NCBI RefSeq assembly: GCF_000716445.1
Contig: NZ_JNWK01000024.1
Span: 53,392-117,391, forward strand
Length of the DNA stretch: 64,000 bases
From: Streptomyces wedmorensis
Lineage (GTDB): Bacteria > Actinomycetota > Actinomycetes > Streptomycetales > Streptomycetaceae
Direction: 5' to 3'
The position numbers and the translations under genes were made by a program. Shown here in pieces: positions 1 through 64,000 of the stretch. The stretch's first letter is position 1. Every line of letters begins with the position of its first letter. The notes under the pieces were generated by a model. That model was given only the letters and a program-made list of their open reading frames with translations, had not been told where the DNA came from and did not search any database.

Positions 1-889
1 AGGGGAGGGCGAAGGTGATGCGGTACTTGTCGATCGGGGTGGCGAGCGCGGCCTTCCAGGGCGAGGTCCGCTTGAGGACCAGGTGCGCGCCCTTGGAGAG
101 GCGGATGGAGGGGGCCGCGTTCGGGTCCTCCATCTTGCGCAGGTGGTCGACCCAGGGGCCGGTCGCGTTGAGCACCAGGCGGGCGGTGACGCCGAACTCG
201 TCCCCGCTGGTGCGGTCCTTGAGCTCGGCACCGGTGACCCGGCCGCGGGTGAACCGCAGGCCGGTGACCTCGGCGTGGTTGAGGACGGTGGCGCCGGCGT
301 CGACCGCCGCGCGGACCGTCATCAGGGCCATGCGGGCGTCGTTCATCTGGTCGTCGCCGTAGACGGCCACGGCCTTCAGGTTGTCCGTCCGCAGCTCGGG
401 CACGTCTTGCGCGGCCTTGGCGGGGGAGAGCAGGTGCCCGACGCCGTCGCCGAAGGCCGACAGGGCGGAGTAGGCGAAGACGCCGGCGCCGAGCTTGGCC
501 GCGCCGTGCGGGCCGCCCTTGTAGACGGGCAGGTAGAAGGTGAGGGGGTTGGCGAGGTGCGGTGCCACCTGGCGGGAGACCGCACGCCGCTCGAAGTGGT
601 TCTCCGCGACCAGCTTCACCGCGCCGGTCTGCAGGTAGCGCAGACCGCCGTGGAGGAGCTTCGAGGAGGCGGAGGAGGTGGCGCCGGCGAAGTCGCCGGC
701 GTCCACCAGGGCCACCCGCAGGCCCGACTGCGCGGCGTGCCAGGCGGTGGAGATGCCCAGGATGCCGCCGCCGATCACCAGGAGGTCGTACGTCGCCTTG
801 GAAAGCTGTTCCCGGGTCTCGGCGCGGCTCGGCAGGGAGCCGGACGCCGGGTGCGTCCCGAGGGCAGGGACGCTCTGCAGGGTGGTCAT
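1..889 (-). CDS. glpD: Glycerol-3-phosphate dehydrogenase, 5' part only (runs off left window edge)
   Basis: FAD-dependent dehydrogenase that oxidises sn-glycerol 3-phosphate to dihydroxyacetone phosphate and passes electrons to the respiratory quinone pool at the membrane. Only about 296 N-terminal residues lie in the window. The Rossmann motif LLVIGGGILG is at residues 36-45, followed by an FAD-contacting stretch SSASSKLLHGGLRYLQ typical of GlpD. The ATG at 887-889 starts six bases after the glpK stop, so the two genes are one transcript. It is the last visible gene of the gylR-controlled operon glpF-glpK-glpD. Identification is firm; the C-terminal domain cannot be seen. Confidence 0.95.
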   Translation of the reverse strand, partial: MTTLQSVPALGTHPASGSLPSRAETREQLSKATYDLLVIGGGILGISTAWHAAQSGLRVALVDAGDFAGATSSASSKLLHGGLRYLQTGAVKLVAENHFERRAVSRQVAPHLANPLTFYLPVYKGGPHGAAKLGAGVFAYSALSAFGDGVGHLLSPAKAAQDVPELRTDNLKAVAVYGDDQMNDARMALMTVRAAVDAGATVLNHAEVTGLRFTRGRVTGAELKDRTSGDEFGVTARLVLNATGPWVDHLRKMEDPNAAPSIRLSKGAHLVLKRTSPWKAALATPIDKYRITFALP

Positions 890-895
890 GTCGTA

Positions 896-2422
896 TTACT
901 CCTCGTCCTCGATCCAGCCCATGGTCCGCTCGACGGCCTTGAGCCAGCTCTTGTACTCGCTGTCACGCTTGTCGGCGTCCATGCGAGGGGTCCATTCCGC
1001 GGCGCGGCGCCAGTTGGCGCGCAGCGCGTCGGTGTCCGGCCAGAAGCCGACGGCCAGGCCGGCGGCGTAGGCGGCGCCGAGGCAGGTGGTCTCGGCGACC
1101 ATCGGACGCACGACGGGCGCGTCCAGGAAGTCCGAGAGGGTCTGCATCAGCAGGTTGTTGGAGGTCATGCCGCCGTCGACCTTCAGCGCGGTCAGCTCGA
1201 CGCCGGAGTCCTTCGTCATGGCGTCGGTGATCTCGCGGGTCTGCCAGGCGGTGGCCTCCAGGACGGCGCGGGCGATGTGCGCCTTGGTCACGTACCGGGT
1301 GAGGCCGGCGATCACACCGCGTGCGTCGGAGCGCCAGTACGGGGCGAACAGGCCGGAGAAGGCCGGCACGAAGTAGGCGCCGCCGTTGTCCTCGACCGAG
1401 GACGCGAGGGTCTCGATCTCGGCGGCGGACTTGATGAGGCCCATCTGGTCGCGCATCCACTGCACCAGCGAACCGGTGACGGCGATCGAGCCCTCCAGGG
1501 CGTAGACCGGCTTCGCGTCGCCGATCTGGTAGCCGACCGTGGTCAGCAGGCCGCTGTAGGAGTTGATGATCTTGTCGCCGGTGTTCATCAGCATGAACGT
1601 TCCGGTGCCGTACGTGGACTTGGCCTCGCCCTCGGCGAAACAGGTCTGGCCGAACAGGGCGGCCTGCTGGTCGCCGAGCGCGGAGGCGACCGGGACGCCG
1701 TCGAGGACGCCGCCCTTGACGTTGCCGTACACCTCGGCGGAGGAGCGGATCTCGGGGAGGACGTTGAGGGGGACCCCCATCGACTCGGCGATCTTCTCGT
1801 CCCACGCCAGCGTGTGCAGGTTCATCAGCATGGTGCGCGAGGCGTTGGTGACGTCGGTGACGTGCACGCCGCCGTCGGTGCCGCCCGTGAGGTTCCAGAT
1901 GACCCACGAGTCCATGGTGCCGAAGAGGATGTCGCCGGCCTCGGCGCGCTCCCGCAGGCCTTCGACGTTGTCGAGCATCCAGCGGATCTTCGGGCCGGCG
2001 AAGTAGCTCGCCAGGGGCAGGCCGGTCTCGCGGCGGAAGCGGTCCTGGCCGACGTTGCGGCCGAGCTCCTTGCAGAGCGCGTCGGTGCGGGTGTCCTGCC
2101 AGACGAGGGCGTTGTGGACGGGCTCGCCGGTGTTCTTGTCCCAGAGCAGCGTGGTCTCGCGCTGGTTGGTGATGCCGATGGCCTTGACGTCGGAGGCGGC
2201 GATGCCGCCCTTCGTCAGGGCGCCGGCGACGACCTCCTGGACGTTGGTCCAGATCTCGGCGGCGTCGTGCTCCACCCAGCCCGGCTTCGGGAAGATCTGC
2301 TCGTGCTCCTTCTGGTCGACCGAGACGATCCGGCCGTCCTTGTCGAAGACGATGCAGCGCGAGGAGGTGGTGCCCTGATCGATGGCCGCGATGAACGGGC
2401 CGGAGGTGTGTGCGTCGGTCAC
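896..2422 (-). CDS. glpK: Glycerol kinase
   Basis: FGGY-family kinase that phosphorylates glycerol to sn-glycerol 3-phosphate in the cytoplasm. The N-terminal phosphate-binding segment [16 protein letters not shown] and the conserved [14 protein letters not shown] are both present, as is [11 protein letters not shown] in the C-terminal half. The length of 508 residues is normal. I chose the GTG at 2420-2422 because GGAG lies six bases upstream and gives the usual [11 protein letters not shown]-terminus; an in-frame TTG twelve bases further upstream would place that ribosome site inside the gene. It lies 35 bases after glpF and six before glpD. Confidence 0.97.
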
Positions 2423-2457
2423 GGTGTGCTCCAAGGGAGGTCTGGAAGAAGGACGGC

Positions 2458-3216
2458 TCAGGCGAACGCGATGTTGTAGATACCCGCGGCGATGGCGCCA
2501 CCGATCAGCGGACCCGCGACCGGGATCCAGGCGTAGCTCCAGTCGGAGGTGCCCTTGTGCGGCAGCGGGAGCAGGGCGTGCACGATGCGCGGGCCGAGGT
2601 CACGGGCCGGGTTGATCGCGTAGCCGGTCGGGCCGCCGAGCGAGAGGCCGATGGAGACCACGACGAACGCGGTGATCAGGGCGCCTATGACGCCGAGGCC
2701 CTTGCCGCTGTCGTTGAGGCCCTGGGTGAGCACGGCCAGGACGAGCACGACGGTGCCGATGATCTCGGTGGCCAGGTTCTGCCAGGTGTTCCGGATCTCG
2801 GGTCCGGTGGAGAAGACGCCGAGCACCGGGCCGGGGCCCTCGATCGGCTTCTGGCCCGAGGCCTCGGGGTCGGCGAGGTGCGCCTGGAACTGGCCGTAGT
2901 AGGCCACCCAGACCAGCACCGCGCCGATCATCGCGCCCAGCATCTGGCCGGCGATGTAGACGGGCACGTCGCCCCACTCGCCGTCCTTGATCGCGATTCC
3001 GACCGTGACGGCGGGGTTCAGATGGGCACCCGAGAGGGAAGCGGTCATGTAGACGGCCGTCATGACGGCGAAGCCCCACCCGAAGGTGATCGCGAGCCAG
3101 CCCGCGTTGCGGGCCTTGGAGCCCTTGAGCGTCACGGCGGCGCACACACCGCCGCCGAGCAGAATGAGTACGGCGGTACCGATGGTCTCGCCGAGGAAGA
3201 TGTCGGAGCTGGACAC
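2458..3216 (-). CDS. glpF: Glycerol uptake facilitator (aquaglyceroporin)
   Basis: MIP-family channel of 252 residues that lets glycerol cross the membrane. Both pore motifs are visible: [12 protein letters not shown] in the first half and [13 protein letters not shown] in the second. The Asp after NPAR is the usual mark of glycerol-conducting members rather than strict water channels. Six membrane segments are evident. The GTG start at 3214-3216 has AAAGGAG six bases upstream; the open frame extends further upstream, but that part is low-complexity and not protein-like. First gene of the glpF-glpK-glpD operon, downstream of the gylR terminator and a GylR-type operator. Confidence 0.96.
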
Positions 3217-3345
3217 CCGCGACTCCTTTGTCCTTCGTCCAGGGGAAGGCGAACCCCGGGTCCCTCCGGTGGTCCGCGCCCTCGTGTTGAGGGCGTTACC
3301 GGCCCTTGGCGCTGCCACACTCTAGCGCCTATTGCCGTTAGGTGT

Positions 3346-3358
3346 TCGGCAATGCCGA
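3346..3358. promoter_or_regulatory. Candidate GylR operator upstream of glpF
   Basis: Inverted repeat TCGGC-AAT-GCCGA inside GTTCGGCAATGCCGAC (3344-3359), about 130 bases upstream of glpF. A closely related sequence, GTTCGACAATGCTGAAC, lies just upstream of gylR at 4288-4304. The shared GTTCGRCAATG core at both ends of the glycerol regulon fits binding by the IclR-family GylR. Confidence 0.6.
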
Positions 3359-3414
3359 CCGATGAACGGAAGTTTTGCCCCCGGGTTAACAGCGCGTCAA
3401 GGGTCCCGGACGTG

Positions 3415-3451
3415 AAAAACCCGCCGATAACGCGATCGTTACCGACGGGTT
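3415..3451 (-). terminator. Rho-independent terminator of gylR
   Basis: Arms AACCCG-C-CG (3418 on) and CGGGTT (to 3451) form a stem of about 15 pairs with two mismatches around a CGAT loop. Read on the minus strand it is followed by GGGTTTTTC, an unusually good T-tract for this GC content. It lies 45 bases after the gylR stop and separates gylR from the glpF operon. Confidence 0.7.
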
Positions 3452-3495
3452 CGGTCGTGCTCGTACGCCGTCCGGAGGCGTGCCTCCCCGGCGTG

Positions 3496-4260
3496 TCAGA
3501 AGCGGCCGGCGCCCAGGTCCCGGGACACCGCGCGGGCGCAGTCCCGCACCGCCGCCACCAGCTCCGGGCGCAGCTCGCCGTCCGGGCGGAGCCGCTCCAC
3601 GGCGCCCGTCACGGCCACCGCGCCCACCGGCATCCGTCGGCGGTCGTGGATCGGTGCCGCCACCGACGCCACGCCCTCCCAGGTCTCCTCCGCGTCCGCC
3701 GCCCAGCCGCGGGCCCGCACCAGGTCGAGCAGCGCCTCGAACTCGTCGTGCTCCGTGGTCGTCCGGGGCGTGAACGCCTCCCGCTCGATCTCCAGGACCT
3801 CGCTGTGCGCCACCGGGTCGTACGCCGAGAGGACCTTGCCGAGCGCCGTGGAGTGCAGCGGCTGCATGGCCCCCACCTCCAGGACCTGGCGGCTGTCGTC
3901 CGGCCGGAAGACGTGGTGCACGATCAGCACGCCGCGCTGGTGCAGCACGCCCAGGTGCACGCTCTCGCCGCTGGACCGCGCCAGGTCGTCCGTCCAGACC
4001 AGGGCGCGTGCCCGCAGCTCGTGGACGTCCAGATAGCTGTTGCCGAGCCGCAGCAGCTCCGCGCCCAGCTGGTAGCGGCCGGAGGTCGCCTCCTGCTCCA
4101 CGAAGCCCTCCGCCTGGAGGGTGCGCAGGATGCCGTGCGCCGTGCCCTTGGCGAGCCCCAGCGAGGACGCGATGTCGGACAGTCCGAGCCGGCGTTCGCC
4201 GCCCGCGAGCAGTCGCAGCATGGCTGCCGCCCGTTCAAGCGACTGGATGTTCTTCGCCAT
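3496..4260 (-). CDS. gylR: IclR-family repressor of the glycerol operon
   Basis: Glycerol-responsive regulator of 254 residues. The N-terminal winged helix-turn-helix (SLERAAAMLRLLAGGERRLGLSDIASSLGLAKGTAHGILRTL) is followed by an IclR effector domain with the usual HSTALGKV segment. The sequence matches what I know of S. coelicolor GylR closely. I chose ATG 4258-4260 (MAKNIQS...) because AAGGGG lies seven bases upstream and the helix-turn-helix begins right after. The gene sits directly upstream of glpF-glpK-glpD. It ends at a strong terminator and has two operator-like repeats in its own promoter region, suggesting autoregulation with glycerol or glycerol 3-phosphate as inducer. Confidence 0.95.
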   Translation of the reverse strand: MAKNIQSLERAAAMLRLLAGGERRLGLSDIASSLGLAKGTAHGILRTLQAEGFVEQEATSGRYQLGAELLRLGNSYLDVHELRARALVWTDDLARSSGESVHLGVLHQRGVLIVHHVFRPDDSRQVLEVGAMQPLHSTALGKVLSAYDPVAHSEVLEIEREAFTPRTTTEHDEFEALLDLVRARGWAADAEETWEGVASVAAPIHDRRRMPVGAVAVTGAVERLRPDGELRPELVAAVRDCARAVSRDLGAGRF

Positions 4261-4287
4261 CGCCCGGCCCCTTATCCCTCTCACGTT

Positions 4288-4322
4288 GTTCGACAATGCT
4301 GAACACTATCGGTCGATGCCGA
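4288..4322. promoter_or_regulatory. Candidate GylR operators upstream of gylR
   Basis: Two adjacent imperfect inverted repeats. GTTCGACAATGCTGAAC at 4288-4304 has GTTC/GAAC ends and shares its core with the site before glpF. TCGG-TCGATG-CCGA at 4309-4322 repeats the TCGG/CCGA half-sites. A further TGACAGTGTCGGTCA stretch at 4337-4351 may be a third half-site. They lie 30-60 bases upstream of gylR, where an autorepressor would bind. Confidence 0.55.
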
Positions 4323-4504
4323 CCTTGCGTTACACCTGACAGTGTCGGTCAAGAACGGGTCGGACCGGGAGTCCCCGCACACAGGATGCCGTCCGCCTCG
4401 TGGGACGCCGTGTCCACCCCGGGCCGAGCGCGGTTACGCTGGCCACGTGCACCCTCCCCCGAGGGCGCAAAGCCGACAGCCGTCGCATCCCAGGGAGCTC
4501 ATCC

Positions 4505-7500
4505 ATGGCCTCGTTGCCGACCCCTTCCGCTGACAGCCGGACCCGCATCGCCGCCCTTCGCGAGGCGCTCGCGACCCGGGTCGTCGTCGCCGACGGAGCC
4601 ATGGGCACCATGCTCCAGGCCCAGGACCCCACCCTCGAGGACTTCCAGAACCTCGAAGGCTGCAACGAGATCCTGAACGTCACCCGCCCCGACATCGTCC
4701 GTTCGGTCCACGAGGCGTACTTCGACGCCGGCGTCGACTGCGTCGAGACGAACACGTTCGGCTCCAACCACTCCGCGGCGGGCGAGTACGAGATCGCGGA
4801 CCGCATCTTCGAGCTCTCCGAGGCGGGCGCCCGCATCGCCCGCGAGGCCGCCGACGCGTTCGGCACCCGGGACGGCCGGCAGCGCTGGGTCCTGGGCTCC
4901 ATCGGACCCGGCACCAAGCTCCCGTCGCTCGGCCACACCACGTACGACGTGCTCAGGGACGGCTACCAGCAGAACGCCGAAGGCCTGCTGGCCGGCGGCT
5001 CGGACGCCCTGATCGTGGAGACCACGCAGGACCTGCTGCAGACCAAGGCGAGCCTGATCGGCGCCCGCCGTGCGATGACCGCGCTCGGCGTGGACGTGCC
5101 CCTGATCTGTTCGCTCGCCTTCGAGACCACCGGCGTCATGCTGCTCGGCTCCGAGATCGGCGCGGCCCTGACCGCCCTGGAGCCGCTCGGCATCGACATG
5201 ATCGGCCTGAACTGCTCGACGGGCCCGGCCGAGATGAACGAGCACCTGCGCTACCTCGCCCGCAACTCGCGCACGCCGCTGATGTGCATGCCGAACGCCG
5301 GCCTGCCCATCCTGACGAAGGACGGCGCCTACTTCCCGCTGACGCCGCCGGAGATGGCCGACGCGCAGGAGAACTTCGTCCGCGACTACGGCCTCTCGCT
5401 GGTCGGCGGCTGCTGCGGCTCCACGCCCGAGCACCTGCGCCAGGTCGTCGAGCGGGTCCAGGGCCTCACGCCCCCCGAGCGCGCCCCGCAGCCCGAGCCC
5501 GGCGCCGCCTCGCTCTACCAGACCGTGCCGTTCCGCCAGGACACCTCGTACATGGCGATCGGCGAGCGCACCAACGCCAACGGCTCCAAGAAGTTCCGCG
5601 AGGCCATGCTCGAAGCCCGCTGGGACGACTGCGTCGAGATGGCCCGCGACCAGATCCGCGAGGGCGCGCACATGCTCGACCTCTGCGTCGACTACGTCGG
5701 CCGCGACGGCGTCGCCGACATGCAGGAACTGGCCGGCCGCTTCGCGACCGCCTCCACCCTGCCGATCGTCCTCGACTCCACCGAGGTCGAGGTCCTGCGC
5801 GCCGGCCTGGAGAAGCTCGGCGGCCGCGCGGTCATCAACTCCGTCAACTACGAGGACGGCGACGGCCCCGACTCCCGCTTCGCCAAGGTGACCCGCCTGG
5901 CCCAGGAGCACGGTGCCGCGCTGATCGCCCTGACCATCGACGAGGAGGGCCAGGCCCGTACCGCCGAGCACAAGGTCGCGATCGCCGAGCGGCTCATCGA
6001 CGACCTGGCCGGCAACTGGGGCATCCGCGAGTCGGACATCCTCATCGACACCCTGACCTTCACCATCTGCACCGGTCAGGAGGAGTCCCGCAAGGACGGC
6101 ATCGCCACCATCGAGGCGATCCGCGAACTCAAGCGCCGCCGCCCGGACGTCCAGACGACCCTGGGTCTCTCCAACATCTCCTTCGGCCTCAACCCGGCCG
6201 CCCGCATCCTCCTGAACTCGGTCTTCCTCGACGAGTGCGTCAAGGCCGGACTCGACTCGGCGATCGTCCACGCGTCGAAGATCCTGCCGATCGCCCGCTT
6301 CGACGACGAGCAGGTCACCACCGCCCTCGACCTCATCTACGACCGCCGCTCCGAGGGCTACGACCCGCTGCAGAAGCTGATGGCCCTCTTCGAGGGCGTC
6401 AACACCAAGTCGCTGAAGGCCGGCAAGACCGAGGAGCTGCTCGCCCTGCCCCTCGACGAGCGCCTCAAGCGCCGGATCGTCGACGGCGAGAAGAACGGCC
6501 TGGAGGCCGACCTCGACGAGGCCCTGACGACCCGGCCCGCCCTGGACATCGTCAACGAGACCCTCCTCGACGGCATGAAGACGGTCGGCGAGCTCTTCGG
6601 CTCCGGCCAGATGCAGCTGCCGTTCGTCCTCCAGTCCGCCGAGGTCATGAAGACCGCGGTCGCCCACCTGGAACCGCACATGGAGAAGTCGGACGCGGAG
6701 GGCAAGGGCACGATCGTCCTCGCCACGGTCCGCGGCGACGTCCACGACATCGGCAAGAACCTCGTCGACATCATCCTCTCCAACAACGGCTACAACGTCG
6801 TCAACATCGGCATCAAGCAGCCGGTCTCCGCGATCCTCGAAGCCGCCGAGGAGCACTCCGCCGACGTCATCGGCATGTCCGGCCTCCTCGTGAAGTCCAC
6901 CGTGATCATGAAGGAGAACCTGGAGGAGCTGAACCAGCGCGAGCTGGCCGCCAAGTACCCGGTGATCCTCGGCGGCGCCGCCCTGACCAGGGCCTACGTC
7001 GAACAGGACCTCCACGAGATCTACCAGGGCGAGGTCCGCTACGCCCGCGACGCCTTCGAGGGCCTGCGCCTCATGGACGCCCTCATCTCCGTCAAGCGCG
7101 GCGTCCCCGGCGCCACGCTCCCCGAGCTGAAGCAGCGCCGGGTCGCCAAGCAGGCCACCACCGCCGCGCTCCAGGTCGACGAGCCGGAGCCCGGCGGCCG
7201 CTCCGACGTGGCCACCGACAACCCGGTGCCGGTCCCGCCGTTCTGGGGCACCCGGGTCGTCAAGGGCATCCCGCTGAAGGACTACGCCTCCTGGCTCGAC
7301 GAGGGCGCCCTCTTCAAGGGCCAGTGGGGCCTCAAGCAGAACCGCGCCGGCGACGGACCGGCGTACGAGGAGCTCGTGGAGACCGAGGGCCGGCCGCGGC
7401 TGCGGGGCTGGCTGGAGCGCCTCCACACCGAGAACCTCCTGGAGGCGGCCGTCGTCCACGGCTACTTCCCGTGCGTCTCCAAGGGCGACGACCTGATCAT

Positions 7501-8020
7501 CCTGGACGAGGCGGGCAACGAGCGGACCCGCTTCACCTTCCCCCGCCAGCGCCGCGGCCGCCGCCTCTGCCTCGCGGACTTCTTCCGCCCGGAGGAGTCC
7601 GGCGAGACCGACGTCGTCGGCCTCCAGGTCGTCACCGTCGGCTCGAGGATCGGCGAGGCCACGGCCAAGCTGTTCGAGTCCGACTCCTACCGCGACTACC
7701 TGGAGCTGCACGGCCTCTCCGTCCAGCTGGCCGAGGCCCTCGCCGAGTACTGGCACGCCCGCGTCCGCGCCGAGCTCGGCTTCGCGGGCGAGGACCCGGC
7801 GGACGTCCAGTCCATGTTCGACCTCAAGTACCGAGGCGCGCGCTTCTCCCTCGGCTACGGCGCCTGCCCGGACCTGGAGGACCGCGCGAAGATCGCGGAC
7901 CTGCTGCGTCCGGAGCGGATCGGCGTCCACCTGTCGGAGGAGTTCCAGCTCCACCCCGAGCAGTCCACCGACGCCATCGTGATCCACCACCCGGAGGCGA
8001 AGTACTTCAACGCACGGTGA
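4505..8020 (+). CDS. metH: Cobalamin-dependent methionine synthase
   Basis: Transfers a methyl group from 5-methyltetrahydrofolate to homocysteine via methylcobalamin. All four modules are present in 1171 residues: the homocysteine domain with zinc-binding GGCCGS (Cys303-Cys304), the pterin-binding domain (GERTNANGSKKFREAM onward), the cobalamin domain with DVHDIGKN (His747 is the lower axial ligand), and the C-terminal AdoMet reactivation domain ending near RGARFSLGYGACPD. ATG 4505 has AGGGAG seven bases upstream. The upstream region shows no convincing cobalamin riboswitch. It is slightly shorter than E. coli MetH (about 1227 residues), as usual for actinobacteria. Confidence 0.97.
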   Translation: MASLPTPSADSRTRIAALREALATRVVVADGAMGTMLQAQDPTLEDFQNLEGCNEILNVTRPDIVRSVHEAYFDAGVDCVETNTFGSNHSAAGEYEIADRIFELSEAGARIAREAADAFGTRDGRQRWVLGSIGPGTKLPSLGHTTYDVLRDGYQQNAEGLLAGGSDALIVETTQDLLQTKASLIGARRAMTALGVDVPLICSLAFETTGVMLLGSEIGAALTALEPLGIDMIGLNCSTGPAEMNEHLRYLARNSRTPLMCMPNAGLPILTKDGAYFPLTPPEMADAQENFVRDYGLSLVGGCCGSTPEHLRQVVERVQGLTPPERAPQPEPGAASLYQTVPFRQDTSYMAIGERTNANGSKKFREAMLEARWDDCVEMARDQIREGAHMLDLCVDYVGRDGVADMQELAGRFATASTLPIVLDSTEVEVLRAGLEKLGGRAVINSVNYEDGDGPDSRFAKVTRLAQEHGAALIALTIDEEGQARTAEHKVAIAERLIDDLAGNWGIRESDILIDTLTFTICTGQEESRKDGIATIEAIRELKRRRPDVQTTLGLSNISFGLNPAARILLNSVFLDECVKAGLDSAIVHASKILPIARFDDEQVTTALDLIYDRRSEGYDPLQKLMALFEGVNTKSLKAGKTEELLALPLDERLKRRIVDGEKNGLEADLDEALTTRPALDIVNETLLDGMKTVGELFGSGQMQLPFVLQSAEVMKTAVAHLEPHMEKSDAEGKGTIVLATVRGDVHDIGKNLVDIILSNNGYNVVNIGIKQPVSAILEAAEEHSADVIGMSGLLVKSTVIMKENLEELNQRELAAKYPVILGGAALTRAYVEQDLHEIYQGEVRYARDAFEGLRLMDALISVKRGVPGATLPELKQRRVAKQATTAALQVDEPEPGGRSDVATDNPVPVPPFWGTRVVKGIPLKDYASWLDEGALFKGQWGLKQNRAGDGPAYEELVETEGRPRLRGWLERLHTENLLEAAVVHGYFPCVSKGDDLIILDEAGNERTRFTFPRQRRGRRLCLADFFRPEESGETDVVGLQVVTVGSRIGEATAKLFESDSYRDYLELHGLSVQLAEALAEYWHARVRAELGFAGEDPADVQSMFDLKYRGARFSLGYGACPDLEDRAKIADLLRPERIGVHLSEEFQLHPEQSTDAIVIHHPEAKYFNAR

Positions 8021-8092
8021 CCGTCCCCGCGGGCGCGGACGCAAATCCACGCACCCGCGTTGATCGGGACGTACACTTGTCGGTCCAGTGCA

Positions 8093-8130
8093 GGCCGGTC
8101 TTCCTCCCCGTACGGGGAGGAAGACCGGCC
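8093..8130. terminator. 19-bp perfect palindromic hairpin after metH
   Basis: Perfect inverted repeat of GGCCGGTCTTCCTCCCCGT with essentially no loop, starting 73 bases after the metH stop and ending 28 bases before the next ATG. It most likely terminates metH transcription. Because it also sits just upstream of the ribosome site of the HAD gene, it could influence expression of that gene. Confidence 0.6.
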
Positions 8131-8157
8131 TTCTCGTCCCTTCATGGAGGTGTGCCG

Positions 8158-8856
8158 ATGACCAGTACGGTCCCCGCGTCCCTGTTCCGTACGAACGGCA
8201 GCTCCGCCCTGCAGGCGGTCTTCCTCGACATGGACGGGACCCTCGTCGACACGGAGGGGTTCTGGTGGGACGCGGAGGTCGAGGTCTTCGCCGACCTCGG
8301 GCACCGGCTGGACGAGGCCTGGCGGGACGTCGTCGTCGGCGGTCCGATGACCCGCAGCGCGGGCTACCTCATCGAGTCCACCGGGGCCGACATCACCCTC
8401 GGCGAACTCACCGTGCTGCTCAACGAGAAGTTCGAGCAGCGCATCGACCGGGGCGTCCCGATGATGCCGGGCGCCGAGCGGCTGCTCGCCGAGCTGGCCC
8501 GGCACTCCATTCCGACCGCCCTGGTCTCCGCCTCGCACCGGCGGATCATCGACCGGGTCCTCGCCTCGCTCGGCCGTGACCGCTTCACCCTGACCGTCGC
8601 CGGCGACGAGGTCGTACGCACCAAGCCGCACCCCGAGCCGTACCTGACGGCCGCCAGCGGGGTCGGGGCCGACCCGGCGCTGTGCGCCGTCATCGAGGAC
8701 ACGGCGACCGGTGTGGCGGCCGCGGAGGCCGCCGGCTGCCGGGTCGTCGCGGTGCCCTCCGTCGCCCCGATCGCGGCCACTCCCGGCCGGGTCGTCGTGC
8801 GCTCTCTCGAAGAGGTCGACGTTCCTTTCCTGCGCACCCTGATCTCGGGAACCTGA
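8158..8856 (+). CDS. HAD-superfamily hydrolase, beta-phosphoglucomutase-like
   Basis: Cytoplasmic phosphatase or phosphomutase of 232 residues. The catalytic motif I FLDMDGTLVDTE is near residues 22-33, motif II is ALVSAS, the conserved Lys sits in RTKPHPEPYL and the acidic motif in VIEDTATGVAAAEAAG. A helical cap lies between motifs I and II, as in subfamily IA enzymes. GGAGG is nine bases before the ATG. It follows metH on the same strand but behind a strong hairpin, so co-transcription is uncertain. The substrate cannot be told from sequence. Confidence 0.88.
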   Translation: MTSTVPASLFRTNGSSALQAVFLDMDGTLVDTEGFWWDAEVEVFADLGHRLDEAWRDVVVGGPMTRSAGYLIESTGADITLGELTVLLNEKFEQRIDRGVPMMPGAERLLAELARHSIPTALVSASHRRIIDRVLASLGRDRFTLTVAGDEVVRTKPHPEPYLTAASGVGADPALCAVIEDTATGVAAAEAAGCRVVAVPSVAPIAATPGRVVVRSLEEVDVPFLRTLISGT

Positions 8857-9322
8857 GCTTTATCTGAGCTTCCCCGGGGCCGAATGCGTTTTCCCGCGAG
8901 GGAATCCAGCGGGCCATTCACCGAGGGGGAATTCTCGTGACCTTCGTCACGCAGAGTGCCCGCCGGTGGGTGGCCCGTCGGCGTTTCCCGTCCGGAATGG
9001 GCGTGTTCCGTTGCCCGTATGTGTCCCGATTCGCGTACGGGCGTCCCCGTCGCACCGGCGCATGACTATCGAGAAGGCCGCATTCATGATCACTGTGCGG
9101 CAACCCCCGCCGTCTTCCGCGGTCCGGCATTAGCGGCGCCGCCCACTAATCTTTCGCGAGTACTTCGCCGTATAACCGCGTGCACCGGCGCACACCCAAG
9201 CCGCCGTGAGCACAGGACCGATCGCAACACCCGGCCCGATCGCTCCCGCCCCGACCGGGCGGCCGGCGGCGGAGTTCCCACTGACCGCTGTACCCCAGTG
9301 CCGGATGAGGAGATCGTCCCTG
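8857..9322. other. 466-bp intergenic region with two short coupled open frames
   Basis: No confident gene. A GTG-started frame at 8937-9065 (42 residues, Arg-rich) has GAGGGGG eight bases upstream. It overlaps by ATGA a 23-residue frame at 9062-9133. Only about three quarters of the first frame's third positions are G/C, lower than its neighbours, so coding is doubtful. An inverted repeat GTGAC-CTTC-GTCAC sits exactly at the first start (8937-8950). Candidate -10 TATAAC at about 9171. The region may be a regulated leader for the downstream lipoprotein gene. Confidence 0.3.
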
Positions 9323-10915
9323 ATGAACCGCAAGACCCTGGTGCTGCCGGCCGTGGCCGGACTGCTCGCCCCGCTGCTCGCCGCCTGTGGAGCAGGAGAG
9401 GACGGCGGCGCGGGCATCGTCGTCGGCACCACGGACCAGTTCATCGCCACCGAGGACGCCCCCGCCCCGCTCGACCCGGCCTACGCCTACGACACCGGCG
9501 CCTGGAACATCCTGCGGCAGACCGTCCAGACCCTCATGCACACGCCCCGCGGCGGCGGCGAGCCCGTCCCCGAGGCCGCCGAGAGCTGTGGCTTCTCCGA
9601 CAAGGCCAGCGAGAGCTACCGCTGCAAGCTCCGCTCCGGCCTCACCTTCGCGGACGGCACCCCCGTCACCGCCGAGGACGTCAAGTACTCCATCGAGCGC
9701 GTCCTGAAGATCAAGTCGGACAACGGAACGGCCGCCCTCCTCGCGAACATCGACACCGTCGAGACCCAGGGCACCGACGGCGTCGTCTTCCACCTCAAGA
9801 GCCCCGACGCGACCTTCCCGCACAAGCTCTCCACCCCCGTCGCCGGCATCCTCAGCAAGGACAAGTACGCCGCCGACAAGCTCCGCGACGGCTTCGACGT
9901 CGACGGCTCGGGGCCGTACACCATGAAGGTCGAGCGTGACGGCGAGAAGGCCACCCGCTTCGTCTTCACCAAGAACCCGGCCTACAAGGGCGACATCACC
10001 CTGCGCAACGACAAGGTCGAACTGCGCCCCTACGCCGACGCCGGCGCCATGGGCGCGGCCCTCGAGAGCGACGACATCGACATGATGGCCCGCTCCCTGT
10101 CGCAGAAGCAGATCAAGGACCTCACCGAGACGCCCAAGGACGGCATCGAGATCACCGAGGTCCCCGGCCTGGAGATCCGCTACCTCGGCTTCAACACGAA
10201 CGCCCCCTCCGTCCAGGAGAAGGCCGTCCGCCAGGCCATGGCCTCCGTCGTCGACCGCGGCGCCCTGGTCAACCTCGTCTACGGCCCCACCGCCGAGCCG
10301 CTCTACTCGCTGATCCCCTCCAGCATCACCGGCCACGCCACCCCGTTCTTCGACGAGTACGGCGAGCCCGACGCCGACCGCGCCGCGAAGCTCCTCAAGG
10401 ACGCGGGCGTCAAGACCCCGGTCAAGGTGACCCTGAACTACACCACCGACCACTACGGCGCCGAGACCGCCCAGGAGTTCGAGGCGATCAAGAAGCAGCT
10501 CGTCGCCTCGGAACTCTTCGACGCCACCGTCCAGGGCTCCGAGTGGTCGAAGTTCCGCACCGCCCAGAAGCGCGGCGACTACGCCGTCTACGGGCTCGGC
10601 TGGTTCCCGGACTACCCGGACCCCGACAACTACGTCGCGCCCTTCCTCGACAGCGACAACTTCCTCAACACCCCCTACGTGAACAAGGTCGTCCGCGACC
10701 AGCTCATCCCGCGCTCGCGCCGCCTGGCCGACCGCACCGCCGCTGCGCCCGTCTACGCGCAGATCCAGAAGATCGTCGCCCAGGACGTGCCCGTCCTGCC
10801 GCTGTGGCAGGGCAAGCAGTACGTCGCCGCGCGCGACGACCTCAACGGGGTCGAGTACGCCCTCAACACCTCCTCCGACCTGCTGCTCTGGGAACTGGGC
10901 CGCGGCACCGCCTAA
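9323..10915 (+). CDS. ABC transporter substrate-binding lipoprotein, family 5 (peptide type)
   Basis: Secreted lipoprotein of 530 residues. The signal peptide MNRKTLVLPAVAGLLAPLLAACG ends in the lipobox LAAC, with lipidated Cys about residue 22. The rest is an SBP_bac_5 fold: LTFADGTPVTAEDVKYSIERVL, the GPYTMK segment and C-terminal LPLWQGKQYVAARDDLNGV. Such proteins bind oligopeptides, dipeptides or nickel for ABC importers. ATG 9323 has AGGAG about ten bases upstream; an ATG 18 bases earlier is possible. A paralogue follows directly and no permease or ATPase genes are adjacent, so the pair is orphan. Confidence 0.9.
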   Translation: MNRKTLVLPAVAGLLAPLLAACGAGEDGGAGIVVGTTDQFIATEDAPAPLDPAYAYDTGAWNILRQTVQTLMHTPRGGGEPVPEAAESCGFSDKASESYRCKLRSGLTFADGTPVTAEDVKYSIERVLKIKSDNGTAALLANIDTVETQGTDGVVFHLKSPDATFPHKLSTPVAGILSKDKYAADKLRDGFDVDGSGPYTMKVERDGEKATRFVFTKNPAYKGDITLRNDKVELRPYADAGAMGAALESDDIDMMARSLSQKQIKDLTETPKDGIEITEVPGLEIRYLGFNTNAPSVQEKAVRQAMASVVDRGALVNLVYGPTAEPLYSLIPSSITGHATPFFDEYGEPDADRAAKLLKDAGVKTPVKVTLNYTTDHYGAETAQEFEAIKKQLVASELFDATVQGSEWSKFRTAQKRGDYAVYGLGWFPDYPDPDNYVAPFLDSDNFLNTPYVNKVVRDQLIPRSRRLADRTAAAPVYAQIQKIVAQDVPVLPLWQGKQYVAARDDLNGVEYALNTSSDLLLWELGRGTA

Positions 10916-10936
10916 CCCCTCGTCCGGATCGGTGGT

Positions 10937-10964
10937 ACCGGCCGCGCACCAGGGCGCGGCCGGT
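10937..10964. terminator. Hairpin between the two binding-protein genes
   Basis: Perfect 11-bp inverted repeat ACCGGCCGCGC / GCGCGGCCGGT with a six-base loop, 21 bases after the stop of the first lipoprotein gene. Likely a terminator, so the second gene may have its own promoter or be expressed by read-through. Confidence 0.6.
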
Positions 10965-10992
10965 CTGACATAGAGATCAAGAGGCACGTTCT

Positions 10993-12576
10993 GTGAAGGC
11001 ACACACCAAGTGGCTGACGGCCCCGCTCGCCGCGGGCCTGTCCGCCGCGCTCCTCAGCGGCTGCGGCACCGAGCAGGGTGGCGGCTCGGGCGGCTCCGGA
11101 AACGGCGTGCGCGTCGGCATGTCCGACGAGATCCTGGCCACCGACCCGGCCGCCGGCTACGACCCCGGCTCCTGGCTGCTGTTCAACAACGTCTTCCAGT
11201 CGCTGCTCGCCTTCCCCAAGGGCGGCTTCGAGCCCGAGCCGGAGGCCGCCGACAAGTGCGGCTTCTCCGACGGGAGCAAGACCTACACCTGCACCCTGCG
11301 GGACGGCCTCACCTTCTCGAACGGCAACAAGCTCACCTCGGAGGACGTCAAGTACTCCTTCGAGCGGGCCCTCAAGATCGCCGACCCCTCCGGCCCGGCA
11401 CCGCTGCTCTCCACCATCGACAAGATCGAGACCCCGGACGAGCGGACCGTCGTCTTCCACCTCAAGGTCCCGGACGCCACCTTCCCCAGCAAGATCGCCT
11501 CCGGCGCCGGCTCCATCGTCGACCACCGCGAGTACCCCGCCGACGCCCTGCGCACCGACGGCAAGGCCACCGGCTCCGGCCCGTACAAGCTGGACTCCCT
11601 CAGCGAGACGGCGGCCACCTTCTCCGCCAACTCCGGCTACCGCGGGCTCGCCCGGCCCAAGAACAGCGGGATCACCCTCAAGCTGTACCGCGGCGACCGC
11701 GCCGCCCTCGCCAAGGCCCTCGGCGACGGCGACGTGGACATCGCCTACCGAGGCCTCTCCGCCGACGACATCGCCGCCCTCGAAACCTCCGACACCACGG
11801 ACGACAAGGGCATCGAGGTCATCCAGGGCAGCAGCGCCGAGGTCCAGCACCTCGTCTTCAACGTGAAGGACCCGGTCGTCGGCAAGCTCGGCGTCCGCCA
11901 GGCCATCGCCCACCTCGTCGACCGCGAGGCCCTCGTCGAGCATGTCTACAAGTCGACGGCCACGCCGCTCTACTCGATCGTCCCCGCCGGCATCGCCGGC
12001 CACAACACCGCCTTCTACGACACCTACGGCACCCCCGACGCGGCGAAGGCCAAGAAGGCCCTGCGCTCCGCCGGCATCACCGACAAGGTGAAGCTCACCC
12101 TCTGGTCCACCCCGAGCCGCTACGGCCCCGCCACCGACCAGGAGCTGAAGGCCATCGCCGGCCAGCTCAACGAGAGCGGCCTCTTCGAGGCCGACGTCAA
12201 GTCCGTCGCCTACGACCAGTACGAGAAGGACATCGCGGCCGGCAAGTACGGCGTCTACGTCAAGGGATGGGTCCCCGACTACCCCGACGCCGACAACTTC
12301 ACCTCGCCCTTCTTCGGCGAGGGCAACGTCCTCGGCAACCACTACGAGAACACCACCATCACCGGCCGCCTCCTCCCGGAGACCGCCGCCATCACCGACC
12401 GCGCCGGCACCGCCGACGAGTACGGGAAGCTCCAGGACCTCGTCGCCGAGGAACTCCCGCTGCTCCCGCTCTGGCAGGGCAAGCAGTACGCCGTCACCCG
12501 CGACGACATCACCGGCCTCGAGTGGACCCTCGACGCCTCCACCGTCTTCCGCTTCTGGGAGATCCGGAAGGGCTGA
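10993..12576 (+). CDS. ABC transporter substrate-binding lipoprotein, family 5 (paralogue)
   Basis: Second peptide-type binding protein, 527 residues, clearly paralogous to its upstream neighbour. Shared blocks include LTSEDVKYSFERALK, the DATFPSKI segment and LPLLPLWQGKQYAVTRDDI. The signal peptide ends in the lipobox LLSGC. GTG 10993 is preceded by AGAGG. The two proteins differ throughout, so this is an old duplication rather than an assembly repeat. No transporter membrane subunits are nearby. The two may share a permease encoded elsewhere or act as peptide sensors; ligand unknown. Confidence 0.9.
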   Translation: MKAHTKWLTAPLAAGLSAALLSGCGTEQGGGSGGSGNGVRVGMSDEILATDPAAGYDPGSWLLFNNVFQSLLAFPKGGFEPEPEAADKCGFSDGSKTYTCTLRDGLTFSNGNKLTSEDVKYSFERALKIADPSGPAPLLSTIDKIETPDERTVVFHLKVPDATFPSKIASGAGSIVDHREYPADALRTDGKATGSGPYKLDSLSETAATFSANSGYRGLARPKNSGITLKLYRGDRAALAKALGDGDVDIAYRGLSADDIAALETSDTTDDKGIEVIQGSSAEVQHLVFNVKDPVVGKLGVRQAIAHLVDREALVEHVYKSTATPLYSIVPAGIAGHNTAFYDTYGTPDAAKAKKALRSAGITDKVKLTLWSTPSRYGPATDQELKAIAGQLNESGLFEADVKSVAYDQYEKDIAAGKYGVYVKGWVPDYPDADNFTSPFFGEGNVLGNHYENTTITGRLLPETAAITDRAGTADEYGKLQDLVAEELPLLPLWQGKQYAVTRDDITGLEWTLDASTVFRFWEIRKG

Positions 12577-12607
12577 CGGTCCCCGGCCGACGCCGTACGA
12601 CACGGCG

Positions 12608-12640
12608 AGGGCCCGGCACGCACACCGCGTGCCGGGCCCT
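12608..12640. terminator. Bidirectional terminator after the lipoprotein pair
   Basis: Perfect 14-bp inverted repeat AGGGCCCGGCACGC / GCGTGCCGGGCCCT with a five-base loop, 31 bases after the stop at 12576 and 26 bases before the convergent regulator stop at 12667. It can end transcription from both sides. Confidence 0.75.
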
Positions 12641-12666
12641 TCCCGTGTCCAGGACCGGTGCTCCGG

Positions 12667-13341
12667 CTACTGGCCGCCGCCCGGGCGCACCAGACCGCTC
12701 TCGTACGCGTACACCGCGGCCTGCACCCGGTCGCGCAGCCCCAGCTTCGTCAGCACATGGCCCACGTGCGTCTTGACGGTCGTCTCGCTGACGAACAGGT
12801 CCGCGGCGATCTCCGCGTTCGACAGCCCACGCGCCACCAGCTTCAGCACCTCGACCTCGCGATCGGTCAGGGTGCTCAGCGTCTCCGGCATCCGCTCCTC
12901 GCCCGTGGGCAGGTGCGCCGAGTACTTGTCGAGCAGCCTGCGCGTGATCGACGGCGCCAGCATCGCCTCGCCCGCCGCCACCACCCGGATCGCCTGCACC
13001 AGCTCGTTCGCCGGAGCGTCCTTCAGGAGGAAGCCGCTCGCACCGGCCCGCAGCGCCTCCACCACGTACTCGTCCAGATCGAACGTGGTCAGCACGAGCA
13101 CCTTCGCCGGACCGTCCCGGCCCGGACCCGTGATCTGCCGGGTCGCCTCCACCCCGTCCATCCGCGGCATCCGGATGTCCATCAGCACCACGTCGGGCTG
13201 GAGCGCGCGCACCTGCTCCTGCGCCTGGAGACCGTCCCCGGCCTCACCCACCACCGCGATGTCCTGCTCCGCCTCCAGAATCATCCGGAAGCCGGTGCGC
13301 AGCAGCGGCTGGTCGTCCACCAAGAGGACGCGGATCGTCAC
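12667..13341 (-). CDS. NarL/LuxR-type response regulator, orphan
   Basis: Two-component response regulator of 224 residues. The receiver domain has the acidic pair D9-D10, phospho-acceptor D55 in VVLMDIRMPRMDG, and the conserved Thr and Lys in VLTTFD and GASGFLLKDAP. The C-terminal LuxR helix-turn-helix reads LTDREVEVLKLVARGLSNAEIAADLFVSETTVKTHV. GTG 13341 has AAGGAG five bases upstream, deciding the start. No histidine kinase gene is adjacent, so the partner is unknown. Convergent with the lipoprotein pair; 64 bases downstream of the exonuclease gene on the same strand. Confidence 0.92.
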   Translation of the reverse strand: MTIRVLLVDDQPLLRTGFRMILEAEQDIAVVGEAGDGLQAQEQVRALQPDVVLMDIRMPRMDGVEATRQITGPGRDGPAKVLVLTTFDLDEYVVEALRAGASGFLLKDAPANELVQAIRVVAAGEAMLAPSITRRLLDKYSAHLPTGEERMPETLSTLTDREVEVLKLVARGLSNAEIAADLFVSETTVKTHVGHVLTKLGLRDRVQAAVYAYESGLVRPGGGQ

Positions 13342-13405
13342 AAGGGCTCCTTCACGGGGCGGGCCGGACACACGACGGCGACCCGGCTCACGGTGCGGGC
13401 AAGGC

Positions 13406-14308
13406 TCACGGCGCGGGCGGGGCCGGGTCCATTCTGCCCTGCCCGGATTCGCCGGACTCCGCCGGGCGCGCGGAAACGATCTTCAGCGGATAGACCGGGG
13501 GAGTCCCCCCGAACTCCGGACAGACCGCCTGGTGGTCGCACCAGCCGCACAGCTTCGTCGGCCTCGGCCGCCAGTCGCCCGTCTCGGTCGCCAGCCGGAT
13601 CGCGTCCCACAGCGCGAGCAGCTTCCGCTCCACCCGCAGCAGGTCCGCCTCCACCGGGTCGTACGTCAGCACGTCCCCGCTGCCCAGATAGACCAGCTGG
13701 AGCCGGCGCGGCAGCACCCGCCGCAGCCGCCAGACCACCAGCGCGTAGAACGTCATCTGGAACAGCGCCCCGTCGCGGTACTCGGGCCGGGGCGCCTTCC
13801 CCGTCTTGTAGTCCACGATCCGCACGTCACCCGAGGGCGCCACGTCGATCCGGTCGATCACACCGCGCAGCCGCAGCCCCGAATCCAGCTCCGTCTCCAC
13901 GAACAGCTCGCGCTCGGCCGGCTCCAGACGCGACGGGTCCTCCAGCGTGAACCACCGCTCGACCAGCCGCTCCGCCTCGCCCAGCCACCCCGCGAGCCGC
14001 TCCCCGTCCGGATCCTCCGCGAACAGCTCGCCCAGCTCCGGCTTCGACTCCAGCAGCCGGTCCCACTGCCCGGGCACCATCGCCTTCGCCCGCGGCGCCG
14101 TCCGCTCCACCGCCGGATCGTCGAAGAGCCGCTCGAGCACCGCGTGCACCAGCGTGCCCCGGGTCGCCGCCGGACTCGGCTTCTCCGGCAGCCGGTCGAT
14201 CACCCGGAACCGGTACAGCAGCGGACACTGCATGAAATCGCTCGCCCGCGACGGCGACAACGACATGGGCGCCCGGGGCTCCGCCGGCACCTGCTCGCTC
14301 GTACTCAT
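13406..14308 (-). CDS. RecB-family PD-(D/E)XK exonuclease with iron-sulfur motif
   Basis: Single-domain nuclease of 300 residues in the Cas4/RecB/AddB group, expected to process DNA ends during repair. RGTLVHAVLERLF holds the conserved His, and GVIDRIDV then VRIVDYKTGK give the catalytic Asp and DxK. GALFQMTFYAL is the QxxxY helix. One Cys near the N-terminus (DFMQCPLLYRFR) and three near the C-terminus (CGWCDHQAVC) form the pattern that holds a 4Fe-4S cluster in this family. The ATG at 14306-14308 has no ribosome site. Instead TAGGGT lies seven bases upstream, suggesting a leaderless mRNA from a DNA-damage-type promoter. Confidence 0.9.
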   Translation of the reverse strand: MSTSEQVPAEPRAPMSLSPSRASDFMQCPLLYRFRVIDRLPEKPSPAATRGTLVHAVLERLFDDPAVERTAPRAKAMVPGQWDRLLESKPELGELFAEDPDGERLAGWLGEAERLVERWFTLEDPSRLEPAERELFVETELDSGLRLRGVIDRIDVAPSGDVRIVDYKTGKAPRPEYRDGALFQMTFYALVVWRLRRVLPRRLQLVYLGSGDVLTYDPVEADLLRVERKLLALWDAIRLATETGDWRPRPTKLCGWCDHQAVCPEFGGTPPVYPLKIVSARPAESGESGQGRMDPAPPAP

Positions 14309-14315
14309 GACGAAG

Positions 14316-14338
14316 ACCCTACGACCCGCCACCGACAT
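14316..14338 (-). promoter_or_regulatory. PafBC-type DNA-damage promoter of the RecB-family exonuclease
   Basis: On the minus strand the sequence reads ATGTCGGTG-N8-TAGGGT, then seven bases and the ATG. The LexA-independent damage promoters activated by PafBC in mycobacteria have consensus TTGTCRGTG-N8-TANNNT. The match is 8 of 9 in the upper box, exact in spacing and complete in the -10. The position predicts a transcript starting at the ATG. pafB and pafC are in this window at 29-31 kb. Confidence 0.7.
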
Positions 14339-14431
14339 CGCGCGGAATACCATCGACCCGGGACCCCGTCGCACTGCATGATCGAACCGTGACGCACCGA
14401 CGCGGGTCACACCACGCGACGAAAGGAACCC

Positions 14432-15622
14432 GTGAACCAGGACGAGCCCAAGCCGCAGCGGACCGAGGAGCCCGGCGGCGGGATCCTCATGGGCCGCCCC
14501 TTCGGCGTGCCCGTCTACGTCGCCCCCAGCTGGTTCCTCGTCGCCGCCCTCATCACCTGGGTCTTCGGCGACCAGATCGAACGCGTCCTGCCCGAACTCG
14601 GCGCCGCCCGCTACCTGGTCTCCCTCTTCTTCGCCGTCGCCTTCTACGCCTCCGTGCTCGTCCACGAACTGGCCCACACCATCGCCGCGCTCCGCTTCAA
14701 GCTCCCGGTGCGCCGCATCCAGCTCCAGTTCTTCGGCGGCGTCTCCGAGATCGAGAAGGAGACCGAGACCCCCGGCCGCGAGTTCGTCCTCGCCTTCGTG
14801 GGCCCCCTCCTCTCCCTCGTCCTCTCCGGCGTGTTCTACCTCTCCCTGTACGCCGTCGAGCCCGGCACCGTCCCCGGCGTCCTCCTCGCCGGCCTGATGA
14901 TCTCCAACCTGATCGTCGCCGCCTTCAACCTGCTCCCCGGCCTCCCGCTCGACGGCGGCCGGATGCTCCGCGCCGTCGTCTGGAAGATCACCGGCAAGCC
15001 CATGAGCGGCACCGTCGCCGCCGCCTGGGTCGGCCGCGCCCTCGCCGTCCTCGTCCTGGTCGGCCTGCCCCTGCTCACCCGCACCGGCCTCCTCGGCAAC
15101 TCCACGGACGACATCAGCGGCTTCACCACCGTCACCGACGCGCTGCTCGCCGCGATCCTCGCCGCCATCATCTGGACCGGCGCCGGCAACAGCCTCCGCG
15201 TGGCCCGGCTCCGCGAGCACCTCCCCGAACTCCGCGCCCGCGTCCTCACCCGCCGCGCCATCCCGGTCGAGAGCACGACCCCCCTCTCGGAGGCCCTCCG
15301 CCGCGCCAACGAGGCCGGCGCGCGCGCCCTCGTGATCGTCGACGGCAACGGCGACCCCACCGGCATCGTCCGGGAGGCCGCCATCGCCGCCGTCCCCCAG
15401 CACCGCCGCCCCTGGGTCGCCGTCAGCAGCCTCGCCCAGGACATCACCGAAGGCATGCGGGTCCCCGCCGAACTCACCGGCCAGCCCCTCCTCGACCACC
15501 TGCGCGCCACCCCGGCCACCGAGTACCTCGTCGTCGAGGAGAGCGGCGAGATCTACGGCGTCCTCGCCACCACCGACGTCGAGCGCGCCTTCGTCAAGGC
15601 CATGGCACGACCGTCCTCGTAA
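14432..15622 (+). CDS. Site-2-type M50 membrane metalloprotease with CBS domains
   Basis: Integral membrane zinc protease of 396 residues. The zinc motif VLVHELAHT (H78-E79-H82) lies in the membrane-embedded region and the third ligand is in LLPGLPLDGGRML. Several hydrophobic segments follow, and the last 130 residues form a CBS pair (IPVESTTPLSEALRRANEAGARALVIVD onward) that probably senses an adenine nucleotide. GTG 14432 has AAAGGA five bases upstream. This is the SpoIVFB/Rip3-like group, which cuts membrane-bound regulators. It ends 19 bases before trmI. Confidence 0.9.
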   Translation: MNQDEPKPQRTEEPGGGILMGRPFGVPVYVAPSWFLVAALITWVFGDQIERVLPELGAARYLVSLFFAVAFYASVLVHELAHTIAALRFKLPVRRIQLQFFGGVSEIEKETETPGREFVLAFVGPLLSLVLSGVFYLSLYAVEPGTVPGVLLAGLMISNLIVAAFNLLPGLPLDGGRMLRAVVWKITGKPMSGTVAAAWVGRALAVLVLVGLPLLTRTGLLGNSTDDISGFTTVTDALLAAILAAIIWTGAGNSLRVARLREHLPELRARVLTRRAIPVESTTPLSEALRRANEAGARALVIVDGNGDPTGIVREAAIAAVPQHRRPWVAVSSLAQDITEGMRVPAELTGQPLLDHLRATPATEYLVVEESGEIYGVLATTDVERAFVKAMARPSS

Positions 15623-15641
15623 CCCCGGTACTCTTGTTCAC

Positions 15642-16529
15642 ATGTCCGAACCGACCGGTGCCGCCCGCCGACGCGGGCCCTTCAAGGTCGGGGACCAGGT
15701 TCAGCTGACCGACCCCAAGGGCCGTCACTACACGTTCACGCTCGAAGAGGGAAAGAACTTCCACACCCACAAGGGTTCCTTCCCGCACGACGAACTGATC
15801 GGCGCCCCCGAGGGCAGCGTTGTCCGTACCACCGGAAACGTCGCCTACCTCGCGCTGCGCCCCCTGCTCCCCGACTACGTCCTGTCCATGCCCCGCGGCG
15901 CCGCCGTGGTCTACCCGAAGGACGCGGGTCAGATCCTGGCCTTCGCCGACATCTTCCCCGGCGCACGCGTCGTCGAGGCGGGTGTGGGCTCCGGCTCGCT
16001 CAGCAGCTTCCTGCTCCGCGCCATCGGCGACAGCGGCATGCTGCACTCCTACGAGCGCCGCGAGGACTTCGCCGAGATCGCGAAGGGCAACGTCGAGCGC
16101 TACTTCGGCGGCCCGCACCCCGCTTGGCAGCTGACCGTGGGCGACCTCCAGGACAATCTGTCCGACACCGACGTCGACCGCGTCATCCTGGACATGCTCG
16201 CTCCCTGGGAGTGCCTGGAGGCCGTCTCCAAGGCGCTCGTCCCCGGCGGCATCCTCTGCTGCTACGTGGCGACCACCACCCAGCTCGCGCGCACCGTGGA
16301 GTCCATCCGCGAGTTCGGCTGCTACGCCGAGCCGCAGCCGTGGGAGTCCATGATCCGCAACTGGCACGTCGAGGGCCTCGCCGTCCGTCCCGATCACCGC
16401 ATGATCGGCCACACCGGCTTCCTCGTCACCGCCCGCCGCCTCGCGGACGGGGTCGAGCCCCCGATGCGCCGCCGCCGTCCCGCCAAGGGCGCCTACGGCG
16501 AGGACTACGAAGGCCCCAACAAGGGCTGA
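15642..16529 (+). CDS. trmI: tRNA (adenine-58-N1)-methyltransferase
   Basis: AdoMet-dependent methyltransferase of 295 residues that makes m1A58 in the T-loop of tRNA. The AdoMet motif VVEAGVGSGSLSSFLLRAIG is near residue 110 and is followed by YERREDFAEIA and the catalytic-region DMLAPWE. No ribosome site precedes ATG 15642. TACTCT lies at 15629-15634, seven bases upstream of the ATG, so the mRNA may be leaderless. The start gives the family's usual N-terminus (GPFKVGDQVQLTDPKGRHYTFTL). In Streptomyces and mycobacteria this gene typically precedes arc/mpa, as here. Confidence 0.95.
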   Translation: MSEPTGAARRRGPFKVGDQVQLTDPKGRHYTFTLEEGKNFHTHKGSFPHDELIGAPEGSVVRTTGNVAYLALRPLLPDYVLSMPRGAAVVYPKDAGQILAFADIFPGARVVEAGVGSGSLSSFLLRAIGDSGMLHSYERREDFAEIAKGNVERYFGGPHPAWQLTVGDLQDNLSDTDVDRVILDMLAPWECLEAVSKALVPGGILCCYVATTTQLARTVESIREFGCYAEPQPWESMIRNWHVEGLAVRPDHRMIGHTGFLVTARRLADGVEPPMRRRRPAKGAYGEDYEGPNKG

Positions 16530-16550
16530 CGTCCCGACATCCACACCGCG

Positions 16551-16593
16551 CCGCCGTCGAGTTCCCCGCCCACGGGAGGGAACTCGACGGCGG
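16551..16593. terminator. Terminator after trmI
   Basis: Perfect 16-bp inverted repeat CCGCCGTCGAGTTCCC / GGGAACTCGACGGCGG with an 11-base loop, 21 bases after the trmI stop. Confidence 0.75.
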
Positions 16594-16759
16594 CGTCCTC
16601 ACGTTCGGAGCCGAGCACCGGCGCGCGCACCGAAGGCCGTCCACGTGCGCGCGACCCGAAGCCGGCCGTCCGCGGCCGACCCCAGCTGTTCCGTCGCCCT
16701 GTGACGTGTGGCACGATGCCCGGTAACCCGGCCGCACCACCCCTCAGGAGACGTCTCGC

Positions 16760-17335
16760 GTGCAGCACTCCGCCGCTCCGGACCTCGCGGACCTCGCGCA
16801 CACCCACGCCCGGCCGGCCCACTGGCTGGCCACCGCCACCGCGACGGCCGCGGTCGTCGCCCTCGCGGGGCTGCTCCAGCCGGGCCCGGCCGGAGCCACC
16901 GCGGCCCCGGGGCCCGCGCGACCCGCGCCGGCGCCCGAGGCCGCAGGGGCCGACTATCCCCTGGACTGCGGGGGAGGCCCCCGTACGGTCGCGAAGCGGG
17001 TCACCGGCGACCTCGACGGGGACGGAAACCCGGAGACGGTTGCGGTCGTGCACTGCGAAGCCGGCTCCGGCAACCCGCCGCACGGCGTCTACGTCCTCAC
17101 CCGCGGCAAGGCGAAGGACGCCCCCGCGCGCGTGGTGGCCACACTCGTCGAACCCGGACTGCACCGGAACGTCACCGAGCTCGCCGTCCGTGACGGAGCG
17201 GTGCACGCCACACTGCTCGGCTACTCGACGCCCGACGTGCCCCGCTGCTGCCCCGACGAGAACGAGCAGGTCAGCTGGCGCTGGCAGGGCGGCGCCTTCG
17301 TGCGCGCCGGCCACGCCGACGCGCGCGGCGCCTGA
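16760..17335 (+). CDS. Secreted or membrane-anchored protein of unknown function
   Basis: Protein of 191 residues with a hydrophobic segment at about 27-50 (ATATATAAVVALAGLLQ), then an Ala/Pro linker and a globular part. The globular part holds GDLDGDGNPETVAVVHC, resembling VCBS/FG-GAP calcium-loop repeats, and a CC pair in DVPRCCPDE. GTG 16760 has AGGAG nine bases upstream. The N-terminal 25 residues before the hydrophobic stretch make a signal anchor as likely as a cleaved signal. It ends four bases before the convergent ferredoxin stop. I do not recognise a function. Confidence 0.75.
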   Translation: MQHSAAPDLADLAHTHARPAHWLATATATAAVVALAGLLQPGPAGATAAPGPARPAPAPEAAGADYPLDCGGGPRTVAKRVTGDLDGDGNPETVAVVHCEAGSGNPPHGVYVLTRGKAKDAPARVVATLVEPGLHRNVTELAVRDGAVHATLLGYSTPDVPRCCPDENEQVSWRWQGGAFVRAGHADARGA

Positions 17336-17339
17336 CCCG

Positions 17340-17651
17340 TCACTCCGCGTCGGGGCCGTACACCTCGACCCGGTCCGCGACCCGGCGCACGTGGATGCAG
17401 TCGCCCGGGCACTCCTTCGCGGAGTCCACCACGTCCTGGAGCAGCGGCAGCGGCACCGGGGTCGTCGCCCCCGCGTCCTGAAGGAGCTCGTCGTCGGCGC
17501 TCTTCACATAAGCGAGCCCGTCGATGTCGAGCTCGAACACCTCCGGGGCGTACTGCACACAGATCCCGTCCCCGGTGCACAGGTCCTGGTCGATCCAGAC
17601 TTCCAGCGCCTCCTCGGCGCCCGTTGCCGGGGCCTCGTGCTGCACGGTCAT
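17340..17651 (-). CDS. Small ferredoxin
   Basis: Ferredoxin of 103 residues. LCTGDGICVQYAPEVFEL supplies the first cysteines (C-x5-C spacing) and the partner Cys residues lie in AKECPGDCIHV, the pattern of 3Fe-4S or 4Fe-4S ferredoxins that often serve P450s in actinobacteria. The stretch between the clusters is longer than usual. GGAG lies just before the ATG at 17649-17651. It is encoded divergently from arc, a position also seen in other Streptomyces. Its electron partner is unknown; the P450 at 36.2 kb is a distant possibility. Confidence 0.88.
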   Translation of the reverse strand: MTVQHEAPATGAEEALEVWIDQDLCTGDGICVQYAPEVFELDIDGLAYVKSADDELLQDAGATTPVPLPLLQDVVDSAKECPGDCIHVRRVADRVEVYGPDAE

Positions 17652-17824
17652 ATCTCCTGCCGTTTCTGCTTCGCGCGGTAAGTCGGGCCACCCCTGACGG
17701 GTGTTGGCCGAACACGACGATACAACCGCCCGCTTTCAAGCGGTGAAGGGTGGGTATTCCCCTGGCGAGAGGGGAAGCGCAAGGGTGAAGATCGGACACG
17801 CCCCGCAGTCTTTTTGATCTAGGG

Positions 17825-17853
17825 GTTTCAATCATCACCCACGCAGGTAGGGT
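17825..17853 (+). promoter_or_regulatory. Candidate arc promoter
   Basis: GTTTCA (17825-17830), 17 bases, TAGGGT (17848-17853). The same GGTTTCA-N17-TANNGT arrangement occurs before pafA (26061-26089). It lies about 40 bases upstream of the arc start, leaving room for the strong ribosome site. The -35 is poor for the main sigma factor. Confidence 0.45.
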
Positions 17854-17891
17854 CAGGAAGCGTCCAGCTCCCCCTGGAGGAGGTGAGGACC

Positions 17892-19658
17892 GTGGCAGCC
17901 CACGACGACGACATCAACCGCGGCATCCGGCCCGGGCGAGGGTCTGAGGACCCCGCCGGACAGGTTGCCTATCTCGAGCAGGAAATCGCCGTCCTGCGCC
18001 GCAAGCTCGCCGACTCTCCGCGCCACACGAGGATTCTCGAAGAGCGGATCGTCGAGCTGCAGACCAGCCTGGCCGGCGTGTCCGCGCAGAACGAACGACT
18101 GGCGAACACGCTCCGTGAAGCCCGCGACCAGATCGTGGCGCTCAAGGAGGAGGTCGACCGGCTCGCGCAGCCGCCGGCCGGCTTCGGCGTCTTCCTGCAG
18201 GCCAACGAGGACGGCACGTGCGACATCTTCACCGGGGGCCGCAAGCTCCGGGTGAACGTGAGCCCCAGCATCGAGCTCGAAGAGCTCAAGCGCGGCCAGG
18301 AAGTCATGCTCAACGAGGCGCTCAACGTGGTCGAGGCCATGGAGTTCGAGCGCGCCGGGGACATCGTCACCCTCAAGGAGATCCTCGAGGACGGCGAGCG
18401 CGCCCTGGTGGTCGGGCACACCGACGAGGAGCGGGTGGTGAGGCTCGCCGAGCCTCTGCTGGACGTCACCATCCGCGCCGGCGACGCCCTGCTGCTCGAC
18501 TCCCGGTCCGGCTACGTCTACGAGGTCGTCCCCAAGAGCGAGGTCGAAGAGCTCGTTCTGGAAGAGGTCCCGGACGTCGACTACGACAAGATCGGCGGTC
18601 TGGGCAACCAGATCGAGCTGATCCGCGACGCGGTCGAGCTCCCGTACCTCTACCCGGACCTCTTCAAGGAGCACGAACTGCGGCCGCCCAAGGGCATCCT
18701 GCTCTACGGCCCGCCCGGCTGCGGCAAGACGCTGATCGCGAAGGCCGTGGCCAACTCCCTGGCCAAGAAGGTGGCCGAGGTGACCGGCCAGCCCGCGGGG
18801 AAGTCCTACTTCCTCAACATCAAGGGCCCCGAGCTCCTCAACAAGTACGTCGGCGAGACCGAGCGGCACATCCGCCTCGTCTTCCAGCGTGCCCGGGAGA
18901 AGGCGAGCGAGGGCACCCCGGTCATCGTCTTCTTCGACGAGATGGAATCCCTCTTCCGCACCCGCGGCTCCGGTGTCAGCTCGGACGTGGAGAACACCAT
19001 CGTCCCGCAGCTGCTCGCCGAGATCGACGGTGTGGAGGGCCTGGAGAACGTCATCGTCATCGGCGCCTCCAACCGCGAGGACATGATCGACCCCGCGATC
19101 CTGCGGCCCGGCCGGCTCGACGTCAAGATCAAGATCGAGCGTCCGGACGCGGAGGCGGCGAAGGACATCTTCGCGAAGTACCTCACGGCGAACCTGCCGC
19201 TCCACTCGGACGACATCTCCGAGCACAGCGGCTCCAAGGCCGCCGCCGCCCACGGAATGATCCAGTCCGTGGTCGAGCAGATGTACGCGGAATCCGAGGA
19301 GAACCGCTTCCTGGAAGTCACGTACGCGAACGGCGACAAGGAAGTCCTCTACTTCAAGGACTTCAACTCCGGCGCGATGATCCAGAACATCGTCGACCGG
19401 GCCAAGAAGATGGCCATCAAGGCCTTCCTCGACCACAACCAGAAGGGCATCCGGGTCTCCCACCTCCTCCAGGCGTGCGTGGACGAGTTCAAGGAGAACG
19501 AGGACCTGCCCAACACCACCAACCCCGACGACTGGGCCCGGATCTCCGGAAAGAAGGGCGAGCGGATCGTGTTCATCCGCACCCTCGTCACCGGAAAGCA
19601 GGGCGCGGACACCGGACGCTCCATCGACACGGTGGCGAACACCGGTCAGTACCTGTAG
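17892..19658 (+). CDS. arc: Proteasome-activating AAA ATPase (ARC/Mpa)
   Basis: Hexameric unfoldase of 588 residues that recognises pupylated proteins and feeds them into the 20S proteasome. In order: an N-terminal coiled coil that binds Pup ([17 protein letters not shown]...), a tandem OB domain, and a AAA module with Walker A GPPGCGKT at 273-280 and Walker B VFFDEMES (D349-E350). It ends in GQYL, the penultimate-Tyr tail that docks into the proteasome alpha ring. GTG 17892 follows GGAGGTGAGGACC, which fixes the start. First gene of the Pup-proteasome locus. Confidence 0.97.
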
Positions 19659-19668
19659 GAACGCGAAC

Positions 19669-19704
19669 CGGCTGCGGATGTCCGGAAACGGGCATCCGCA
19701 GCCG
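19669..19704. terminator. Terminator after arc
   Basis: Perfect 12-bp inverted repeat CGGCTGCGGATG / CATCCGCAGCCG with a 12-base loop, starting ten bases after the arc stop. It separates arc from dop transcription. Confidence 0.7.
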
Positions 19705-19838
19705 TCGCATTCAGCCGGAAATTCTCCCGGCAGCCCGGGAAATACCGCAAGTGATCTCCCCACCAGCGCGGAGCCGTTCTAGGCTCTTCGGTAACGCCGA
19801 GTCGCGCACTGTGAGCGACGCCGGGCAAGGAGGGCCGC

Positions 19839-21350
19839 ATGACCGTACGGCGAGTAATGGGCATCGAGACGGAATACGGGATCTCCGTCCCGGGGCACCC
19901 GAACGCCAATGCCATGCTCACCTCGTCCCAGATCGTCAACGCCTACGCGGCGGCGATGCACCGGGCGCGCCGTGCCCGCTGGGATTTCGAGGAGGAGAAT
20001 CCGCTGCGGGACGCCCGCGGCTTCGACCTCGCCCGCGAGGTCGCCGACTCCAGCCAGCTCACCGACGAGGACATCGGCCTGGCCAACGTGATCCTCACCA
20101 ACGGTGCGCGGCTCTACGTGGACCACGCCCACCCCGAGTACAGCTCGCCCGAGGTCACGAACCCGCGGGACGCCGTGCTCTGGGACAAGGCCGGCGAGCG
20201 GATCATGGCGGAGGCGGCCGTGCGCGCCGCCCAGCTCCCCGGCGCCCAGCCCATCCACCTCTACAAGAACAACACCGACAACAAGGGCGCCTCCTACGGC
20301 ACGCACGAGAACTACCTGATGAAGCGGGAGACCCCCTTCTCGGACATCGTGCGCCACCTGACGCCGTTCTTCGTCTCCCGCCAGGTCGTGACCGGCGCGG
20401 GGCGGGTCGGCATCGGGCAGGACGGCCGTGAGAACGGCTTCCAGATCAGCCAGCGGGCGGACTACTTCGAGGTCGAGGTCGGCCTGGAGACCACCCTCAA
20501 GCGGCCCATCATCAACACCAGGGACGAGCCGCACGCCGACGCCGAGAGGTACCGGCGCCTGCACGTGATCATCGGCGACGCGAACCTGTCGGAGATCTCG
20601 ACCTACCTGAAGCTGGGCACCACCGCGCTGGTCCTGTCGATGATCGAGGACGGCTTCATCACCGTCGACCTCGCCGTCGACCAGCCGGTACGGACCCTCC
20701 ACCAGGTCTCGCACGACCCGACCCTCCAGTACCTGGTCACCCTCCGCAGCGGCCGGACTCTGACCGCGGTGCAGCTCCAGATGGAGTACTTCGAGCTGGC
20801 CAGGAAGTACGTGGACGAGCGGTACGGCTCGGACGCGGACGAGCAGACCAAGGACGTCCTCACGCGCTGGGAGGATACCCTCAACCGGCTCGAGAACGAC
20901 CCCATGAGCCTGGCCGGCGAGCTCGACTGGATCGCCAAGCGGGAGCTCATGGAGGGCTACCGCCGCCGCGACGGCCTGGACTGGGACGCGCCCCGGCTGC
21001 ACCTGGTGGACCTCCAGTACGCGGACGTGCGCCCCGAGAAGGGCCTGTACAACCGTCTGGTGGCCCGCGGGCGCATGAAGCGGCTCCTGGACGACGCAGA
21101 CGTGCTGCGGGCCGAGACGGCACCGCCCGAGGACACCCGGGCCTACTTCCGGGGCCGCTGCCTCGAGCAGTACGCCGACGACGTCGCCGCGGCCTCCTGG
21201 GACTCGGTGATCTTCGACCTGCCCGGTCGGGACTCGCTCCAGCGCGTCCCGACCATGGAACCGCTGCGCGGAACCAAGGCCCACGTGAAATCGCTCCTGG
21301 ACCGCTGCCGTACGGCCGAGGAACTCGTGCGCGTGCTTTCCGGCGGCTGA
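19839..21350 (+). CDS. dop: Pup deamidase/depupylase
   Basis: Converts the C-terminal Gln of Pup to Glu and also removes Pup from substrates. Member of the glutamine-synthetase-like carboxylate-amine ligase fold, 503 residues. It begins [10 protein letters not shown], where the Glu binds metal. It carries the Dop-loop insertion after about residue 40 ([22 protein letters not shown]), which is absent from PafA. The shared [23 protein letters not shown] block is present. ATG 19839 has AAGGAGG. A TAGGCT at 19780-19785 may be the -10 of its promoter. Confidence 0.97.
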
Positions 21351-21466
21351 ACCCGGGGCCCGACACGGGCCTGAAATACCCCGGCGCTGGGAATCATGGA
21401 ATCAGTGCCCGGACGTTGTGGAAACTGCGGGGCCGAAGTCGGACCCGCCCTATAGGGTCTGATCTT

Positions 21467-21490
21467 GTACGGACTCGACCGGGTCCGTAC
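21467..21490. promoter_or_regulatory. Inverted repeat with a third direct copy upstream of pup
   Basis: GTACGGAC-N8-GTCCGTAC at 21467-21490, followed by another GTACGGACTC copy from 21487. It lies 40-60 bases upstream of the pup start and just after a TATAGGGT (21451-21458). This looks like an operator for a dimeric regulator or a 5'-leader hairpin. Function not known. Confidence 0.45.
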
Positions 21491-21530
21491 GGACTCAACC
21501 GAGCGGGTCGAATCGAGCGGGGTGAGGGAT

Positions 21531-21743
21531 ATGGCGACCAAGGACACCGGCGGCGGACAGCAGAAGGCGACGCGTTCCACGGAGGAGGTCGAGGAGACCA
21601 CCACGGAGGCGAGCTCCGACCTCCAGGAGCGCCAGGAGAAGCTGAGCGAGGACGTGGACTCCGTCCTGGACGAGATCGACGACGTCCTGGAGGAGAACGC
21701 CGAGGACTTCGTGCGGTCATTTGTGCAAAAGGGTGGCCAGTAG
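21531..21743 (+). CDS. pup: Prokaryotic ubiquitin-like protein Pup
   Basis: Intrinsically disordered tag protein of 70 residues. The conserved C-terminal half ([42 protein letters not shown]) binds the Arc coiled coil. It ends in GGQ, so it must be deamidated by Dop to GGE before PafA can attach it to lysines. ATG 21531 has GAGGG close upstream; upstream in-frame starts add an unrelated Arg-rich stretch. It lies between dop and prcB, the standard arrangement. Confidence 0.97.
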
Positions 21744-21757
21744 CCGCCCCTCGCGTC

Positions 21758-21814
21758 TGTCGTCCTCCGTCCCCGGAGCCCCGGAGAAAGCCGTGGGCCC
21801 GGGGACGGATGACA
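21758..21814. terminator. Imperfect hairpin between pup and prcB
   Basis: Arms TGTC-N-TCC-NN-CGTCCCCGG (from 21758) and CCGGGGACGGATGACA (to 21814) pair imperfectly, starting 15 bases after the pup stop and about 90 before prcB. It may be a partial terminator that makes pup mRNA more abundant than prcBA. Confidence 0.45.
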
Positions 21815-21904
21815 GGCGGTGGCACGGGTATGGTCCGTGCACAGCAACCAAGATCGCCCCGCGCTTCGCACGGCGGGCCGACTCTCCCACCCGGAAGGAA
21901 TCGC

Positions 21905-22744
21905 GTGGAAGCCAACCCTCGTAGCACCGGGCGTCTGCCGGCGGCCTTCCTGACGCCGGGCTCGTCCTCGTTCATGGACTTCCTGGCCGACCACTCGCCG
22001 GAGATGCTCCCGGGCAACCGGAAGCTCCCGGAGGGCATCGTCGAGGCCCCGCACGGCACGACCATCGTGGCGGCCACCTTCCCCGGCGGGGTCGTCCTCG
22101 CCGGTGACCGGCGGGCCACCATGGGCAACATGATCGCGCAGCGGGACATCGAGAAGGTGTTCCCGGCGGACGAGTACTCGGCCGTCGGCATCGCCGGCAC
22201 CGCCGGTCTCGCCGTGGAGATGGTCAAGCTGTTCCAGCTGGAGCTGGAGCACTTCGAGAAGGTGGAGGGCGCGACGCTCTCCCTGGAGGGCAAGGCGAAC
22301 CGCCTCTCCACCATGATCCGAGGCAACCTCGGCATGGCCATGCAGGGACTCGCCGTCGTTCCGCTCTTCGCGGGCTGGGACGAGAGCAAGGAGAAGGGCC
22401 GGATCTTCTCCTACGACGTGACCGGCGGCCGCTCCGAGGAGCACGGCTTCGCCGCCACGGGCTCCGGCTCGATCTTCGCGCGCGGGTCGATGAAGAAGCT
22501 GTACCGCGCCGACCTCACCGAGGAGCAGGCCACGACGTTGGTCGTGCAGGCGCTGTACGACGCGGCGGACGACGACTCGGCGACCGGCGGGCCGGACATG
22601 GCGCGCAGGATCTTCCCGATCGTCACCGTCATCACCGACGAGGGCTTCCGCAGGCTCAGCGAGGCCGAGTCCTCCGGGCTGGCCCGGTCGGTCACCGAGC
22701 GGCGTCTCGAGCAGCCCGACGGGCCGCGCGCCGCCCTGCTCTGA
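21905..22744 (+). CDS. prcB: 20S proteasome beta subunit, with propeptide
   Basis: Catalytic proteasome subunit of 279 residues. A 51-residue propeptide ends in EAPHG and autocatalytic cleavage exposes Thr52 (TTIVAATF) as the N-terminal nucleophile, leaving about 228 residues. The catalytic Lys and Asp are in the usual positions (GDRRATMGN region). GTG 21905 with AAGGA five bases upstream gives the full propeptide. The longer open frame upstream runs through pup in another frame and is not coding. Followed by prcA after 52 bases; together they form the alpha7-beta7-beta7-alpha7 core. Confidence 0.97.
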
Positions 22745-22796
22745 CCGTTCGTCGCCCGTAGAAGCCCTTCAGACCGGAAGAAAGGGACGGTAGCCG

Positions 22797-23549
22797 GTGT
22801 CCACGCCGTTCTATGTCTCACCTCAGCAGGCCATGGCCGACCGGGCCGAGTACGCCCGCAAGGGCATCGCCCGGGGCCGCAGCCTCGTCGTCCTCCAGTA
22901 CACGGACGGCATCGTCTTCGTCGGCGAGAACCCGTCGCGCGCACTCCACAAGTTCAGCGAGATCTACGACCGGATCGGCTTCGCCGCCGCCGGCAAGTAC
23001 AACGAGTACGAGAACCTCCGCATCGGCGGCGTGCGCTACGCCGACCTGCGGGGCTACACCTACGACCGGGACGACGTGACCGCGCGCGGCCTGGCCAACG
23101 TCTACGCCCAGACGCTGGGCACCATCTTCTCCAGCGCGGGGGAGAAGCCCTACGAGGTGGAGCTCGTCGTCGCCGAGGTCGGCGCCGAGCCGGAGGGCGA
23201 CCAGATCTACCGGCTGCCCCACGACGGCTCGATCGTGGACGAGCACGGCTCGGTCGCGGTCGGCGGCAACGCGGAGCAGATCAGCTCCTACCTGGACCAG
23301 CGGCACCGGGACGGCATGTCCCTCGCCGAGGCCCTGAAGCTGGCCGTCCAGGCGCTCTCGCGGGACACCAACGGCACCGAGCGGGAGATCCCCGCGGAGC
23401 GTCTCGAGGTGGCGGTCCTTGACCGCACGCGTCCGCAGCAGCGCAAGTTCAAGCGGATCGTCGGCCGTCAGCTGTCCCGCCTCCTGGAGGCGGACAACGC
23501 GGCCGTGACGAAGACGGACGAGCCCTCGGACGAGGCTCCCGAGGAGTAG
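22797..23549 (+). CDS. prcA: 20S proteasome alpha subunit
   Basis: Structural alpha subunit of 250 residues forming the outer rings and the gate. The N-terminal [28 protein letters not shown] is the alpha-type helix H0 region, and no N-terminal Thr nucleophile is present. The acidic tail [13 protein letters not shown] is typical of actinobacterial PrcA. GTG 22797 begins the usual [17 protein letters not shown] nine bases upstream is a weak ribosome site. Last gene of the dop-pup-prcB-prcA group before a strong terminator. Confidence 0.97.
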
Positions 23550-23559
23550 GCGGCTGTGC

Positions 23560-23599
23560 CCGGAGGGGCCCCGGTCCACACGGACCGGGGCCCCTCCGG
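23560..23599. terminator. Bidirectional terminator between prcA and the LacI gene
   Basis: Perfect 18-bp inverted repeat CCGGAGGGGCCCCGGTCC / GGACCGGGGCCCCTCCGG around ACAC, between the convergent stops at 23549 and 23611. Confidence 0.85.
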
Positions 23600-23610
23600 C
23601 GCATCCGCCC

Positions 23611-24630
23611 TCAGACGGCCGGTGCGGGGCCCGTGGAGCCGCGCCGGACGAGCTCCACGGGCAGGGTGACCGGCGGGGCGGGTTCCCCCGCGAGGACGGC
23701 GAGCAGCGCCTCCATGCCCCGCCTGCCGAACTCCTCGGCGGGCAGCCGGACCGTGGTGAGCTCGGGCTCGACCGCGGTGGCGAGGGCCAGGTCGTCGAAG
23801 CCGGTGATCGACAGGTCCTCGGGGACGCGCAGGCCGAGCCGGCGGGCGACCTTGAGGACGCCGACCGCGAGGATGTCGTCGTCGCAGATCACCGCGGTGG
23901 GCCGGGGTTCCCGGGTGTCGAGCGCGGCGTGGGCGGCCGTCCAGGCGTCGGCGACGTTGAGCGGGGAGCGCACGGTACGCAGCTCCGCGCCGCGCAGGGC
24001 ATCGGCGAGGGCCGCGGCGCGTACGTCGAAGGTCCAGGACGGTACGGCGGACGCCAGGTGCAGGAAGCGGCGGTGCCCCAGGCCGAGCAGGTGCTCGGTC
24101 ACCCGCCGCATGCCGTCGGCGACGTCGATGTTCAGGTGCGCGGAGGCACCGGGGTCGGACGGGTCGCTGTCGAGCATGACGAGGGGCAGGTCGGTGCCCC
24201 GGAAGGCCTTGAGGGCGTCGGCGGCCATGGAGGAGGCGATGACGCCGTCCAGGGCGGCCTGGGCCGAGGCGAACGGGTCGCGGGCGGGGCCCACGCCGTC
24301 GGGGGAGGGGTAGAGGACGACGCCGAAGCCGTGCCGTGCGGCGGCGACGGCCGCGCCCGTGTAGACGTGGGCGAAGAACTCGTTGGTGAGTGCCGGCACG
24401 ACGAGCATGGCGGTCCGGGTACGGCCGAGCCGGAGGTTGCGGGCGGCCAGGTTGGGCCGGTAGCCGAGGTCCCGGGCGGCGGCCCGCACGGTCTCCGCGG
24501 TGCGCTCGGAGACACGGCCGCGCCATTTCTCGCCGAGCACGAGGGAGACGGTGGCCTGCGAGACGCCCGCGGTCCGGGCGACGTCCCGGCTGGTCGGGCG
24601 TGTGCCGCCGAGCGGCTCCGGGGTCTGCAC
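23611..24630 (-). CDS. LacI-family transcriptional regulator
   Basis: Regulator of 339 residues. The N-terminal helix-turn-helix and hinge (TSRDVARTAGVSQATVSLVLGEKWRGRVSERTAETV, then YRPNLAARNLRLGRT) is followed by a periplasmic-binding-like effector domain with the usual PTAVICDDDILAVGVLK and SITGFDD. GTG 24628-24630 has GGAGG five bases upstream. It is divergent from an MFS transporter with palindromes between them, so it probably represses that transporter and itself. The effector is not evident. The pair interrupts the Pup-proteasome locus between prcA and pafA. Confidence 0.92.
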   Translation of the reverse strand: MQTPEPLGGTRPTSRDVARTAGVSQATVSLVLGEKWRGRVSERTAETVRAAARDLGYRPNLAARNLRLGRTRTAMLVVPALTNEFFAHVYTGAAVAAARHGFGVVLYPSPDGVGPARDPFASAQAALDGVIASSMAADALKAFRGTDLPLVMLDSDPSDPGASAHLNIDVADGMRRVTEHLLGLGHRRFLHLASAVPSWTFDVRAAALADALRGAELRTVRSPLNVADAWTAAHAALDTREPRPTAVICDDDILAVGVLKVARRLGLRVPEDLSITGFDDLALATAVEPELTTVRLPAEEFGRRGMEALLAVLAGEPAPPVTLPVELVRRGSTGPAPAV

Positions 24631-24677
24631 ACAAGCCTCCGCGTCGTACGGTCCCAGGGCGCGGAGTGGACCCGCGT

Positions 24678-24717
24678 CATGTCGACATGGTACGTATGAC
24701 GCGTAACGTTATACGTA
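24678..24717. promoter_or_regulatory. Candidate LacI-type operators in the divergent promoter region
   Basis: Perfect 12-bp palindrome CATGTCGACATG at 24678-24689. It is followed by TACGTAT (24691-24697) and ATACGTA (24711-24717), an inverted pair enclosing ACGCGT and AACGTT. The palindromes lie midway between the LacI and MFS start codons, where the regulator should act on both promoters. Confidence 0.55.
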
Positions 24718-24754
24718 AAACCTCGGCCGGGTTCCGAGGTGAGGGGAGACCGAC

Positions 24755-26026
24755 ATGGCCACCGAGGCCCCCGCGCACGGCGGCTATCTCGACATACTCC
24801 GGGCACCGCACGCCGCCCGGCTGCTCGCGGGCACCCTCGTCGGCCGGCTGCCCAACGGCACCGGCCCCATCGCCATGACCCTGTTCGTCCGGGACCAGGG
24901 CGGCAGCTACACCCTGGCCGGCGGTCTGATCGCGGCGTACGGCGTCGCCAACGCCGTCGGGCAGCCGCTCCTCGGCCGGGCCGTGGACCTCAAGGGCCAG
25001 CCCCGCGTCCAGCTGCCCGCCGCCGTCCTGTCCGCGCTCGGCATGGTCCTGTTCGCCTTCGCCGGCATCGGCCACCTCCCCCTCGCCTACGCGGCCGTCG
25101 TGATCGCCGGACTCTTCACCCCGCCCCTGGAGGGCGGGCTGCGGGCCCTGTGGCCGAGCGTCCTGGGCCGCGAGGACCGGGTCCACCGGGCGTACGCGCT
25201 CGACGCGGTGGCCCAGGAGGTCATGTTCACCGTCGGCCCGCTGCTCGTGACGCTCCTCGTCGCCGTGTGGTCGCCCGCCGCCGCCCTCCTGGTCATCAAC
25301 GTCCTGGGGATCCTCGGTGCCCTCGCCGTCGTCCTGTCCGAGCCGTCCCGCGCATGGCGCTCCGCCACCCGTGAGGCCCACTGGCTGGGCGCCCTCCGCT
25401 CGCCCGGGCTGCTCGCCCTCCTCGGCTCCTTCTTCTTCGTCGGCCTCGCCCTCGGCTCCATCACCGTCGCCGCGGTCGCCTACGCCGACGACCGCGGCAC
25501 CCCGTCCGTCTACGGCTGGCTGATGGCCGCCCTCGGCCTCGGCGCCCTCCTCGGCGGCACCGTCTACGGCGCCCGGCAGTGGGCGGGCGCCCCCGAACGG
25601 CGGCTGCGGGTCCTCGTGCTGCTCCTCGCCGTCTGCTACCTGCCGCTCATGCTCACGCCCGGCCCCGTCGCCATGACCGGCCTCTCGGTCCTCTCCGGGG
25701 TGTTCCTCGCCCCCGTCCTCGCCTGCGCCTTCATCGTGGTCGACCGGCACGCCCCGCGCGGCACGGTCACCGAGGCCTTCTCGTGGCTCGTCACCACCTT
25801 CGGCGTCGGCGCGGCCCTCGGCTCCGCCGTCGCCGGACCCGCGGTCGAACTGGCCGGGACCACGGCCGGGTTCGCGGTGGCCGGGGCAGGCGGTCTCGTG
25901 GCCCTGCTGGTCCTCCTCGCCACCGGCCGTGTCCTCACCGCCCCGGCCGCGCCCGACGACACCGCGCGACACGCCGCCGGGGAGACGGTTCCCACCGCCG
26001 TACACGCCGAAAAGAACGCGCGCTGA
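24755..26026 (+). CDS. MFS transporter
   Basis: Major facilitator membrane protein of 423 residues with twelve predicted hydrophobic segments and a Gly-rich GRAVDLKGQPR loop between the second and third, standing in for motif A. GGGGAG precedes ATG 24755. The closest general resemblance is to drug/sugar exporters of the YceL/Bcr kind, but the substrate cannot be assigned. It is divergent from a LacI regulator that likely controls it. It lies 69 bases upstream of pafA, which seems to have its own promoter. Confidence 0.85.
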   Translation: MATEAPAHGGYLDILRAPHAARLLAGTLVGRLPNGTGPIAMTLFVRDQGGSYTLAGGLIAAYGVANAVGQPLLGRAVDLKGQPRVQLPAAVLSALGMVLFAFAGIGHLPLAYAAVVIAGLFTPPLEGGLRALWPSVLGREDRVHRAYALDAVAQEVMFTVGPLLVTLLVAVWSPAAALLVINVLGILGALAVVLSEPSRAWRSATREAHWLGALRSPGLLALLGSFFFVGLALGSITVAAVAYADDRGTPSVYGWLMAALGLGALLGGTVYGARQWAGAPERRLRVLVLLLAVCYLPLMLTPGPVAMTGLSVLSGVFLAPVLACAFIVVDRHAPRGTVTEAFSWLVTTFGVGAALGSAVAGPAVELAGTTAGFAVAGAGGLVALLVLLATGRVLTAPAAPDDTARHAAGETVPTAVHAEKNAR

Positions 26027-26060
26027 TCGGAAAATGATCGAAACGGGAACGCTCAACCCG

Positions 26061-26089
26061 GTTTCAGCACAGGCCGTCAGGCGTAATGT
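26061..26089 (+). promoter_or_regulatory. Candidate pafA promoter (leaderless)
   Basis: TAATGT at 26084-26089 ends six bases before the pafA ATG. GTTTCA at 26061-26066 lies 17 bases further up. No ribosome site is visible, so transcription probably starts at the ATG. The GGTTTCA-N17-TANNGT layout is shared with arc. Confidence 0.5.
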
Positions 26090-26095
26090 TCAGAC

Positions 26096-27457
26096 ATGGA
26101 CCGCCGCATTTTCGGGCTGGAGAACGAGTACGGCGTCACGTGCACGTTCAGGGGACAGCGCCGACTGTCTCCTGACGAAGTGGCGCGCTACCTCTTCCGC
26201 CGTGTCGTGTCATGGGGCCGCAGCAGCAATGTCTTCCTGCGGAACGGCGCCCGCCTGTACCTGGACGTGGGATCGCATCCGGAATACGCCACACCGGAAT
26301 GCGACAACGTGACCGAACTGGTCACCCACGACAAGGCCGGCGAGCGCATTCTCGAAGGCCTTCTCGTCGACGCCGAACGCCGCCTGCACGAGGAGGGAAT
26401 CGCGGGCGACGTCTACCTCTTCAAGAACAACACCGACTCGGCGGGAAACTCCTACGGCTGCCACGAGAACTATCTGGTCGCCCGTCACGGAGAGTTCTCC
26501 CGGCTGGCGGACATCCTCATTCCCTTCCTCGTCACCCGGCAGCTGATCTGCGGCGCGGGAAAGGTCCTCCAGACCCCGCGGGGCGCCGTGTTCTGCGTCT
26601 CCCAGCGTGCCGAGCACATCTGGGAGGGCGTCAGCTCCGCCACCACCCGCTCGCGGCCCATCATCAACACCCGGGACGAGCCGCACGCCGACGCCGAGCG
26701 CTACCGCCGGCTCCACGTCATCGTCGGCGACTCCAACATGTCGGAGACGACCATGCTGCTCAAGGTCGGCGCCACCGACCTGGTGCTCCGCATGATCGAG
26801 GCCGGCACCGTGATGCGCGACCTGACGCTGGAGAACCCCATCAGGGCCATCCGCGAGGTCAGCCACGACATCACGGGCCAGCGCAAGGTCCGGCTCGCCA
26901 GCGGCCGCGAGGCCTCCGCGCTGGAGGTCCAGCGCGAGTACTACGAGAAGGCCGTCGACTTCGTGGACCGCCGCGGCATCCGCTCCGGCACCGTCGCCCA
27001 GGTCCTGGAGCTGTGGGGCCGTACGCTCGACGCGATCGAGAGCGAGCGGCTCGACCGCATCGAGACCGAGATCGACTGGGTCATGAAGCACCGGCTCATC
27101 GAGCGCTACCGGGCCAAGCACAACATGACCATGTCGAACCCGAGGGTCGCGCAGATAGACCTCGCCTACCACGACATCCACCGCCGTCGTGGGCTGTACT
27201 ACCTGCTCCAGAAGAACGGGCAGGCGGCGCGGATCTGCAACGACCTGAAGATCTTCGAGGGCAAGTCGGTGCCCCCGCAGACCACTCGGGCCCGGCTCCG
27301 CGGCGACTTCATCCGCCGCGCCCAGGAGCAGCGCAGGGACTTCACCGTCGACTGGGTGCACCTCAAGCTCAACGACCAGGCACAGCGCACCGTCTTGTGC
27401 AAGGACCCGTTCCGCTCCGTCGACGACCGGGTGGAAAAGCTGATCGCCGGAATGTAG
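26096..27457 (+). CDS. pafA: Pup-protein ligase
   Basis: ATP-dependent ligase of 453 residues that joins the C-terminal Glu of Pup to substrate lysines. Same fold as Dop but without the Dop-loop. It begins [16 protein letters not shown] (metal-binding Glu), then [53 protein letters not shown], and a small C-terminal domain that binds Pup and substrate. It is separated from dop-pup-prcBA by the LacI/MFS pair. The start follows TAATGT by six bases with no Shine-Dalgarno, suggesting a leaderless mRNA. Confidence 0.97.
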
Positions 27458-27479
27458 GGCCAGGTCCGTACGCGTCCCC

Positions 27480-27508
27480 GGGCCCCGCACGATTCACGTG
27501 CGGGGCCC
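27480..27508. terminator. Terminator after pafA
   Basis: Perfect 12-bp inverted repeat GGGCCCCGCACG / CGTGCGGGGCCC with a five-base loop, 22 bases after the pafA stop. Confidence 0.75.
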
Positions 27509-27576
27509 TCGCCCTGACAGGAGGGTCCCCTAGAGTGTCGGCACAACTACTGTGCCGTCTGAGATCTGAGGAACAC

Positions 27577-28515
27577 GTGCGCCGACTTGCCGGCCTTCTC
27601 GTCGTCCCGCTGCTGCTGCTCTCCACAGCGGCGTGCGGCAGCGACGACAAGGGCTCCGATTCCGCCTCGATGAAGAACGGGCTGCCCGCCATCACCGCGG
27701 GGGAGAAGTTCGGGGAGAAGCCGACCCTCTCCAAGGGCGAGGGCGACCCGCCCAAGGAACTGAAGGTCAACGTCATCAGCGAGGGCAAGGGCGCGGTGAC
27801 GAAGAAGGGCGACGCGCTCCAGGTGAACTACCTGGGTCAGGCCTGGGACTCCACCACCCCCTTCGACAACAGCTTCGACCGCGGCCAGCCGTTCGACCTC
27901 ACGCTGGGCGCCGGACAGGTCATCAAGGGCTGGGACCAGGGCCTGGATGGCCAGAAGGTCGGCAGCCGCATCGAGATCGGCATCCCGCCGGAGCTCGGCT
28001 ACGGCGCGCAGGGCCAGGGCGACATCAAGCCCAACGCCACCCTCGTCTTCGTCGTGGACATCCTGAAGGCCGTCACCATCCCGAAGTCCGCCACCGGTAC
28101 CCCGGTCGCCCAGGACAACAAGGACCTGCCCAAGGTCGGCACCAACACCGACGGCAAGGCCCCCTCGCTGACGGTCCCGAAGACCGACCCGCCGACCAAG
28201 CTCGTCTCGAACTACGTGCTCGAGGCCAACGGCGAGGCCGTCAAGGCCACCGACACGGTCGTCGTGAACTACGTCGCCGCCCTGTGGAAGGACGGCAAGG
28301 TCTTCGACTCGACCTACACCACCGGCAAGCCCGCGAACTTCCCGCTGGAGCAGCTCACGCTGAAGGGCCTCAAGGACGGCCTCGTCGGCAAGAAGATCGG
28401 CAGCCGCGTCCTCATCGTCGCCCCGCCGTCCGAGGCCTTCGGCGACCAGGAGAAGCAGGGCATCCCGAAGAACTCCACGCTGGTGTTCGCCGTGGACATC
28501 CTGACGAAGATGTAA
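27577..28515 (+). CDS. Lipoprotein with two FKBP-type peptidyl-prolyl isomerase domains
   Basis: Exported isomerase of 312 residues. The signal peptide ends in the lipobox LSTAAC. Two FKBP domains follow: the first (about 70-170) has GWDQGLDGQKVGSRIEIGIPPELGYG and VFVVDIL, the second (about 205-310) has the shorter LKGLKDGLVGKKIGSRVLIVAPPSEAFG and LVFAVDILTKM. The second domain lacks the Trp of the GWxxG motif and may be weaker. GTG 27577 has GAGG six bases upstream. It probably helps fold exported proteins at the cell surface; a cytoplasmic FKBP follows 43 bases on. Confidence 0.93.
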   Translation: MRRLAGLLVVPLLLLSTAACGSDDKGSDSASMKNGLPAITAGEKFGEKPTLSKGEGDPPKELKVNVISEGKGAVTKKGDALQVNYLGQAWDSTTPFDNSFDRGQPFDLTLGAGQVIKGWDQGLDGQKVGSRIEIGIPPELGYGAQGQGDIKPNATLVFVVDILKAVTIPKSATGTPVAQDNKDLPKVGTNTDGKAPSLTVPKTDPPTKLVSNYVLEANGEAVKATDTVVVNYVAALWKDGKVFDSTYTTGKPANFPLEQLTLKGLKDGLVGKKIGSRVLIVAPPSEAFGDQEKQGIPKNSTLVFAVDILTKM

Positions 28516-28558
28516 GACTGTCCCGATCGCGCAGTTCATCAGTATGAGGAGCAGTTCA

Positions 28559-28939
28559 GTGAGCATCGAGAAGCCCGAGATCGACTTCCCGGGTGGCGAG
28601 CCGCCGAAGGACCTGGAGATCAAGGACCTCTGGGAGGGTGACGGCGACGTCGCCGCCGCCGGTGACTTCGTCAAGGTCCACTACGTGGGTGTCGCCTTCT
28701 CCACCGGTGAGGAGTTCGACGCCTCCTGGAACCGCGGCAGCGCGCTCGACTTCAACCTCGGCGCCGGTCAGGTCATCCAGGGCTGGGACCAGGGCATCCA
28801 GGGCATGAAGGTCGGCGGCCGCCGCCAGCTGATCATCCCCGCCCACCTCGCCTACGGCGACCGTGGCGCCGGCAGCGCGATCGCCCCGGGCGAGACGCTG
28901 ATCTTCGTCTGCGACCTCGTGGCCGTGAAGAAGCGCTGA
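28559..28939 (+). CDS. Cytoplasmic FKBP-type peptidyl-prolyl isomerase
   Basis: Single-domain FKBP of 126 residues without a signal peptide. Active-site blocks VKVHYVGVAFSTGEEFDASWNRGSALDFNLGAGQVIQGWDQGIQGMKVGGRRQLIIPAHLAYG are complete. I chose GTG 28559 (SIEKPEIDFPGG) because AGGAG lies seven bases upstream; an in-frame ATG 15 bases earlier would overlap that site. It follows the two-domain FKBP lipoprotein and probably shares its transcript. FKBP genes here are a stable neighbour of pafA in Streptomyces. Confidence 0.94.
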   Translation: MSIEKPEIDFPGGEPPKDLEIKDLWEGDGDVAAAGDFVKVHYVGVAFSTGEEFDASWNRGSALDFNLGAGQVIQGWDQGIQGMKVGGRRQLIIPAHLAYGDRGAGSAIAPGETLIFVCDLVAVKKR

Positions 28940-28951
28940 CCCGCGCACACC

Positions 28952-29001
28952 GCGACCGTTCGCGGTCGCTCCGGGGCCCCCGCCATCCGTGGCGGGGGCC
29001 C
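28952..29001. terminator. Two tandem terminator hairpins after the FKBP genes
   Basis: GCGACCG-TTCG-CGGTCGC at 28952-28969 with a UUCG-type tetraloop, then GGGCCCCCGCC / GGCGGGGGCCC at 28974-29001. Both are perfect and lie just after the stop at 28939. Confidence 0.8.
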
Positions 29002-29007
29002 TCGGCT

Positions 29008-29036
29008 TTGGTCCCGACACCCCGGGGCGGTACGGT
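29008..29036 (+). promoter_or_regulatory. Candidate pafBC promoter
   Basis: TTGGTC (29008-29013), 17 bases, TACGGT (29031-29036), a fair match to the main-sigma consensus. It predicts a start near 29043 and a leader of about 38 bases that includes the GAGGTG ribosome site of pafB. Confidence 0.5.
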
Positions 29037-29080
29037 CGGACGTCCGAGAAGTGGATCCGCGGAAGAGGTGCAGGGCTTCG

Positions 29081-30037
29081 ATGGCGATTGCCAAGTCCGA
29101 GCGGCTGATGAATCTCGCGCTGTGCCTGCTCGGGACGCGCCGACCGTTGAGCAAGCGGGAACTCCGCGGCTCCATCGAGGCCTACCTCGAAGCCTCCGCA
29201 GACGACGCCTTCAACCGCATGTTCGAGCGCGACAAGGACGACCTGCGCGAGCTCGGCCTCGTCATCGAGACCGTCGAGAACCTGGAGGGCGAGACCGGCT
29301 ACCTCGCCCGCCGCGACTCCAACCGGCTGCCTCCCATCACCCTCGACGCCGAGGAGGCCGCCGCGCTCGGCCTCGCCGCCAAGGTGTGGCAGCAGGCCCG
29401 TCTCGCCGGGGCCGCCAGCGGCGCCCTCCAGAAGCTCCGCGCCGCCGGCATGCCCGAGGCGGAGGACTCGTACGAGACGCAGCCCAGCGCCCTCGAACCC
29501 CGCATCCCGGTCCACGAGGCGGCCTTCGAACCGCTCATGCTGGCCTGCCGCGACCGCCGCCCGGTCGTCTTCGACTACCGCAAGGCCAACGCCGCCCGCC
29601 CCGAGTCCCGCCAGGTCGAGCCCTGGACCCTCGAATGCTGGCGCGGCCACTGGTACCTCGCCGGCTGGGACCGCGACCGCGGCGCCGAGCGCGTCTTCCG
29701 CCTCTCCCGGATCACCGGCAAGGTCCGCTCCCGGGCCGGCGCCTTCACCGCGCCCGTGCCCGACGTCGTCACCGTCCGGGAGACCGTGGAGAGCTGGGCG
29801 GGCGAGACCGCGACCCGCACCGCCAGGATCCGGCTGCGCGGCGGCTGCGGCTACCCGCTGCGCGCCCGCGCCCTGTCCGTGCGGGAGGGCGCCGACGGCT
29901 GGGACGAGCTGGAGATCCCGTACGGCCACGGGCTCGACGCCTGGCTGGTCGAGTTCGGCCCCGACGTCGTCGTCCGGGAACCCGCCGATCTGCGGGCCGA
30001 TGTGATGGACCGGCTGCGCGCCGTGGCCAAGGGCTGA
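29081..30037 (+). CDS. pafB: PafB, WYL-domain transcriptional activator subunit
   Basis: DNA-binding regulator of 318 residues. The N-terminal winged helix (AIAKSERLMNLALCLLGTRRPLSKRELR...NRMFERDKDDLRELGL) is followed by a WYL domain (RPVVFDYRKAN...RQVEPWTLECWRGHWYLAGWDRDRGAERVFRLSRI) and a C-terminal WCX region. In mycobacteria PafB and PafC form a heterodimer that activates LexA-independent DNA-repair promoters after damage. ATG 29081 with GAGGTG upstream gives the normal N-terminus. pafC follows after 16 bases, in one operon. Confidence 0.95.
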   Translation: MAIAKSERLMNLALCLLGTRRPLSKRELRGSIEAYLEASADDAFNRMFERDKDDLRELGLVIETVENLEGETGYLARRDSNRLPPITLDAEEAAALGLAAKVWQQARLAGAASGALQKLRAAGMPEAEDSYETQPSALEPRIPVHEAAFEPLMLACRDRRPVVFDYRKANAARPESRQVEPWTLECWRGHWYLAGWDRDRGAERVFRLSRITGKVRSRAGAFTAPVPDVVTVRETVESWAGETATRTARIRLRGGCGYPLRARALSVREGADGWDELEIPYGHGLDAWLVEFGPDVVVREPADLRADVMDRLRAVAKG

Positions 30038-30053
30038 GGGGGAGACGAACCGC

Positions 30054-31007
30054 ATGGCTGCCAACGCGATCGACCAGACGAGGCGGATGCTCTCCCTCGT
30101 CACCTATCTCCGCGAGCGCCCCGGCGCCCACGTCGCCGACGTCGCGCGCGCCTTCGGGATCACCGAGGACGAGCTGATCTCCGACCTGGACGTGCTGCCC
30201 ATGTGCGGCACCAGCTTCCGCGGCGGCGACCTCCTCGACATCGACACCGACGGCGACCGCATCTGGTGGCACAACCCGGACGACGTCGCCGCACCGCTGC
30301 GGCTCGCCGCGGACGAGGCGACCGCCCTCCTGGTCGCCGCCCGCGCCGTCGCCACCCTGCCGGGGCTCCGCGAGAGCGACCGGGAGGCCCTGCTCCGCGC
30401 CACCGCCAAGCTGGAGGCCGCCGCGGGCGAGGCCGCCGGGGCCAGCTCCCGGCTCTCGGTCACCTTCGAGTCCGAGGGCGGCGTCTTCGCCGAGGTCGAC
30501 CGGGCCATCTCCGAACGCCGGCGCCTCTGGGTCCGCTACTACTCGCCCGCCCGCGACGAGCTCACCGAGCGCGAGGTCGACCCGATCCGGCTCTTCGCCG
30601 TCGGCCACACCTACATGGAGGCGTGGTGCCGCCTCTCCGAGGCGCGCCGCACCTTCCGCCTCGACCGCGTCGTCGAGATCCGCATCCTCGACGAGCACGC
30701 CGCGCCGCCGGAGCTGGAGCTGCGCGACCTGTCCGAGGGCCTCGTGCAGCCGTCCGCCGACGACCCCGAGGTCGTGGTCGAGGTGGGGCCCGGCGGCCGC
30801 TGGGTCGCCGAGTACTACCCGCACGACCGGGCCGACGAGCTCCCGGACGGCGGACTGCGGATCACGCTGCGGACGCCGGACCCCGCCTCGCTGCGCCGGC
30901 TAGCCCTCCGACTGGGCAGCGACGGGCGGATCGTCGCACCGGCCGAGCTCGCCGACAGCGCCAGGACGGCGGCCGCCGCCGCGCTCGCCGCGTACGAGGG
31001 GCTGTGA
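30054..31007 (+). CDS. pafC: PafC, WYL-domain transcriptional activator subunit
   Basis: Partner of PafB, 317 residues, same architecture: N-terminal winged helix (DQTRRMLSLVTYLRERPGAHVADVARAFGITEDELISDLDVL), WYL domain (RRLWVRYYSPARDELTEREVDPIRLFAVGHTYMEAWCRLSEARRTFRLDRV) and a C-terminal WCX region. The WYL domain probably binds nucleic acid or another damage signal. GGGGGAG precedes the ATG. Despite the proteasome-accessory-factor name, the role in actinobacteria is regulation of DNA repair. Candidate target promoters in this window lie at 14.3, 33.2 and 42.5 kb. Confidence 0.95.
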   Translation: MAANAIDQTRRMLSLVTYLRERPGAHVADVARAFGITEDELISDLDVLPMCGTSFRGGDLLDIDTDGDRIWWHNPDDVAAPLRLAADEATALLVAARAVATLPGLRESDREALLRATAKLEAAAGEAAGASSRLSVTFESEGGVFAEVDRAISERRRLWVRYYSPARDELTEREVDPIRLFAVGHTYMEAWCRLSEARRTFRLDRVVEIRILDEHAAPPELELRDLSEGLVQPSADDPEVVVEVGPGGRWVAEYYPHDRADELPDGGLRITLRTPDPASLRRLALRLGSDGRIVAPAELADSARTAAAAALAAYEGL

Positions 31008-31077
31008 CGGTCCCGGCGGCCGTGACGCTGTTGCTTACGTACCGAAGGTGCGACGAGAGATGAGGGAAGTGTCCGCG

Positions 31078-31323
31078 ATGCACGGTCTCACGGCGACGAT
31101 CGCCCCGGTCCTCTTCAAGGCCGCCTGCCCCGACTGCCGCTCCCGCTTCGAACTCTCCGCGAGCGCCCTGCGGCTGGCCATCGGCGCCAGCCGCCGCACC
31201 ACGTTCTACTCCTTCACCTGCCCGGAGTGCGGAAGCTCCGTCCGCAAGCCCGCCGGCGAGCGCATCGTCGAACTCCTCACCGGCGGCGGCGTGCGCACCC
31301 TGCGGCTCCACACGACCGTCTGA
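31078..31323 (+). CDS. Small zinc-ribbon protein
   Basis: Protein of 81 residues with two Cys pairs, ACPDCRSRFEL and TCPECGSSVRKP, about 38 residues apart, a typical zinc ribbon. I took ATG 31078 (MHGLTATIAP) with GAGGGA nine bases upstream. In-frame starts at 31060 and 31048 are possible and would add up to ten residues. It lies between pafC and tatA with a short membrane protein 13 bases downstream. No specific function can be given. Confidence 0.75.
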   Translation: MHGLTATIAPVLFKAACPDCRSRFELSASALRLAIGASRRTTFYSFTCPECGSSVRKPAGERIVELLTGGGVRTLRLHTTV

Positions 31324-31336
31324 GTAGGCTCAGCAC

Positions 31337-31534
31337 ATGTTCTGGCCCATGCTCGCCATCGCCCTCGGATTCCTCGGGATCGCCGTCCTCGGCGTCCTCG
31401 CGGTCAAGGTCTTCCTCGAAGTCCGGCGCCTCGGGCGCCAGGTGGCCCACACCACAGAGCGGATCAATCGGGCGGCCGAGGACCTCGAGACCGCCGCCGC
31501 AGGACTGGCCCGAACCGGCGAGACCCTGCGCTGA
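31337..31534 (+). CDS. Small single-span membrane protein with coiled-coil tail
   Basis: Protein of 65 residues. An N-terminal hydrophobic helix (residues 4-26) is followed by an amphipathic stretch VRRLGRQVAHTTERINRAAEDLETAAAGLARTGETL, likely a coiled coil. The pattern resembles DUF948-type proteins. It starts 13 bases after the zinc-ribbon gene and precedes tatA by 186 bases. Codon use is normal for the window, so I take it as real; function unknown. Confidence 0.7.
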   Translation: MFWPMLAIALGFLGIAVLGVLAVKVFLEVRRLGRQVAHTTERINRAAEDLETAAAGLARTGETLR

Positions 31535-31600
31535 ACCCGTGCCGTACCCTGCGTGAAAGAGCACACACCCGGGCTCGTGCTGCGCAATCGGGAGTATGCA

Positions 31601-31613
31601 AGGGCATTGCCCT
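31601..31613. promoter_or_regulatory. Palindrome in the tatA upstream region
   Basis: Perfect palindrome AGGGCA-T-TGCCCT at 31601-31613. It overlaps a possible -35 TTGCCC (31607-31612), with TACGAT at 31632-31637 as a possible -10 after 19 bases. It could be an operator for tatA; no regulator can be named. Confidence 0.3.
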
Positions 31614-31720
31614 GCGTTTACTCCTGCGGGTTACGATCGCTGGCAGCGCGGTGGTAGGACGCATGTCCGACCCGCCGGGCAACCGCACTCCCTGTCGCCT
31701 CGGTGAAGAAGGTAAACGCT

Positions 31721-32008
31721 ATGGGTAGGCTCGGCCCCACCGAGATCATCCTGATCCTCGTCGTGATCATCCTGCTGTTCGGCGCCAAGAAGCTTCCGGA
31801 CATGGCGCGCTCGCTGGGCAAGTCGGCCCGCATCCTCAAGAGCGAGGCCAAGGCGATGAAGTCGGACGACCAGCAGAGCGCCCCCGCCGACCCGCCGCAG
31901 GCGGGCACCGGAACGCAGGAGCCCGCGCCGCGCACCATCCAGGCCGCTCCCGGCGACGTGACCAGCTCGCGCCCCGTGGCCGAGCCTTCGGACACCACCA
32001 AGCGCTGA
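31721..32008 (+). CDS. tatA: Twin-arginine translocase subunit TatA
   Basis: Pore-forming Tat subunit of 95 residues. One N-terminal membrane helix (GPTEIILILVVIILLFG) runs into the conserved FGAKKLPDMARSLGKSARILKSEAKAM amphipathic helix, then a disordered polar tail. ATG 31721 with GAAGG eight bases upstream; an ATG 18 bases earlier sits inside the ribosome site. tatC follows after 59 bases. Together they export folded proteins with RR signal peptides. Confidence 0.96.
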   Translation: MGRLGPTEIILILVVIILLFGAKKLPDMARSLGKSARILKSEAKAMKSDDQQSAPADPPQAGTGTQEPAPRTIQAAPGDVTSSRPVAEPSDTTKR

Positions 32009-32067
32009 CCCGGTCCGCCGCGGCCGCCGCACCGGGCGGCGGCTGCCGCACGAGATGAGGACGTGGG

Positions 32068-33015
32068 TTGCCCAAGTCTGCCCGCAAGCAGGAGAAGGAC
32101 CCCGAGGGCCGGATGCCCCTCGTGGAGCACCTGCGTGAACTCCGCAACCGACTGGCGAAGGGTCTCCTCGCCATCGCAGCGGTGACGATCGTCGCCCTCG
32201 CGTACAGCGAGGAGCTGATGCAGTTCCTGACGAAGTCGGTGCCCACCTGCGCACCGAACGTCACCAGTGACGGCGGCAACTGCGCGATCGTCTCCTTCAA
32301 CACGCTGATGGCCCCCTTCAGCACGACGATCCAGCTGTCGCTGACGGCCGGTCTCGTCGTCGCGAGCCCGGTCTGGCTCTACCAGCTGTGGGCTTTCGTC
32401 GCGCCCGGGCTGCACAAGAACGAGAAGAAGTACACGTACGCCTTCGTGGGCGCGGCCGTGCCGCTGTTCGGCGCGGGCGCCTACCTCGCGTACCTCATCC
32501 TCCCCGTCAGCGTGAAGGTCCTGATCAGCCTCACGCCCAGCGGATCCGCGAACATCCTGTCGCTGAACGACGTCCTCGACTTCACCCTGCGCATGGTGCT
32601 CGTCTTCGGCCTCGCCTTCGAGCTGCCCCTCGTCCTGGTGATGCTGAACCTCACCGGGGTCCTCACCGGCCGCCGCATGGCCGGCTGGTGGCGCGGCGTG
32701 ATCATGGGCGTCTTCGTGTTCGGCGCCGTCATCACCCCGACCACCGACCCGGTCGGCATGATCGCCCTCGCCGGACCGATCACGATCCTGTACTTCGGGG
32801 CCGTCGGTTTCTCCCTCCTCAACGACCGGCGACGCAGGCGCGGCAACCCCGACGCCGAACTCGACGACGACGAGGCCTCCGCGCTGGACCTCACGCCCCA
32901 GGCCGTCGGCGCCGTCGAGCCCGTCACCGCCGCCCGGGCCCTGCCCGAGCAGGCCACCGCCGAGCCCGGCGGAAGCGGCGCGCACCGGCTGAACGGCTAC
33001 GACGACATCACCTGA
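32068..33015 (+). CDS. tatC: Twin-arginine translocase subunit TatC
   Basis: Receptor subunit for RR signal peptides, 315 residues with six membrane segments. The conserved N-terminal PEGRMPLVEHLRELRNRL, the LYQLWAFVAPGLHKNEKKYT loop and the F-E pair in GLAFELPLVLVML are present. A TTG at 32068 (PKSARKQEKDPEGRM) with GAGG upstream is the best start; the next in-frame ATG would remove conserved residues. It ends with a 60-residue charged cytoplasmic tail. It follows tatA, and a strong terminator lies downstream. Confidence 0.95.
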   Translation: MPKSARKQEKDPEGRMPLVEHLRELRNRLAKGLLAIAAVTIVALAYSEELMQFLTKSVPTCAPNVTSDGGNCAIVSFNTLMAPFSTTIQLSLTAGLVVASPVWLYQLWAFVAPGLHKNEKKYTYAFVGAAVPLFGAGAYLAYLILPVSVKVLISLTPSGSANILSLNDVLDFTLRMVLVFGLAFELPLVLVMLNLTGVLTGRRMAGWWRGVIMGVFVFGAVITPTTDPVGMIALAGPITILYFGAVGFSLLNDRRRRRGNPDAELDDDEASALDLTPQAVGAVEPVTAARALPEQATAEPGGSGAHRLNGYDDIT

Positions 33016-33044
33016 TCCCGCGGAATCCCGCGGAGCGTCTTCGC

Positions 33045-33080
33045 GAGGGGTCCCCCGGACATCGTCCGGGGGACCCCTCC
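33045..33080. terminator. Terminator after tatC
   Basis: GAGGGGTCCCCCGGAC / GTCCGGGGGACCCCTC, a perfect 16-bp stem with a three-base loop, 30 bases after the tatC stop. Confidence 0.85.
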
Positions 33081-33174
33081 GTCGCGTCCGGTCCTCGGCC
33101 CCGCATGTCCCGGACCTCCCTCCCGGCACCCTCGGAACCCTGCCCTCCGTATCCCCTCGATAAAGATCGCGTCA

Positions 33175-33197
33175 CTGTCACAGGCGGCGGGTAGGCT
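33175..33197 (+). promoter_or_regulatory. Possible PafBC-type promoter of the helicase gene
   Basis: CTGTCACAG-N8-TAGGCT, ending ten bases before the ATG. It matches TTGTCRGTG at 6 of 9 positions, with exact eight-base spacing and a full TANNNT. This is weaker than the sites at 14.3 and 42.5 kb. Confidence 0.4.
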
Positions 33198-33207
33198 CGA
33201 CAACAAG

Positions 33208-36033
33208 ATGACAGAGGACCTCACACCAGCCGAGGCGTACGCGGCCGCCCGCGCCCGCAACGCCGAGCAGCGCACCGCACTGGCACCCTTCCGCGAGCTG
33301 TACGAATTCGGACTGGACCCCTTCCAGATCGAGGCGTGCAAGGCGCTCGAAGCGGGCAAGGGCGTGCTCGTCGCCGCCCCCACGGGCTCCGGCAAGACCA
33401 TCGTCGGCGAGTTCGCCGTCCACCTCGCCCTCACCCAGGGCCGCAAGTGCTTCTACACGACGCCCATCAAGGCGCTGTCGAACCAGAAGTACGCCGACCT
33501 CGTCAAGCGGTACGGCCCCGACAAGGTCGGCCTCCTCACCGGCGACAACAGTGTCAACGGCGACGCGCCGATCGTCGTCATGACCACCGAAGTCCTCCGC
33601 AACATGCTCTACGCCGGATCCCAGGCCCTCTCCGGCCTCGGGTACGTCGTCATGGACGAGGTCCACTACCTCTCCGACCGCTTCCGCGGCGCGGTCTGGG
33701 AGGAAGTGATCATCCACCTCCCCGAATCCGTCACGCTCGTCTCGCTCTCCGCGACCGTCTCCAACGCCGAGGAGTTCGGCGACTGGCTCGACACCGTCCG
33801 CGGGGACACCGAGGTCATCGTCTCCGAGAGCCGCCCCGTGCCGCTCTGGCAGCACGTCCTCGCCGGACGCCGGATGTACGACCTCTTCGAGGAGGAGACC
33901 GACCACGGCGGCCGCGGCTCCGCCCGCCGCGAGGTCAACCCCGACCTCATGCGCCTGGCCCGCACGGAGAACACGGCGTACAACCCGCGCGACCGGCGCC
34001 GCGGCAAGATGGTCCGCGAGGCCGACCGCGAGCGCGAGCGCCGCCAGCGCTCCCGCATCTGGACCCCCGGCCGCCCCGAGGTCATCGAACGCCTCGACGC
34101 CGAAGGGCTCCTGCCCGCCATCACCTTCATCTTCAGCCGGGCCGGCTGCGAAGCCGCCGTGCAGCAGTGCCTGTACGCCGGGCTCCGGCTCAACAACGAC
34201 GAGGGACGCCGGCGCGTCCGCGAGATCGTCGAGGCGCGCACCGCCGCCATCCCCGCCGAGGACCTCCACGTCCTCGGCTACTACGAATGGCTCGAAGCGC
34301 TGGAGCGGGGCATCGCCGCCCACCACGCCGGCATGCTCCCGACCTTCAAGGAAGTCGTCGAGGAGCTCTTCGTCCGCGGGCTCGTCAAGGCCGTCTTCGC
34401 GACCGAGACCCTCGCCCTCGGCATCAACATGCCCGCGCGGTCCGTCGTCCTCGAGAAGCTCGTCAAGTGGAACGGCGAACAGCACGCCGACATCACTCCC
34501 GGCGAGTACACCCAGCTCACCGGCCGCGCGGGCCGCCGGGGCATCGACGTCGAGGGCCACGCCGTCGTCCTCTGGCAGCGCGGCCTCGACCCCGGCCACC
34601 TCGCCGGACTCGCCGGCACGCGCACGTACCCCCTGCGCTCCAGCTTCAGGCCCTCGTACAACATGGCGGTCAACCTCGTCGACCAGTTCGGCCGGCACCG
34701 CTCCCGCGAGCTCCTCGAGACCTCCTTCGCCCAGTTCCAGGCCGACCGCTCCGTCGTCGGCATCTCCCGCCAGGTGCAGAAGAACGAAGAGGGACTCGAG
34801 GGCTACCGCGAGGGCATGACCTGCCACCTCGGCGACTTCGAGGAGTACGCGCGGCTCCGCCGCGACCTCAAGGACCGCGAGACCGAACTGGCCCGGCAGG
34901 GCGCCGCCCAGCGCCGCGCCCAGGCGGCCAACTCCCTGGAGAAGCTCAAGCCGGGCGACATCATCCACGTGCCCACGGGCAAGTTCGCCGGCCTCGCCCT
35001 GGTCCTCGACCCCGGCATCCCGGCCGGCCGCACCAACGGCCACCGCGGCTTCGAGTACCACGACGGGCCGCGCCCTCTCGTCCTCACCGCCGAGCGGCAG
35101 GTCAAGAGGCTCGCCTCCATCGACTTCCCCGTCCCGGTCGAGGCCCTGGAGCGCATGAGGATCCCCAAGACCTTCAACCCGCGCTCTCCGCAGTCCCGCC
35201 GCGACCTCGCCTCCGCCCTGCGCAGCAAGGCCGGACACATCAACCCCGAGCGGCACCACAAGCAGCGCGCCGCCGCCGCCGACGACCGCGAGATCGCCAG
35301 GCTGCGCACCGAGATCCGCGCCCACCCCTGCCACGGCTGCGACGAGCGCGAGGACCACGCCCGCTGGGCCGAGCGCTACCACCGCCTCCAGCGCGACACC
35401 CAGCAGCTGGAGCGGCGCATCGAGGGCCGCACCAACACCATCGCCCGTACCTTCGACCGGATCGTCGCGCTCCTCACCGAACTCGACTACCTGCGAGGCG
35501 ACGAGGTCACCGACAACGGCAAGCGGCTCGCCCGGCTCTACGGCGAACTCGACCTGCTGGCCAGCGAATGCCTCCGCGACCGCGTCTGGGAGGGCCTCAC
35601 GCCGCCCGAGCTCGCCGCCTGCGTCTCCGCGTTGGTGTACGAGTCGCGGCAGGCCGACGACGCCGTCGCGCCCAAGCTGCCGACGGGCAACGCCAAGGCG
35701 GCGCTCGGCGAGATGGTCCGCATCTGGGGCCGTCTCGACGCCCTCGAAGAGGAATTCAAGATCAATCAGGCCGAGGGCGTCGGCCAGCGCGAACCCGACC
35801 TCGGCTTCGCCTGGGCCGCCTACCAGTGGGCCTCCGACAAGAGCCTCGACGAGGTCCTCCGCGAGGCAGAGATGCCCGCCGGCGACTTCGTGCGCTGGTG
35901 CAAGCAGGTCATCGACGTCCTCGGACAGATCTCGGCGGCCGCGCCCAAGGAGAACAGCACCGTGGCGAAGAACGCCCGCAAGGCCGTGGAATCGCTGCTC
36001 CGCGGAGTCGTCGCCTACAGCTCGGTCGGCTGA
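33208..36033 (+). CDS. helY: Ski2-like DExH RNA/DNA helicase (HelY type)
   Basis: Superfamily 2 helicase of 941 residues. Motif I APTGSGKT is at 57-64, motif II VMDEVHYLSDRF is near residue 150, and motif III is SLSATVSN. The second RecA domain has TETLALGINMPARSVVLEKL and QLTGRAGRRGID (motif VI). A long C-terminal region corresponds to the Mtr4/Ski2 arch and helical domains. It lies immediately after pafBC-tatAC, as does Rv2092c in M. tuberculosis. ATG 33208 lacks a strong ribosome site and has TAGGCT ten bases upstream. Substrate RNA or DNA is not known from sequence. Confidence 0.93.
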   Translation: MTEDLTPAEAYAAARARNAEQRTALAPFRELYEFGLDPFQIEACKALEAGKGVLVAAPTGSGKTIVGEFAVHLALTQGRKCFYTTPIKALSNQKYADLVKRYGPDKVGLLTGDNSVNGDAPIVVMTTEVLRNMLYAGSQALSGLGYVVMDEVHYLSDRFRGAVWEEVIIHLPESVTLVSLSATVSNAEEFGDWLDTVRGDTEVIVSESRPVPLWQHVLAGRRMYDLFEEETDHGGRGSARREVNPDLMRLARTENTAYNPRDRRRGKMVREADRERERRQRSRIWTPGRPEVIERLDAEGLLPAITFIFSRAGCEAAVQQCLYAGLRLNNDEGRRRVREIVEARTAAIPAEDLHVLGYYEWLEALERGIAAHHAGMLPTFKEVVEELFVRGLVKAVFATETLALGINMPARSVVLEKLVKWNGEQHADITPGEYTQLTGRAGRRGIDVEGHAVVLWQRGLDPGHLAGLAGTRTYPLRSSFRPSYNMAVNLVDQFGRHRSRELLETSFAQFQADRSVVGISRQVQKNEEGLEGYREGMTCHLGDFEEYARLRRDLKDRETELARQGAAQRRAQAANSLEKLKPGDIIHVPTGKFAGLALVLDPGIPAGRTNGHRGFEYHDGPRPLVLTAERQVKRLASIDFPVPVEALERMRIPKTFNPRSPQSRRDLASALRSKAGHINPERHHKQRAAAADDREIARLRTEIRAHPCHGCDEREDHARWAERYHRLQRDTQQLERRIEGRTNTIARTFDRIVALLTELDYLRGDEVTDNGKRLARLYGELDLLASECLRDRVWEGLTPPELAACVSALVYESRQADDAVAPKLPTGNAKAALGEMVRIWGRLDALEEEFKINQAEGVGQREPDLGFAWAAYQWASDKSLDEVLREAEMPAGDFVRWCKQVIDVLGQISAAAPKENSTVAKNARKAVESLLRGVVAYSSVG

Positions 36034-36050
36034 CGGCCCGTCGGTCACCG

Positions 36051-36085
36051 GAGGGGCCCGTGGCGTTCGCGCCGCGGGCCCCTTT
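36051..36085. terminator. Terminator after the helicase gene
   Basis: GGGGCCCG / CGGGCCCC with an internal GGCG-TTC-GCGCC extension, followed by TTTCG, 18 bases after the stop at 36033. Confidence 0.7.
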
Positions 36086-36203
36086 CGCGTACCGCCCGCA
36101 GCGGGTTGTCCACAGGTCGTCGTCCACAGGGCTGGCGCGGGGGAGGACCCTTCCGCTTGCATGGACTCGTACACACGAACAGGGAGTTGGGGAGGGGACG
36201 TAC

Positions 36204-37592
36204 GTGACCAGGCAAGCCGGTCCCGACGCCGGGACACGCGCGACGCAGCCGACCGCGACCATCGCCGACGGCCCCCGGGGAGTACCGCTCCTCGGCAATC
36301 TGCCCGCCTTCGGCAAGGACCCCCTCGCCTTCTTCGAGCAGTTGAGGGAGCGCGGCGACTTCGTCCGCTGGCGCTTCGGCCGCGGCCCCGCGCTCTTCAT
36401 CGCCCACCCCGACGCGATCGGCGAACTCCTCACCGAGGTCGAGCGCACCTTCGACCAGCCCGACCTCGGCATCGCCTTCCGCACGCTCCTGGGCAACGGC
36501 GTCGTCGTCGCCAAGGGCGCCGACTGGCGGCGCAAGCGCTCCCTGGTGCAGCCCTCGGTCCGGCCCAAGCAGGTCCGCTCCTACGCCGCGACGATGGCCG
36601 AGTGCGCCGTCGCCCTCGCCGACCGCTGGGCCGACGGGCAGCAGATCGACATCAAGAAGGAGATGGCGGCCCTCACCCAACTCATCGCCGTCCGCACCAT
36701 CTTCGGCGTCGACACCGCGGCGGACGCCGAGTCCATCGGCCGGGCGATGGACATCGCGCAGAAGGAGATCGGCGCCGAGTTCAGCGGCATCGGAGCCGTA
36801 CTCCCCGACTGGGTGCCCACCCCCGGGCGCGCCCGCATCAAGCGCGCCACCGCCGTCATCGACGCCGAGGTCTCCCGTGTCGTCTCCCGCCACCGCGACG
36901 GCGACACGGAGCGCCCCGACCTCCTCAGCCGCCTCCTCGCCGCCCGGGACGAGACCGGCGCCCGCCTCTCCGACCGGGAGATCCGCGACGAGACGGTCAC
37001 GCTCTACATCGGCGGCCACGAGACCACCAGCTCCACCCTCGTCTGGGCCTGGCACTTGCTCTCCCGCAACCCCCGCGTCCACGAGGCCCTCACCGAGGAA
37101 CTCGACCGGGTCCTCGCCGACCACGAACCCGGATACGACGACTACGCCGCCCTGACCTACACCCAGGCGGTCGTCAAGGAGACCCTGCGCCTCTACCCCA
37201 CGATCTGGCTCATCACCGGCATCGCCAAGGAAGGCGCCACCCTCGGCGGGGCCCCCGTCCCCGCCGGCACCCGCGTCTGGTCCAGCCAGTGGGCCACCCA
37301 CCGTGACCCCCGCTGGTACGGCGACGCCGAGACGTTCCGCCCCGAGCGCTGGCTCACCGGCGAGGACGGCGAACCCGCCGAGCAGATACCCGAATACGCC
37401 TGGTTCCCCTTCGGCGGCGGCCCCCGGGTCTGCCTCGGTACCCGCTTCGCCCTCGTCGAGGCCGTCCTCGTCCTCGCCGTCCTCGCCCGCCGCTACCACC
37501 TCGACCTCGCCACCGACGACATCCGCCCCGTCCCCAGCCTCACCCTCCAACCGGACCGCGACGTCCACGCCACGGTCCGCGCCCGAGGCTGA
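36204..37592 (+). CDS. Cytochrome P450
   Basis: Heme monooxygenase of 462 residues. The I-helix reads YIGGHETTSSTLVWAW, the ExxR motif is KETLRLYP (E326-R329), and the heme-binding loop FPFGGGPRVCLGTRFA carries the iron ligand Cys410. The ILPEY-like AWFPFGGGP spacing and total length resemble the CYP4/CYP102-like bacterial class more than the shorter (about 400-residue) typical Streptomyces P450s. GTG 36204 has GGAGG eight bases upstream; a longer upstream open frame runs antisense-like through helY and is not coding. No dedicated redox partner is adjacent. Substrate unknown. Confidence 0.93.
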   Translation: MTRQAGPDAGTRATQPTATIADGPRGVPLLGNLPAFGKDPLAFFEQLRERGDFVRWRFGRGPALFIAHPDAIGELLTEVERTFDQPDLGIAFRTLLGNGVVVAKGADWRRKRSLVQPSVRPKQVRSYAATMAECAVALADRWADGQQIDIKKEMAALTQLIAVRTIFGVDTAADAESIGRAMDIAQKEIGAEFSGIGAVLPDWVPTPGRARIKRATAVIDAEVSRVVSRHRDGDTERPDLLSRLLAARDETGARLSDREIRDETVTLYIGGHETTSSTLVWAWHLLSRNPRVHEALTEELDRVLADHEPGYDDYAALTYTQAVVKETLRLYPTIWLITGIAKEGATLGGAPVPAGTRVWSSQWATHRDPRWYGDAETFRPERWLTGEDGEPAEQIPEYAWFPFGGGPRVCLGTRFALVEAVLVLAVLARRYHLDLATDDIRPVPSLTLQPDRDVHATVRARG

Positions 37593-37617
37593 CGCACCGG
37601 AGACGGCTGGCTATCGT
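37589..37617 (+). promoter_or_regulatory. Leaderless promoter of the methyltransferase gene
   Basis: CTGACG (37589-37594), 17 bases, TATCGT (37612-37617), then six bases to the ATG. It is a good main-sigma match whose -35 overlaps the P450 stop codon. No ribosome site is present. Confidence 0.55.
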
Positions 37618-37623
37618 CGCCGG

Positions 37624-38427
37624 ATGACTCAAGATCACGAGAAGTTCGACACCGCGATGGCCACCTGGCAGGAATGGCAGGAAGCCCCCTGGGGCCGCCT
37701 CCGCTACACGCTCGCCGAGTCGAACCTCATGCGCCACCTCGACGACGGCCCCGGAGGCGGGCCGCTCAGGATCCTCGACCTCGCCGGCGGCGACGGCGGG
37801 GACGCGCTGCGGCTCGCCGCGCGCGGCCACCACGTCACCGTCGTCGACCACGCGCCGGCCATGCTGGCCGCCGCGGAGGCCCGCGCCGCCGCGAGCGGCC
37901 TGTCGGACCGCGTCAGCTGCGTCCGCGCCGACGTGGACGCCCTGCCCGCGGACGTCGCCGCCGGGGACTTCGACGTGGTCCTGTGCCACAACCTCCTGCA
38001 GTACGTCGACGACGTCCCCGGCACCCTCGCCCGGTCCCTCGCCCCCCTGAAGGACGGAGGTCTCTTCTCCCTGATGGCGATCAACCGCCACTCCGCGCCC
38101 CTGAACATCGCCGTCCGACAGCTCGATCCCACCGCAGCCCTCGCCGCCCTCGACACCGACCTCCTCCGCAACGAGATGTTCGACTCCGATCTCACCCTGC
38201 ACACCGCGGAGGAGATCACCCCCCTGCTCGAAACCCTCGGCTGCACGGATGTGCACCACTACGGCATCCGCAGCTTCTGCGACTACCTCACCGACGACGC
38301 CCGCAAGTACGACCCCGCCTACTACGCCGACCTCGAACGCCTGGAACTCGCCACCACCGCCCGGCCCCCGTACATGCACACCGCCCGTCTCTTCCAACTG
38401 ACGGCCCGCAAGCACCCCACCCCCTGA
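37624..38427 (+). CDS. Class I SAM-dependent methyltransferase
   Basis: Methyltransferase of 267 residues. Motif I reads RILDLAGGDGGDALRLAARGH with the acidic VTVVDHAPAML, and the post-motif region is DFDVVLCHNLLQYVDDV. It resembles SmtA/CmoM-like enzymes (tRNA-related 5-carboxymethoxyuridine methyltransferase group) but specificity is uncertain. ATG 37624 lacks a ribosome site and sits six bases after TATCGT, so it is probably leaderless. It is 31 bases after the P450 gene but seems separately transcribed. Confidence 0.88.
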   Translation: MTQDHEKFDTAMATWQEWQEAPWGRLRYTLAESNLMRHLDDGPGGGPLRILDLAGGDGGDALRLAARGHHVTVVDHAPAMLAAAEARAAASGLSDRVSCVRADVDALPADVAAGDFDVVLCHNLLQYVDDVPGTLARSLAPLKDGGLFSLMAINRHSAPLNIAVRQLDPTAALAALDTDLLRNEMFDSDLTLHTAEEITPLLETLGCTDVHHYGIRSFCDYLTDDARKYDPAYYADLERLELATTARPPYMHTARLFQLTARKHPTP

Positions 38428-38449
38428 CAGCCGGCCCACCCGACGGGCC

Positions 38450-38899
38450 TCAGCGTTTCCCGGCCGGGGTCAAGGGGCTCGTGCGGTTCTCGTAGGTGGT
38501 GCGGAGGACGAGGAAGAGGGGGAGGGCGAGGGGGGAGAGGAGGATGGCGAGGACGAGGAGGGGGGACATGAGGAGTGGGGGGATGGAGAGGCGGCGGGAT
38601 TCGCGGTACATCCACTGGCCGAGGAGGAGGTCCCAGGCGAGGACCTGGGCCCAGAGGGCGGCGGCGCCGTTCGCGAGGGCGGTGAGGTCGCGGAAGGTGT
38701 CGATGTCGGGGCTGGTGACCGCGGTCCAGAGTTCGGGCAGGACGGGGACGGCGAAGACGGCCCAGAGGGCGAGCAGGGGGAGGACGGTCAGGGGGGAGGC
38801 GGCCACCCGCTCGGTGATCCGCCGGTGAGGGGCGAAGATCATGAGCAGCCAGACCGGCGCCGCCAGGAAGAAGGTCAGTTCGAAGAGCGTGCCGGTCAT
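38450..38899 (-). CDS. ABA4-like family membrane protein
   Basis: Small membrane protein of 149 residues with four hydrophobic segments. The opening FELTFFLAAPVWLLMIFAPHRRITERV and the block LAWDLLLGQWMYRESRRLSIPPLLMSP match the ABA4-like (DUF4281) family, named for a plant protein needed for neoxanthin. The bacterial role is unknown. Its ATG overlaps the stop of the upstream membrane-protein gene (ATGA), so the two are translationally coupled. It is likely controlled by the MerR regulator through the operator at 39924-39961. Confidence 0.8.
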   Translation of the reverse strand: MTGTLFELTFFLAAPVWLLMIFAPHRRITERVAASPLTVLPLLALWAVFAVPVLPELWTAVTSPDIDTFRDLTALANGAAALWAQVLAWDLLLGQWMYRESRRLSIPPLLMSPLLVLAILLSPLALPLFLVLRTTYENRTSPLTPAGKR

Positions 38900-39864
38900 G
38901 CCGAGACCTCCTCGGCGGGGGCCGGGGCGGGGGAGGCGGGCGCGGTGCGGAGGGAGAGAACGGTGGCCACCGCGGTGAGCAGGGCGATCGCGGCAGCGGC
39001 GGTCAGTGTCGCGCCGTCCGGGGAGAACAGGGCCTGGCCGCGCAGTGCCTGCCAGGTCAGGAGGGCGAAGGTCGCCGTGTAGGCGCCGGCCGCGGTGACG
39101 GTCAGGCGGAGACGTACGCGTTCGTCGGCGAGGCGGCCGAAGCGCGGCGCGAGCACGGCGAGGACGAGCAGCAGCAGCGGGAGCAGCTGGAGCGCGTGCA
39201 TGCCGAAGAAGTGCGGGATGCGCAGGTCGCCGCCGGTGGTGGACCAGCCGGTCAGCGGCATGGACGGGCCGCCGTCGGGGACTCCGACGCTGTGGGCGCC
39301 GCTGACCGGGGACTCGTCGACCGCGAGCTGCTCGGAGGTCGGACGGACCATCAGGAATCCGACGGCGGCGCCCGCCAGGGCGATCAGCGAGGACAGCCGG
39401 ACGGCCCAGGCGGTGGCGCGGTCGAGGATCCGGGCGCGCAGCAGGAGCACCGCGATGGTCAGGGCGCCCAGCCACAGCACGGCGATCGTGGCGCCCATGA
39501 TCTGGAAGACGGCGTTGTCGAACGGGGTCGCCTGGTTGAAGTGGCTCTGGGTGCCGCGGACCACCTGAAGCGTGATGAGGACCATCTCGACGGCGCTGGT
39601 GACGGCGACCACCGTGCCGGCCCACCAGCCGATCCGGTGGGCGCGCGGCAGGGGCGCGAGCAGTGAGAGCATCCAGGCGAGCGAGAGCCCGTACGCGATG
39701 AACGACAGCGAGAACTTGAGCGGCTTGGCCCAGATCGGCACGCCGACCAGGACCCGGTCGTCGACGACCAGGCCGACGGCGGAGACGAGGGCGAGCGCGC
39801 CCATCGAGGCGACGAACCAGACCAGCGGCCGGTGCAGGCGGGTGAGCGGGTGCAGTAAGGACAT
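38896..39864 (-). CDS. Multi-pass membrane protein, unknown function
   Basis: Protein of 322 residues with about eight hydrophobic helices. Notable features are GVPIWAKPLKFSLSFIAYGLSLAWMLSLL, several His in loops (SHFNQATPFDNAVFQ, RIPHFFGMHALQ) and a polar external loop around residues 170-205. The His within or near helices suggest metal or heme contact, but no family name can be given confidently. It overlaps the ABA4-like gene by four bases and is divergent from a MerR regulator. The two membrane proteins are probably one functional unit. Confidence 0.8.
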   Translation of the reverse strand: MSLLHPLTRLHRPLVWFVASMGALALVSAVGLVVDDRVLVGVPIWAKPLKFSLSFIAYGLSLAWMLSLLAPLPRAHRIGWWAGTVVAVTSAVEMVLITLQVVRGTQSHFNQATPFDNAVFQIMGATIAVLWLGALTIAVLLLRARILDRATAWAVRLSSLIALAGAAVGFLMVRPTSEQLAVDESPVSGAHSVGVPDGGPSMPLTGWSTTGGDLRIPHFFGMHALQLLPLLLLVLAVLAPRFGRLADERVRLRLTVTAAGAYTATFALLTWQALRGQALFSPDGATLTAAAAIALLTAVATVLSLRTAPASPAPAPAEEVSA

Positions 39865-39923
39865 GTGATCCCCCGTGAGAAGCGGTCACGGAAAGCCGTG
39901 ACGGTGCGGATGGAGCATGTATG

Positions 39924-39961
39924 GATAGTGGCACTAGCCGCTATCTGATAGCGCCACTATC
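39924..39961. promoter_or_regulatory. Nested palindromic MerR operator
   Basis: Outer inverted repeat GATAGTGGC (39924-39932) / GCCACTATC (39953-39961), inner GCTATC-T-GATAGC (39940-39952), and a smaller TAGTG-G-CACTA (39926-39936). The 38-bp element lies midway in the 153-bp divergent promoter region and is notably AT-richer than its surroundings. Its dyad layout fits a MerR-family regulator. Confidence 0.65.
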
Positions 39962-40017
39962 TATGATGGAGGTGTCGGTCGGCAAGGCCGAAGAAAGACC
40001 TGGAAGGTGAACACGCG

Positions 40018-40650
40018 ATGCGCATCGGCGAGTTGAGTCGCAGGACCGGGGTGTCCGTGCCGACGATCAAGTTCTACGTACGGGAAGGCCTGCTGCCGGC
40101 CGGAGAGTTGACGAGCCCGAACCAGGCCTCGTACGGAGAGGCGCACGTGCAGCGGCTTCGCCTGATCCGGGCGCTCCTCGACGTGGGCGGCATGTCGATC
40201 GCGGAGATCCGCTGCGTGATCGAGGCGGTCGACGACCCCGACCGGCCGGTGCACGAGGTGCTCGGCACGGCGGCCAGCCGCATGGTGCCGCGCCACGACC
40301 GCGAGCCGGGCGCCGGGATCGAGGCGGCGCGGCGGAAGGTCGACGAACTGATCACCGAGCGCGGCTGGCACACGGTCCCGAGCAATCTGGCGTCGGAGTC
40401 GCTGGCCACGGCGCTCGCGGCCCTCGACGAGGTCGGCCACGGCGCCTTCATCGAGGTCCTGGACGTGTACGCGGACGCGGCGGAGCTGGTGGCGCGGGCG
40501 GACCTGGACTACGTGGCCCGCAACGTGGCGCGCGAGGAGCTCGTGGAGAGCACCGTCGTCGGCACGGTCCTCGGCGACGCGATCTTCTCCGCCCTGCGCC
40601 GGATGGCCCACGTGGACGCCTCGGACCGCCTCTTCGGCGAGGCGACGTAG
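40018..40650 (+). CDS. MerR-family transcriptional regulator
   Basis: Regulator of 210 residues. The N-terminal MerR helix-turn-helix reads MRIGELSRRTGVSVPTIKFYVREGLLPAG, and the linker is AHVQRLRLIRALLDVGGMSIAEIRCVIEAVD. The C-terminal half is a helical domain without the Cys clusters of metal sensors, so an organic ligand is more likely. AAGGTGA lies eight bases before the ATG. It is divergent from the two-gene membrane operon with a nested palindrome between them, so it probably controls that operon and itself. Confidence 0.92.
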   Translation: MRIGELSRRTGVSVPTIKFYVREGLLPAGELTSPNQASYGEAHVQRLRLIRALLDVGGMSIAEIRCVIEAVDDPDRPVHEVLGTAASRMVPRHDREPGAGIEAARRKVDELITERGWHTVPSNLASESLATALAALDEVGHGAFIEVLDVYADAAELVARADLDYVARNVAREELVESTVVGTVLGDAIFSALRRMAHVDASDRLFGEAT

Positions 40651-41440
40651 GAGGATCGCGGGGAGGAGACGTGGAAAAGGGGCGGGGGGGGGGGGGGGGG
40701 GGGGCGCCCCCCCCCCCCCCCCCCCCCCCCCCACCGAGGTGGCGGCGCAGGTCCTTCACGAACCCGGCCTCGCCGTGGACGAAGGCGTGGACGTCCCCCG
40801 CCGGGAAGTCGAGGGCCCGGACGGCCTCGGTGAGCGCCTCGCCGGTCGGGCGGTCACCTCGGTGCAGCCAGGTGACGTCCACCCCCGCCGCCGTCGCGAG
40901 CTTCTGCTCCTCCGCGGCGTCCGACACCTCCACGAAGGCGTGCACCCGGGCGCCGGACGGCAGCCGCTCCAGGGCGACCGCGATCGCGGGCAGCGCGCTC
41001 TCGTCGCCGACGAGCAGGTGCCAGTCCGCCGCCGGGTCCGGCGCGTAACCGCCGCCGGGGCCGAGGAAGCGCACGGTCTCGCCCGCCTGGGCGCGCGCGG
41101 CCCACGGGCCGGCCAGGCCCTCGTCGCCGTGGACCACGAAGTCGACCGTCAGCTCGCGATGCACCGGGTCCCAGGCCCGCACCGTGTACGTCCGGGTCGT
41201 CGGCCACTGCTCCCGGGGGAACTCCGCCCGGATCCGCTCCATGTCGAACGGCTCCGGGTACGTGACCCCGTCCGGGGCGAAGAGCAGCTTCACGTAGTGG
41301 TCGGTGTACTCGCCGGCCTCGAAGGCGTCGAGTCCCGGGCCGCCGAGGACCACCCGCACCATGTGCGGCGTGATCCGCTCGGTGCGCACCACACGCGCTT
41401 CGGTGGCCTTCGGTGCCTTGCGGGCCGGCTGGTCTGCCAC
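40448..41440 (-). CDS. Siderophore-interacting FAD-binding protein, 3' end disrupted
   Basis: Flavin-containing ferric-siderophore reductase (SIP family). Residues 1-235 look native: the FAD-binding WPTTRTYTVRAWDP, GETVRFLGPGGGYAPDP and HLLVGDESALPAIAVALERL. After DLRRHL at about 40737 the frame enters a poly-C/poly-G block, then reads antisense through merR to a stop at 40448. The usual last 40-50 residues are missing and the extension is not credible. GTG 41438-41440 has AGGAG upstream, and an iron box lies 25 bases further up. Most likely an assembly error; otherwise a pseudogene. Confidence 0.75.
   Translation of the reverse strand: MADQPARKAPKATEARVVRTERITPHMVRVVLGGPGLDAFEAGEYTDHYVKLLFAPDGVTYPEPFDMERIRAEFPREQWPTTRTYTVRAWDPVHRELTVDFVVHGDEGLAGPWAARAQAGETVRFLGPGGGYAPDPAADWHLLVGDESALPAIAVALERLPSGARVHAFVEVSDAAEEQKLATAAGVDVTWLHRGDRPTGEALTEAVRALDFPAGDVHAFVHGEAGFVKDLRRHLGGGGGGGGGGAPPPPPPRPFSTSPPRDPPTSPRRRGGPRRPRGPSGAGRRRSRRRGPCRRRCSPRAPRAPRCGPRSPGPPAPPAPPRPRTRPGPR
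40684..40732. repeat. Poly-G(21)/poly-C(26) block, likely sequence or assembly artefact
   Basis: 21 consecutive G (40684-40704), then CG, then 26 consecutive C (40707-40732). No comparable homopolymer occurs elsewhere in the window. It falls exactly where the siderophore-interacting gene loses its C-terminus. The G-then-C dyad would fold into a 20-bp hairpin, which is hard to sequence or to maintain. Confidence 0.85.
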
Positions 41441-41464
41441 GAGGGTCTCTCCTGACTCTGCGAA

Positions 41465-41480
41465 CTTAGGTATGCCTAAG
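41465..41480. promoter_or_regulatory. Iron box (DmdR/IdeR operator)
   Basis: CTTAGG-TATG-CCTAAG, an inverted repeat matching the TTAGGnnnnnCCTAA core of DtxR-family iron boxes. It is 25 bases upstream of the siderophore-interacting gene, predicting repression by Fe2+-DmdR. Confidence 0.8.
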
Positions 41481-41578
41481 CTAGCACCTCGGGGCGTCGC
41501 TCCCCAGGGGGTTTCGGCCGACCAGGCGTCGTGGGCCGCCCCTGACCGGAAAACGCCCTGGGAAGATCGCGGCCCTCG

Positions 41579-42499
41579 TCAGCGCTCCAGGACCGGCAGC
41601 AGCCGTCCCACCGCACCGCCGAGACCCCAGCGCTTCACCAGCGCGTCCAGGGCCGCCGGGTCCCGGGGTGCCGACGGCAGCGCCGGGTCGAAGTCGGGCA
41701 GCGGTACGTCCCCGGCGACCCGGACGACCGTCGGAGCCACGTCCAGATACGCGGCCGCCTCGACGATCCCGCGCCGCTTGGCCGGCGTCAGCTTCGACGT
41801 CCGGTCCTCCGCCGCCGCCCGTACCCCGGCCAGGTCGCCGTACTCCGTGATGAGCTGCGCCGCCGTCTTCTCGCCGATGCCCTTCACGCCGGGCAGCCCG
41901 TCGCTCGCGTCCCCGCGCAGCGCGGCGAAGTCCGCGTACTGGTCGGGGCGCACCCCGTACTTCGCGCGGATCAGCTCCGCGTCCACCAGGTCGCAGTCCC
42001 CGACCCCCTTGCGCGGGTACAGCACCCGCACCCCGCGGGCGTCGTCGACCAGCTGGAAGAGGTCACGGTCGCCCGTGACGATGTCGACGGGGCCCCCGGC
42101 CCGGCCCGCCAGCGTCCCGATGACGTCGTCCGCCTCGTACCCCGCGGCCCCGACCCGGGCGACGCCGAGCGCGGCGAGGACCTCCTCGATCACCGGCACC
42201 TGCGGCGACAGGGTGTCGGGGATCTCCTCCTCGTCCGGGCCGGTCTCCGTCACGACCGCCACCCGGTGAGCCTTGTACGACGGGATGAGGTCCACTCGCC
42301 ACTGCGGCCGCCAGTCCTCGTCCCAGCAGGCCACCAGGTCGTCGGGGTGGTGGTCCTGGACGAGCCGGGTGATGAAGTCGAGCAGCCCGCGGACGGCGTT
42401 CACCGGCGTGCCGTCCGGCGCGCGGACCGAGTCCGGAACGCCGAAGTAAGCGCGGAAGTACAGGCTGGCGGTGTCGAGGAGCATCAAACGTCGGGTCAC
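41579..42499 (-). CDS. 5'-3' exonuclease (PolA N-domain type)
   Basis: Stand-alone 5' nuclease of 306 residues. The metal-binding aspartates appear in LMLLDTASLYFRAYFG, GAAGYEADDVIGTLA and VDIVTGDRDLFQLVDD, and the helix-hairpin-helix in DASDGLPGVKGIGEKTAAQLI. It removes flaps and primers during replication and repair. I chose GTG 42497-42499 because a damage-type promoter ends exactly seven bases upstream, predicting a leaderless transcript. ATG 42511 lies inside that -10 and would add four residues. Neither start has a clear ribosome site. Confidence 0.9.
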   Translation of the reverse strand: MTRRLMLLDTASLYFRAYFGVPDSVRAPDGTPVNAVRGLLDFITRLVQDHHPDDLVACWDEDWRPQWRVDLIPSYKAHRVAVVTETGPDEEEIPDTLSPQVPVIEEVLAALGVARVGAAGYEADDVIGTLAGRAGGPVDIVTGDRDLFQLVDDARGVRVLYPRKGVGDCDLVDAELIRAKYGVRPDQYADFAALRGDASDGLPGVKGIGEKTAAQLITEYGDLAGVRAAAEDRTSKLTPAKRRGIVEAAAYLDVAPTVVRVAGDVPLPDFDPALPSAPRDPAALDALVKRWGLGGAVGRLLPVLER

Positions 42500-42506
42500 C
42501 CGCCCG

Positions 42507-42529
42507 ATCATGCCGCACACCACCGACAG
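42507..42529 (-). promoter_or_regulatory. PafBC-type DNA-damage promoter of the 5'-3' exonuclease
   Basis: On the minus strand: CTGTCGGTG-N8-CATGAT, then seven bases and GTG. The upper box matches TTGTCRGTG at 8 of 9 positions with exact spacing; the -10 keeps A and the last T but not the first T. A second TGTCGGT copy lies about 17 bases further upstream. Confidence 0.6.
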
Positions 42530-42769
42530 ACCCCCACGACCGACAGGCCCCACGACCGGGACGCCCGCGTCCCCGCCCTGCCGTGACCCGTGTCACCTTT
42601 GCGTTTGCACCTGGTGGCGCCGGGCAGGCGGGAGCCCGGAGCGGACCCGGTACGGGATTCAACAAAGAAGTCCTCGTACGCGACGGGCCGCGGGCCGATC
42701 CCGCCCGCTCCACGGCCCGGCCGCGCGGGGGTGGCGGGGCCGTTCTTCATCGCTACCCGTGAGGTGTAT

Positions 42770-43846
42770 GTGTCCAGGCTCCAGGCCGACCACCTGTACA
42801 AGGTGTTCGGCAGACGACCCGACGAAGCCGTCCGCAGGCTCGCCGACGGCGCCGACCGCGAGGAACTGCGGGCCGAGGGGACGACGGCGGCCGTCGTCGA
42901 CGCCGGCTTCACCGTCGAACCCGGCCAGATCTTCGTCGTGATGGGCCTGTCCGGCTCCGGGAAGTCCACCCTCCTGCGCATGCTCAACGGCCTGCTCGAA
43001 CCCACCGCGGGCCGGGTCCTCTTCGACGGTCGCGACCTCACCGCGCTCTCCCCCCGCGAGCTCCGCGCCGTCCGCGCCCGCAAGATCAGCATGGTCTTCC
43101 AGCACTTCGCGCTGTTCCCGCACCGAAACGTCCTGGAGAACGCCGCGTACGGCCTGGAGGTACAGGGCGTCCCGCGCGCCGAGCGCGAGACCCGCGCCGC
43201 CGAGGCGCTCGAACTCTGCGGGCTCGGCGGCTGGGAGAAGTCCTGGCCCGACGAGCTGTCCGGCGGCATGCAGCAGCGCGTCGGCCTGGCCCGCGCGCTC
43301 GCCACCGACGCCGACCTGCTCCTCATGGACGAGTCGTTCAGCGCGCTCGACCCGCTGATCCGCCGTGACATGCAGGACCAGCTCCTCGTCCTCCAGCAGC
43401 GCCTGAAGAAGACCATCGTCTTCATCACCCACGACCTCAACGAGGCCATGCGCCTCGGCGACCGGATCGCCGTCATGCGCAACGGCCGGATCGTCCAGCT
43501 CGGCACGGCGGAGGACATCCTCGTCCGCCCCGCCGACGACTACGTCGCCTCCTTCATCCAGGACGTCGACCGCTCCCGGGTGCTCACCGCCTCCGCCGTC
43601 ATGACGGACGACGCCCCCACGACGGACTGCCCCGCCGACTGCGCCTGCCGGGCCGTCGGACCCGACACGCTCGTCGCGGACCTGTGCGCCGTCGCCGCCC
43701 TGGCCCCGCACCCCGTGACCGTCGAGGACGCCGACGGCACCGTCCTCGGAGTCGTACCGCCGGAACGCCTCCTCGCCGTCATGGGCGGCGGCGGTGCGAC
43801 GGACGCCCCGTCCGCCGAGGTCCGGGAGGTGACCGCCGGTGCCTAG
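42770..43846 (+). CDS. Glycine betaine/proline ABC transporter ATPase with CBS-like tail
   Basis: Nucleotide-binding subunit of 358 residues. Walker A is GLSGSGKST, the signature LSGGMQQRVGLARAL and Walker B LLLMDESFSALDP, with the RxDMQDQLLVLQQRLKKTIVFITHDLNEAMRLGDRIAVM segment of the ProV/OpuA family. The region after about 280 is a CBS-like osmosensing tail containing a Cys cluster (DCPADCACR). GTG 42770 has GAGGT five bases upstream. It overlaps the downstream permease gene by eight bases, so they are translated together. It should import osmoprotectants under osmotic stress. Confidence 0.92.
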   Translation: MSRLQADHLYKVFGRRPDEAVRRLADGADREELRAEGTTAAVVDAGFTVEPGQIFVVMGLSGSGKSTLLRMLNGLLEPTAGRVLFDGRDLTALSPRELRAVRARKISMVFQHFALFPHRNVLENAAYGLEVQGVPRAERETRAAEALELCGLGGWEKSWPDELSGGMQQRVGLARALATDADLLLMDESFSALDPLIRRDMQDQLLVLQQRLKKTIVFITHDLNEAMRLGDRIAVMRNGRIVQLGTAEDILVRPADDYVASFIQDVDRSRVLTASAVMTDDAPTTDCPADCACRAVGPDTLVADLCAVAALAPHPVTVEDADGTVLGVVPPERLLAVMGGGGATDAPSAEVREVTAGA

Positions 43847-45644
43847 GCTCCCCCTCGGCCAGTGGGTCGACAGCTCGGTCGACTGGCTCCAGGCGCAGTT
43901 CTCCTGGCTCTTCGACGCCGTCAGCACCGGCGTCACCGGCCTGTACGACGGCATCGACGCCGTCCTGTCCGCCCCCCAGCCGCTGCTGCTCGCCGGCATC
44001 CTCGCCGTCGTCGCCTGGTGGCTGCGCGGACTCGCCGCCGCCGTCCTGGCGTTCGCGGGTTTCTGCCTCGTGGACTCCGTGCAGCTGTGGGACGAGGCCA
44101 TGGCGACGCTCTCGCTCGTGCTCGTCTCGACCCTCGTGACGCTGGTGATCGCCGTCCCGCTCGGCATCTGGGCGGCCCGGTCGAAGACGGTCAGCGCCGT
44201 GCTGCGGCCCGTCCTCGACTTCATGCAGACCATGCCGGCGATGGTCTACCTCATCCCCGGCATCATCTTCTTCGGCGTCGGCGTCGTCCCCGGCATCATC
44301 GCCACGATCGTCTTCGCGCTGCCGCCCGGCGTCCGGATGACCGAGCTCGGCATCCGGCAGGTCGACGGCGAACTCGTCGAGGCCGCCGAGGCATTCGGCA
44401 CCACTCCGCGCGACACCCTGCTGCGCGTGCAGCTGCCGCTCGCCCTGCCGACGATCATGGCCGGCGTCAACCAGGTCATCATGCTCGGCCTGTCCATGGT
44501 CGTCATCGCGGGCATGGTCGGCGGCGGCGGGCTCGGCGGCGCGGTCTACCGGGCCATCGGCAACGTCGACATCGGCCTCGGCTTCGAGGCCGGCGTCTCC
44601 ATCGTCGTCCTCGCCATGTACCTGGACCGGATGACCGGCGCGCTCGGCCGCCAGGTCTCCCCGCTGGGCCGCCGCGCCGCCGCCAAGGCCCGCGCCGTGC
44701 TGGGCGCGAAGCGGCCCGGCGCCAAGCTCTGGGCCCACCGCCCGCAGCCCGTCACCGCCCTCGTCGGCGTCGTCGTCCTCGCCCTCGTCGCGGGCGGCAC
44801 GGGCTTCCTCGGCAGCTCCGGCAGCGCCTCCGCCTCGGGCCCGAACGGCGGCGACGGCAAGAAGATCAGCATCGGCTACATCCCCTGGGACGAGGGCATC
44901 GCCTCCACGTACCTCTGGAAGGAACTCCTGGAGCGGCGCGGCTACGAGGTCGACACCAGGCAGCTGGAGGCCGGCGCCCTCTACACCGGCCTGGCCGGCG
45001 GGCAGCTCGACTTCCAGACCGACGCCTGGCTGCCCGTCACGCACGAGCAGTACTGGGCCAAGTACCGGAACAAGCTGGAGGACCTCGGCTCCTGGTACGG
45101 CCCCACCTCGCTGGAGCTGGCGGTCCCCTCGTACGTGAAGGGCGTCGACTCGCTCGCCGACCTCAAGGGCAAGGCCGGGCAGTTCAAGGGCCGGATCGTC
45201 GGCATCGAGCCGAGCGCCGGAATGATGGGCATCCTGAAGGACAAGGTCCTCAAGGAGTACGGCCTGGAGGGCGAGTACGAGGTCGTCGACGGCTCCACGC
45301 CCGGCATGCTCGCCGAGCTGAAGCGCGCCTACGAGCGCAAGGAACCGGTCGTCGTCACCCTCTGGTCGCCGCACTGGGCCTACTCCCAGCACGACCTGAG
45401 GAAGCTCGCCGACCCCAAGGGCTCCTGGGGCAAGGGCGACGGCGTCCACACCCTCGCCCGCAAGGGCTTCGCCGCCGAGAACCCCGAGGTCGGTGCCTGG
45501 CTGAAGAACTTCCAGCTGACCGAGAAGCAGCTCACGGACCTCGAATCGGTCATCCAGGAGACCGGCAAGGGCAAGGAGCAGCAGGCCGTCCGCACCTGGC
45601 TGGACCGCAACCCCGGGCTGGCGGAGAAGCTCGCCCCGAGGTAG
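43839..45644 (+). CDS. Glycine betaine/proline ABC permease fused to its binding protein
   Basis: Fusion of 601 residues. Residues about 40-300 form a BPD permease with EAA loop ELVEAAEAFGTTPRDTLLRVQLPLALPTIMAGVNQ. After a further membrane helix (LVGVVVLALVAGGTGFL) comes an OpuAC/ProX binding domain (ISIGYIPWDEGIASTYLWKELLERRGYEVD...), with Trp residues in LVVTLWSPHWAY-like segments that could cage a quaternary amine. The binding domain is thus tethered outside the cell. GTG 43839 overlaps the ATPase stop. A perfect terminator follows, so the two genes form a complete importer operon. Confidence 0.92.
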   Translation: MPRLPLGQWVDSSVDWLQAQFSWLFDAVSTGVTGLYDGIDAVLSAPQPLLLAGILAVVAWWLRGLAAAVLAFAGFCLVDSVQLWDEAMATLSLVLVSTLVTLVIAVPLGIWAARSKTVSAVLRPVLDFMQTMPAMVYLIPGIIFFGVGVVPGIIATIVFALPPGVRMTELGIRQVDGELVEAAEAFGTTPRDTLLRVQLPLALPTIMAGVNQVIMLGLSMVVIAGMVGGGGLGGAVYRAIGNVDIGLGFEAGVSIVVLAMYLDRMTGALGRQVSPLGRRAAAKARAVLGAKRPGAKLWAHRPQPVTALVGVVVLALVAGGTGFLGSSGSASASGPNGGDGKKISIGYIPWDEGIASTYLWKELLERRGYEVDTRQLEAGALYTGLAGGQLDFQTDAWLPVTHEQYWAKYRNKLEDLGSWYGPTSLELAVPSYVKGVDSLADLKGKAGQFKGRIVGIEPSAGMMGILKDKVLKEYGLEGEYEVVDGSTPGMLAELKRAYERKEPVVVTLWSPHWAYSQHDLRKLADPKGSWGKGDGVHTLARKGFAAENPEVGAWLKNFQLTEKQLTDLESVIQETGKGKEQQAVRTWLDRNPGLAEKLAPR

Positions 45645-45685
45645 CCGTCGGAGCCCGTCCGACGGACGGTTCGTGACTCCTGTCC

Positions 45686-45729
45686 GAAAAGGGGTGGTCG
45701 CCGAGCGTGCTCGGCGACCACCCCTTTTC
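45686..45729. terminator. Terminator of the betaine transporter operon
   Basis: Perfect 21-bp stem beginning GAAAAGGGGTGG and ending CCACCCCTTTTC with a GT loop, 42 bases after the stop. The A/T ends make it functional in either direction. Confidence 0.9.
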
Positions 45730-45778
45730 CACACGACGAGAAACCCCGCCCCAAAGCTGCGTAAGGTTCAGGTAACCG

Positions 45779-45792
45779 ACCGGTACACCGGT
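45779..45792. promoter_or_regulatory. Candidate operator of the XRE-cupin gene
   Basis: ACCGGT-AC-ACCGGT palindrome 38 bases upstream of the start, followed by two copies of GGTACGAGGGA (about 45791 and 45809). Possible autoregulatory site. Confidence 0.4.
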
Positions 45793-45829
45793 ACGAGGGA
45801 CCACGACAGGTACGAGGGAGGGAGCCGAC

Positions 45830-46387
45830 ATGGACGAGAAGGAATCACCCCGCGTGGGCGCGGCCGTCAAGAGGCGCCGAAGAGCGCTCCAGCTCACCCT
45901 GGCCGTCGTCTCCTCCCGCAGCGGCCTCTCCGTGCCCTTCCTCAGCCAGGTCGAGAACGACCGCGCCAGACCGAGCCGCCGCTCCCTGGAACTGGTCGCC
46001 GGAGCCCTGGAGACGACGGCCGGTGAACTCCTGGCCGCCGCCGAGGCCTCCCGCACCGTCGACGTCGTACGGTCCGGGGAAAGCCCCGAGGCCCCCGCCC
46101 TGCCCGTCGGCATCCGGCAGCTCGTCCGGGGCCGCCACCAGCTGCACGCCCTGGAGTTCACCGGCGAGCAGGACGCCGGACGCGAGTTCCAGCACCGCAA
46201 CGACGAGCTGCTGTACGTGGCCGACGGCGCGGCCGAGGTCGAGGCCGAGGGCCGCGCGTACCGGCTCGGCCGCGGCGACACCCTCTACCTCTCCGGCGGG
46301 GTGCGGCACCGCTGGCGGGCCACGGAGCCCGGCACGCGGCTGCTCGTCGTCGCCGTCGCCGAACACGTCGAGGCCGAGGAGGAGTGA
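45830..46387 (+). CDS. XRE-family regulator with C-terminal cupin domain
   Basis: Regulator of 185 residues. The N-terminal helix-turn-helix reads AAVKRRRRALQLTLAVVSSRSGLSVPFLSQVENDRARPSRRSLELVAGAL. A cupin sensor occupies about 100-180 (FQHRNDELLYVADGAAEVEAEGRAYRLGRGDTLYLSGGVRHRWRATE). Metal-ligand His/Glu residues are present. Such proteins often control catabolism or transport of the small molecule that binds the cupin. GGAGG lies before the ATG. The stop overlaps the next gene's GTG by four bases, so the two are coupled. Confidence 0.9.
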   Translation: MDEKESPRVGAAVKRRRRALQLTLAVVSSRSGLSVPFLSQVENDRARPSRRSLELVAGALETTAGELLAAAEASRTVDVVRSGESPEAPALPVGIRQLVRGRHQLHALEFTGEQDAGREFQHRNDELLYVADGAAEVEAEGRAYRLGRGDTLYLSGGVRHRWRATEPGTRLLVVAVAEHVEAEEE

Positions 46388-47130
46388 GCGCCCGCCCGAG
46401 GGTCGTCTCCCTCGTCCCGTCCCTGACCGAGGCGGTCGCCGTCACCCTGCCCGGCGTCCTCGTCGGCGCGACGGACTGGTGCAGCCACCCCGCGGGCCTC
46501 GACGTCGTGCGGATCGGCGGCACCAAGAACCCCGACGTCGTGGCGATCACCGCACTCCGGCCCGACCTCGTCCTCGCCAACGAGGAGGAGAACCGGGCAC
46601 CCGACCTCGACGCGCTGCGCGCCGCCGGCATCGAGGTCCTCGTCACCGAGATCCGCACCCTCGACCAAGGCCTGCGGGAGCTCGCACGGGTCCTCGCCGC
46701 GTGCGGCGCACCCCGCAGGCCCCGCTGGCTCGACGACGCCGAGGCCGCCTGGGAGGCCGTGACACCGGTGGGGCCCGCGCCGGACGGAACGCCGCTCACC
46801 GCCGTCGTGCCCATCTGGCGCCGCCCCTGGATGGTCGTGGGCCGTGACACCTTCGCCGGCGACCTGCTCGCCCGGCTCGGCGTCCGCAACCTGTACGGCG
46901 ACCACCCCGAGCGCTATCCGCGCATCCCGCTCGACGAACTCCGGGCCGCCGCCCCCGGCCTCGTCGTCCTGCCCGACGAGCCCTACCGCTTCACGCCCGA
47001 CGACGGCCCCGAGGCCTTCCCCGGGACCGCCGCCGCGCTCGTCGAGGGGCGCCTGCTCACCTGGTACGGGCCGTCGCTGGCCGAGGCCCCGCAGGCGCTG
47101 GCCCGGGACCTGCGAGCAGCGCTCCGCTGA
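46384..47130 (+). CDS. BtuF-like helical-backbone metal receptor without signal peptide
   Basis: Protein of 248 residues with the class III binding-protein fold (PRVVSLVPSLTEAVAVTLPGVLVGATDWCSHPAGLDVVRIGGTKNPDVVAITALRPDLVLANEEENR). Unlike transport BtuF proteins it begins directly with the fold and has no signal peptide or lipobox, so it is probably cytoplasmic. GTG 46384 overlaps the XRE-cupin stop (GTGA). It may bind a cobalamin-like or other ligand for the linked regulator. Its 3' end overlaps the convergent TDT transporter gene by 74 bases. Confidence 0.82.
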   Translation: MSARPRVVSLVPSLTEAVAVTLPGVLVGATDWCSHPAGLDVVRIGGTKNPDVVAITALRPDLVLANEEENRAPDLDALRAAGIEVLVTEIRTLDQGLRELARVLAACGAPRRPRWLDDAEAAWEAVTPVGPAPDGTPLTAVVPIWRRPWMVVGRDTFAGDLLARLGVRNLYGDHPERYPRIPLDELRAAAPGLVVLPDEPYRFTPDDGPEAFPGTAAALVEGRLLTWYGPSLAEAPQALARDLRAALR

Positions 47131-48238
47131 CCAGCCCGCGCGCGGTGTGGAATCCGGCCACCAGCCAGGCCGCGACGAGGAGCACGTACAGGCCGATCGC
47201 GAGCCACCGGAAGGCGGCGAGGCCGGTGTGCTGGGCGAGCCCCTCGGCGCCGGTCACGCAGGTGCCGACCGGGAAGGTGAAGGCCCAGAAGGTCATCGCG
47301 AAGCCCATGCCCTTCCGCCGGGCCCGCAGCACCATCGCCGCGGCGAGTGCCAGCCACAGCAGCGCGAAGCCCATCACGGGCACCCCGTAGAGGACGGCGA
47401 AGGCGGCGAAGCCGTGGGCGTACGGCTCGGGCAGCACGCCCGGGGCCGCGTCGGCGAACTTGTTCGCCGCGGTCGTCGACTGCCCCAGCGGTCCGAGGAC
47501 CAGGAAGAGGGTCGGGGTCAGCGCGAGCGGCAGCGGGCCGCCGGTGACCAGCCGCCCGAAGACCAGCGGCAGCATCACCAGGGTCGCGAGCAGGCTGACG
47601 CCGAACATCGCGTAGCAGGCGATCAGCAGGGTCTGCTGGGCCTGCCCGGCGGGCAGATGGGGCACGAGGAGCGGGCCGAGGGCGGCCGAGACCATGGGCG
47701 CGACGACCGGAAGCAGCCACACCGGGGACGCGCTCTCGATCCGGTGGTGCACCACCATCAGGTACGGGACGGCCACCGCGGCCACCAGGCCGATTACCGT
47801 GCCGACCGTGAACAGGACGGTGTCGAGGGCGAGCGCCGCCGGGAGTCCGATCCAGTCCCGGCCCACGATCACGGCTCCGCCGCCGACCGCGAGCAGTGCC
47901 ATCGAGAGGCACCCGTAGAACGGCGCCACGGCCGGGTCCAGGAGGTGGGCGCGGGCCTGGTCCCGATGCCGGGCCCAGTGCAGCGCACGGGCCCCGACCA
48001 GGGCGGACAGCATCACCAGCGACAGCACCCACACCGCCGCACAGACCGTCCGGAGACCCGGGACGTCCACCGGCAGCGTGGCGCCCGCGTTGGCGACGAT
48101 CGCCGTACCCATCACGGAGGCGTACCAGTTGGGTCCGAGGTGACGGACGGAACGGGCCGGGCCGGCCGGCCGGGCGCCGGGGGTGGTGGCGCGGAGGACC
48201 GGACGGGGGGCCGAGCGTGGTGTTGCGAGGCTTGCCAT
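47057..48238 (-). CDS. TDT-family transporter (TehA/Mae1/SLAC1 type)
   Basis: Membrane protein of 393 residues with about ten helices. The N-terminal LGPNWYASVMGTAIVANAGATLP and the central PVWLLPVVAPMVSAALGPLLVPHLP are typical of the tellurite-resistance/dicarboxylate transporter family, whose members move C4-dicarboxylates, sulfite or anions. ATG 48236-48238 (MASLATPRSAP) is taken over an upstream GTG. It is divergent from a LysR regulator with a palindrome between them and convergent with the BtuF-like gene. Substrate unknown. Confidence 0.87.
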   Translation of the reverse strand: MASLATPRSAPRPVLRATTPGARPAGPARSVRHLGPNWYASVMGTAIVANAGATLPVDVPGLRTVCAAVWVLSLVMLSALVGARALHWARHRDQARAHLLDPAVAPFYGCLSMALLAVGGGAVIVGRDWIGLPAALALDTVLFTVGTVIGLVAAVAVPYLMVVHHRIESASPVWLLPVVAPMVSAALGPLLVPHLPAGQAQQTLLIACYAMFGVSLLATLVMLPLVFGRLVTGGPLPLALTPTLFLVLGPLGQSTTAANKFADAAPGVLPEPYAHGFAAFAVLYGVPVMGFALLWLALAAAMVLRARRKGMGFAMTFWAFTFPVGTCVTGAEGLAQHTGLAAFRWLAIGLYVLLVAAWLVAGFHTARGLVSGALLAGPGPAPAGPRPATARTR

Positions 48239-48286
48239 GCCCCCACCGTCGTCCCCTTCCGCCGCCCCCACCAGGGATCATGCGGC

Positions 48287-48302
48287 TATGACGTCATAAG
48301 CT
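48287..48302 (+). promoter_or_regulatory. Palindrome overlapping the lysR -10
   Basis: TATGACGTCATA (48287-48298) is a perfect palindrome with an outer C/G pair. It shares bases with TAAGCT (48297-48302), a TANNNT hexamer ending six bases before the LysR ATG. Binding here would block lysR transcription and could activate the divergent transporter. Confidence 0.5.
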
Positions 48303-48308
48303 GGCTTT

Positions 48309-49313
48309 ATGAGCAGGGAGACGCGCGGGCCACGAGCGGCCGACGGGGGACAGGGGGCGCACGGGCGCCGAGGTGCGCGCGAGGCCCAGGCGGAGCACGG
48401 CGGTGAGCCGCGGGGTCACCTCTCCCACCGGGTGCCGGACCTCGGTGCGCTCGAACTGCTCCTCGCCGTCGCCCGGCACGGCAGCCTGGGCGCGGCGGCC
48501 CGCGAGGTGGGGATCACCCAGCCCGCCGCGAGCAGCCGGATCCGTTCCATGGAACGGCAGCTCGGGGTGGCCCTGGTCGACCGCTCGCCGCGCGGCTCGC
48601 GGCTCACCGACGCGGGCGCGCTCGTGACCGACTGGGCCCGCCGGATCGTGGAGGCGGCGGAGGCCTTCGACGTGGGCGCGCAGGCGCTGCGCGGACGCCG
48701 GGACTCGCGGCTCAGGGTGGCCGCGTCCATGACGATCGCCGAGTACCTGCTGCCGGGCTGGCTGATCGCGCTCCGCGCCCAGCGCCCGGACACCGCCGTG
48801 TCGCTCCAGGCCGGGAACTCGGCCGCCGTCGCCGAACGCCTCTTCGCGGGCGACGCCGACGTCGGCTTCGTCGAGGGCCTCGCCGTGCCGGACGGCCTCG
48901 ACGGGGTGGTCGTCGCCCACGACCGGCTCGTCCTCGTCGTCGCCCCCTCCCACCCCTGGGCCCGCCGCCGAGGTCCCCTCGACCCGGCGGAACTCGCCGC
49001 GACCCCGCTCGTCCTGCGGGAACGCGGCTCAGGCACCCGGCAGGTCCTCGACGCGGCGCTCTCCGGCCACGGCGGCCTCGCCCAGCCGCTCCTCGAACTC
49101 GCCTCCACCACCGCGGTGAAGGCCGCCGCGGTGAGCGGGGCGGGGCCCGCCGTCCTCAGCGAGCTCGCGATCACCGAGGAGCTGGCCTCGCGCCGCCTCG
49201 TCGCCATCCCGGTGGACGGCGTCCTCCTCCGCCGCGACCTCCGCGCGGTGTGGCCCGCCGGCCACCGCCCCACGGGCCCGGCCCGTGACCTGCTGTCACT
49301 GACGAGGAGCTGA
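48309..49313 (+). CDS. LysR-family regulator
   Basis: Regulator of 334 residues. A 40-residue Gly/Arg-rich N-terminal extension precedes the helix-turn-helix (LGALELLLAVARHGSLGAAAREVGITQPAASSRIRSMERQLGVALVDRSPRGSRLT). The effector domain follows (LRVAASMTIAEYLLPGWLIALRAQRPDTAVSLQAGNS). It resembles CysB/YwfK-like activators with similar binding pockets. The start is uncertain: ATG 48309 has no ribosome site but has TAAGCT six bases upstream, fitting a leaderless mRNA. Divergent from the TDT transporter, its likely target. Confidence 0.88.
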   Translation: MSRETRGPRAADGGQGAHGRRGAREAQAEHGGEPRGHLSHRVPDLGALELLLAVARHGSLGAAAREVGITQPAASSRIRSMERQLGVALVDRSPRGSRLTDAGALVTDWARRIVEAAEAFDVGAQALRGRRDSRLRVAASMTIAEYLLPGWLIALRAQRPDTAVSLQAGNSAAVAERLFAGDADVGFVEGLAVPDGLDGVVVAHDRLVLVVAPSHPWARRRGPLDPAELAATPLVLRERGSGTRQVLDAALSGHGGLAQPLLELASTTAVKAAAVSGAGPAVLSELAITEELASRRLVAIPVDGVLLRRDLRAVWPAGHRPTGPARDLLSLTRS

Positions 49314-49372
49314 CCCCGCGCCCTCTCCCGCGAACCGGGCGCGAGCGTGGCGCCCGCACGGTGACGGCCCCG

Positions 49373-51007
49373 TCAGAGGTCCGCCGCGCGGAACGTCACC
49401 CGGCCGTCCACGACCGTGAGGCGGACGGGGACGTCCGGAAGGTCCGTCGACGGCGTCGTCAGCGGGTCGGCGGCGAGGACCGTCAGGTCGGCGCGGTAGC
49501 CGGGAACGAGGCGGCCCGCCTCGTGCTCCTCACCGGCGGCGTAGGCCGGCGCCGTGGTCATGCCGCGCAGCGCCTCAAGGGCGGTGAGAGCCTGCTCGGG
49601 CCCGTGCGGCGCCTGGGCGAGGTCGCGGCTGGGGCGACGGTGGCGGGCGCCGGCCATCACGCCGAGCGGCGGGAAGGGGGCGATCGGCCAGTCCGAGCCG
49701 AGGACCACGGTGGCGCCGGAGTCCGCGAGGTCGCGGCAGCGCCACGCGCGCGAGGCGCGCTCCTCGCCGAGGCGGCGCGACCAGTTGTCGGTGTGGTCGG
49801 CTCGGGTGAAGTCGCAGCAGTGGGTGGGCTGCATCGACGCGAGGACGCCGAGTTCGGCGAAGCGGCGCAGGGTGTCGTCCGGCACCGTCTCGATGTGCTC
49901 GACCCGGTGCCGCACCCCGTCGGGGGCCCCGCCCGATGCCTGGGCCTTGGCGACGGAGTCGAGGACGTGCCGGACGGCCGCGTCGCCGATGGCGTGCGTC
50001 GCGGTGGGCACGCCCGCCCGGTGCAGCTCGCCCACGATGTGGGTGTACGCGGCGGGGTCCGGCCAGAACGCGTGCGTCGACTCGCCGTGGCAGTCGGGGC
50101 GTTCCAGCCAAGCCGTGCCGTTGTCGACGGTCCCGTCCATGAAGAGCTTCACGCCCGCGACCCGCCACAGCGACCCGCCCGTGCCCTGCTGCTCGATCAG
50201 GCCGCGCACGCCGTCCGCGTCGGTGCCCGGCTGGCACCAGGGCGCGACCCGCAGCCGCAGCGGCAGGTCGCCGGCCGCGTCGAGGTCCCCGTACAGCGCG
50301 AGGCTCTCGCCGTTCGCGTCCATCGCGTGCCCGCCGGTCAGTCCGGCCGCCGCCATGGAGCGCAGCGCCGCGGCGAGCCGCTCGCGGCTCTCCTCGCGCG
50401 TCGGGCGCGGCGCGACCCGCTCGACGAGCTCGCAGGCGGCGTCCTCCTGGAGGAGGCCCGTCGGGCGCCCCGCCGCGTCGCAGACGACCTCGGCCGACGC
50501 CTGGGCGAAAGTGCGCGGTCCGTCGACCCCGGCGAGTTCGAGCGCGCGGCGGCTGGCCAGCGCCGAGTGGGCGTCGAAGAGCAGCAGGAAGGCGGGGATC
50601 CCGTCCAGTACGGCGTCGAACGGGGCGATCCCCATCGGCAGGTCGCCGAAGACGTTCGGGTCGAGGCCCCAGCCGAACAGCCACTCGCCGCGCCCGAGGG
50701 ACCGGGCCTCCCGCGCGAGCGCCGACCGTACGTCGTCGAGGTCGGCGCAGTACGACAGGTCGAGTCCGTGCGTCAGTTCCGCGCCCGAGACCGGGTGCAC
50801 GTGCCCGTCGACGAGCCCCGGCGTGACCACGGCCCCCTTGAGGTCGACGACCGTCGTGGCCGGACCGGCCAGTGCCCGGATCTCACGGTCGTCGCCCAGG
50901 GCCGCGATCCGGCCGTCGTCGGAGACGGCGAGCGCCGTCTCCGGCAGGAAAGCCCCCGTACCGGGGTCGAGCAGACGGGCGGAGAGCAGGACGAGTCGGG
51001 TGCGCAC
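49373..51007 (-). CDS. Amidohydrolase-family 3 metal-dependent hydrolase (YtcJ-like)
   Basis: Metal hydrolase of 544 residues. The N-terminal beta-sandwich is followed by GAVVTPGLVDGHVHPVSG (HxH metal ligands), and later come GVKLFMDGTVD, THAIGDAAV, the HRVEHIE motif and GSDWPIAPFPPLGVM. The C-terminal ADLTVLAADPL closes the sandwich. Relatives include N-substituted formamide deformylase, so a C-N or amide bond is the likely target. GTG 51005-51007 has GGAG five bases upstream. It lies 170 bases after tetR on the same strand with a 27-bp tandem repeat between. Probably part of the TetR regulon. Confidence 0.88.
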   Translation of the reverse strand: MRTRLVLLSARLLDPGTGAFLPETALAVSDDGRIAALGDDREIRALAGPATTVVDLKGAVVTPGLVDGHVHPVSGAELTHGLDLSYCADLDDVRSALAREARSLGRGEWLFGWGLDPNVFGDLPMGIAPFDAVLDGIPAFLLLFDAHSALASRRALELAGVDGPRTFAQASAEVVCDAAGRPTGLLQEDAACELVERVAPRPTREESRERLAAALRSMAAAGLTGGHAMDANGESLALYGDLDAAGDLPLRLRVAPWCQPGTDADGVRGLIEQQGTGGSLWRVAGVKLFMDGTVDNGTAWLERPDCHGESTHAFWPDPAAYTHIVGELHRAGVPTATHAIGDAAVRHVLDSVAKAQASGGAPDGVRHRVEHIETVPDDTLRRFAELGVLASMQPTHCCDFTRADHTDNWSRRLGEERASRAWRCRDLADSGATVVLGSDWPIAPFPPLGVMAGARHRRPSRDLAQAPHGPEQALTALEALRGMTTAPAYAAGEEHEAGRLVPGYRADLTVLAADPLTTPSTDLPDVPVRLTVVDGRVTFRAADL

Positions 51008-51085
51008 GGGGGCTCCAGGGGTGCGGAAACGGGGGAGGGGGGAGGGGAGGGCGGGGGCAGGTGGGGCGACGGCGCTCGATCCGAC

Positions 51086-51193
51086 GGACCTGCGGACTAC
51101 GACGGATCCGGCGGACCCGCGGACTACGAAGGATCCGACGGACCCGCGGACTACGAAGGATCCGACGGACCCGCGGACTACGAAGGATCCGGC
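51086..51193. repeat. Four tandem copies of a 27-bp repeat
   Basis: Units at 51086-51112, 51113-51139, 51140-51166 and 51167-51193. Each has GGACC[T/C]GCGGACTACGA then [C/A]GGATCCG; a partial copy precedes at about 51078. Every unit carries GGATCC and CCGCGG-like palindromes. The last unit holds the final codons of tetR (stop at 51178) and the array fills the gap before the amidohydrolase. The copies differ at few positions, so this is a recent expansion. Confidence 0.85.
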
Positions 51194-51876
51194 GAGTCCA
51201 CGGTCGGCGTCGGTTCCGCGCGGGCCGGAGTCGGCTCCGTGAGGGCCGGGACCTCGGTCAGGGCTCCGTACGGCAGGCCGAGGACGCGTTCCGCCGTGGT
51301 GACGGCCATGCGGGTCACGGCCTCGGGGCGGTTGCTGCGGTCGGTGCTGGCGTGGGCGCCGAGGCCGTCGATGACCACGAGGATCTGGATGGCGGCGGCG
51401 CGCGGGTCGTCGGTGCGGAACTCGCCGCTGTCGACGCCGTCCTGGATGACCGCCTGCAGGCGGTCGTCGGAGGCGAGTTCCTGCTCGGCGACGCGGTCGC
51501 GGAGGACGGGCCGGTAGCGGCTGAGGTGGCGCGCGTTGATCCAGAGACGGCTGATGTCGTCGTACGCGTCGCCGGCGGAGAGGGCGAAGTAGCGGGCGAG
51601 GTACTGCGTGGGGGTGCCGTGCGGCCGCTCGGCGGGCAGCAGGGCGTCGAGCTCGCCGGTGGAGGCCACGCTGAAGGCCTCGGCCACCAGGTCCTCCGCC
51701 GAGGGGAAGTAGTGGCTGATCAGACCGGGCCGCACGGCGAGCTCGTCGGCGATCCGACGGAGGGTGATGCACTCGAGCCCCTCCGTCAGGGCGACGCGGG
51801 CCGCGGTCTCCACGATCTCGGCCCGTCGGGCTTCCGGGGATTTCCGAATTCGCTTGCGCTGGACGCTTGACGACAT
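51178..51876 (-). CDS. TetR-family regulator
   Basis: Regulator of 232 residues. The helix-turn-helix reads RRAEIVETAARVALTEGLECITLRRIADELAVRPGLISHYFPSAEDLVAEAF, and a helical ligand domain resembles BetI/AcrR types. Its last 20 residues (ALTEPTPARAEPTPTVDSPDPS) are low-complexity and run into the 27-bp repeat. ATG 51874-51876 lacks a ribosome site; TAGCAT ends seven bases upstream with TTGCTT 17 bases further, so it is likely leaderless. It is divergent from an NCS1 permease and upstream of an amidohydrolase, probably controlling both. Confidence 0.9.
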   Translation of the reverse strand: MSSSVQRKRIRKSPEARRAEIVETAARVALTEGLECITLRRIADELAVRPGLISHYFPSAEDLVAEAFSVASTGELDALLPAERPHGTPTQYLARYFALSAGDAYDDISRLWINARHLSRYRPVLRDRVAEQELASDDRLQAVIQDGVDSGEFRTDDPRAAAIQILVVIDGLGAHASTDRSNRPEAVTRMAVTTAERVLGLPYGALTEVPALTEPTPARAEPTPTVDSPDPS

Positions 51877-51883
51877 ACCCGGG

Positions 51884-51912
51884 ATGCTATTGAGTGTGCG
51901 ACCAATAAGCAA
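51884..51912 (-). promoter_or_regulatory. tetR promoter with overlapping operator-like repeat
   Basis: Minus strand: TTGCTT, 17 bases, TAGCAT, seven bases, ATG. TATTG (51888-51892) and CAATA (51903-51907) form an inverted repeat across the spacer, extended as GCTATTG/CAATAAGC with one extra base. A TetR dimer there would cover its own promoter and could affect the divergent permease start at 51946. Confidence 0.5.
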
Positions 51913-51945
51913 CCAGGTGGGCACCACACGCATCCGGAGGGCCGC

Positions 51946-53400
51946 ATGGCTTCCACGATTCCCGACCCGCTCCCACGCTCCGAGGGCGCCCGGGTCGCCC
52001 CGTCGGCCACCGACCGGCCCGGCCGCATCGAGGCCCACGGCATCGACCACATCCCCGACGGCGAACGCCACGGACACCCCCGCGAGCTCTTCTCCGTGTG
52101 GGCCGCCGCCAACGTCAACTACCTCAGCCTCGTCATCGGCGGCGCCCTCGTCCTGATGGGCCTCACCCTGTGGCAGGCCGTCGCCGTGATCGTCGTCGGC
52201 AACCTGTTCTGGCTGTTCACCGGTCTCCTCGCCACCTCCGGACCGGCGGCGGGCGCGCCCAGCGAGGTGATCACCCGCGCCCTGTACGGCGTCATCGGCA
52301 ACCGTGTGAACAACGCGATCGGCGGCTGGCTCGTCTCCGTCTGCTACTTCGCGCTCAACCTCGCCGCCGCGGCCACCGCCGCCTTCGCGCTCGTCGAGAA
52401 GACCGGCATCACGGCGAACACCCCCGTCAAGGTGGCCGTCATCGTGGTCATCGCCGCGCTCACCCTGGCCATCAGCGTCTACGGGCACGCACTGATCATC
52501 AAGCTCTACCTGCCGATCACACTGATCCTGGCCGGCATCTTCACCGTGGTGGCGTTCGCCGTCTTCCGGCACGCCGACTTCTCGTACGCCCCCGCCACGA
52601 AGCTCGAAGGCGTCGAGCTCTGGGGGCTCCTGCTCGCGGGCACCACGATGATCGCCTCCGGCCCGCTGTCGTACACCACCAGCGCCGACTTCTCCCGCTA
52701 CCTGCCCCGGACGTCCTCGAAGAAGGCGATCATCGGCTGGACCGCCTTCGGCGCCTTCCTGCCCAGCGTCGTCGTCTGTTCGCTCGGCGCGTTCGCGGCC
52801 ACCGCCGTCGACATGACCGACCCGCAGACGGCGCTCCAGACGATCCTCCCCGGCTGGTTCACCCCCGTCTTCCTGCTCGCCCTGGTCCTCGGCACGATCT
52901 CCATCAACGCCCTGACCGCCTACAGCGCGGGCCTCGCCCTCCAGGCCGTCGGCCTGCGCATCCGCCGGACCGTCAGCGTGCTCTTCGACGGCGCCGCCGC
53001 CGTCGCCCTGACCCTCTACGGCCTGCTGGTCTCCAACTTCCTGGACACGGTCAGCAACGCCCTCCAGGTGATCGTGGTCCTCATCGGCCCCCTGATGGCC
53101 GTCTACGCCACCGACATCGTGCTGCGCCGCTGCCGTTACGACGGGGGCGCGCTCTCGGACGAGACCCCCGGCAGCGCCTTCTGGTACACCGCCGGCGTCA
53201 ACCCGGCCGGCGCCCTCGCCGTCGTCGTGGGCGTCACCGCGGCCTCCCTCTGCGTCAACACCCTCTACACGGGCCCGATCGCCACCGCCCTCGACGGCGT
53301 CGACCTCTCCCTCCCCGTCGGCATGGTCGTCTCCGCGGTCCTCTACGCCGTCCTCATGCGCAACGACCGCACCGCCCTCGCCGCCCGGACGCGCGCGTGA
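51946..53400 (+). CDS. NCS1-family nucleobase/hydantoin-type permease
   Basis: Cation symporter of 484 residues with twelve membrane segments. The family opening HPRELFSVWAAANVNYLSLVIGGALVLMGLTLWQAV is clear, and TTSADFSRYLPRTSSKKAI is the conserved loop after helix 6-7. NCS1 members import cytosine, purines, allantoin, thiamine-like molecules or hydantoins. The sequence is closest in look to the CodB/PurP cytosine-purine subgroup, but the substrate is open. It is coupled to a C45 hydrolase by a GTGA overlap. Divergent from TetR. Confidence 0.9.
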   Translation: MASTIPDPLPRSEGARVAPSATDRPGRIEAHGIDHIPDGERHGHPRELFSVWAAANVNYLSLVIGGALVLMGLTLWQAVAVIVVGNLFWLFTGLLATSGPAAGAPSEVITRALYGVIGNRVNNAIGGWLVSVCYFALNLAAAATAAFALVEKTGITANTPVKVAVIVVIAALTLAISVYGHALIIKLYLPITLILAGIFTVVAFAVFRHADFSYAPATKLEGVELWGLLLAGTTMIASGPLSYTTSADFSRYLPRTSSKKAIIGWTAFGAFLPSVVVCSLGAFAATAVDMTDPQTALQTILPGWFTPVFLLALVLGTISINALTAYSAGLALQAVGLRIRRTVSVLFDGAAAVALTLYGLLVSNFLDTVSNALQVIVVLIGPLMAVYATDIVLRRCRYDGGALSDETPGSAFWYTAGVNPAGALAVVVGVTAASLCVNTLYTGPIATALDGVDLSLPVGMVVSAVLYAVLMRNDRTALAARTRA

Positions 53401-54524
53401 CCGGCCGTACGGTCCTCCGGATCACCGGGGACACCCCGAGGCGCCGCGGCGAGGACCGAGGCCGCCGGGCCGCCGCCGCCATCGCGCGCGCGTGGCGCGT
53501 CTACGACGAACTCTTCGCGACCGTCGCCGCAGGAAGCGCAGGAAGCGCAGGAAGCGTTGCAAGCGCCGGGATCTCCGGAGCCGCCCGCTCCCTGGAGGTG
53601 CGAGCCCTCGCCCTGCGCACCGCCGACGCCACCCGGGCGTGGGCGCCGGAGCTGGTGGAGGAGATGGAAGGGGTCGCCGAGGGGGCGGGACTCCCGTTCT
53701 GGACGGTCGTCGCGCTCAACGCGCGCACCGAGATCCTCGCCGAGGCCGGCGCGCCCCGCGCCGGCGAGTGCTCGACGCTCGTCCGGACCGGCCTCCGGAC
53801 CACCGGCGGACAGTGCTGGGACTGGCATGAGGAACTGGCCGGGGCCTGGCACCTCCAGACCGTGACCGGCGACGCCCAGGGGTTCGCGGGGATCACCGAG
53901 CACGGCATCCTCGCCAAGATCGGTGTCAACGACGCCGGGGTGGGCGTCCTCTTCAACATCCTCGGCCACGCGGAGGACGCGGCCACCGGCGTCCCCGTCC
54001 ACCTGGTCGCCCGTCAGGTGCTGGGCACCGCAGGGTCGTTCGCGGAGGCGGTCGGGATCCTCACGGGCGCCCCCGTCTCGGCCTCCACGGTCATCACCGT
54101 GGTGACGGCCGACCGGGCGGCCTCCGTGGAACTCGCCCCCGCGGGTTCGGCGGTGGTCGAGCCCGACGAGCGGGGCTGGCTGACCCGCACCAACCACTTC
54201 CTGGACCCGTCGCTCACCGCCGGCGAACTGCGCGGGCGCAGGGAACCGGAGACGTACGACCGGCACCGCCTGCTCACGCGGCGGGTCCTCGGCCACCCCG
54301 GGCCGCTCGACCCCGAGGCGCTCGTGAAGCTGCTCGCCGCCCACCGCGACGACGGCGCCGAGGTCTGCTGCCACGCCCCCGCCGAGGGGACGCTCGGCAG
54401 CCGGTGGGCCACGCTCGCCACGGTCGCGGTCGACCCGGCGGAGCGGCGCCTCCTGGTCCACGACGGCGGGCCCTGCACGGCAGGTCCGTCGACCTGGACT
54501 CCGCTCACGGCACCGGCGCGCTGA
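53397..54524 (+). CDS. C45-family Ntn hydrolase/acyltransferase-like protein
   Basis: Protein of 375 residues related to acyl-CoA:6-aminopenicillanate acyltransferase. The likely nucleophile is Cys125 in RAGECSTLVRT, exposed by autoproteolysis in family members; cleavage here would be after Glu rather than the usual Gly. GQCWDWHEELAGAWHLQ and later LTRTNHFLDP contain other conserved residues. A run of three 9-base repeats near 53529 encodes AGSAGSAGS in a loop. GTG 53397 overlaps the permease stop. It probably hydrolyses or transfers an acyl group on the imported compound. Its end overlaps the convergent gene by 20 bases. Confidence 0.82.
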   Translation: MTGRTVLRITGDTPRRRGEDRGRRAAAAIARAWRVYDELFATVAAGSAGSAGSVASAGISGAARSLEVRALALRTADATRAWAPELVEEMEGVAEGAGLPFWTVVALNARTEILAEAGAPRAGECSTLVRTGLRTTGGQCWDWHEELAGAWHLQTVTGDAQGFAGITEHGILAKIGVNDAGVGVLFNILGHAEDAATGVPVHLVARQVLGTAGSFAEAVGILTGAPVSASTVITVVTADRAASVELAPAGSAVVEPDERGWLTRTNHFLDPSLTAGELRGRREPETYDRHRLLTRRVLGHPGPLDPEALVKLLAAHRDDGAEVCCHAPAEGTLGSRWATLATVAVDPAERRLLVHDGGPCTAGPSTWTPLTAPAR

Positions 54525-55251
54525 CGAGGGCGTCGACGGGCCCACTCGCCCCCGGGACCGGCACCGCCCGTCGTGCCCGCGCCGCCTCCACGAGCCCCCG
54601 CATCACCCGCGGGTCCTCGCCCATCTCCGGGTGCCACTGCACGCCGAGGGCCCAGGCCGGGGCGGCCAGTTCGACCGCCTCCACCGTGCCGTCCTCCGCG
54701 TGCGCGGAGACGGTGAGACCGGTTCCGAGCCGGTCGACGGCCTGGTGGTGGTAGGTCGGGACCTCGGCGAGCTCGGGCACGAGGGAGGCGTACAGGGTGC
54801 CCGGCACGGGCTTGACCGCGTGCCGGCCGATCACGCCGACCGCCTCGACGTGCCCGTCGAGGTGCTGCACGAGCGTCCCGCCGAGCGCCACGTTCATCAG
54901 CTGCATCCCCCGGCAGATCCCGAGCAGCGGGGTGCCGGACGCCAGCGCCGCGTCGATCAACGCCAGCTCCCAGGCGTCCCGGGCGCGGGCGGGCGGGCCG
55001 GTACGGGGGTCGGGCTCGGCCCCGTACCGTACGGGCTCGACGTCCGCCCCGCCCGCGACGACCAGACCGTCGAGCCGGGCCACGACCGCCGCGGCGGCCT
55101 CCGGTCCGTCCGGCGGCAGCATCACCGCGAGCCCGCCGCCCTCCCGGACGAGCCCCGGGTAGCGGGCGGGGAGCAGCGCGGCCTCCATGTCCCACACGCC
55201 CCAGCGGGCCTGGTCCAGATAGGTGGTCACGCCGATGAGCGGCTTGGACAC
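54505..55251 (-). CDS. Class I glutamine amidotransferase-like gamma-glutamyl hydrolase (PuuD type)
   Basis: Hydrolase of 248 residues in the peptidase C26 group. The triad is visible as Cys in LLGICRGMQLMN and His/Glu in GVQWHPEMGED, with the family block YHHQAVDRLG. PuuD cuts gamma-glutamyl-GABA in putrescine breakdown. Next to a gamma-glutamylethanolamide synthetase it would plausibly release glutamate from gamma-glutamylated ethanolamine products. GTG 55249-55251 has GGAGG six bases upstream. It follows the ethanolamine-type permease by 45 bases on the same strand. Confidence 0.9.
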   Translation of the reverse strand: MSKPLIGVTTYLDQARWGVWDMEAALLPARYPGLVREGGGLAVMLPPDGPEAAAAVVARLDGLVVAGGADVEPVRYGAEPDPRTGPPARARDAWELALIDAALASGTPLLGICRGMQLMNVALGGTLVQHLDGHVEAVGVIGRHAVKPVPGTLYASLVPELAEVPTYHHQAVDRLGTGLTVSAHAEDGTVEAVELAAPAWALGVQWHPEMGEDPRVMRGLVEAARARRAVPVPGASGPVDALVSAPVP

Positions 55252-55296
55252 GTGCTTCCTCCAGAGGTGCGGACAGAGGGGTGGAGCGGATTCCGG

Positions 55297-56742
55297 TCAG
55301 TCGCGTTCGAGCTCGGCCTCCGCCGCGGCGAGCGCCGCGAACTCCTCCTCGGGCGCGCCGGCCACCAGATGGTGCCGACTGTAGAACGCGAAGTAGGCGA
55401 GGGCGATCACGTACACCCCGAGCGCCATGAACGCAGCCGTCCGGTCCACCAGGAAGGTCGCGACGAGCGCCGACAGGGCGAGGACGAAGGCCACGGACGA
55501 GGTCACGATTCCCCCGGGCGTGCGGTACGGCCGGTGCAGCCCCGGCTCCCGGCGCCGCAGCACGATGTGGGAGAGCGCCATCAGCGCGTACGAGATGGTG
55601 GCGCCGAACACCGCGATGTTCAGCATCCGCGCCCCGTTCCCGGTCCCGGCGGCGAGCGCGAAGCCGATCGCGCCCGGGATGAGCAGCCCCAGGTACGGAG
55701 ACTTGCGGCGGCTGGTCAGGGACAGGAACCGGGGCAGGTACCCGGCCCGGGAGAGGGCGAACAGCTGGCGCGATCCGGCGTAGATGAGGGAGAAGAAGGA
55801 GGCGACCAGGCCCGCGAGCCCCGCGTAGTTCACGAACCGGCTCAGCGCCGTCGGCTCCCCGTCGCCCTGCAGCGCCACGACCAGCGGGTTTCCGGCCTCC
55901 TGGACGGCCGCCGAGCCGCGCGCACCGGTGGCGGCGAGGAACGTCACGACGGCGAGAAGCACCAGGATCCCCATGGAGATCGCGAGCGCCCTCGGCATCG
56001 ACCGCACCGGGTCCTTCGCCTCCTCGGCGGCGAGCGGCACGCCCTCCACGCCGAGGAAGAACCACATGCCGAAGGGGAACGCGGCCCAGATCCCGAGGAG
56101 GCCGAAGGGCAGCCAGGAGTTCGATCCGAAGGCCTCGCCGTCGACGGGGATGTCGTTCAGGCCGTCGACGTGGAAGTCGGTGAGCGCGCCGAGCGCGAAG
56201 ACGACGAGGGCCGCGACCGCGATCGCCGTGACGATCAGGCTGAAGCGCAGCGCCTCGCCCACGCCCCACAGGTGGATCCCGATGAACAGCGCGAAGCACA
56301 CCAGGTAGACCGGCCAGCCCGACTCGAGCCCGAAGAGGCCGAGGGACTCGACGTAGTCGCCGATGAAGATCGAGATCGCGGCGGGCGCGAGGACGTACTC
56401 GATGAGGATCGCGGTGCCGGTGAGGAACCCGCCCCAGGTGCCGAGCGCCCGGCGCGCGAAGCCGTAACCGCCACCGGCGGTGGGCAGGATCGCGGAGAGT
56501 TCGGCGAGTGCGAAGACCAGGCAGGCGTACATGGCGCCCATCAGGACGGTGGCGACGGCCAGTCCGCCGAAGCCGCCCTTCGACAGGCCGATGTTCCAGC
56601 CGGAGAAGTCCCCGGACACGACGTACGCGACGCCGAGCCCGGTGAGGAGCAGCCAGCCCGCGCTGCCGCGGCGCAGCGCCCGGCGCTCCAGATAGTCGTC
56701 CTTCGGCGGGGCGGTGCCCCCGGTGGTGTCTTCGAGCGTCAT
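55297..56742 (-). CDS. APC-family permease, ethanolamine type
   Basis: Membrane permease of 481 residues with twelve helices. The opening YLERRALRRGSAGWLLLTGLGVAYVVSGDFSGWNIGLSKGGFGGLAVATVLMG matches ethanolamine permeases (EAT group), and so does IWAAFPFGMWFFLGVEGVPLAAEEAKDPVRSMPRAL. ATG 56740-56742 is chosen; GGGAG lies eleven bases upstream, rather far. The operator-like CAATGG-N9-ATACCTT at 56770-56791 sits in its promoter region. It forms an operon with the C26 hydrolase downstream and supplies ethanolamine to the GlnA4-like pathway. Confidence 0.9.
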   Translation of the reverse strand: MTLEDTTGGTAPPKDDYLERRALRRGSAGWLLLTGLGVAYVVSGDFSGWNIGLSKGGFGGLAVATVLMGAMYACLVFALAELSAILPTAGGGYGFARRALGTWGGFLTGTAILIEYVLAPAAISIFIGDYVESLGLFGLESGWPVYLVCFALFIGIHLWGVGEALRFSLIVTAIAVAALVVFALGALTDFHVDGLNDIPVDGEAFGSNSWLPFGLLGIWAAFPFGMWFFLGVEGVPLAAEEAKDPVRSMPRALAISMGILVLLAVVTFLAATGARGSAAVQEAGNPLVVALQGDGEPTALSRFVNYAGLAGLVASFFSLIYAGSRQLFALSRAGYLPRFLSLTSRRKSPYLGLLIPGAIGFALAAGTGNGARMLNIAVFGATISYALMALSHIVLRRREPGLHRPYRTPGGIVTSSVAFVLALSALVATFLVDRTAAFMALGVYVIALAYFAFYSRHHLVAGAPEEEFAALAAAEAELERD

Positions 56743-56769
56743 GGCAGCGTCAGCTCCCCGCAACGGGCC

Positions 56770-56791
56770 CAATGGATTGGAGCCATACCTT
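56770..56791. promoter_or_regulatory. Candidate operator upstream of the ethanolamine permease
   Basis: CAATGG-N9-ATACCTT, 28 bases upstream of the permease start. The identical half-sites with the same nine-base gap recur at 57623-57644 between the regulator and the glnA4-like gene, so it is a strong candidate site for the cluster's GntR/FadR regulator. Confidence 0.65.
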
Positions 56792-56860
56792 TGCGGTGGC
56801 CGACGGGGGAGCGCAACCCCCGTGCGTTACTTTCGGGTTACGCCCCCGGGGGCGCCGGGC

Positions 56861-57589
56861 TCACGTCAGGAACCCCCGCAGCAGCGCCGCCGTGCCCGCG
56901 CAGTGCTCCCGCATCACCTCGCGCGCCGCGTCCGCGTCCCCGTCGAGCACCGCCTCCACCAGCGCGGTGTGCTGGTGCTGGGAGTGCTCCAGGTTGCGTA
57001 CGAGCAGGGGGATGCAGTCCAGGAGGTCGTTCACCGTCGCCCGGACGGCGGCGTACTGGGCGGTCAGCGTCGGCGAGCCGGAGAGCTCGGCGAGCGTGAG
57101 GTGCAGCAGGGTGTCCTGGCGGCGGTAATCGGCCAGCGGGGCGTCCCGGGTCGCCGTCACGGCGGTCCGCAGCCGCTCGGCGCCCGCCGCGTCGAGGCCG
57201 TGGGCCGCGCAGAGCCCGGCGGCCCCCACCTCCAGGACCTCACGGAAGCGCAGGGTGTCCTCCATGTCGACCGAGGCGATCCGGCGGCGCAGCTCGTCCT
57301 CGTCGGCGGTCTGGACGCGGGGCAGCACGAACGTTCCGCCGTACCGGCCGCGCCGGCTCTCCACGAGCCCCTGTTCCTGGAGGACCTTGAGGACCTCGCG
57401 CAGGGTCACCCGGCTGATCCCCATCCGGTCGGCGAGCTCCCGCTCGGCGGGCAGCCGCTCGCCGCCGGGCACGAGCCCGAGCCGCACCACCTGGAGGATC
57501 TGCTCCAGTGCCTCCTCGAAGCCGTTGCCCGCCCGCACCGGCCGCAGCACGGGCGTCAGCCGGTCCGCCGATTCACTCGTACTGGCCAC
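56861..57589 (-). CDS. GntR/FadR-family regulator of the ethanolamine cluster
   Basis: Regulator of 242 residues. The GntR helix-turn-helix reads ILQVVRLGLVPGGERLPAERELADRMGISRVTLREVLKVLQEQGLVESRRGRYGGTFV. A helical FCD effector domain follows, with the metal-type residues spread over FREVLEVGAAGLCAAHG, HLTLAELSGSPTL and HQHTALVEAVLDGD. GTG 57587-57589 is the start; AAGGGG is eleven bases upstream. It lies between the permease operon and the glnA4-like operon, with matching operator-like sites before both, and probably represses both until ethanolamine or its glutamyl product is present. Confidence 0.9.
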   Translation of the reverse strand: MASTSESADRLTPVLRPVRAGNGFEEALEQILQVVRLGLVPGGERLPAERELADRMGISRVTLREVLKVLQEQGLVESRRGRYGGTFVLPRVQTADEDELRRRIASVDMEDTLRFREVLEVGAAGLCAAHGLDAAGAERLRTAVTATRDAPLADYRRQDTLLHLTLAELSGSPTLTAQYAAVRATVNDLLDCIPLLVRNLEHSQHQHTALVEAVLDGDADAAREVMREHCAGTAALLRGFLT

Positions 57590-57622
57590 GTTCTCGTTTC
57601 CCCTTCTCCAACACTTCCCAAG

Positions 57623-57644
57623 CAATGGTCTTCGGCAATACCTT
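57623..57644. promoter_or_regulatory. Candidate operator between the regulator and the glnA4-like gene
   Basis: CAATGG-N9-ATACCTT, identical in both half-sites and spacing to 56770-56791, in the 89-bp divergent region. It also contains GGT-N10-ACC, the sort of half-site FadR-type regulators contact. Confidence 0.65.
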
Positions 57645-57678
57645 ATGACTCCCGGCAGGCCGAAGGAGGAGCAATCCC

Positions 57679-59043
57679 GTGGCAGTCCGCACACCCCCGC
57701 TCACCGTCGAGGAGCTGCGCGCCCTCGTCGCGAGCGGCGAGATCGACACCGTCGTCCTGGCCTTCCCCGACATGCAGGGACGGCTCCAGGGCAAGCGGTT
57801 CGCCGCACCGTTCTTCCTGGACGAGGTCCTCGGCCACGGCACCGAGGGCTGCAACTATCTTCTGGCAGTCGACACCGAGATGAACACCGTCGACGGCTAC
57901 GAGATGTCCTCCTGGGACCGCGGCTACGGCGACTTCGCGATGCACCCCGACCTCACCACCCTCCGCCGGCTGCCCTGGAACGAGGCCACCGCGATGGTGA
58001 CGGCCGACCTCGCCTGGGGCGACGGCACCCCGGTCGTCGCCGCGCCCCGCCAGATCCTCCGCCGCCAGCTGGACCGCCTCGCCGAGCTCGGTCTCACCGC
58101 CCACGTCGGCACGGAACTCGAGTTCATCGTCTTCCGGGACAGCTACGAGCAGGCCTGGGACGCGAACTACCGCGACCTCACCCCCGCCAACCAGTACAAC
58201 ATCGACTACTCCGTCCTGGGCACCGGACGCATCGAGCCCCTGCTGCGCCGCATCCGCAACGAGATGACCGGCGCCGGACTCACCGTGGAATCCGCCAAGG
58301 GCGAGTGCAACCCCGGCCAGCACGAGATCGCCTTCAAGTACGACGAGGCCCTCGTCACCTGCGACCAGCACGCCGTCTACAAGACGGGCGCCAAGGAGAT
58401 CGCCGCCCAGGAGGGCTACTCGCTCACCTTCATGGCGAAGTACAACGAGCGCGAGGGCAACTCCTGCCACATCCACCTCTCCCTCCAGAACGCGGCCGGC
58501 GAGAACGTGATGGCCGGCGACGACGCGCACGGCATGTCCGAGACCATGCGGCACTTCCTAGCCGGACAACTCGCCGCCCTCCGCGACTTCTCCCTCCTCT
58601 ACGCCCCCAACATCAACTCCTACAAGCGGTTCCAGCCCGGCTCCTTCGCGCCCACCGCAGTCGCCTGGGGCCACGACAACCGCACCTGCTCCCTCCGGAT
58701 CGTCGGGCACGGCCGCTCCACCCGCTTCGAGAACCGCCTCCCCGGCGGCGACGTCAACCCGTACCTCGCCGTCGCCGGCCTGATCGCCGCCGGCCTGTAC
58801 GGCATCGAGCAGCGCCTCGAACTGCCCCCGCCCTGCACCGGCAACGCGTACACCGCCGAGTACGCGCACGTCCCCACCACCCTGCGCGAGGCCGCCGAAC
58901 TCTGGGAGACCAGCGAGATCGCCAAGGCCGCCTTCGGCGCCGAGGTCGTCGCCCACTACCGCAACATGGCCCGCGTCGAACTCGACGCCTACGACGCCGC
59001 GGTGACCGACTGGGAACTGCGCCGCTCCTTCGAACGCCACTGA
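57679..59043 (+). CDS. glnA4: Glutamine synthetase-like gamma-glutamylethanolamide synthetase
   Basis: GS-fold ligase of 454 residues, close to what I know of S. coelicolor GlnA4, which joins glutamate and ethanolamine using ATP. Typical blocks: VVLAFPDMQGRLQGKRF, GTELEFIVF (metal Glu), VESAKGECNPGQHEIAF, the ATP segment TFMAKYNEREGNSCHIHLSL, and FQPGSFAPTAVAWGHDNRTCSLRI. Residues of true GlnA that hold ammonium are replaced, as in the glutamylpolyamine group. GTG 57679 has AAGGAGGAG upstream. First gene of the operon with an aldehyde dehydrogenase and an SDR. Confidence 0.92.
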   Translation: MAVRTPPLTVEELRALVASGEIDTVVLAFPDMQGRLQGKRFAAPFFLDEVLGHGTEGCNYLLAVDTEMNTVDGYEMSSWDRGYGDFAMHPDLTTLRRLPWNEATAMVTADLAWGDGTPVVAAPRQILRRQLDRLAELGLTAHVGTELEFIVFRDSYEQAWDANYRDLTPANQYNIDYSVLGTGRIEPLLRRIRNEMTGAGLTVESAKGECNPGQHEIAFKYDEALVTCDQHAVYKTGAKEIAAQEGYSLTFMAKYNEREGNSCHIHLSLQNAAGENVMAGDDAHGMSETMRHFLAGQLAALRDFSLLYAPNINSYKRFQPGSFAPTAVAWGHDNRTCSLRIVGHGRSTRFENRLPGGDVNPYLAVAGLIAAGLYGIEQRLELPPPCTGNAYTAEYAHVPTTLREAAELWETSEIAKAAFGAEVVAHYRNMARVELDAYDAAVTDWELRRSFERH

Positions 59044-59081
59044 CCCGACGCCGCCGCACGAACGCCACCGAGAGGAAAGAG

Positions 59082-60446
59082 TTGCTCCAGGTACTGAACC
59101 CGGCGACCGAGGAGCCGGTCGCCACCGTCCCCGCCGCCACACCGGCCGACGTCGACGCCGCCGTCGCCCGCGCCACCACCGCCCAGCGCGGCTGGGCCGC
59201 CGCCGCCCCCGCCGACCGCGCCCGGCTGCTCCGCCGCTTCGCCGCCGTCGTCGACGACCACGTCGAGGAGCTCGCCCGCCTGGAGGTCACCGAGGCCGGG
59301 CACACCATCGGCAACGCCCGCTGGGAGGCAGGCAACGTCCGCGACCTGCTCGACTTCGCCGCCGGGGGAGTGGAGCGGCTCAACGGCCGCCAGATCCCGG
59401 TCGCCGGCGGCCTCGACGTCACCATCCTCGAACCGCTCGGGGTCGTCGGCGTCATCGCCCCCTGGAACTTCCCCATGCCGATCGCCGCCTGGGCCACCGC
59501 ACCCGCCCTCGCCGCCGGCAACGCGGTCCTCCTCAAGCCCGCCGAGACGACCCCGCTCACCGCGCTGCGCCTCGCCGAGCTCGCCCTGGAGGCCGGCCTT
59601 CCCGAGGGCCTCTTCCAGGTCCTCCCCGGCACCGGCCCGGTCGCGGGCAACGCCCTCGTCGAACACCCCGGCATCGCCAAGATCGTCTTCACCGGCTCCA
59701 CCCGCGTCGGCAAGGGCATCATGGCCAAGTGCGCCGACCAGGTGAAGCGGCTCACCCTCGAACTCGGCGGCAAGAGCCCCAACATCGTCTTCGCCGACGC
59801 GGACCTGGAGGCCGCCGCGGCCGCGGCCCCGATGTCCTTCCTCGACAACAGCGGCCAGGACTGCTGCGCCCGCACCCGCATCCTCGTCCAGCGGAGCGCG
59901 TACGACCGCTTCCTGGAGCTCCTCACCCCCGCCATCGAGGAGATCGTCGTCGGCGACCCCGCCGACGAGCGCACCCAGATGGGCCCGCTCATCTCCCGCG
60001 CCCAGCTCGACCGCGTCCGCTCCTACGTCACCGACGACCTCGAAGGCATCCGGGGCAAGGCGCCCGAGGGCCCCGGCTTCTGGTTCCCGCCGACCGTCCT
60101 CACCGGCCTCGCCGAGGACGCGCCCTGCGCCGTCGAGGAGATCTTCGGCCCCGTCGCCGTCGTTCTCCCGTTCGAGGACGAGGCCGACGCGATCCGCCTC
60201 GCCAACGCCACGGAGTACGGCCTGTCCGGCTCGATCTGGACCCGGGACGTCGGCCGCGCCCTGCGCGCCTCCCGCGCCGTCCGGGCCGGCAACCTCTCCG
60301 TCAACTCCCACTCCAGCGTCCGCTACTGGACCCCGTTCGGCGGCTACCGGCAGTCCGGCCTCGGCCGCGAACTCGGCCCCGACGCCCTGACCGCCTTCAC
60401 CGAAACCAAGAACGTCTTCATCAGCACGGAAGGCCCCGCACTGTGA
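59082..60446 (+). CDS. Aldehyde dehydrogenase
   Basis: NAD(P)-dependent dehydrogenase of 454 residues. The cofactor blocks VIAPWNFPMPIAAWATAPALAAGNAVLLKPAE and FTGSTRVGKGI, the catalytic Glu in LELGGKSPNIV and the catalytic Cys261 in SGQDCCARTRI are all present. The TTG at 59082 with GAGG six bases upstream gives the family's normal start (VLNPATEEPVATV). It lies 38 bases after glnA4 and overlaps the SDR gene by four bases. In this pathway it would oxidise a gamma-glutamyl-aminoacetaldehyde to gamma-glutamylglycine, by inference. Confidence 0.93.
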   Translation: MLQVLNPATEEPVATVPAATPADVDAAVARATTAQRGWAAAAPADRARLLRRFAAVVDDHVEELARLEVTEAGHTIGNARWEAGNVRDLLDFAAGGVERLNGRQIPVAGGLDVTILEPLGVVGVIAPWNFPMPIAAWATAPALAAGNAVLLKPAETTPLTALRLAELALEAGLPEGLFQVLPGTGPVAGNALVEHPGIAKIVFTGSTRVGKGIMAKCADQVKRLTLELGGKSPNIVFADADLEAAAAAAPMSFLDNSGQDCCARTRILVQRSAYDRFLELLTPAIEEIVVGDPADERTQMGPLISRAQLDRVRSYVTDDLEGIRGKAPEGPGFWFPPTVLTGLAEDAPCAVEEIFGPVAVVLPFEDEADAIRLANATEYGLSGSIWTRDVGRALRASRAVRAGNLSVNSHSSVRYWTPFGGYRQSGLGRELGPDALTAFTETKNVFISTEGPAL

Positions 60447-61225
60447 GCAACGAGATCATCTGCCGCCGCCTGGTCGGCCGCACCGCCGTCATCACCGGAG
60501 CCGGCAGCGGCATCGGCCTCGCCACCGCCCGCCGCCTCGCCTCCGAGGGCGCCCACGTCGTCTGCGGCGACATCGACGAGACCGCGGGCAAGGCCGCCGC
60601 GGAGGAGGTCGGCGGCATCTTCGTCCGGGTCGACGTCACGGACCCGGAGGAGGTCGAGAACCTCTTCAAGGTCGCCTTCGACACCTATGGCTCCGTCGAC
60701 ATCGCCTTCAACAACGCCGGCATCTCGCCCCCCGACGACGACTCCATCCTGGAGACCGGCCTCGAGGCGTGGAAGCGCGTCCAGGACGTCAACCTCACCT
60801 CCGTCTACCTCTGCTGCAAGGCGGCACTGCCCTACATGCGCCGCCAGGGCAAGGGCTCCATCATCAACACCGCCTCCTTCGTCGCGATCATGGGCGCGGC
60901 CACCAGCCAGATCTCCTACACCGCGTCCAAGGGCGGCGTGCTCGCCATGTCCCGCGAACTCGGCGTCCAGTTCGCCCGCGAGGGCATCCGCGTCAACGCC
61001 CTCTGCCCCGGACCGGTCAACACCCCGCTCCTCCGGGAACTGTTCGCCAAGGACCCCGAGCGGGCCGCGCGCCGCCTCGTCCACATCCCCGTCGGCCGCT
61101 TCGCCGAGGCCGAGGAGATCGCCGCCGCCGTCGCCTTCCTCGCGAGCGACGACTCCTCCTTCGTCAACGCCAGCGACTTCCTCGTCGACGGCGGCATCTC
61201 CGGGGCGTACGTCACCCCCCTCTAG
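60443..61225 (+). CDS. Short-chain dehydrogenase/reductase
   Basis: Classical SDR of 260 residues. The NAD motif TGAGSGIG is at about 17-24, the NNAG motif in FNNAGIS, and the catalytic Ser, Tyr and Lys in NTASFVAIMG and ISYTASKGG. The Asp in VVCGDID suggests NAD over NADP. GTG 60443 overlaps the aldehyde dehydrogenase stop (GTGA). A plausible role is to oxidise the hydroxyl of gamma-glutamylethanolamide to the aldehyde used by its partner. Last gene of the glnA4 operon, ended by a strong hairpin. Confidence 0.92.
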   Translation: MSNEIICRRLVGRTAVITGAGSGIGLATARRLASEGAHVVCGDIDETAGKAAAEEVGGIFVRVDVTDPEEVENLFKVAFDTYGSVDIAFNNAGISPPDDDSILETGLEAWKRVQDVNLTSVYLCCKAALPYMRRQGKGSIINTASFVAIMGAATSQISYTASKGGVLAMSRELGVQFAREGIRVNALCPGPVNTPLLRELFAKDPERAARRLVHIPVGRFAEAEEIAAAVAFLASDDSSFVNASDFLVDGGISGAYVTPL

Positions 61226-61258
61226 GCCCTCGCCGCCGCCACCCCTCCCCCCCCCACC

Positions 61259-61292
61259 CGACAGCCGGGCGTCGCAAGGCGCCCGGCTGTCG
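61259..61292. terminator. Terminator of the glnA4 operon
   Basis: Perfect 13-bp inverted repeat CGACAGCCGGGCG / CGCCCGGCTGTCG with an eight-base loop, 34 bases after the SDR stop and 22 bases before the next gene. Confidence 0.8.
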
Positions 61293-61313
61293 CGCACCCC
61301 CAGGAGAACGTCC

Positions 61314-62561
61314 ATGAACGACAAACTCCGCGCCTCCGCCGCGGCGGCCGCCCTCGCCCTCGCCGCCACCGGCCTCCTCCCCGCGGCCGCCGAGGCCGGC
61401 CCCGCCGCATGCCCCACCCTGAAGACCTCCGACGGCTGGTACGGCGAGAACAAGGCGCGCATCGACGCGCTGATCGCCGACCACTGCCACGACGAGGACG
61501 GCCGCAAGCCGCTCGCGGTCTTCGACTGGGACAACACCGTCGTCAAGAACGACGTCGGCGACGCCACCTTCTACTGGCTGCTCCGCAACGACCGGATACG
61601 CCCGCCCCGCGCCGGCGACTGGTCCACCACCAGTCGCCACCTCACCCCCGAGGCCGCGACCGCCCTCGGCGAGGCCTGCCCCACCGGCGTGCGCACGCTC
61701 CCCACGGCCACCGACACGGACTGCGCCGACGAACTGCTCGCCGTGTACGGATCGGGCACGACCACCGGCGGGAAGACCGCCTTCACCGGCCACGACCACC
61801 GCCGCATGGAGCCCCAGTACGCCTGGCTCGCCCAGCTCCTGCACGGCTGGACCACTCGCCAGGTCGAATCCTTCGCCGCCGCGGCCCGCGCCGAGAACCT
61901 CGCCGCCCCCCAGGGCGCCACCCAGCAGGTCGGCACCTCCCGCGTCACCGGCTGGGTCCGCTACTACGAGCAGCAGCGCGACCTCATCGGCGCCCTCCAG
62001 CGCGCCGGGTTCGACGTCCGGATCGTCTCCGCCTCACCCGAACCCGTCGTCGACGTCTGGGCGAAGGGCGTCGGCGTCGACCCCTCCCACACCCTCGGCA
62101 TCCGCAACACCACCGACCAAGGCCGCCTCACCAGCCACCTCAAGGGCTGCGGCACCGTCCGGGACGGCGAGGACACGATGATCACCTACATCGACGGCAA
62201 GCGCTGCTGGATCAACCAGGACGTCCTCGGCGTCCGCGGCCCCGCCGCCGAACGCGTCCAGCCCGCCGCCCGCCGCCAGGTCTTCGCCGCCGGCGACTCC
62301 GACACCGACGTCACCTTCCTGCGGGACGCCACCGGCCTGCGCCTGGTCCTCAACCGCAACAAGAACGAACTCATGTGCCGGGCCTACGACAACGGCGACG
62401 GCCGCTGGATCGTCAACCCCATGTTCATCGAGCCCAGGAAACAGAAGCCCGCTCCCTACCCCTGCGCCACCACCGGCTACACGGCGACCGACGGCACCCC
62501 CCAGCCGGTCCGACGCCCCGACGGCAGCGTCGTACCGGACCAGCAGGACACGGTGTTCTAA
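61314..62561 (+). CDS. Secreted HAD-superfamily phosphatase
   Basis: Exported phosphatase of 415 residues. The Sec signal peptide MNDKLRASAAAAALALAATGLLPAAAEA is cleaved near residue 28. HAD motif I is VFDWDNTVVKND, motif II VRIVSASPEPVVDV, and the acidic motif AAGDSDTDVTFL. Several Cys pairs suggest disulfides. The DWDNT form and secreted location recall phosphorylcholine phosphatase-like enzymes, though this is only a resemblance. CAGGAG precedes ATG 61314. It stands just after the ethanolamine operon, so it might release ethanolamine or choline from phosphorylated forms outside the cell. Confidence 0.87.
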   Translation: MNDKLRASAAAAALALAATGLLPAAAEAGPAACPTLKTSDGWYGENKARIDALIADHCHDEDGRKPLAVFDWDNTVVKNDVGDATFYWLLRNDRIRPPRAGDWSTTSRHLTPEAATALGEACPTGVRTLPTATDTDCADELLAVYGSGTTTGGKTAFTGHDHRRMEPQYAWLAQLLHGWTTRQVESFAAAARAENLAAPQGATQQVGTSRVTGWVRYYEQQRDLIGALQRAGFDVRIVSASPEPVVDVWAKGVGVDPSHTLGIRNTTDQGRLTSHLKGCGTVRDGEDTMITYIDGKRCWINQDVLGVRGPAAERVQPAARRQVFAAGDSDTDVTFLRDATGLRLVLNRNKNELMCRAYDNGDGRWIVNPMFIEPRKQKPAPYPCATTGYTATDGTPQPVRRPDGSVVPDQQDTVF

Positions 62562-62569
62562 CCCCCGCT

Positions 62570-63772
62570 CTAGAGGAACGTCATCCCCTCGCCGCGGTAC
62601 GTGGGCACGGTCGCCGTGACGCGGTCGCCCTCGACGAGGTGCAGGCTGTCGAACCGCTCGCACAGCTCCCCGGCCTTGGCGTGCCGGAACCAGACCTTGT
62701 CGCCGATGCGCAGATCGTCGGCGGGGGAGCCGAGCAGCGGGGTCTGCACCTCGCCGGGACCCTCCTGGGAGTCGTACCGCAGGCCCTCGGGGAGGTACGG
62801 GACGGGCAGCCGGTCCGGCCCGGGGGCACCCGACGCCGGGTAGCCGCCGCCGAGCACCGTCACCACGCCGACGCCGGGGCGGCGGACCACCGGTTGGGCG
62901 AAGAGCGCGGCCGGGCGGCCGTTGAAGGACGTGTAGTTGTCGAAGAGGCGCGGTACGAAGAGCCCCGAACCGGCGGCGATCTCGGTCACCGCGTCCTCGG
63001 CGGCCGTGTGCTGCACGCTCCCGGTGCCGCCGCCGTTCACGAACTCCAGGTCCGGCGCCACCGCCCGGACGGCCCGCACCACGGCCGCCCTGCGGTCCGC
63101 GAGCTCCTTGCGCGCGGCCGACTGCATCAGCCGGATCGCCCGCGACCGCAGCGGCCGGCCCGCGACCGCGTCCCCGACACCCGCCACGTGCCCCTCGTAC
63201 GCCATGATCCCGACCAGCCGGAAACCGGGGCGCCGCACCACGGAACGGGCCAGCTCGGCCAGCTGGGCGGGCTCCCTCAGCGGGGAGCGCCGGGCACCGA
63301 CCCTTATCCGCCCCCCGAGCAGCTGCAGCGCCGTGTCCAGCTCCAGGCAGACCCGGACCTCCTCCGTCCCGCCCGCGCGGGAGGCGTCGATCAGATCGAG
63401 CTGCGCCACGTCGTCGACCATCACCGTCACGGCGGCCGCCAGCTTCGGGTCCCGCGCCAGCTCCCCGAACCCGGAACGGTCCGCCGACGGGTACGCGAGC
63501 AGCACGTCCTCGAACCCGGCTCGGGCCAGCCACAGAGACTCGTCGAGCGTGAACGACATGATCCCCGCGAAGCCCTCCCGCGCCAGCACCCGTTCGAGCA
63601 GCGCCCGGCACCGCACGGACTTGCTCGCCACCCGCACCGGCTTGCCCCCGGCCCGGCGCACCAGGTCCGCCGCGTTGGCGTCGAAGGCCTCCAGGTCGAC
63701 GATCGCCACCGGCGCGTCGAGTTCAGCGGTGGCCCGGTCGTAACGGGCCCGGTCGGCGGCACGCGGAGTCAT
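62570..63772 (-). CDS. PLP-dependent fold-III enzyme, D-threonine aldolase/amino acid deaminase-like
   Basis: Protein of 400 residues with an alanine-racemase-type N-terminal barrel. The PLP Lys is in VRVASKSVRCRALLE, and LDLIDASRAGG, GIMAYEGHVAGVG and FVNGGGTGSVQH are typical of this group. The C-terminal D-Ser-dehydratase-like domain ends in GDKVWFRHAKAGELCERFDSLHLVEGD. The start at ATG 63770-63772 is taken from domain limits; no clear ribosome site. It is convergent with the phosphatase, eight bases apart. Exact substrate unknown. Confidence 0.87.
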   Translation of the reverse strand: MTPRAADRARYDRATAELDAPVAIVDLEAFDANAADLVRRAGGKPVRVASKSVRCRALLERVLAREGFAGIMSFTLDESLWLARAGFEDVLLAYPSADRSGFGELARDPKLAAAVTVMVDDVAQLDLIDASRAGGTEEVRVCLELDTALQLLGGRIRVGARRSPLREPAQLAELARSVVRRPGFRLVGIMAYEGHVAGVGDAVAGRPLRSRAIRLMQSAARKELADRRAAVVRAVRAVAPDLEFVNGGGTGSVQHTAAEDAVTEIAAGSGLFVPRLFDNYTSFNGRPAALFAQPVVRRPGVGVVTVLGGGYPASGAPGPDRLPVPYLPEGLRYDSQEGPGEVQTPLLGSPADDLRIGDKVWFRHAKAGELCERFDSLHLVEGDRVTATVPTYRGEGMTFL

Positions 63773-63892
63773 GGCCCGAGCTTGCCAGACAGGTTTACGG
63801 GTGGGTAGCCCCTGGGTTCCCGCGCGGTGGGGAACAGCCCGTAGAGTGGCGGGCATTGTCGACACGAGCAGGACACGAGCAGGGGGACGGGC

Positions 63893-64000
63893 ATGACCGC
63901 CGAACACCGCCCCACCCCTTCCCGCATCACCGACGCCCTCCTGCCCACCCCACCGGCCCCGGCCACCCCACCGGCCCCGGCCACCCCACCGGCTCCGGCC
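63893..64000 (+). CDS. 5' end of a gene cut by the right window edge
   Basis: ATG 63893 with AGGGGG six bases upstream opens a frame that reads MTAEHRPTPSRITDALLPT, then three copies of an 18-base repeat encoding TPPAPA up to the last base. TAGAGT at 63842-63847 is a possible -10. Pro/Ala-rich N-termini of this sort are common linkers in Streptomyces; the product cannot be identified from 36 residues. Confidence 0.6.
   Translation, partial: MTAEHRPTPSRITDALLPTPPAPATPPAPATPPAPA

Follow-up and report, generated by a model that had tools for sequence, protein, structure and literature searches.

The recB locus and the site ahead of it

The 64-kb stretch of DNA analysed here, hereafter the window, contains a recB-like gene on the minus strand, with a PafBC-type promoter sequence immediately ahead of its start codon (Table 1). 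The gene behind it encodes a LuxR-type response regulator and is possibly co-transcribed with recB; the DDQ motif of this regulator starts 24-289 nt (median 30) past the recB stop codon, on the same strand, in 80/80 named Streptomyces loci (the best 80 of 580). On the other side, recB shares its intergenic region with the divergent gene of an M50 membrane protease. Beyond this gene and a TrmI-like gene lies a Pup-proteasome locus with pafB and pafC, which encode the candidate activators. The start of pafB is 14.7 kb from the site ahead of recB; WYL domains were matched in both proteins and HTH_PafC in PafC. Some stretches upstream of the site, GATCATGCAGTG and TCGATGGTAT among them (window 14339-14431), recur in several Streptomyces relatives and probably serve the divergent M50 gene as its promoter.

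Table 1. Features of the recB locus and of the neighbouring genes, in window coordinates
Feature	Position	Strand	Basis or remark
LuxR-type response regulator	12667-13371	-	34 nt downstream of recB; putative start codon
recB-like gene, 300-aa stand-alone PD-(D/E)XK nuclease	14308-13406	-	PF12705, E 4.4e-40
recB ATG, putative +1 of a leaderless mRNA	14308-14306	-	7 nt behind the -10 element
CTTCGTC between -10 element and ATG, 7 nt	14315-14309	-	sequence
-10 element TAGGGT	14321-14316	-	full TANNNT match
8-base spacer GCGGGTCG	14329-14322	-	sequence; length exact relative to the mycobacterial pattern
Upper box ATGTCGGTG, PafBC-type	14338-14330	-	8/9 upper-box positions match
M50 membrane protease with CBS domain, divergent	14432-15622	+	intergenic region common with recB
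pafB (WYL + WCX), candidate activator	29051-30037	+	domain matches
pafC (HTH_PafC + WYL + WCX), candidate activator	30054-31007	+	domain matches

The RecB-family protein comprises a PDDEXK_1 domain. We aligned 93 sequences, made up of the window protein, 21 of the 82 class orthologs described below (outside Streptomyces) and 71 of the 80 named ones (best 80 of 580). The catalytic residues H55, D152, D166-Y-K168, Q184 and Y188 are invariant throughout (93/93), as are four cysteines, Cys28, 254, 257 and 263, in the arrangement C...C-x2-C-x5-C. Judged by these residues, the recB product is probably an active stand-alone RecB-family nuclease, and its four cysteines probably hold an Fe-S cluster. 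Among solved structures, the closest in sequence are helicase chains from 6ppu and 7sjr (lowest E 5.4e-6), which we take to be the mycobacterial AdnAB motor nuclease; further profile matches were to AddB, AddA, Cas4 and DruK models, the NCBIfam ones lying below their curated cut-offs. The window protein has the RecB-family PD-(D/E)XK core in common with the AdnA/AdnB nuclease domains, AddB and Cas4, from which it differs as a stand-alone protein without a helicase. We take it to be the probable counterpart of M. tuberculosis Rv2119, and the obvious guess for its task would be end trimming or flap removal in repair. A second RecB-family copy, 75% identical to that of the window, is found elsewhere in the host genome (G000:C80:36552-37454; L121, L130); the match contains one TGA, and no such promoter site occurs within 350 nt upstream of it.

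The site ahead of recB matches the mycobacterial pattern at 11 of its 12 specified positions, with exact spacing. The lone mismatch is at the first base of the box, A instead of T. Since C prevails at this base in Streptomyces (70% of the 96 orthologous sites matching at 10/12 or more positions), the mismatch does not count as a defect. The spacer is well conserved at recB among Streptomyces, with the consensus GCGGGCCG. If the A of the ATG is taken as +1, TGTCGGTG spans -29 to -22 and TAGGGT spans -13 to -8; with that start, the position of the box would agree with that of the '-26 motif' which PafB recognises in the complex from mycobacteria. No sigma-70 consensus promoter was found at 13200-14600 of the window. 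GAAC-N4-GTTC is the core pattern of the SOS box, and an exact pattern scan found none near recB, its single match in the window lying at 58114-58125. From the letters of the window, the earlier note had claimed a near-perfect PafBC-type promoter seven bases ahead of the ATG, a stand-alone Fe-S RecB-family nuclease, and pafB and pafC some 15 kb away. All three held up: the promoter in its box, exact N8 spacing and full -10 element, the nuclease in its domain and invariant residues, with the cluster predicted from sequence, and the activator genes in their position and domains.

The motif in the host genome and in Streptomyces

With up to three mismatches allowed, the 64-kb window holds 53 matches to the motif, against 19.75 expected. 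With at most one mismatch only two remain, the recB site and a match at 49785-49807, whose mismatch falls in the -10 element. Across the host genome, a search for the 23-mer that allowed one mismatch gave 84 sites, 20 of them perfect (8 for the reversed control), and exact TGTCRGTG-N8-TANNNT was present at 41 sites (2 for the reversed control). Start codons are concentrated at one distance behind these 41 sites: 18 ATGs fall 6-9 nt after the -10 element, 13 of them at 7 nt, compared with a mean of 0.39 per other offset up to 59. Read from the sequence, such clustering is what one expects of promoters whose transcripts begin with the start codon. A genome-wide scan was the check that the earlier note had proposed, with a motif no more frequent before starts than in shuffled genomes as the outcome that would count against its reading; measured against the reversed control, the result favoured that reading.

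Behind the 41 sites stand 40 different frames, picked by a script from codon composition. By Pfam and sequence reading, 14 of these are repair or replication genes. They encode RecA, UvrB, an O6-methylguanine methyltransferase, a uracil-glycosylase family protein, a UvrD-type helicase, a protein with a UvrB-interaction domain (Mfd-like), a RadA-like ATPase, RuvC, the DNA polymerase III beta clamp, DnaX, a DEAD-box helicase (DinG-like), an AlkZ-like glycosylase, a RecD2 HHH-domain protein and the recB product itself; the Mfd-, RadA- and DinG-like labels are our reading of less specific Pfam hits. Another seven of the 40 belong to families not obviously connected with repair (ribosomal protein S6, DUF4132, a GNAT enzyme, DUF4253, TerD, WGR and DUF1877), and ten have no Pfam family at 1e-5. 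The Pfam scan took in 31 of the 40 frames (30 and recB), the rest being L151, L153, L157, L159, L160, L163, L164, L166 and L167, and the gene identities given here are those of the host genome only.

The exact core is in excess in 101/101 Streptomyces genomes, with 17-85 sites per genome against 0-3 for the control. The same holds for 11/11 genomes reached via the named loci (39-78 sites against 0-3), among them S. flavochromogenes, S. narbonensis, S. exfoliatus and S. zaomyceticus. These four rank among the closest named relatives by RecB identity (best 80 of 580 loci), and we take them to belong to the S. venezuelae clade.

Upstream of recB in particular, 96 of the 98 usable Streptomyces regions match at 10/12 or more positions, and the other two match at 9/12 at the same place; in G071, the 9/12 site lies 7 nt ahead of the ATG. 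A script placed the ATG 7 or 8 nt after the -10 element in 97 of the 98 regions, and the distance in the remaining one is 7 nt. These regions derive from the 101 genomes after setting aside G079 and G008 (no ortholog found), G050 (contig end) and the second copy of the host genome at C80. At the named loci, TGTCRG-N10-TANNNT stands 6-8 nt before an ATG or GTG in 80/80 cases (best 80 of 580); the two sets overlap in some genomes.

recB promoters and PafC across the class

At 1e-25, RecB was matched in 91 of 108 genomes sampled from the class. Setting aside seven Streptomyces and two partial hits (G145 and G105) left 82 orthologs from 31 families. In 48/82, an in-frame start follows an exact TGTCRG-N10-TANNNT at 6-8 nt; the figure rises to 67/82 with at most one mismatch and to 71/82 with at most two. 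The exact case occurs in 22/31 families and, in family f4, at 6/6 recB genes. The distance between motif and start is mostly 6 (19) or 7 (26) nt. Among the 82 orthologs, no exact pair of box and -10 element was found at any gap from 5 to 15 other than 10. The gap and distance controls are cleaner than a permuted-box control, which gave a mean of 0.50 exact cases and a maximum of 45, presumably from one permutation nearly equal to the motif.

Three recB sites of family f11 read TGTCAC-N10-TANNNT, a variant reported for M. tuberculosis in the available text of PMC8151990. The site is absent or unrecognisable at recB in 3/4 genomes of f5, 3/6 of f25, 1/1 of f34 and three cases of f17/g34. No site with at most two mismatches was found at 6-8 nt in 11/82 orthologs, one of which is G128, with a site at 5 nt, and another of which is partly masked. 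Genome-wide, at least one core site occurs in 231/246 class genomes and none in 15; counts outside Streptomyces are mostly lower, and in several lineages they are at control level. To judge from this distribution, the recB promoter looks ancestral for the class, apparently with losses.

Two lineages depart from the general picture. In the f17/g34 genomes G136, G168 and G194, the upper box at recB is gone and the -10 element is kept 6-7 nt before the ATG. These genomes have only 2-6 core sites each, though HTH_PafC matches all three and the PafC of the window matches the two that were searched with it; a changed binding specificity of PafBC is possible there. In family f19, G268 and G248 (loci L346-L375) hold the exact core 198 and 118 times, the control giving 0. 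Among the places listed, these sites mostly read TGTCRGTGCCCGCCCGTAGGGT, and at least 28 copies share GGG and further G/C-rich sequence behind it. Because the copies share sequence beyond the motif, they are a dispersed repeat, and the counts in f19 do not measure regulon size.

Co-occurrence of the motif with PafC was tried as a test of PafBC dependence and set aside: it discriminates little, because PF19187 matches nearly all genomes (237/246). Of the nine genomes lacking a match, six are less than 90% complete and seven have few core sites, namely 1 and 0 in f29 (1 and 0 for the control), 0, 1, 2 and 0 in f5 (1, 1, 1 and 1) and 1 in G167 (0). The opposite trend is seen in G157 (78% complete), with 13 sites against 0, and G338 (81%), with 10 against 0; a separate search gave a WYL-type match in each of them. 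In the two f29 genomes, neither HTH_PafC nor the PafC of the window gave a PafC match, and both genomes keep TGTCGG-N10-TANNNT 5-6 nt before the ATG at recB. Two neighbouring WYL frames in G128 led us to reject f29 as a clean PafC-free lineage; G176 has one WYL match, and a diverged PafBC may have been overlooked in this family.

The candidate reader of the promoter

Available text on the mycobacterial RecA-NDp, or PafBC, promoters gives the consensus tTGTCRgtg-8nt-TannnT (PMC5656591). In M. smegmatis, PafBC activated by single-stranded DNA is described as lying between promoter DNA and domain 4 of sigma-A, where PafB occupies the -26 motif and PafC contacts sigma (PMC11804915, in part). The window site has in common with these promoters its box, spacing and -10 element, the repair genes downstream and the position of pafBC in a Pup-proteasome locus, and it differs from them in its Streptomyces host and in the first box base, mostly C at recB. 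The anatomy ahead of recB appears to fit the M. smegmatis complex without adjustment.

Most probably, the gene of the stand-alone RecB-family nuclease has in this site a PafBC-dependent (RecA-NDp) promoter, giving rise to a leaderless, damage-inducible mRNA. We infer PafBC dependence and damage induction because of the class of the motif, and a leaderless recB mRNA because of the geometry; PafBC would be the reader of this box in Streptomyces, and the nuclease would act in repair. In the proposed sequence of events, PafBC would be activated by single-stranded DNA arising from damage. PafB would touch TGTCGGTG near -26, with PafC keeping hold of sigma region 4, and the housekeeping RNA polymerase would then begin transcription at the eighth base behind TAGGGT, which is the A of the ATG. 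Its product would be a leaderless mRNA for recB, possibly with the response regulator behind it as well, and the latter could in this way be damage-induced via the recB promoter.

Alternatively, the promoter might be real and damage-linked and its box be read by another activator, such as ClgR or a WYL protein other than PafBC, acting by itself or jointly with PafBC. PMC5656591, as far as its text was available, cites ClgR as recognising the region of the recA P1 promoter in M. smegmatis, and seven HTH_PafC matches in the host genome show that related regulators exist there. Set against this, the M. smegmatis structure shows PafB itself at the -26 motif in promoters of this type (PMC11804915, in part), pafBC is encoded in the same locus as recB, and the geometry fits; we regard another activator as unlikely. 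Less likely still is a constitutive housekeeping promoter for a leaderless mRNA, its upper part kept for other reasons and recB not damage-inducible. A -10 element near the ATG may by itself suffice for a leaderless promoter, and the three f17/g34 genomes do keep one without the upper box, but elsewhere the box and its 10-nt gap are kept together, exactly so in more than half of the class orthologs and at no other gap, and the same box stands ahead of repair genes in the host genome. A chance match in a GC-rich genome, for which the many loose matches in the window might speak, is untenable because of the conservation at recB, where the position is kept in 98/98 Streptomyces regions and across families, and the exact motif is far in excess of its control genome-wide.

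The PafBC reading places recB in a PafBC damage regulon of Streptomyces, as the earlier note had suggested. That placement stands on the motif before repair genes, its excess in every Streptomyces genome and the fixed geometry at recB; the novelty implied has to be qualified, the promoter type being already known in Streptomyces and an overexpression of rv2119 already on record in M. tuberculosis. In Streptomyces, the motif can be traced to the recA promoter of S. rimosus, TTGTCAGTGGC-N6-TAGggT, and to a set of 67 S. coelicolor genes from SIGffRid (PMC2375139). The available text of that paper names neither a recB of the window type nor PafBC; this recB may be on the 67-gene list. In S. coelicolor, the macrodomain gene SCO6735 has a RecA-NDp promoter, as has the window recB, and is UV-inducible (PMC5087735, PMC9411070); it is another gene, and the parts of these papers available describe no PafBC test. 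The M. tuberculosis gene rv2119 encodes a recB-like exonuclease, as does the window gene, and was reported as overexpressed in mitomycin-treated delta-recA cells (PMC8151990), which speaks for the PafBC reading; PafBC is not named as the cause in the text available, and the parts of the literature available do not describe the site, the leaderless geometry or the class-wide conservation for it. A table of PMC2587704 pairs rv2119 with a RecB-family exonuclease of Kineococcus. Among the open-licence PMC papers listed, we found no report of a Streptomyces PafBC regulon or of this recB as a member.

For S. venezuelae, a study from 2022 stated, in the text available, that an initial search suggested the PafBC motif not to be conserved, and left the RecA/LexA-independent response open (PMC9380542). 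The motif counts in close relatives do not support the statement on conservation, a comparison that rests on relatives, S. venezuelae itself being absent among the named loci listed (best 80 of 580). The site ahead of recB appears from its sequence and distribution to be a real, conserved promoter of a known kind, and recB apparently an ancestral member of a known regulon. A damage promoter of the mycobacterial type before a predicted nuclease suggests that the same damage response exists in Streptomyces, and the question of a RecA/LexA-independent response there is now directly testable with a short list of targets.

The analysis also draws attention to a nuclease that has received little study, now a broadly conserved candidate for membership in the PafBC response. 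A bolder extension, which we think improbable, would make the Rv2119-type nuclease an ancestral core effector of PafBC across Actinomycetes. Its mRNA would be leaderless for early translation in damage, and by trimming DNA ends the enzyme would feed back on its own regulator, making or later removing the single-stranded DNA that activates PafBC.
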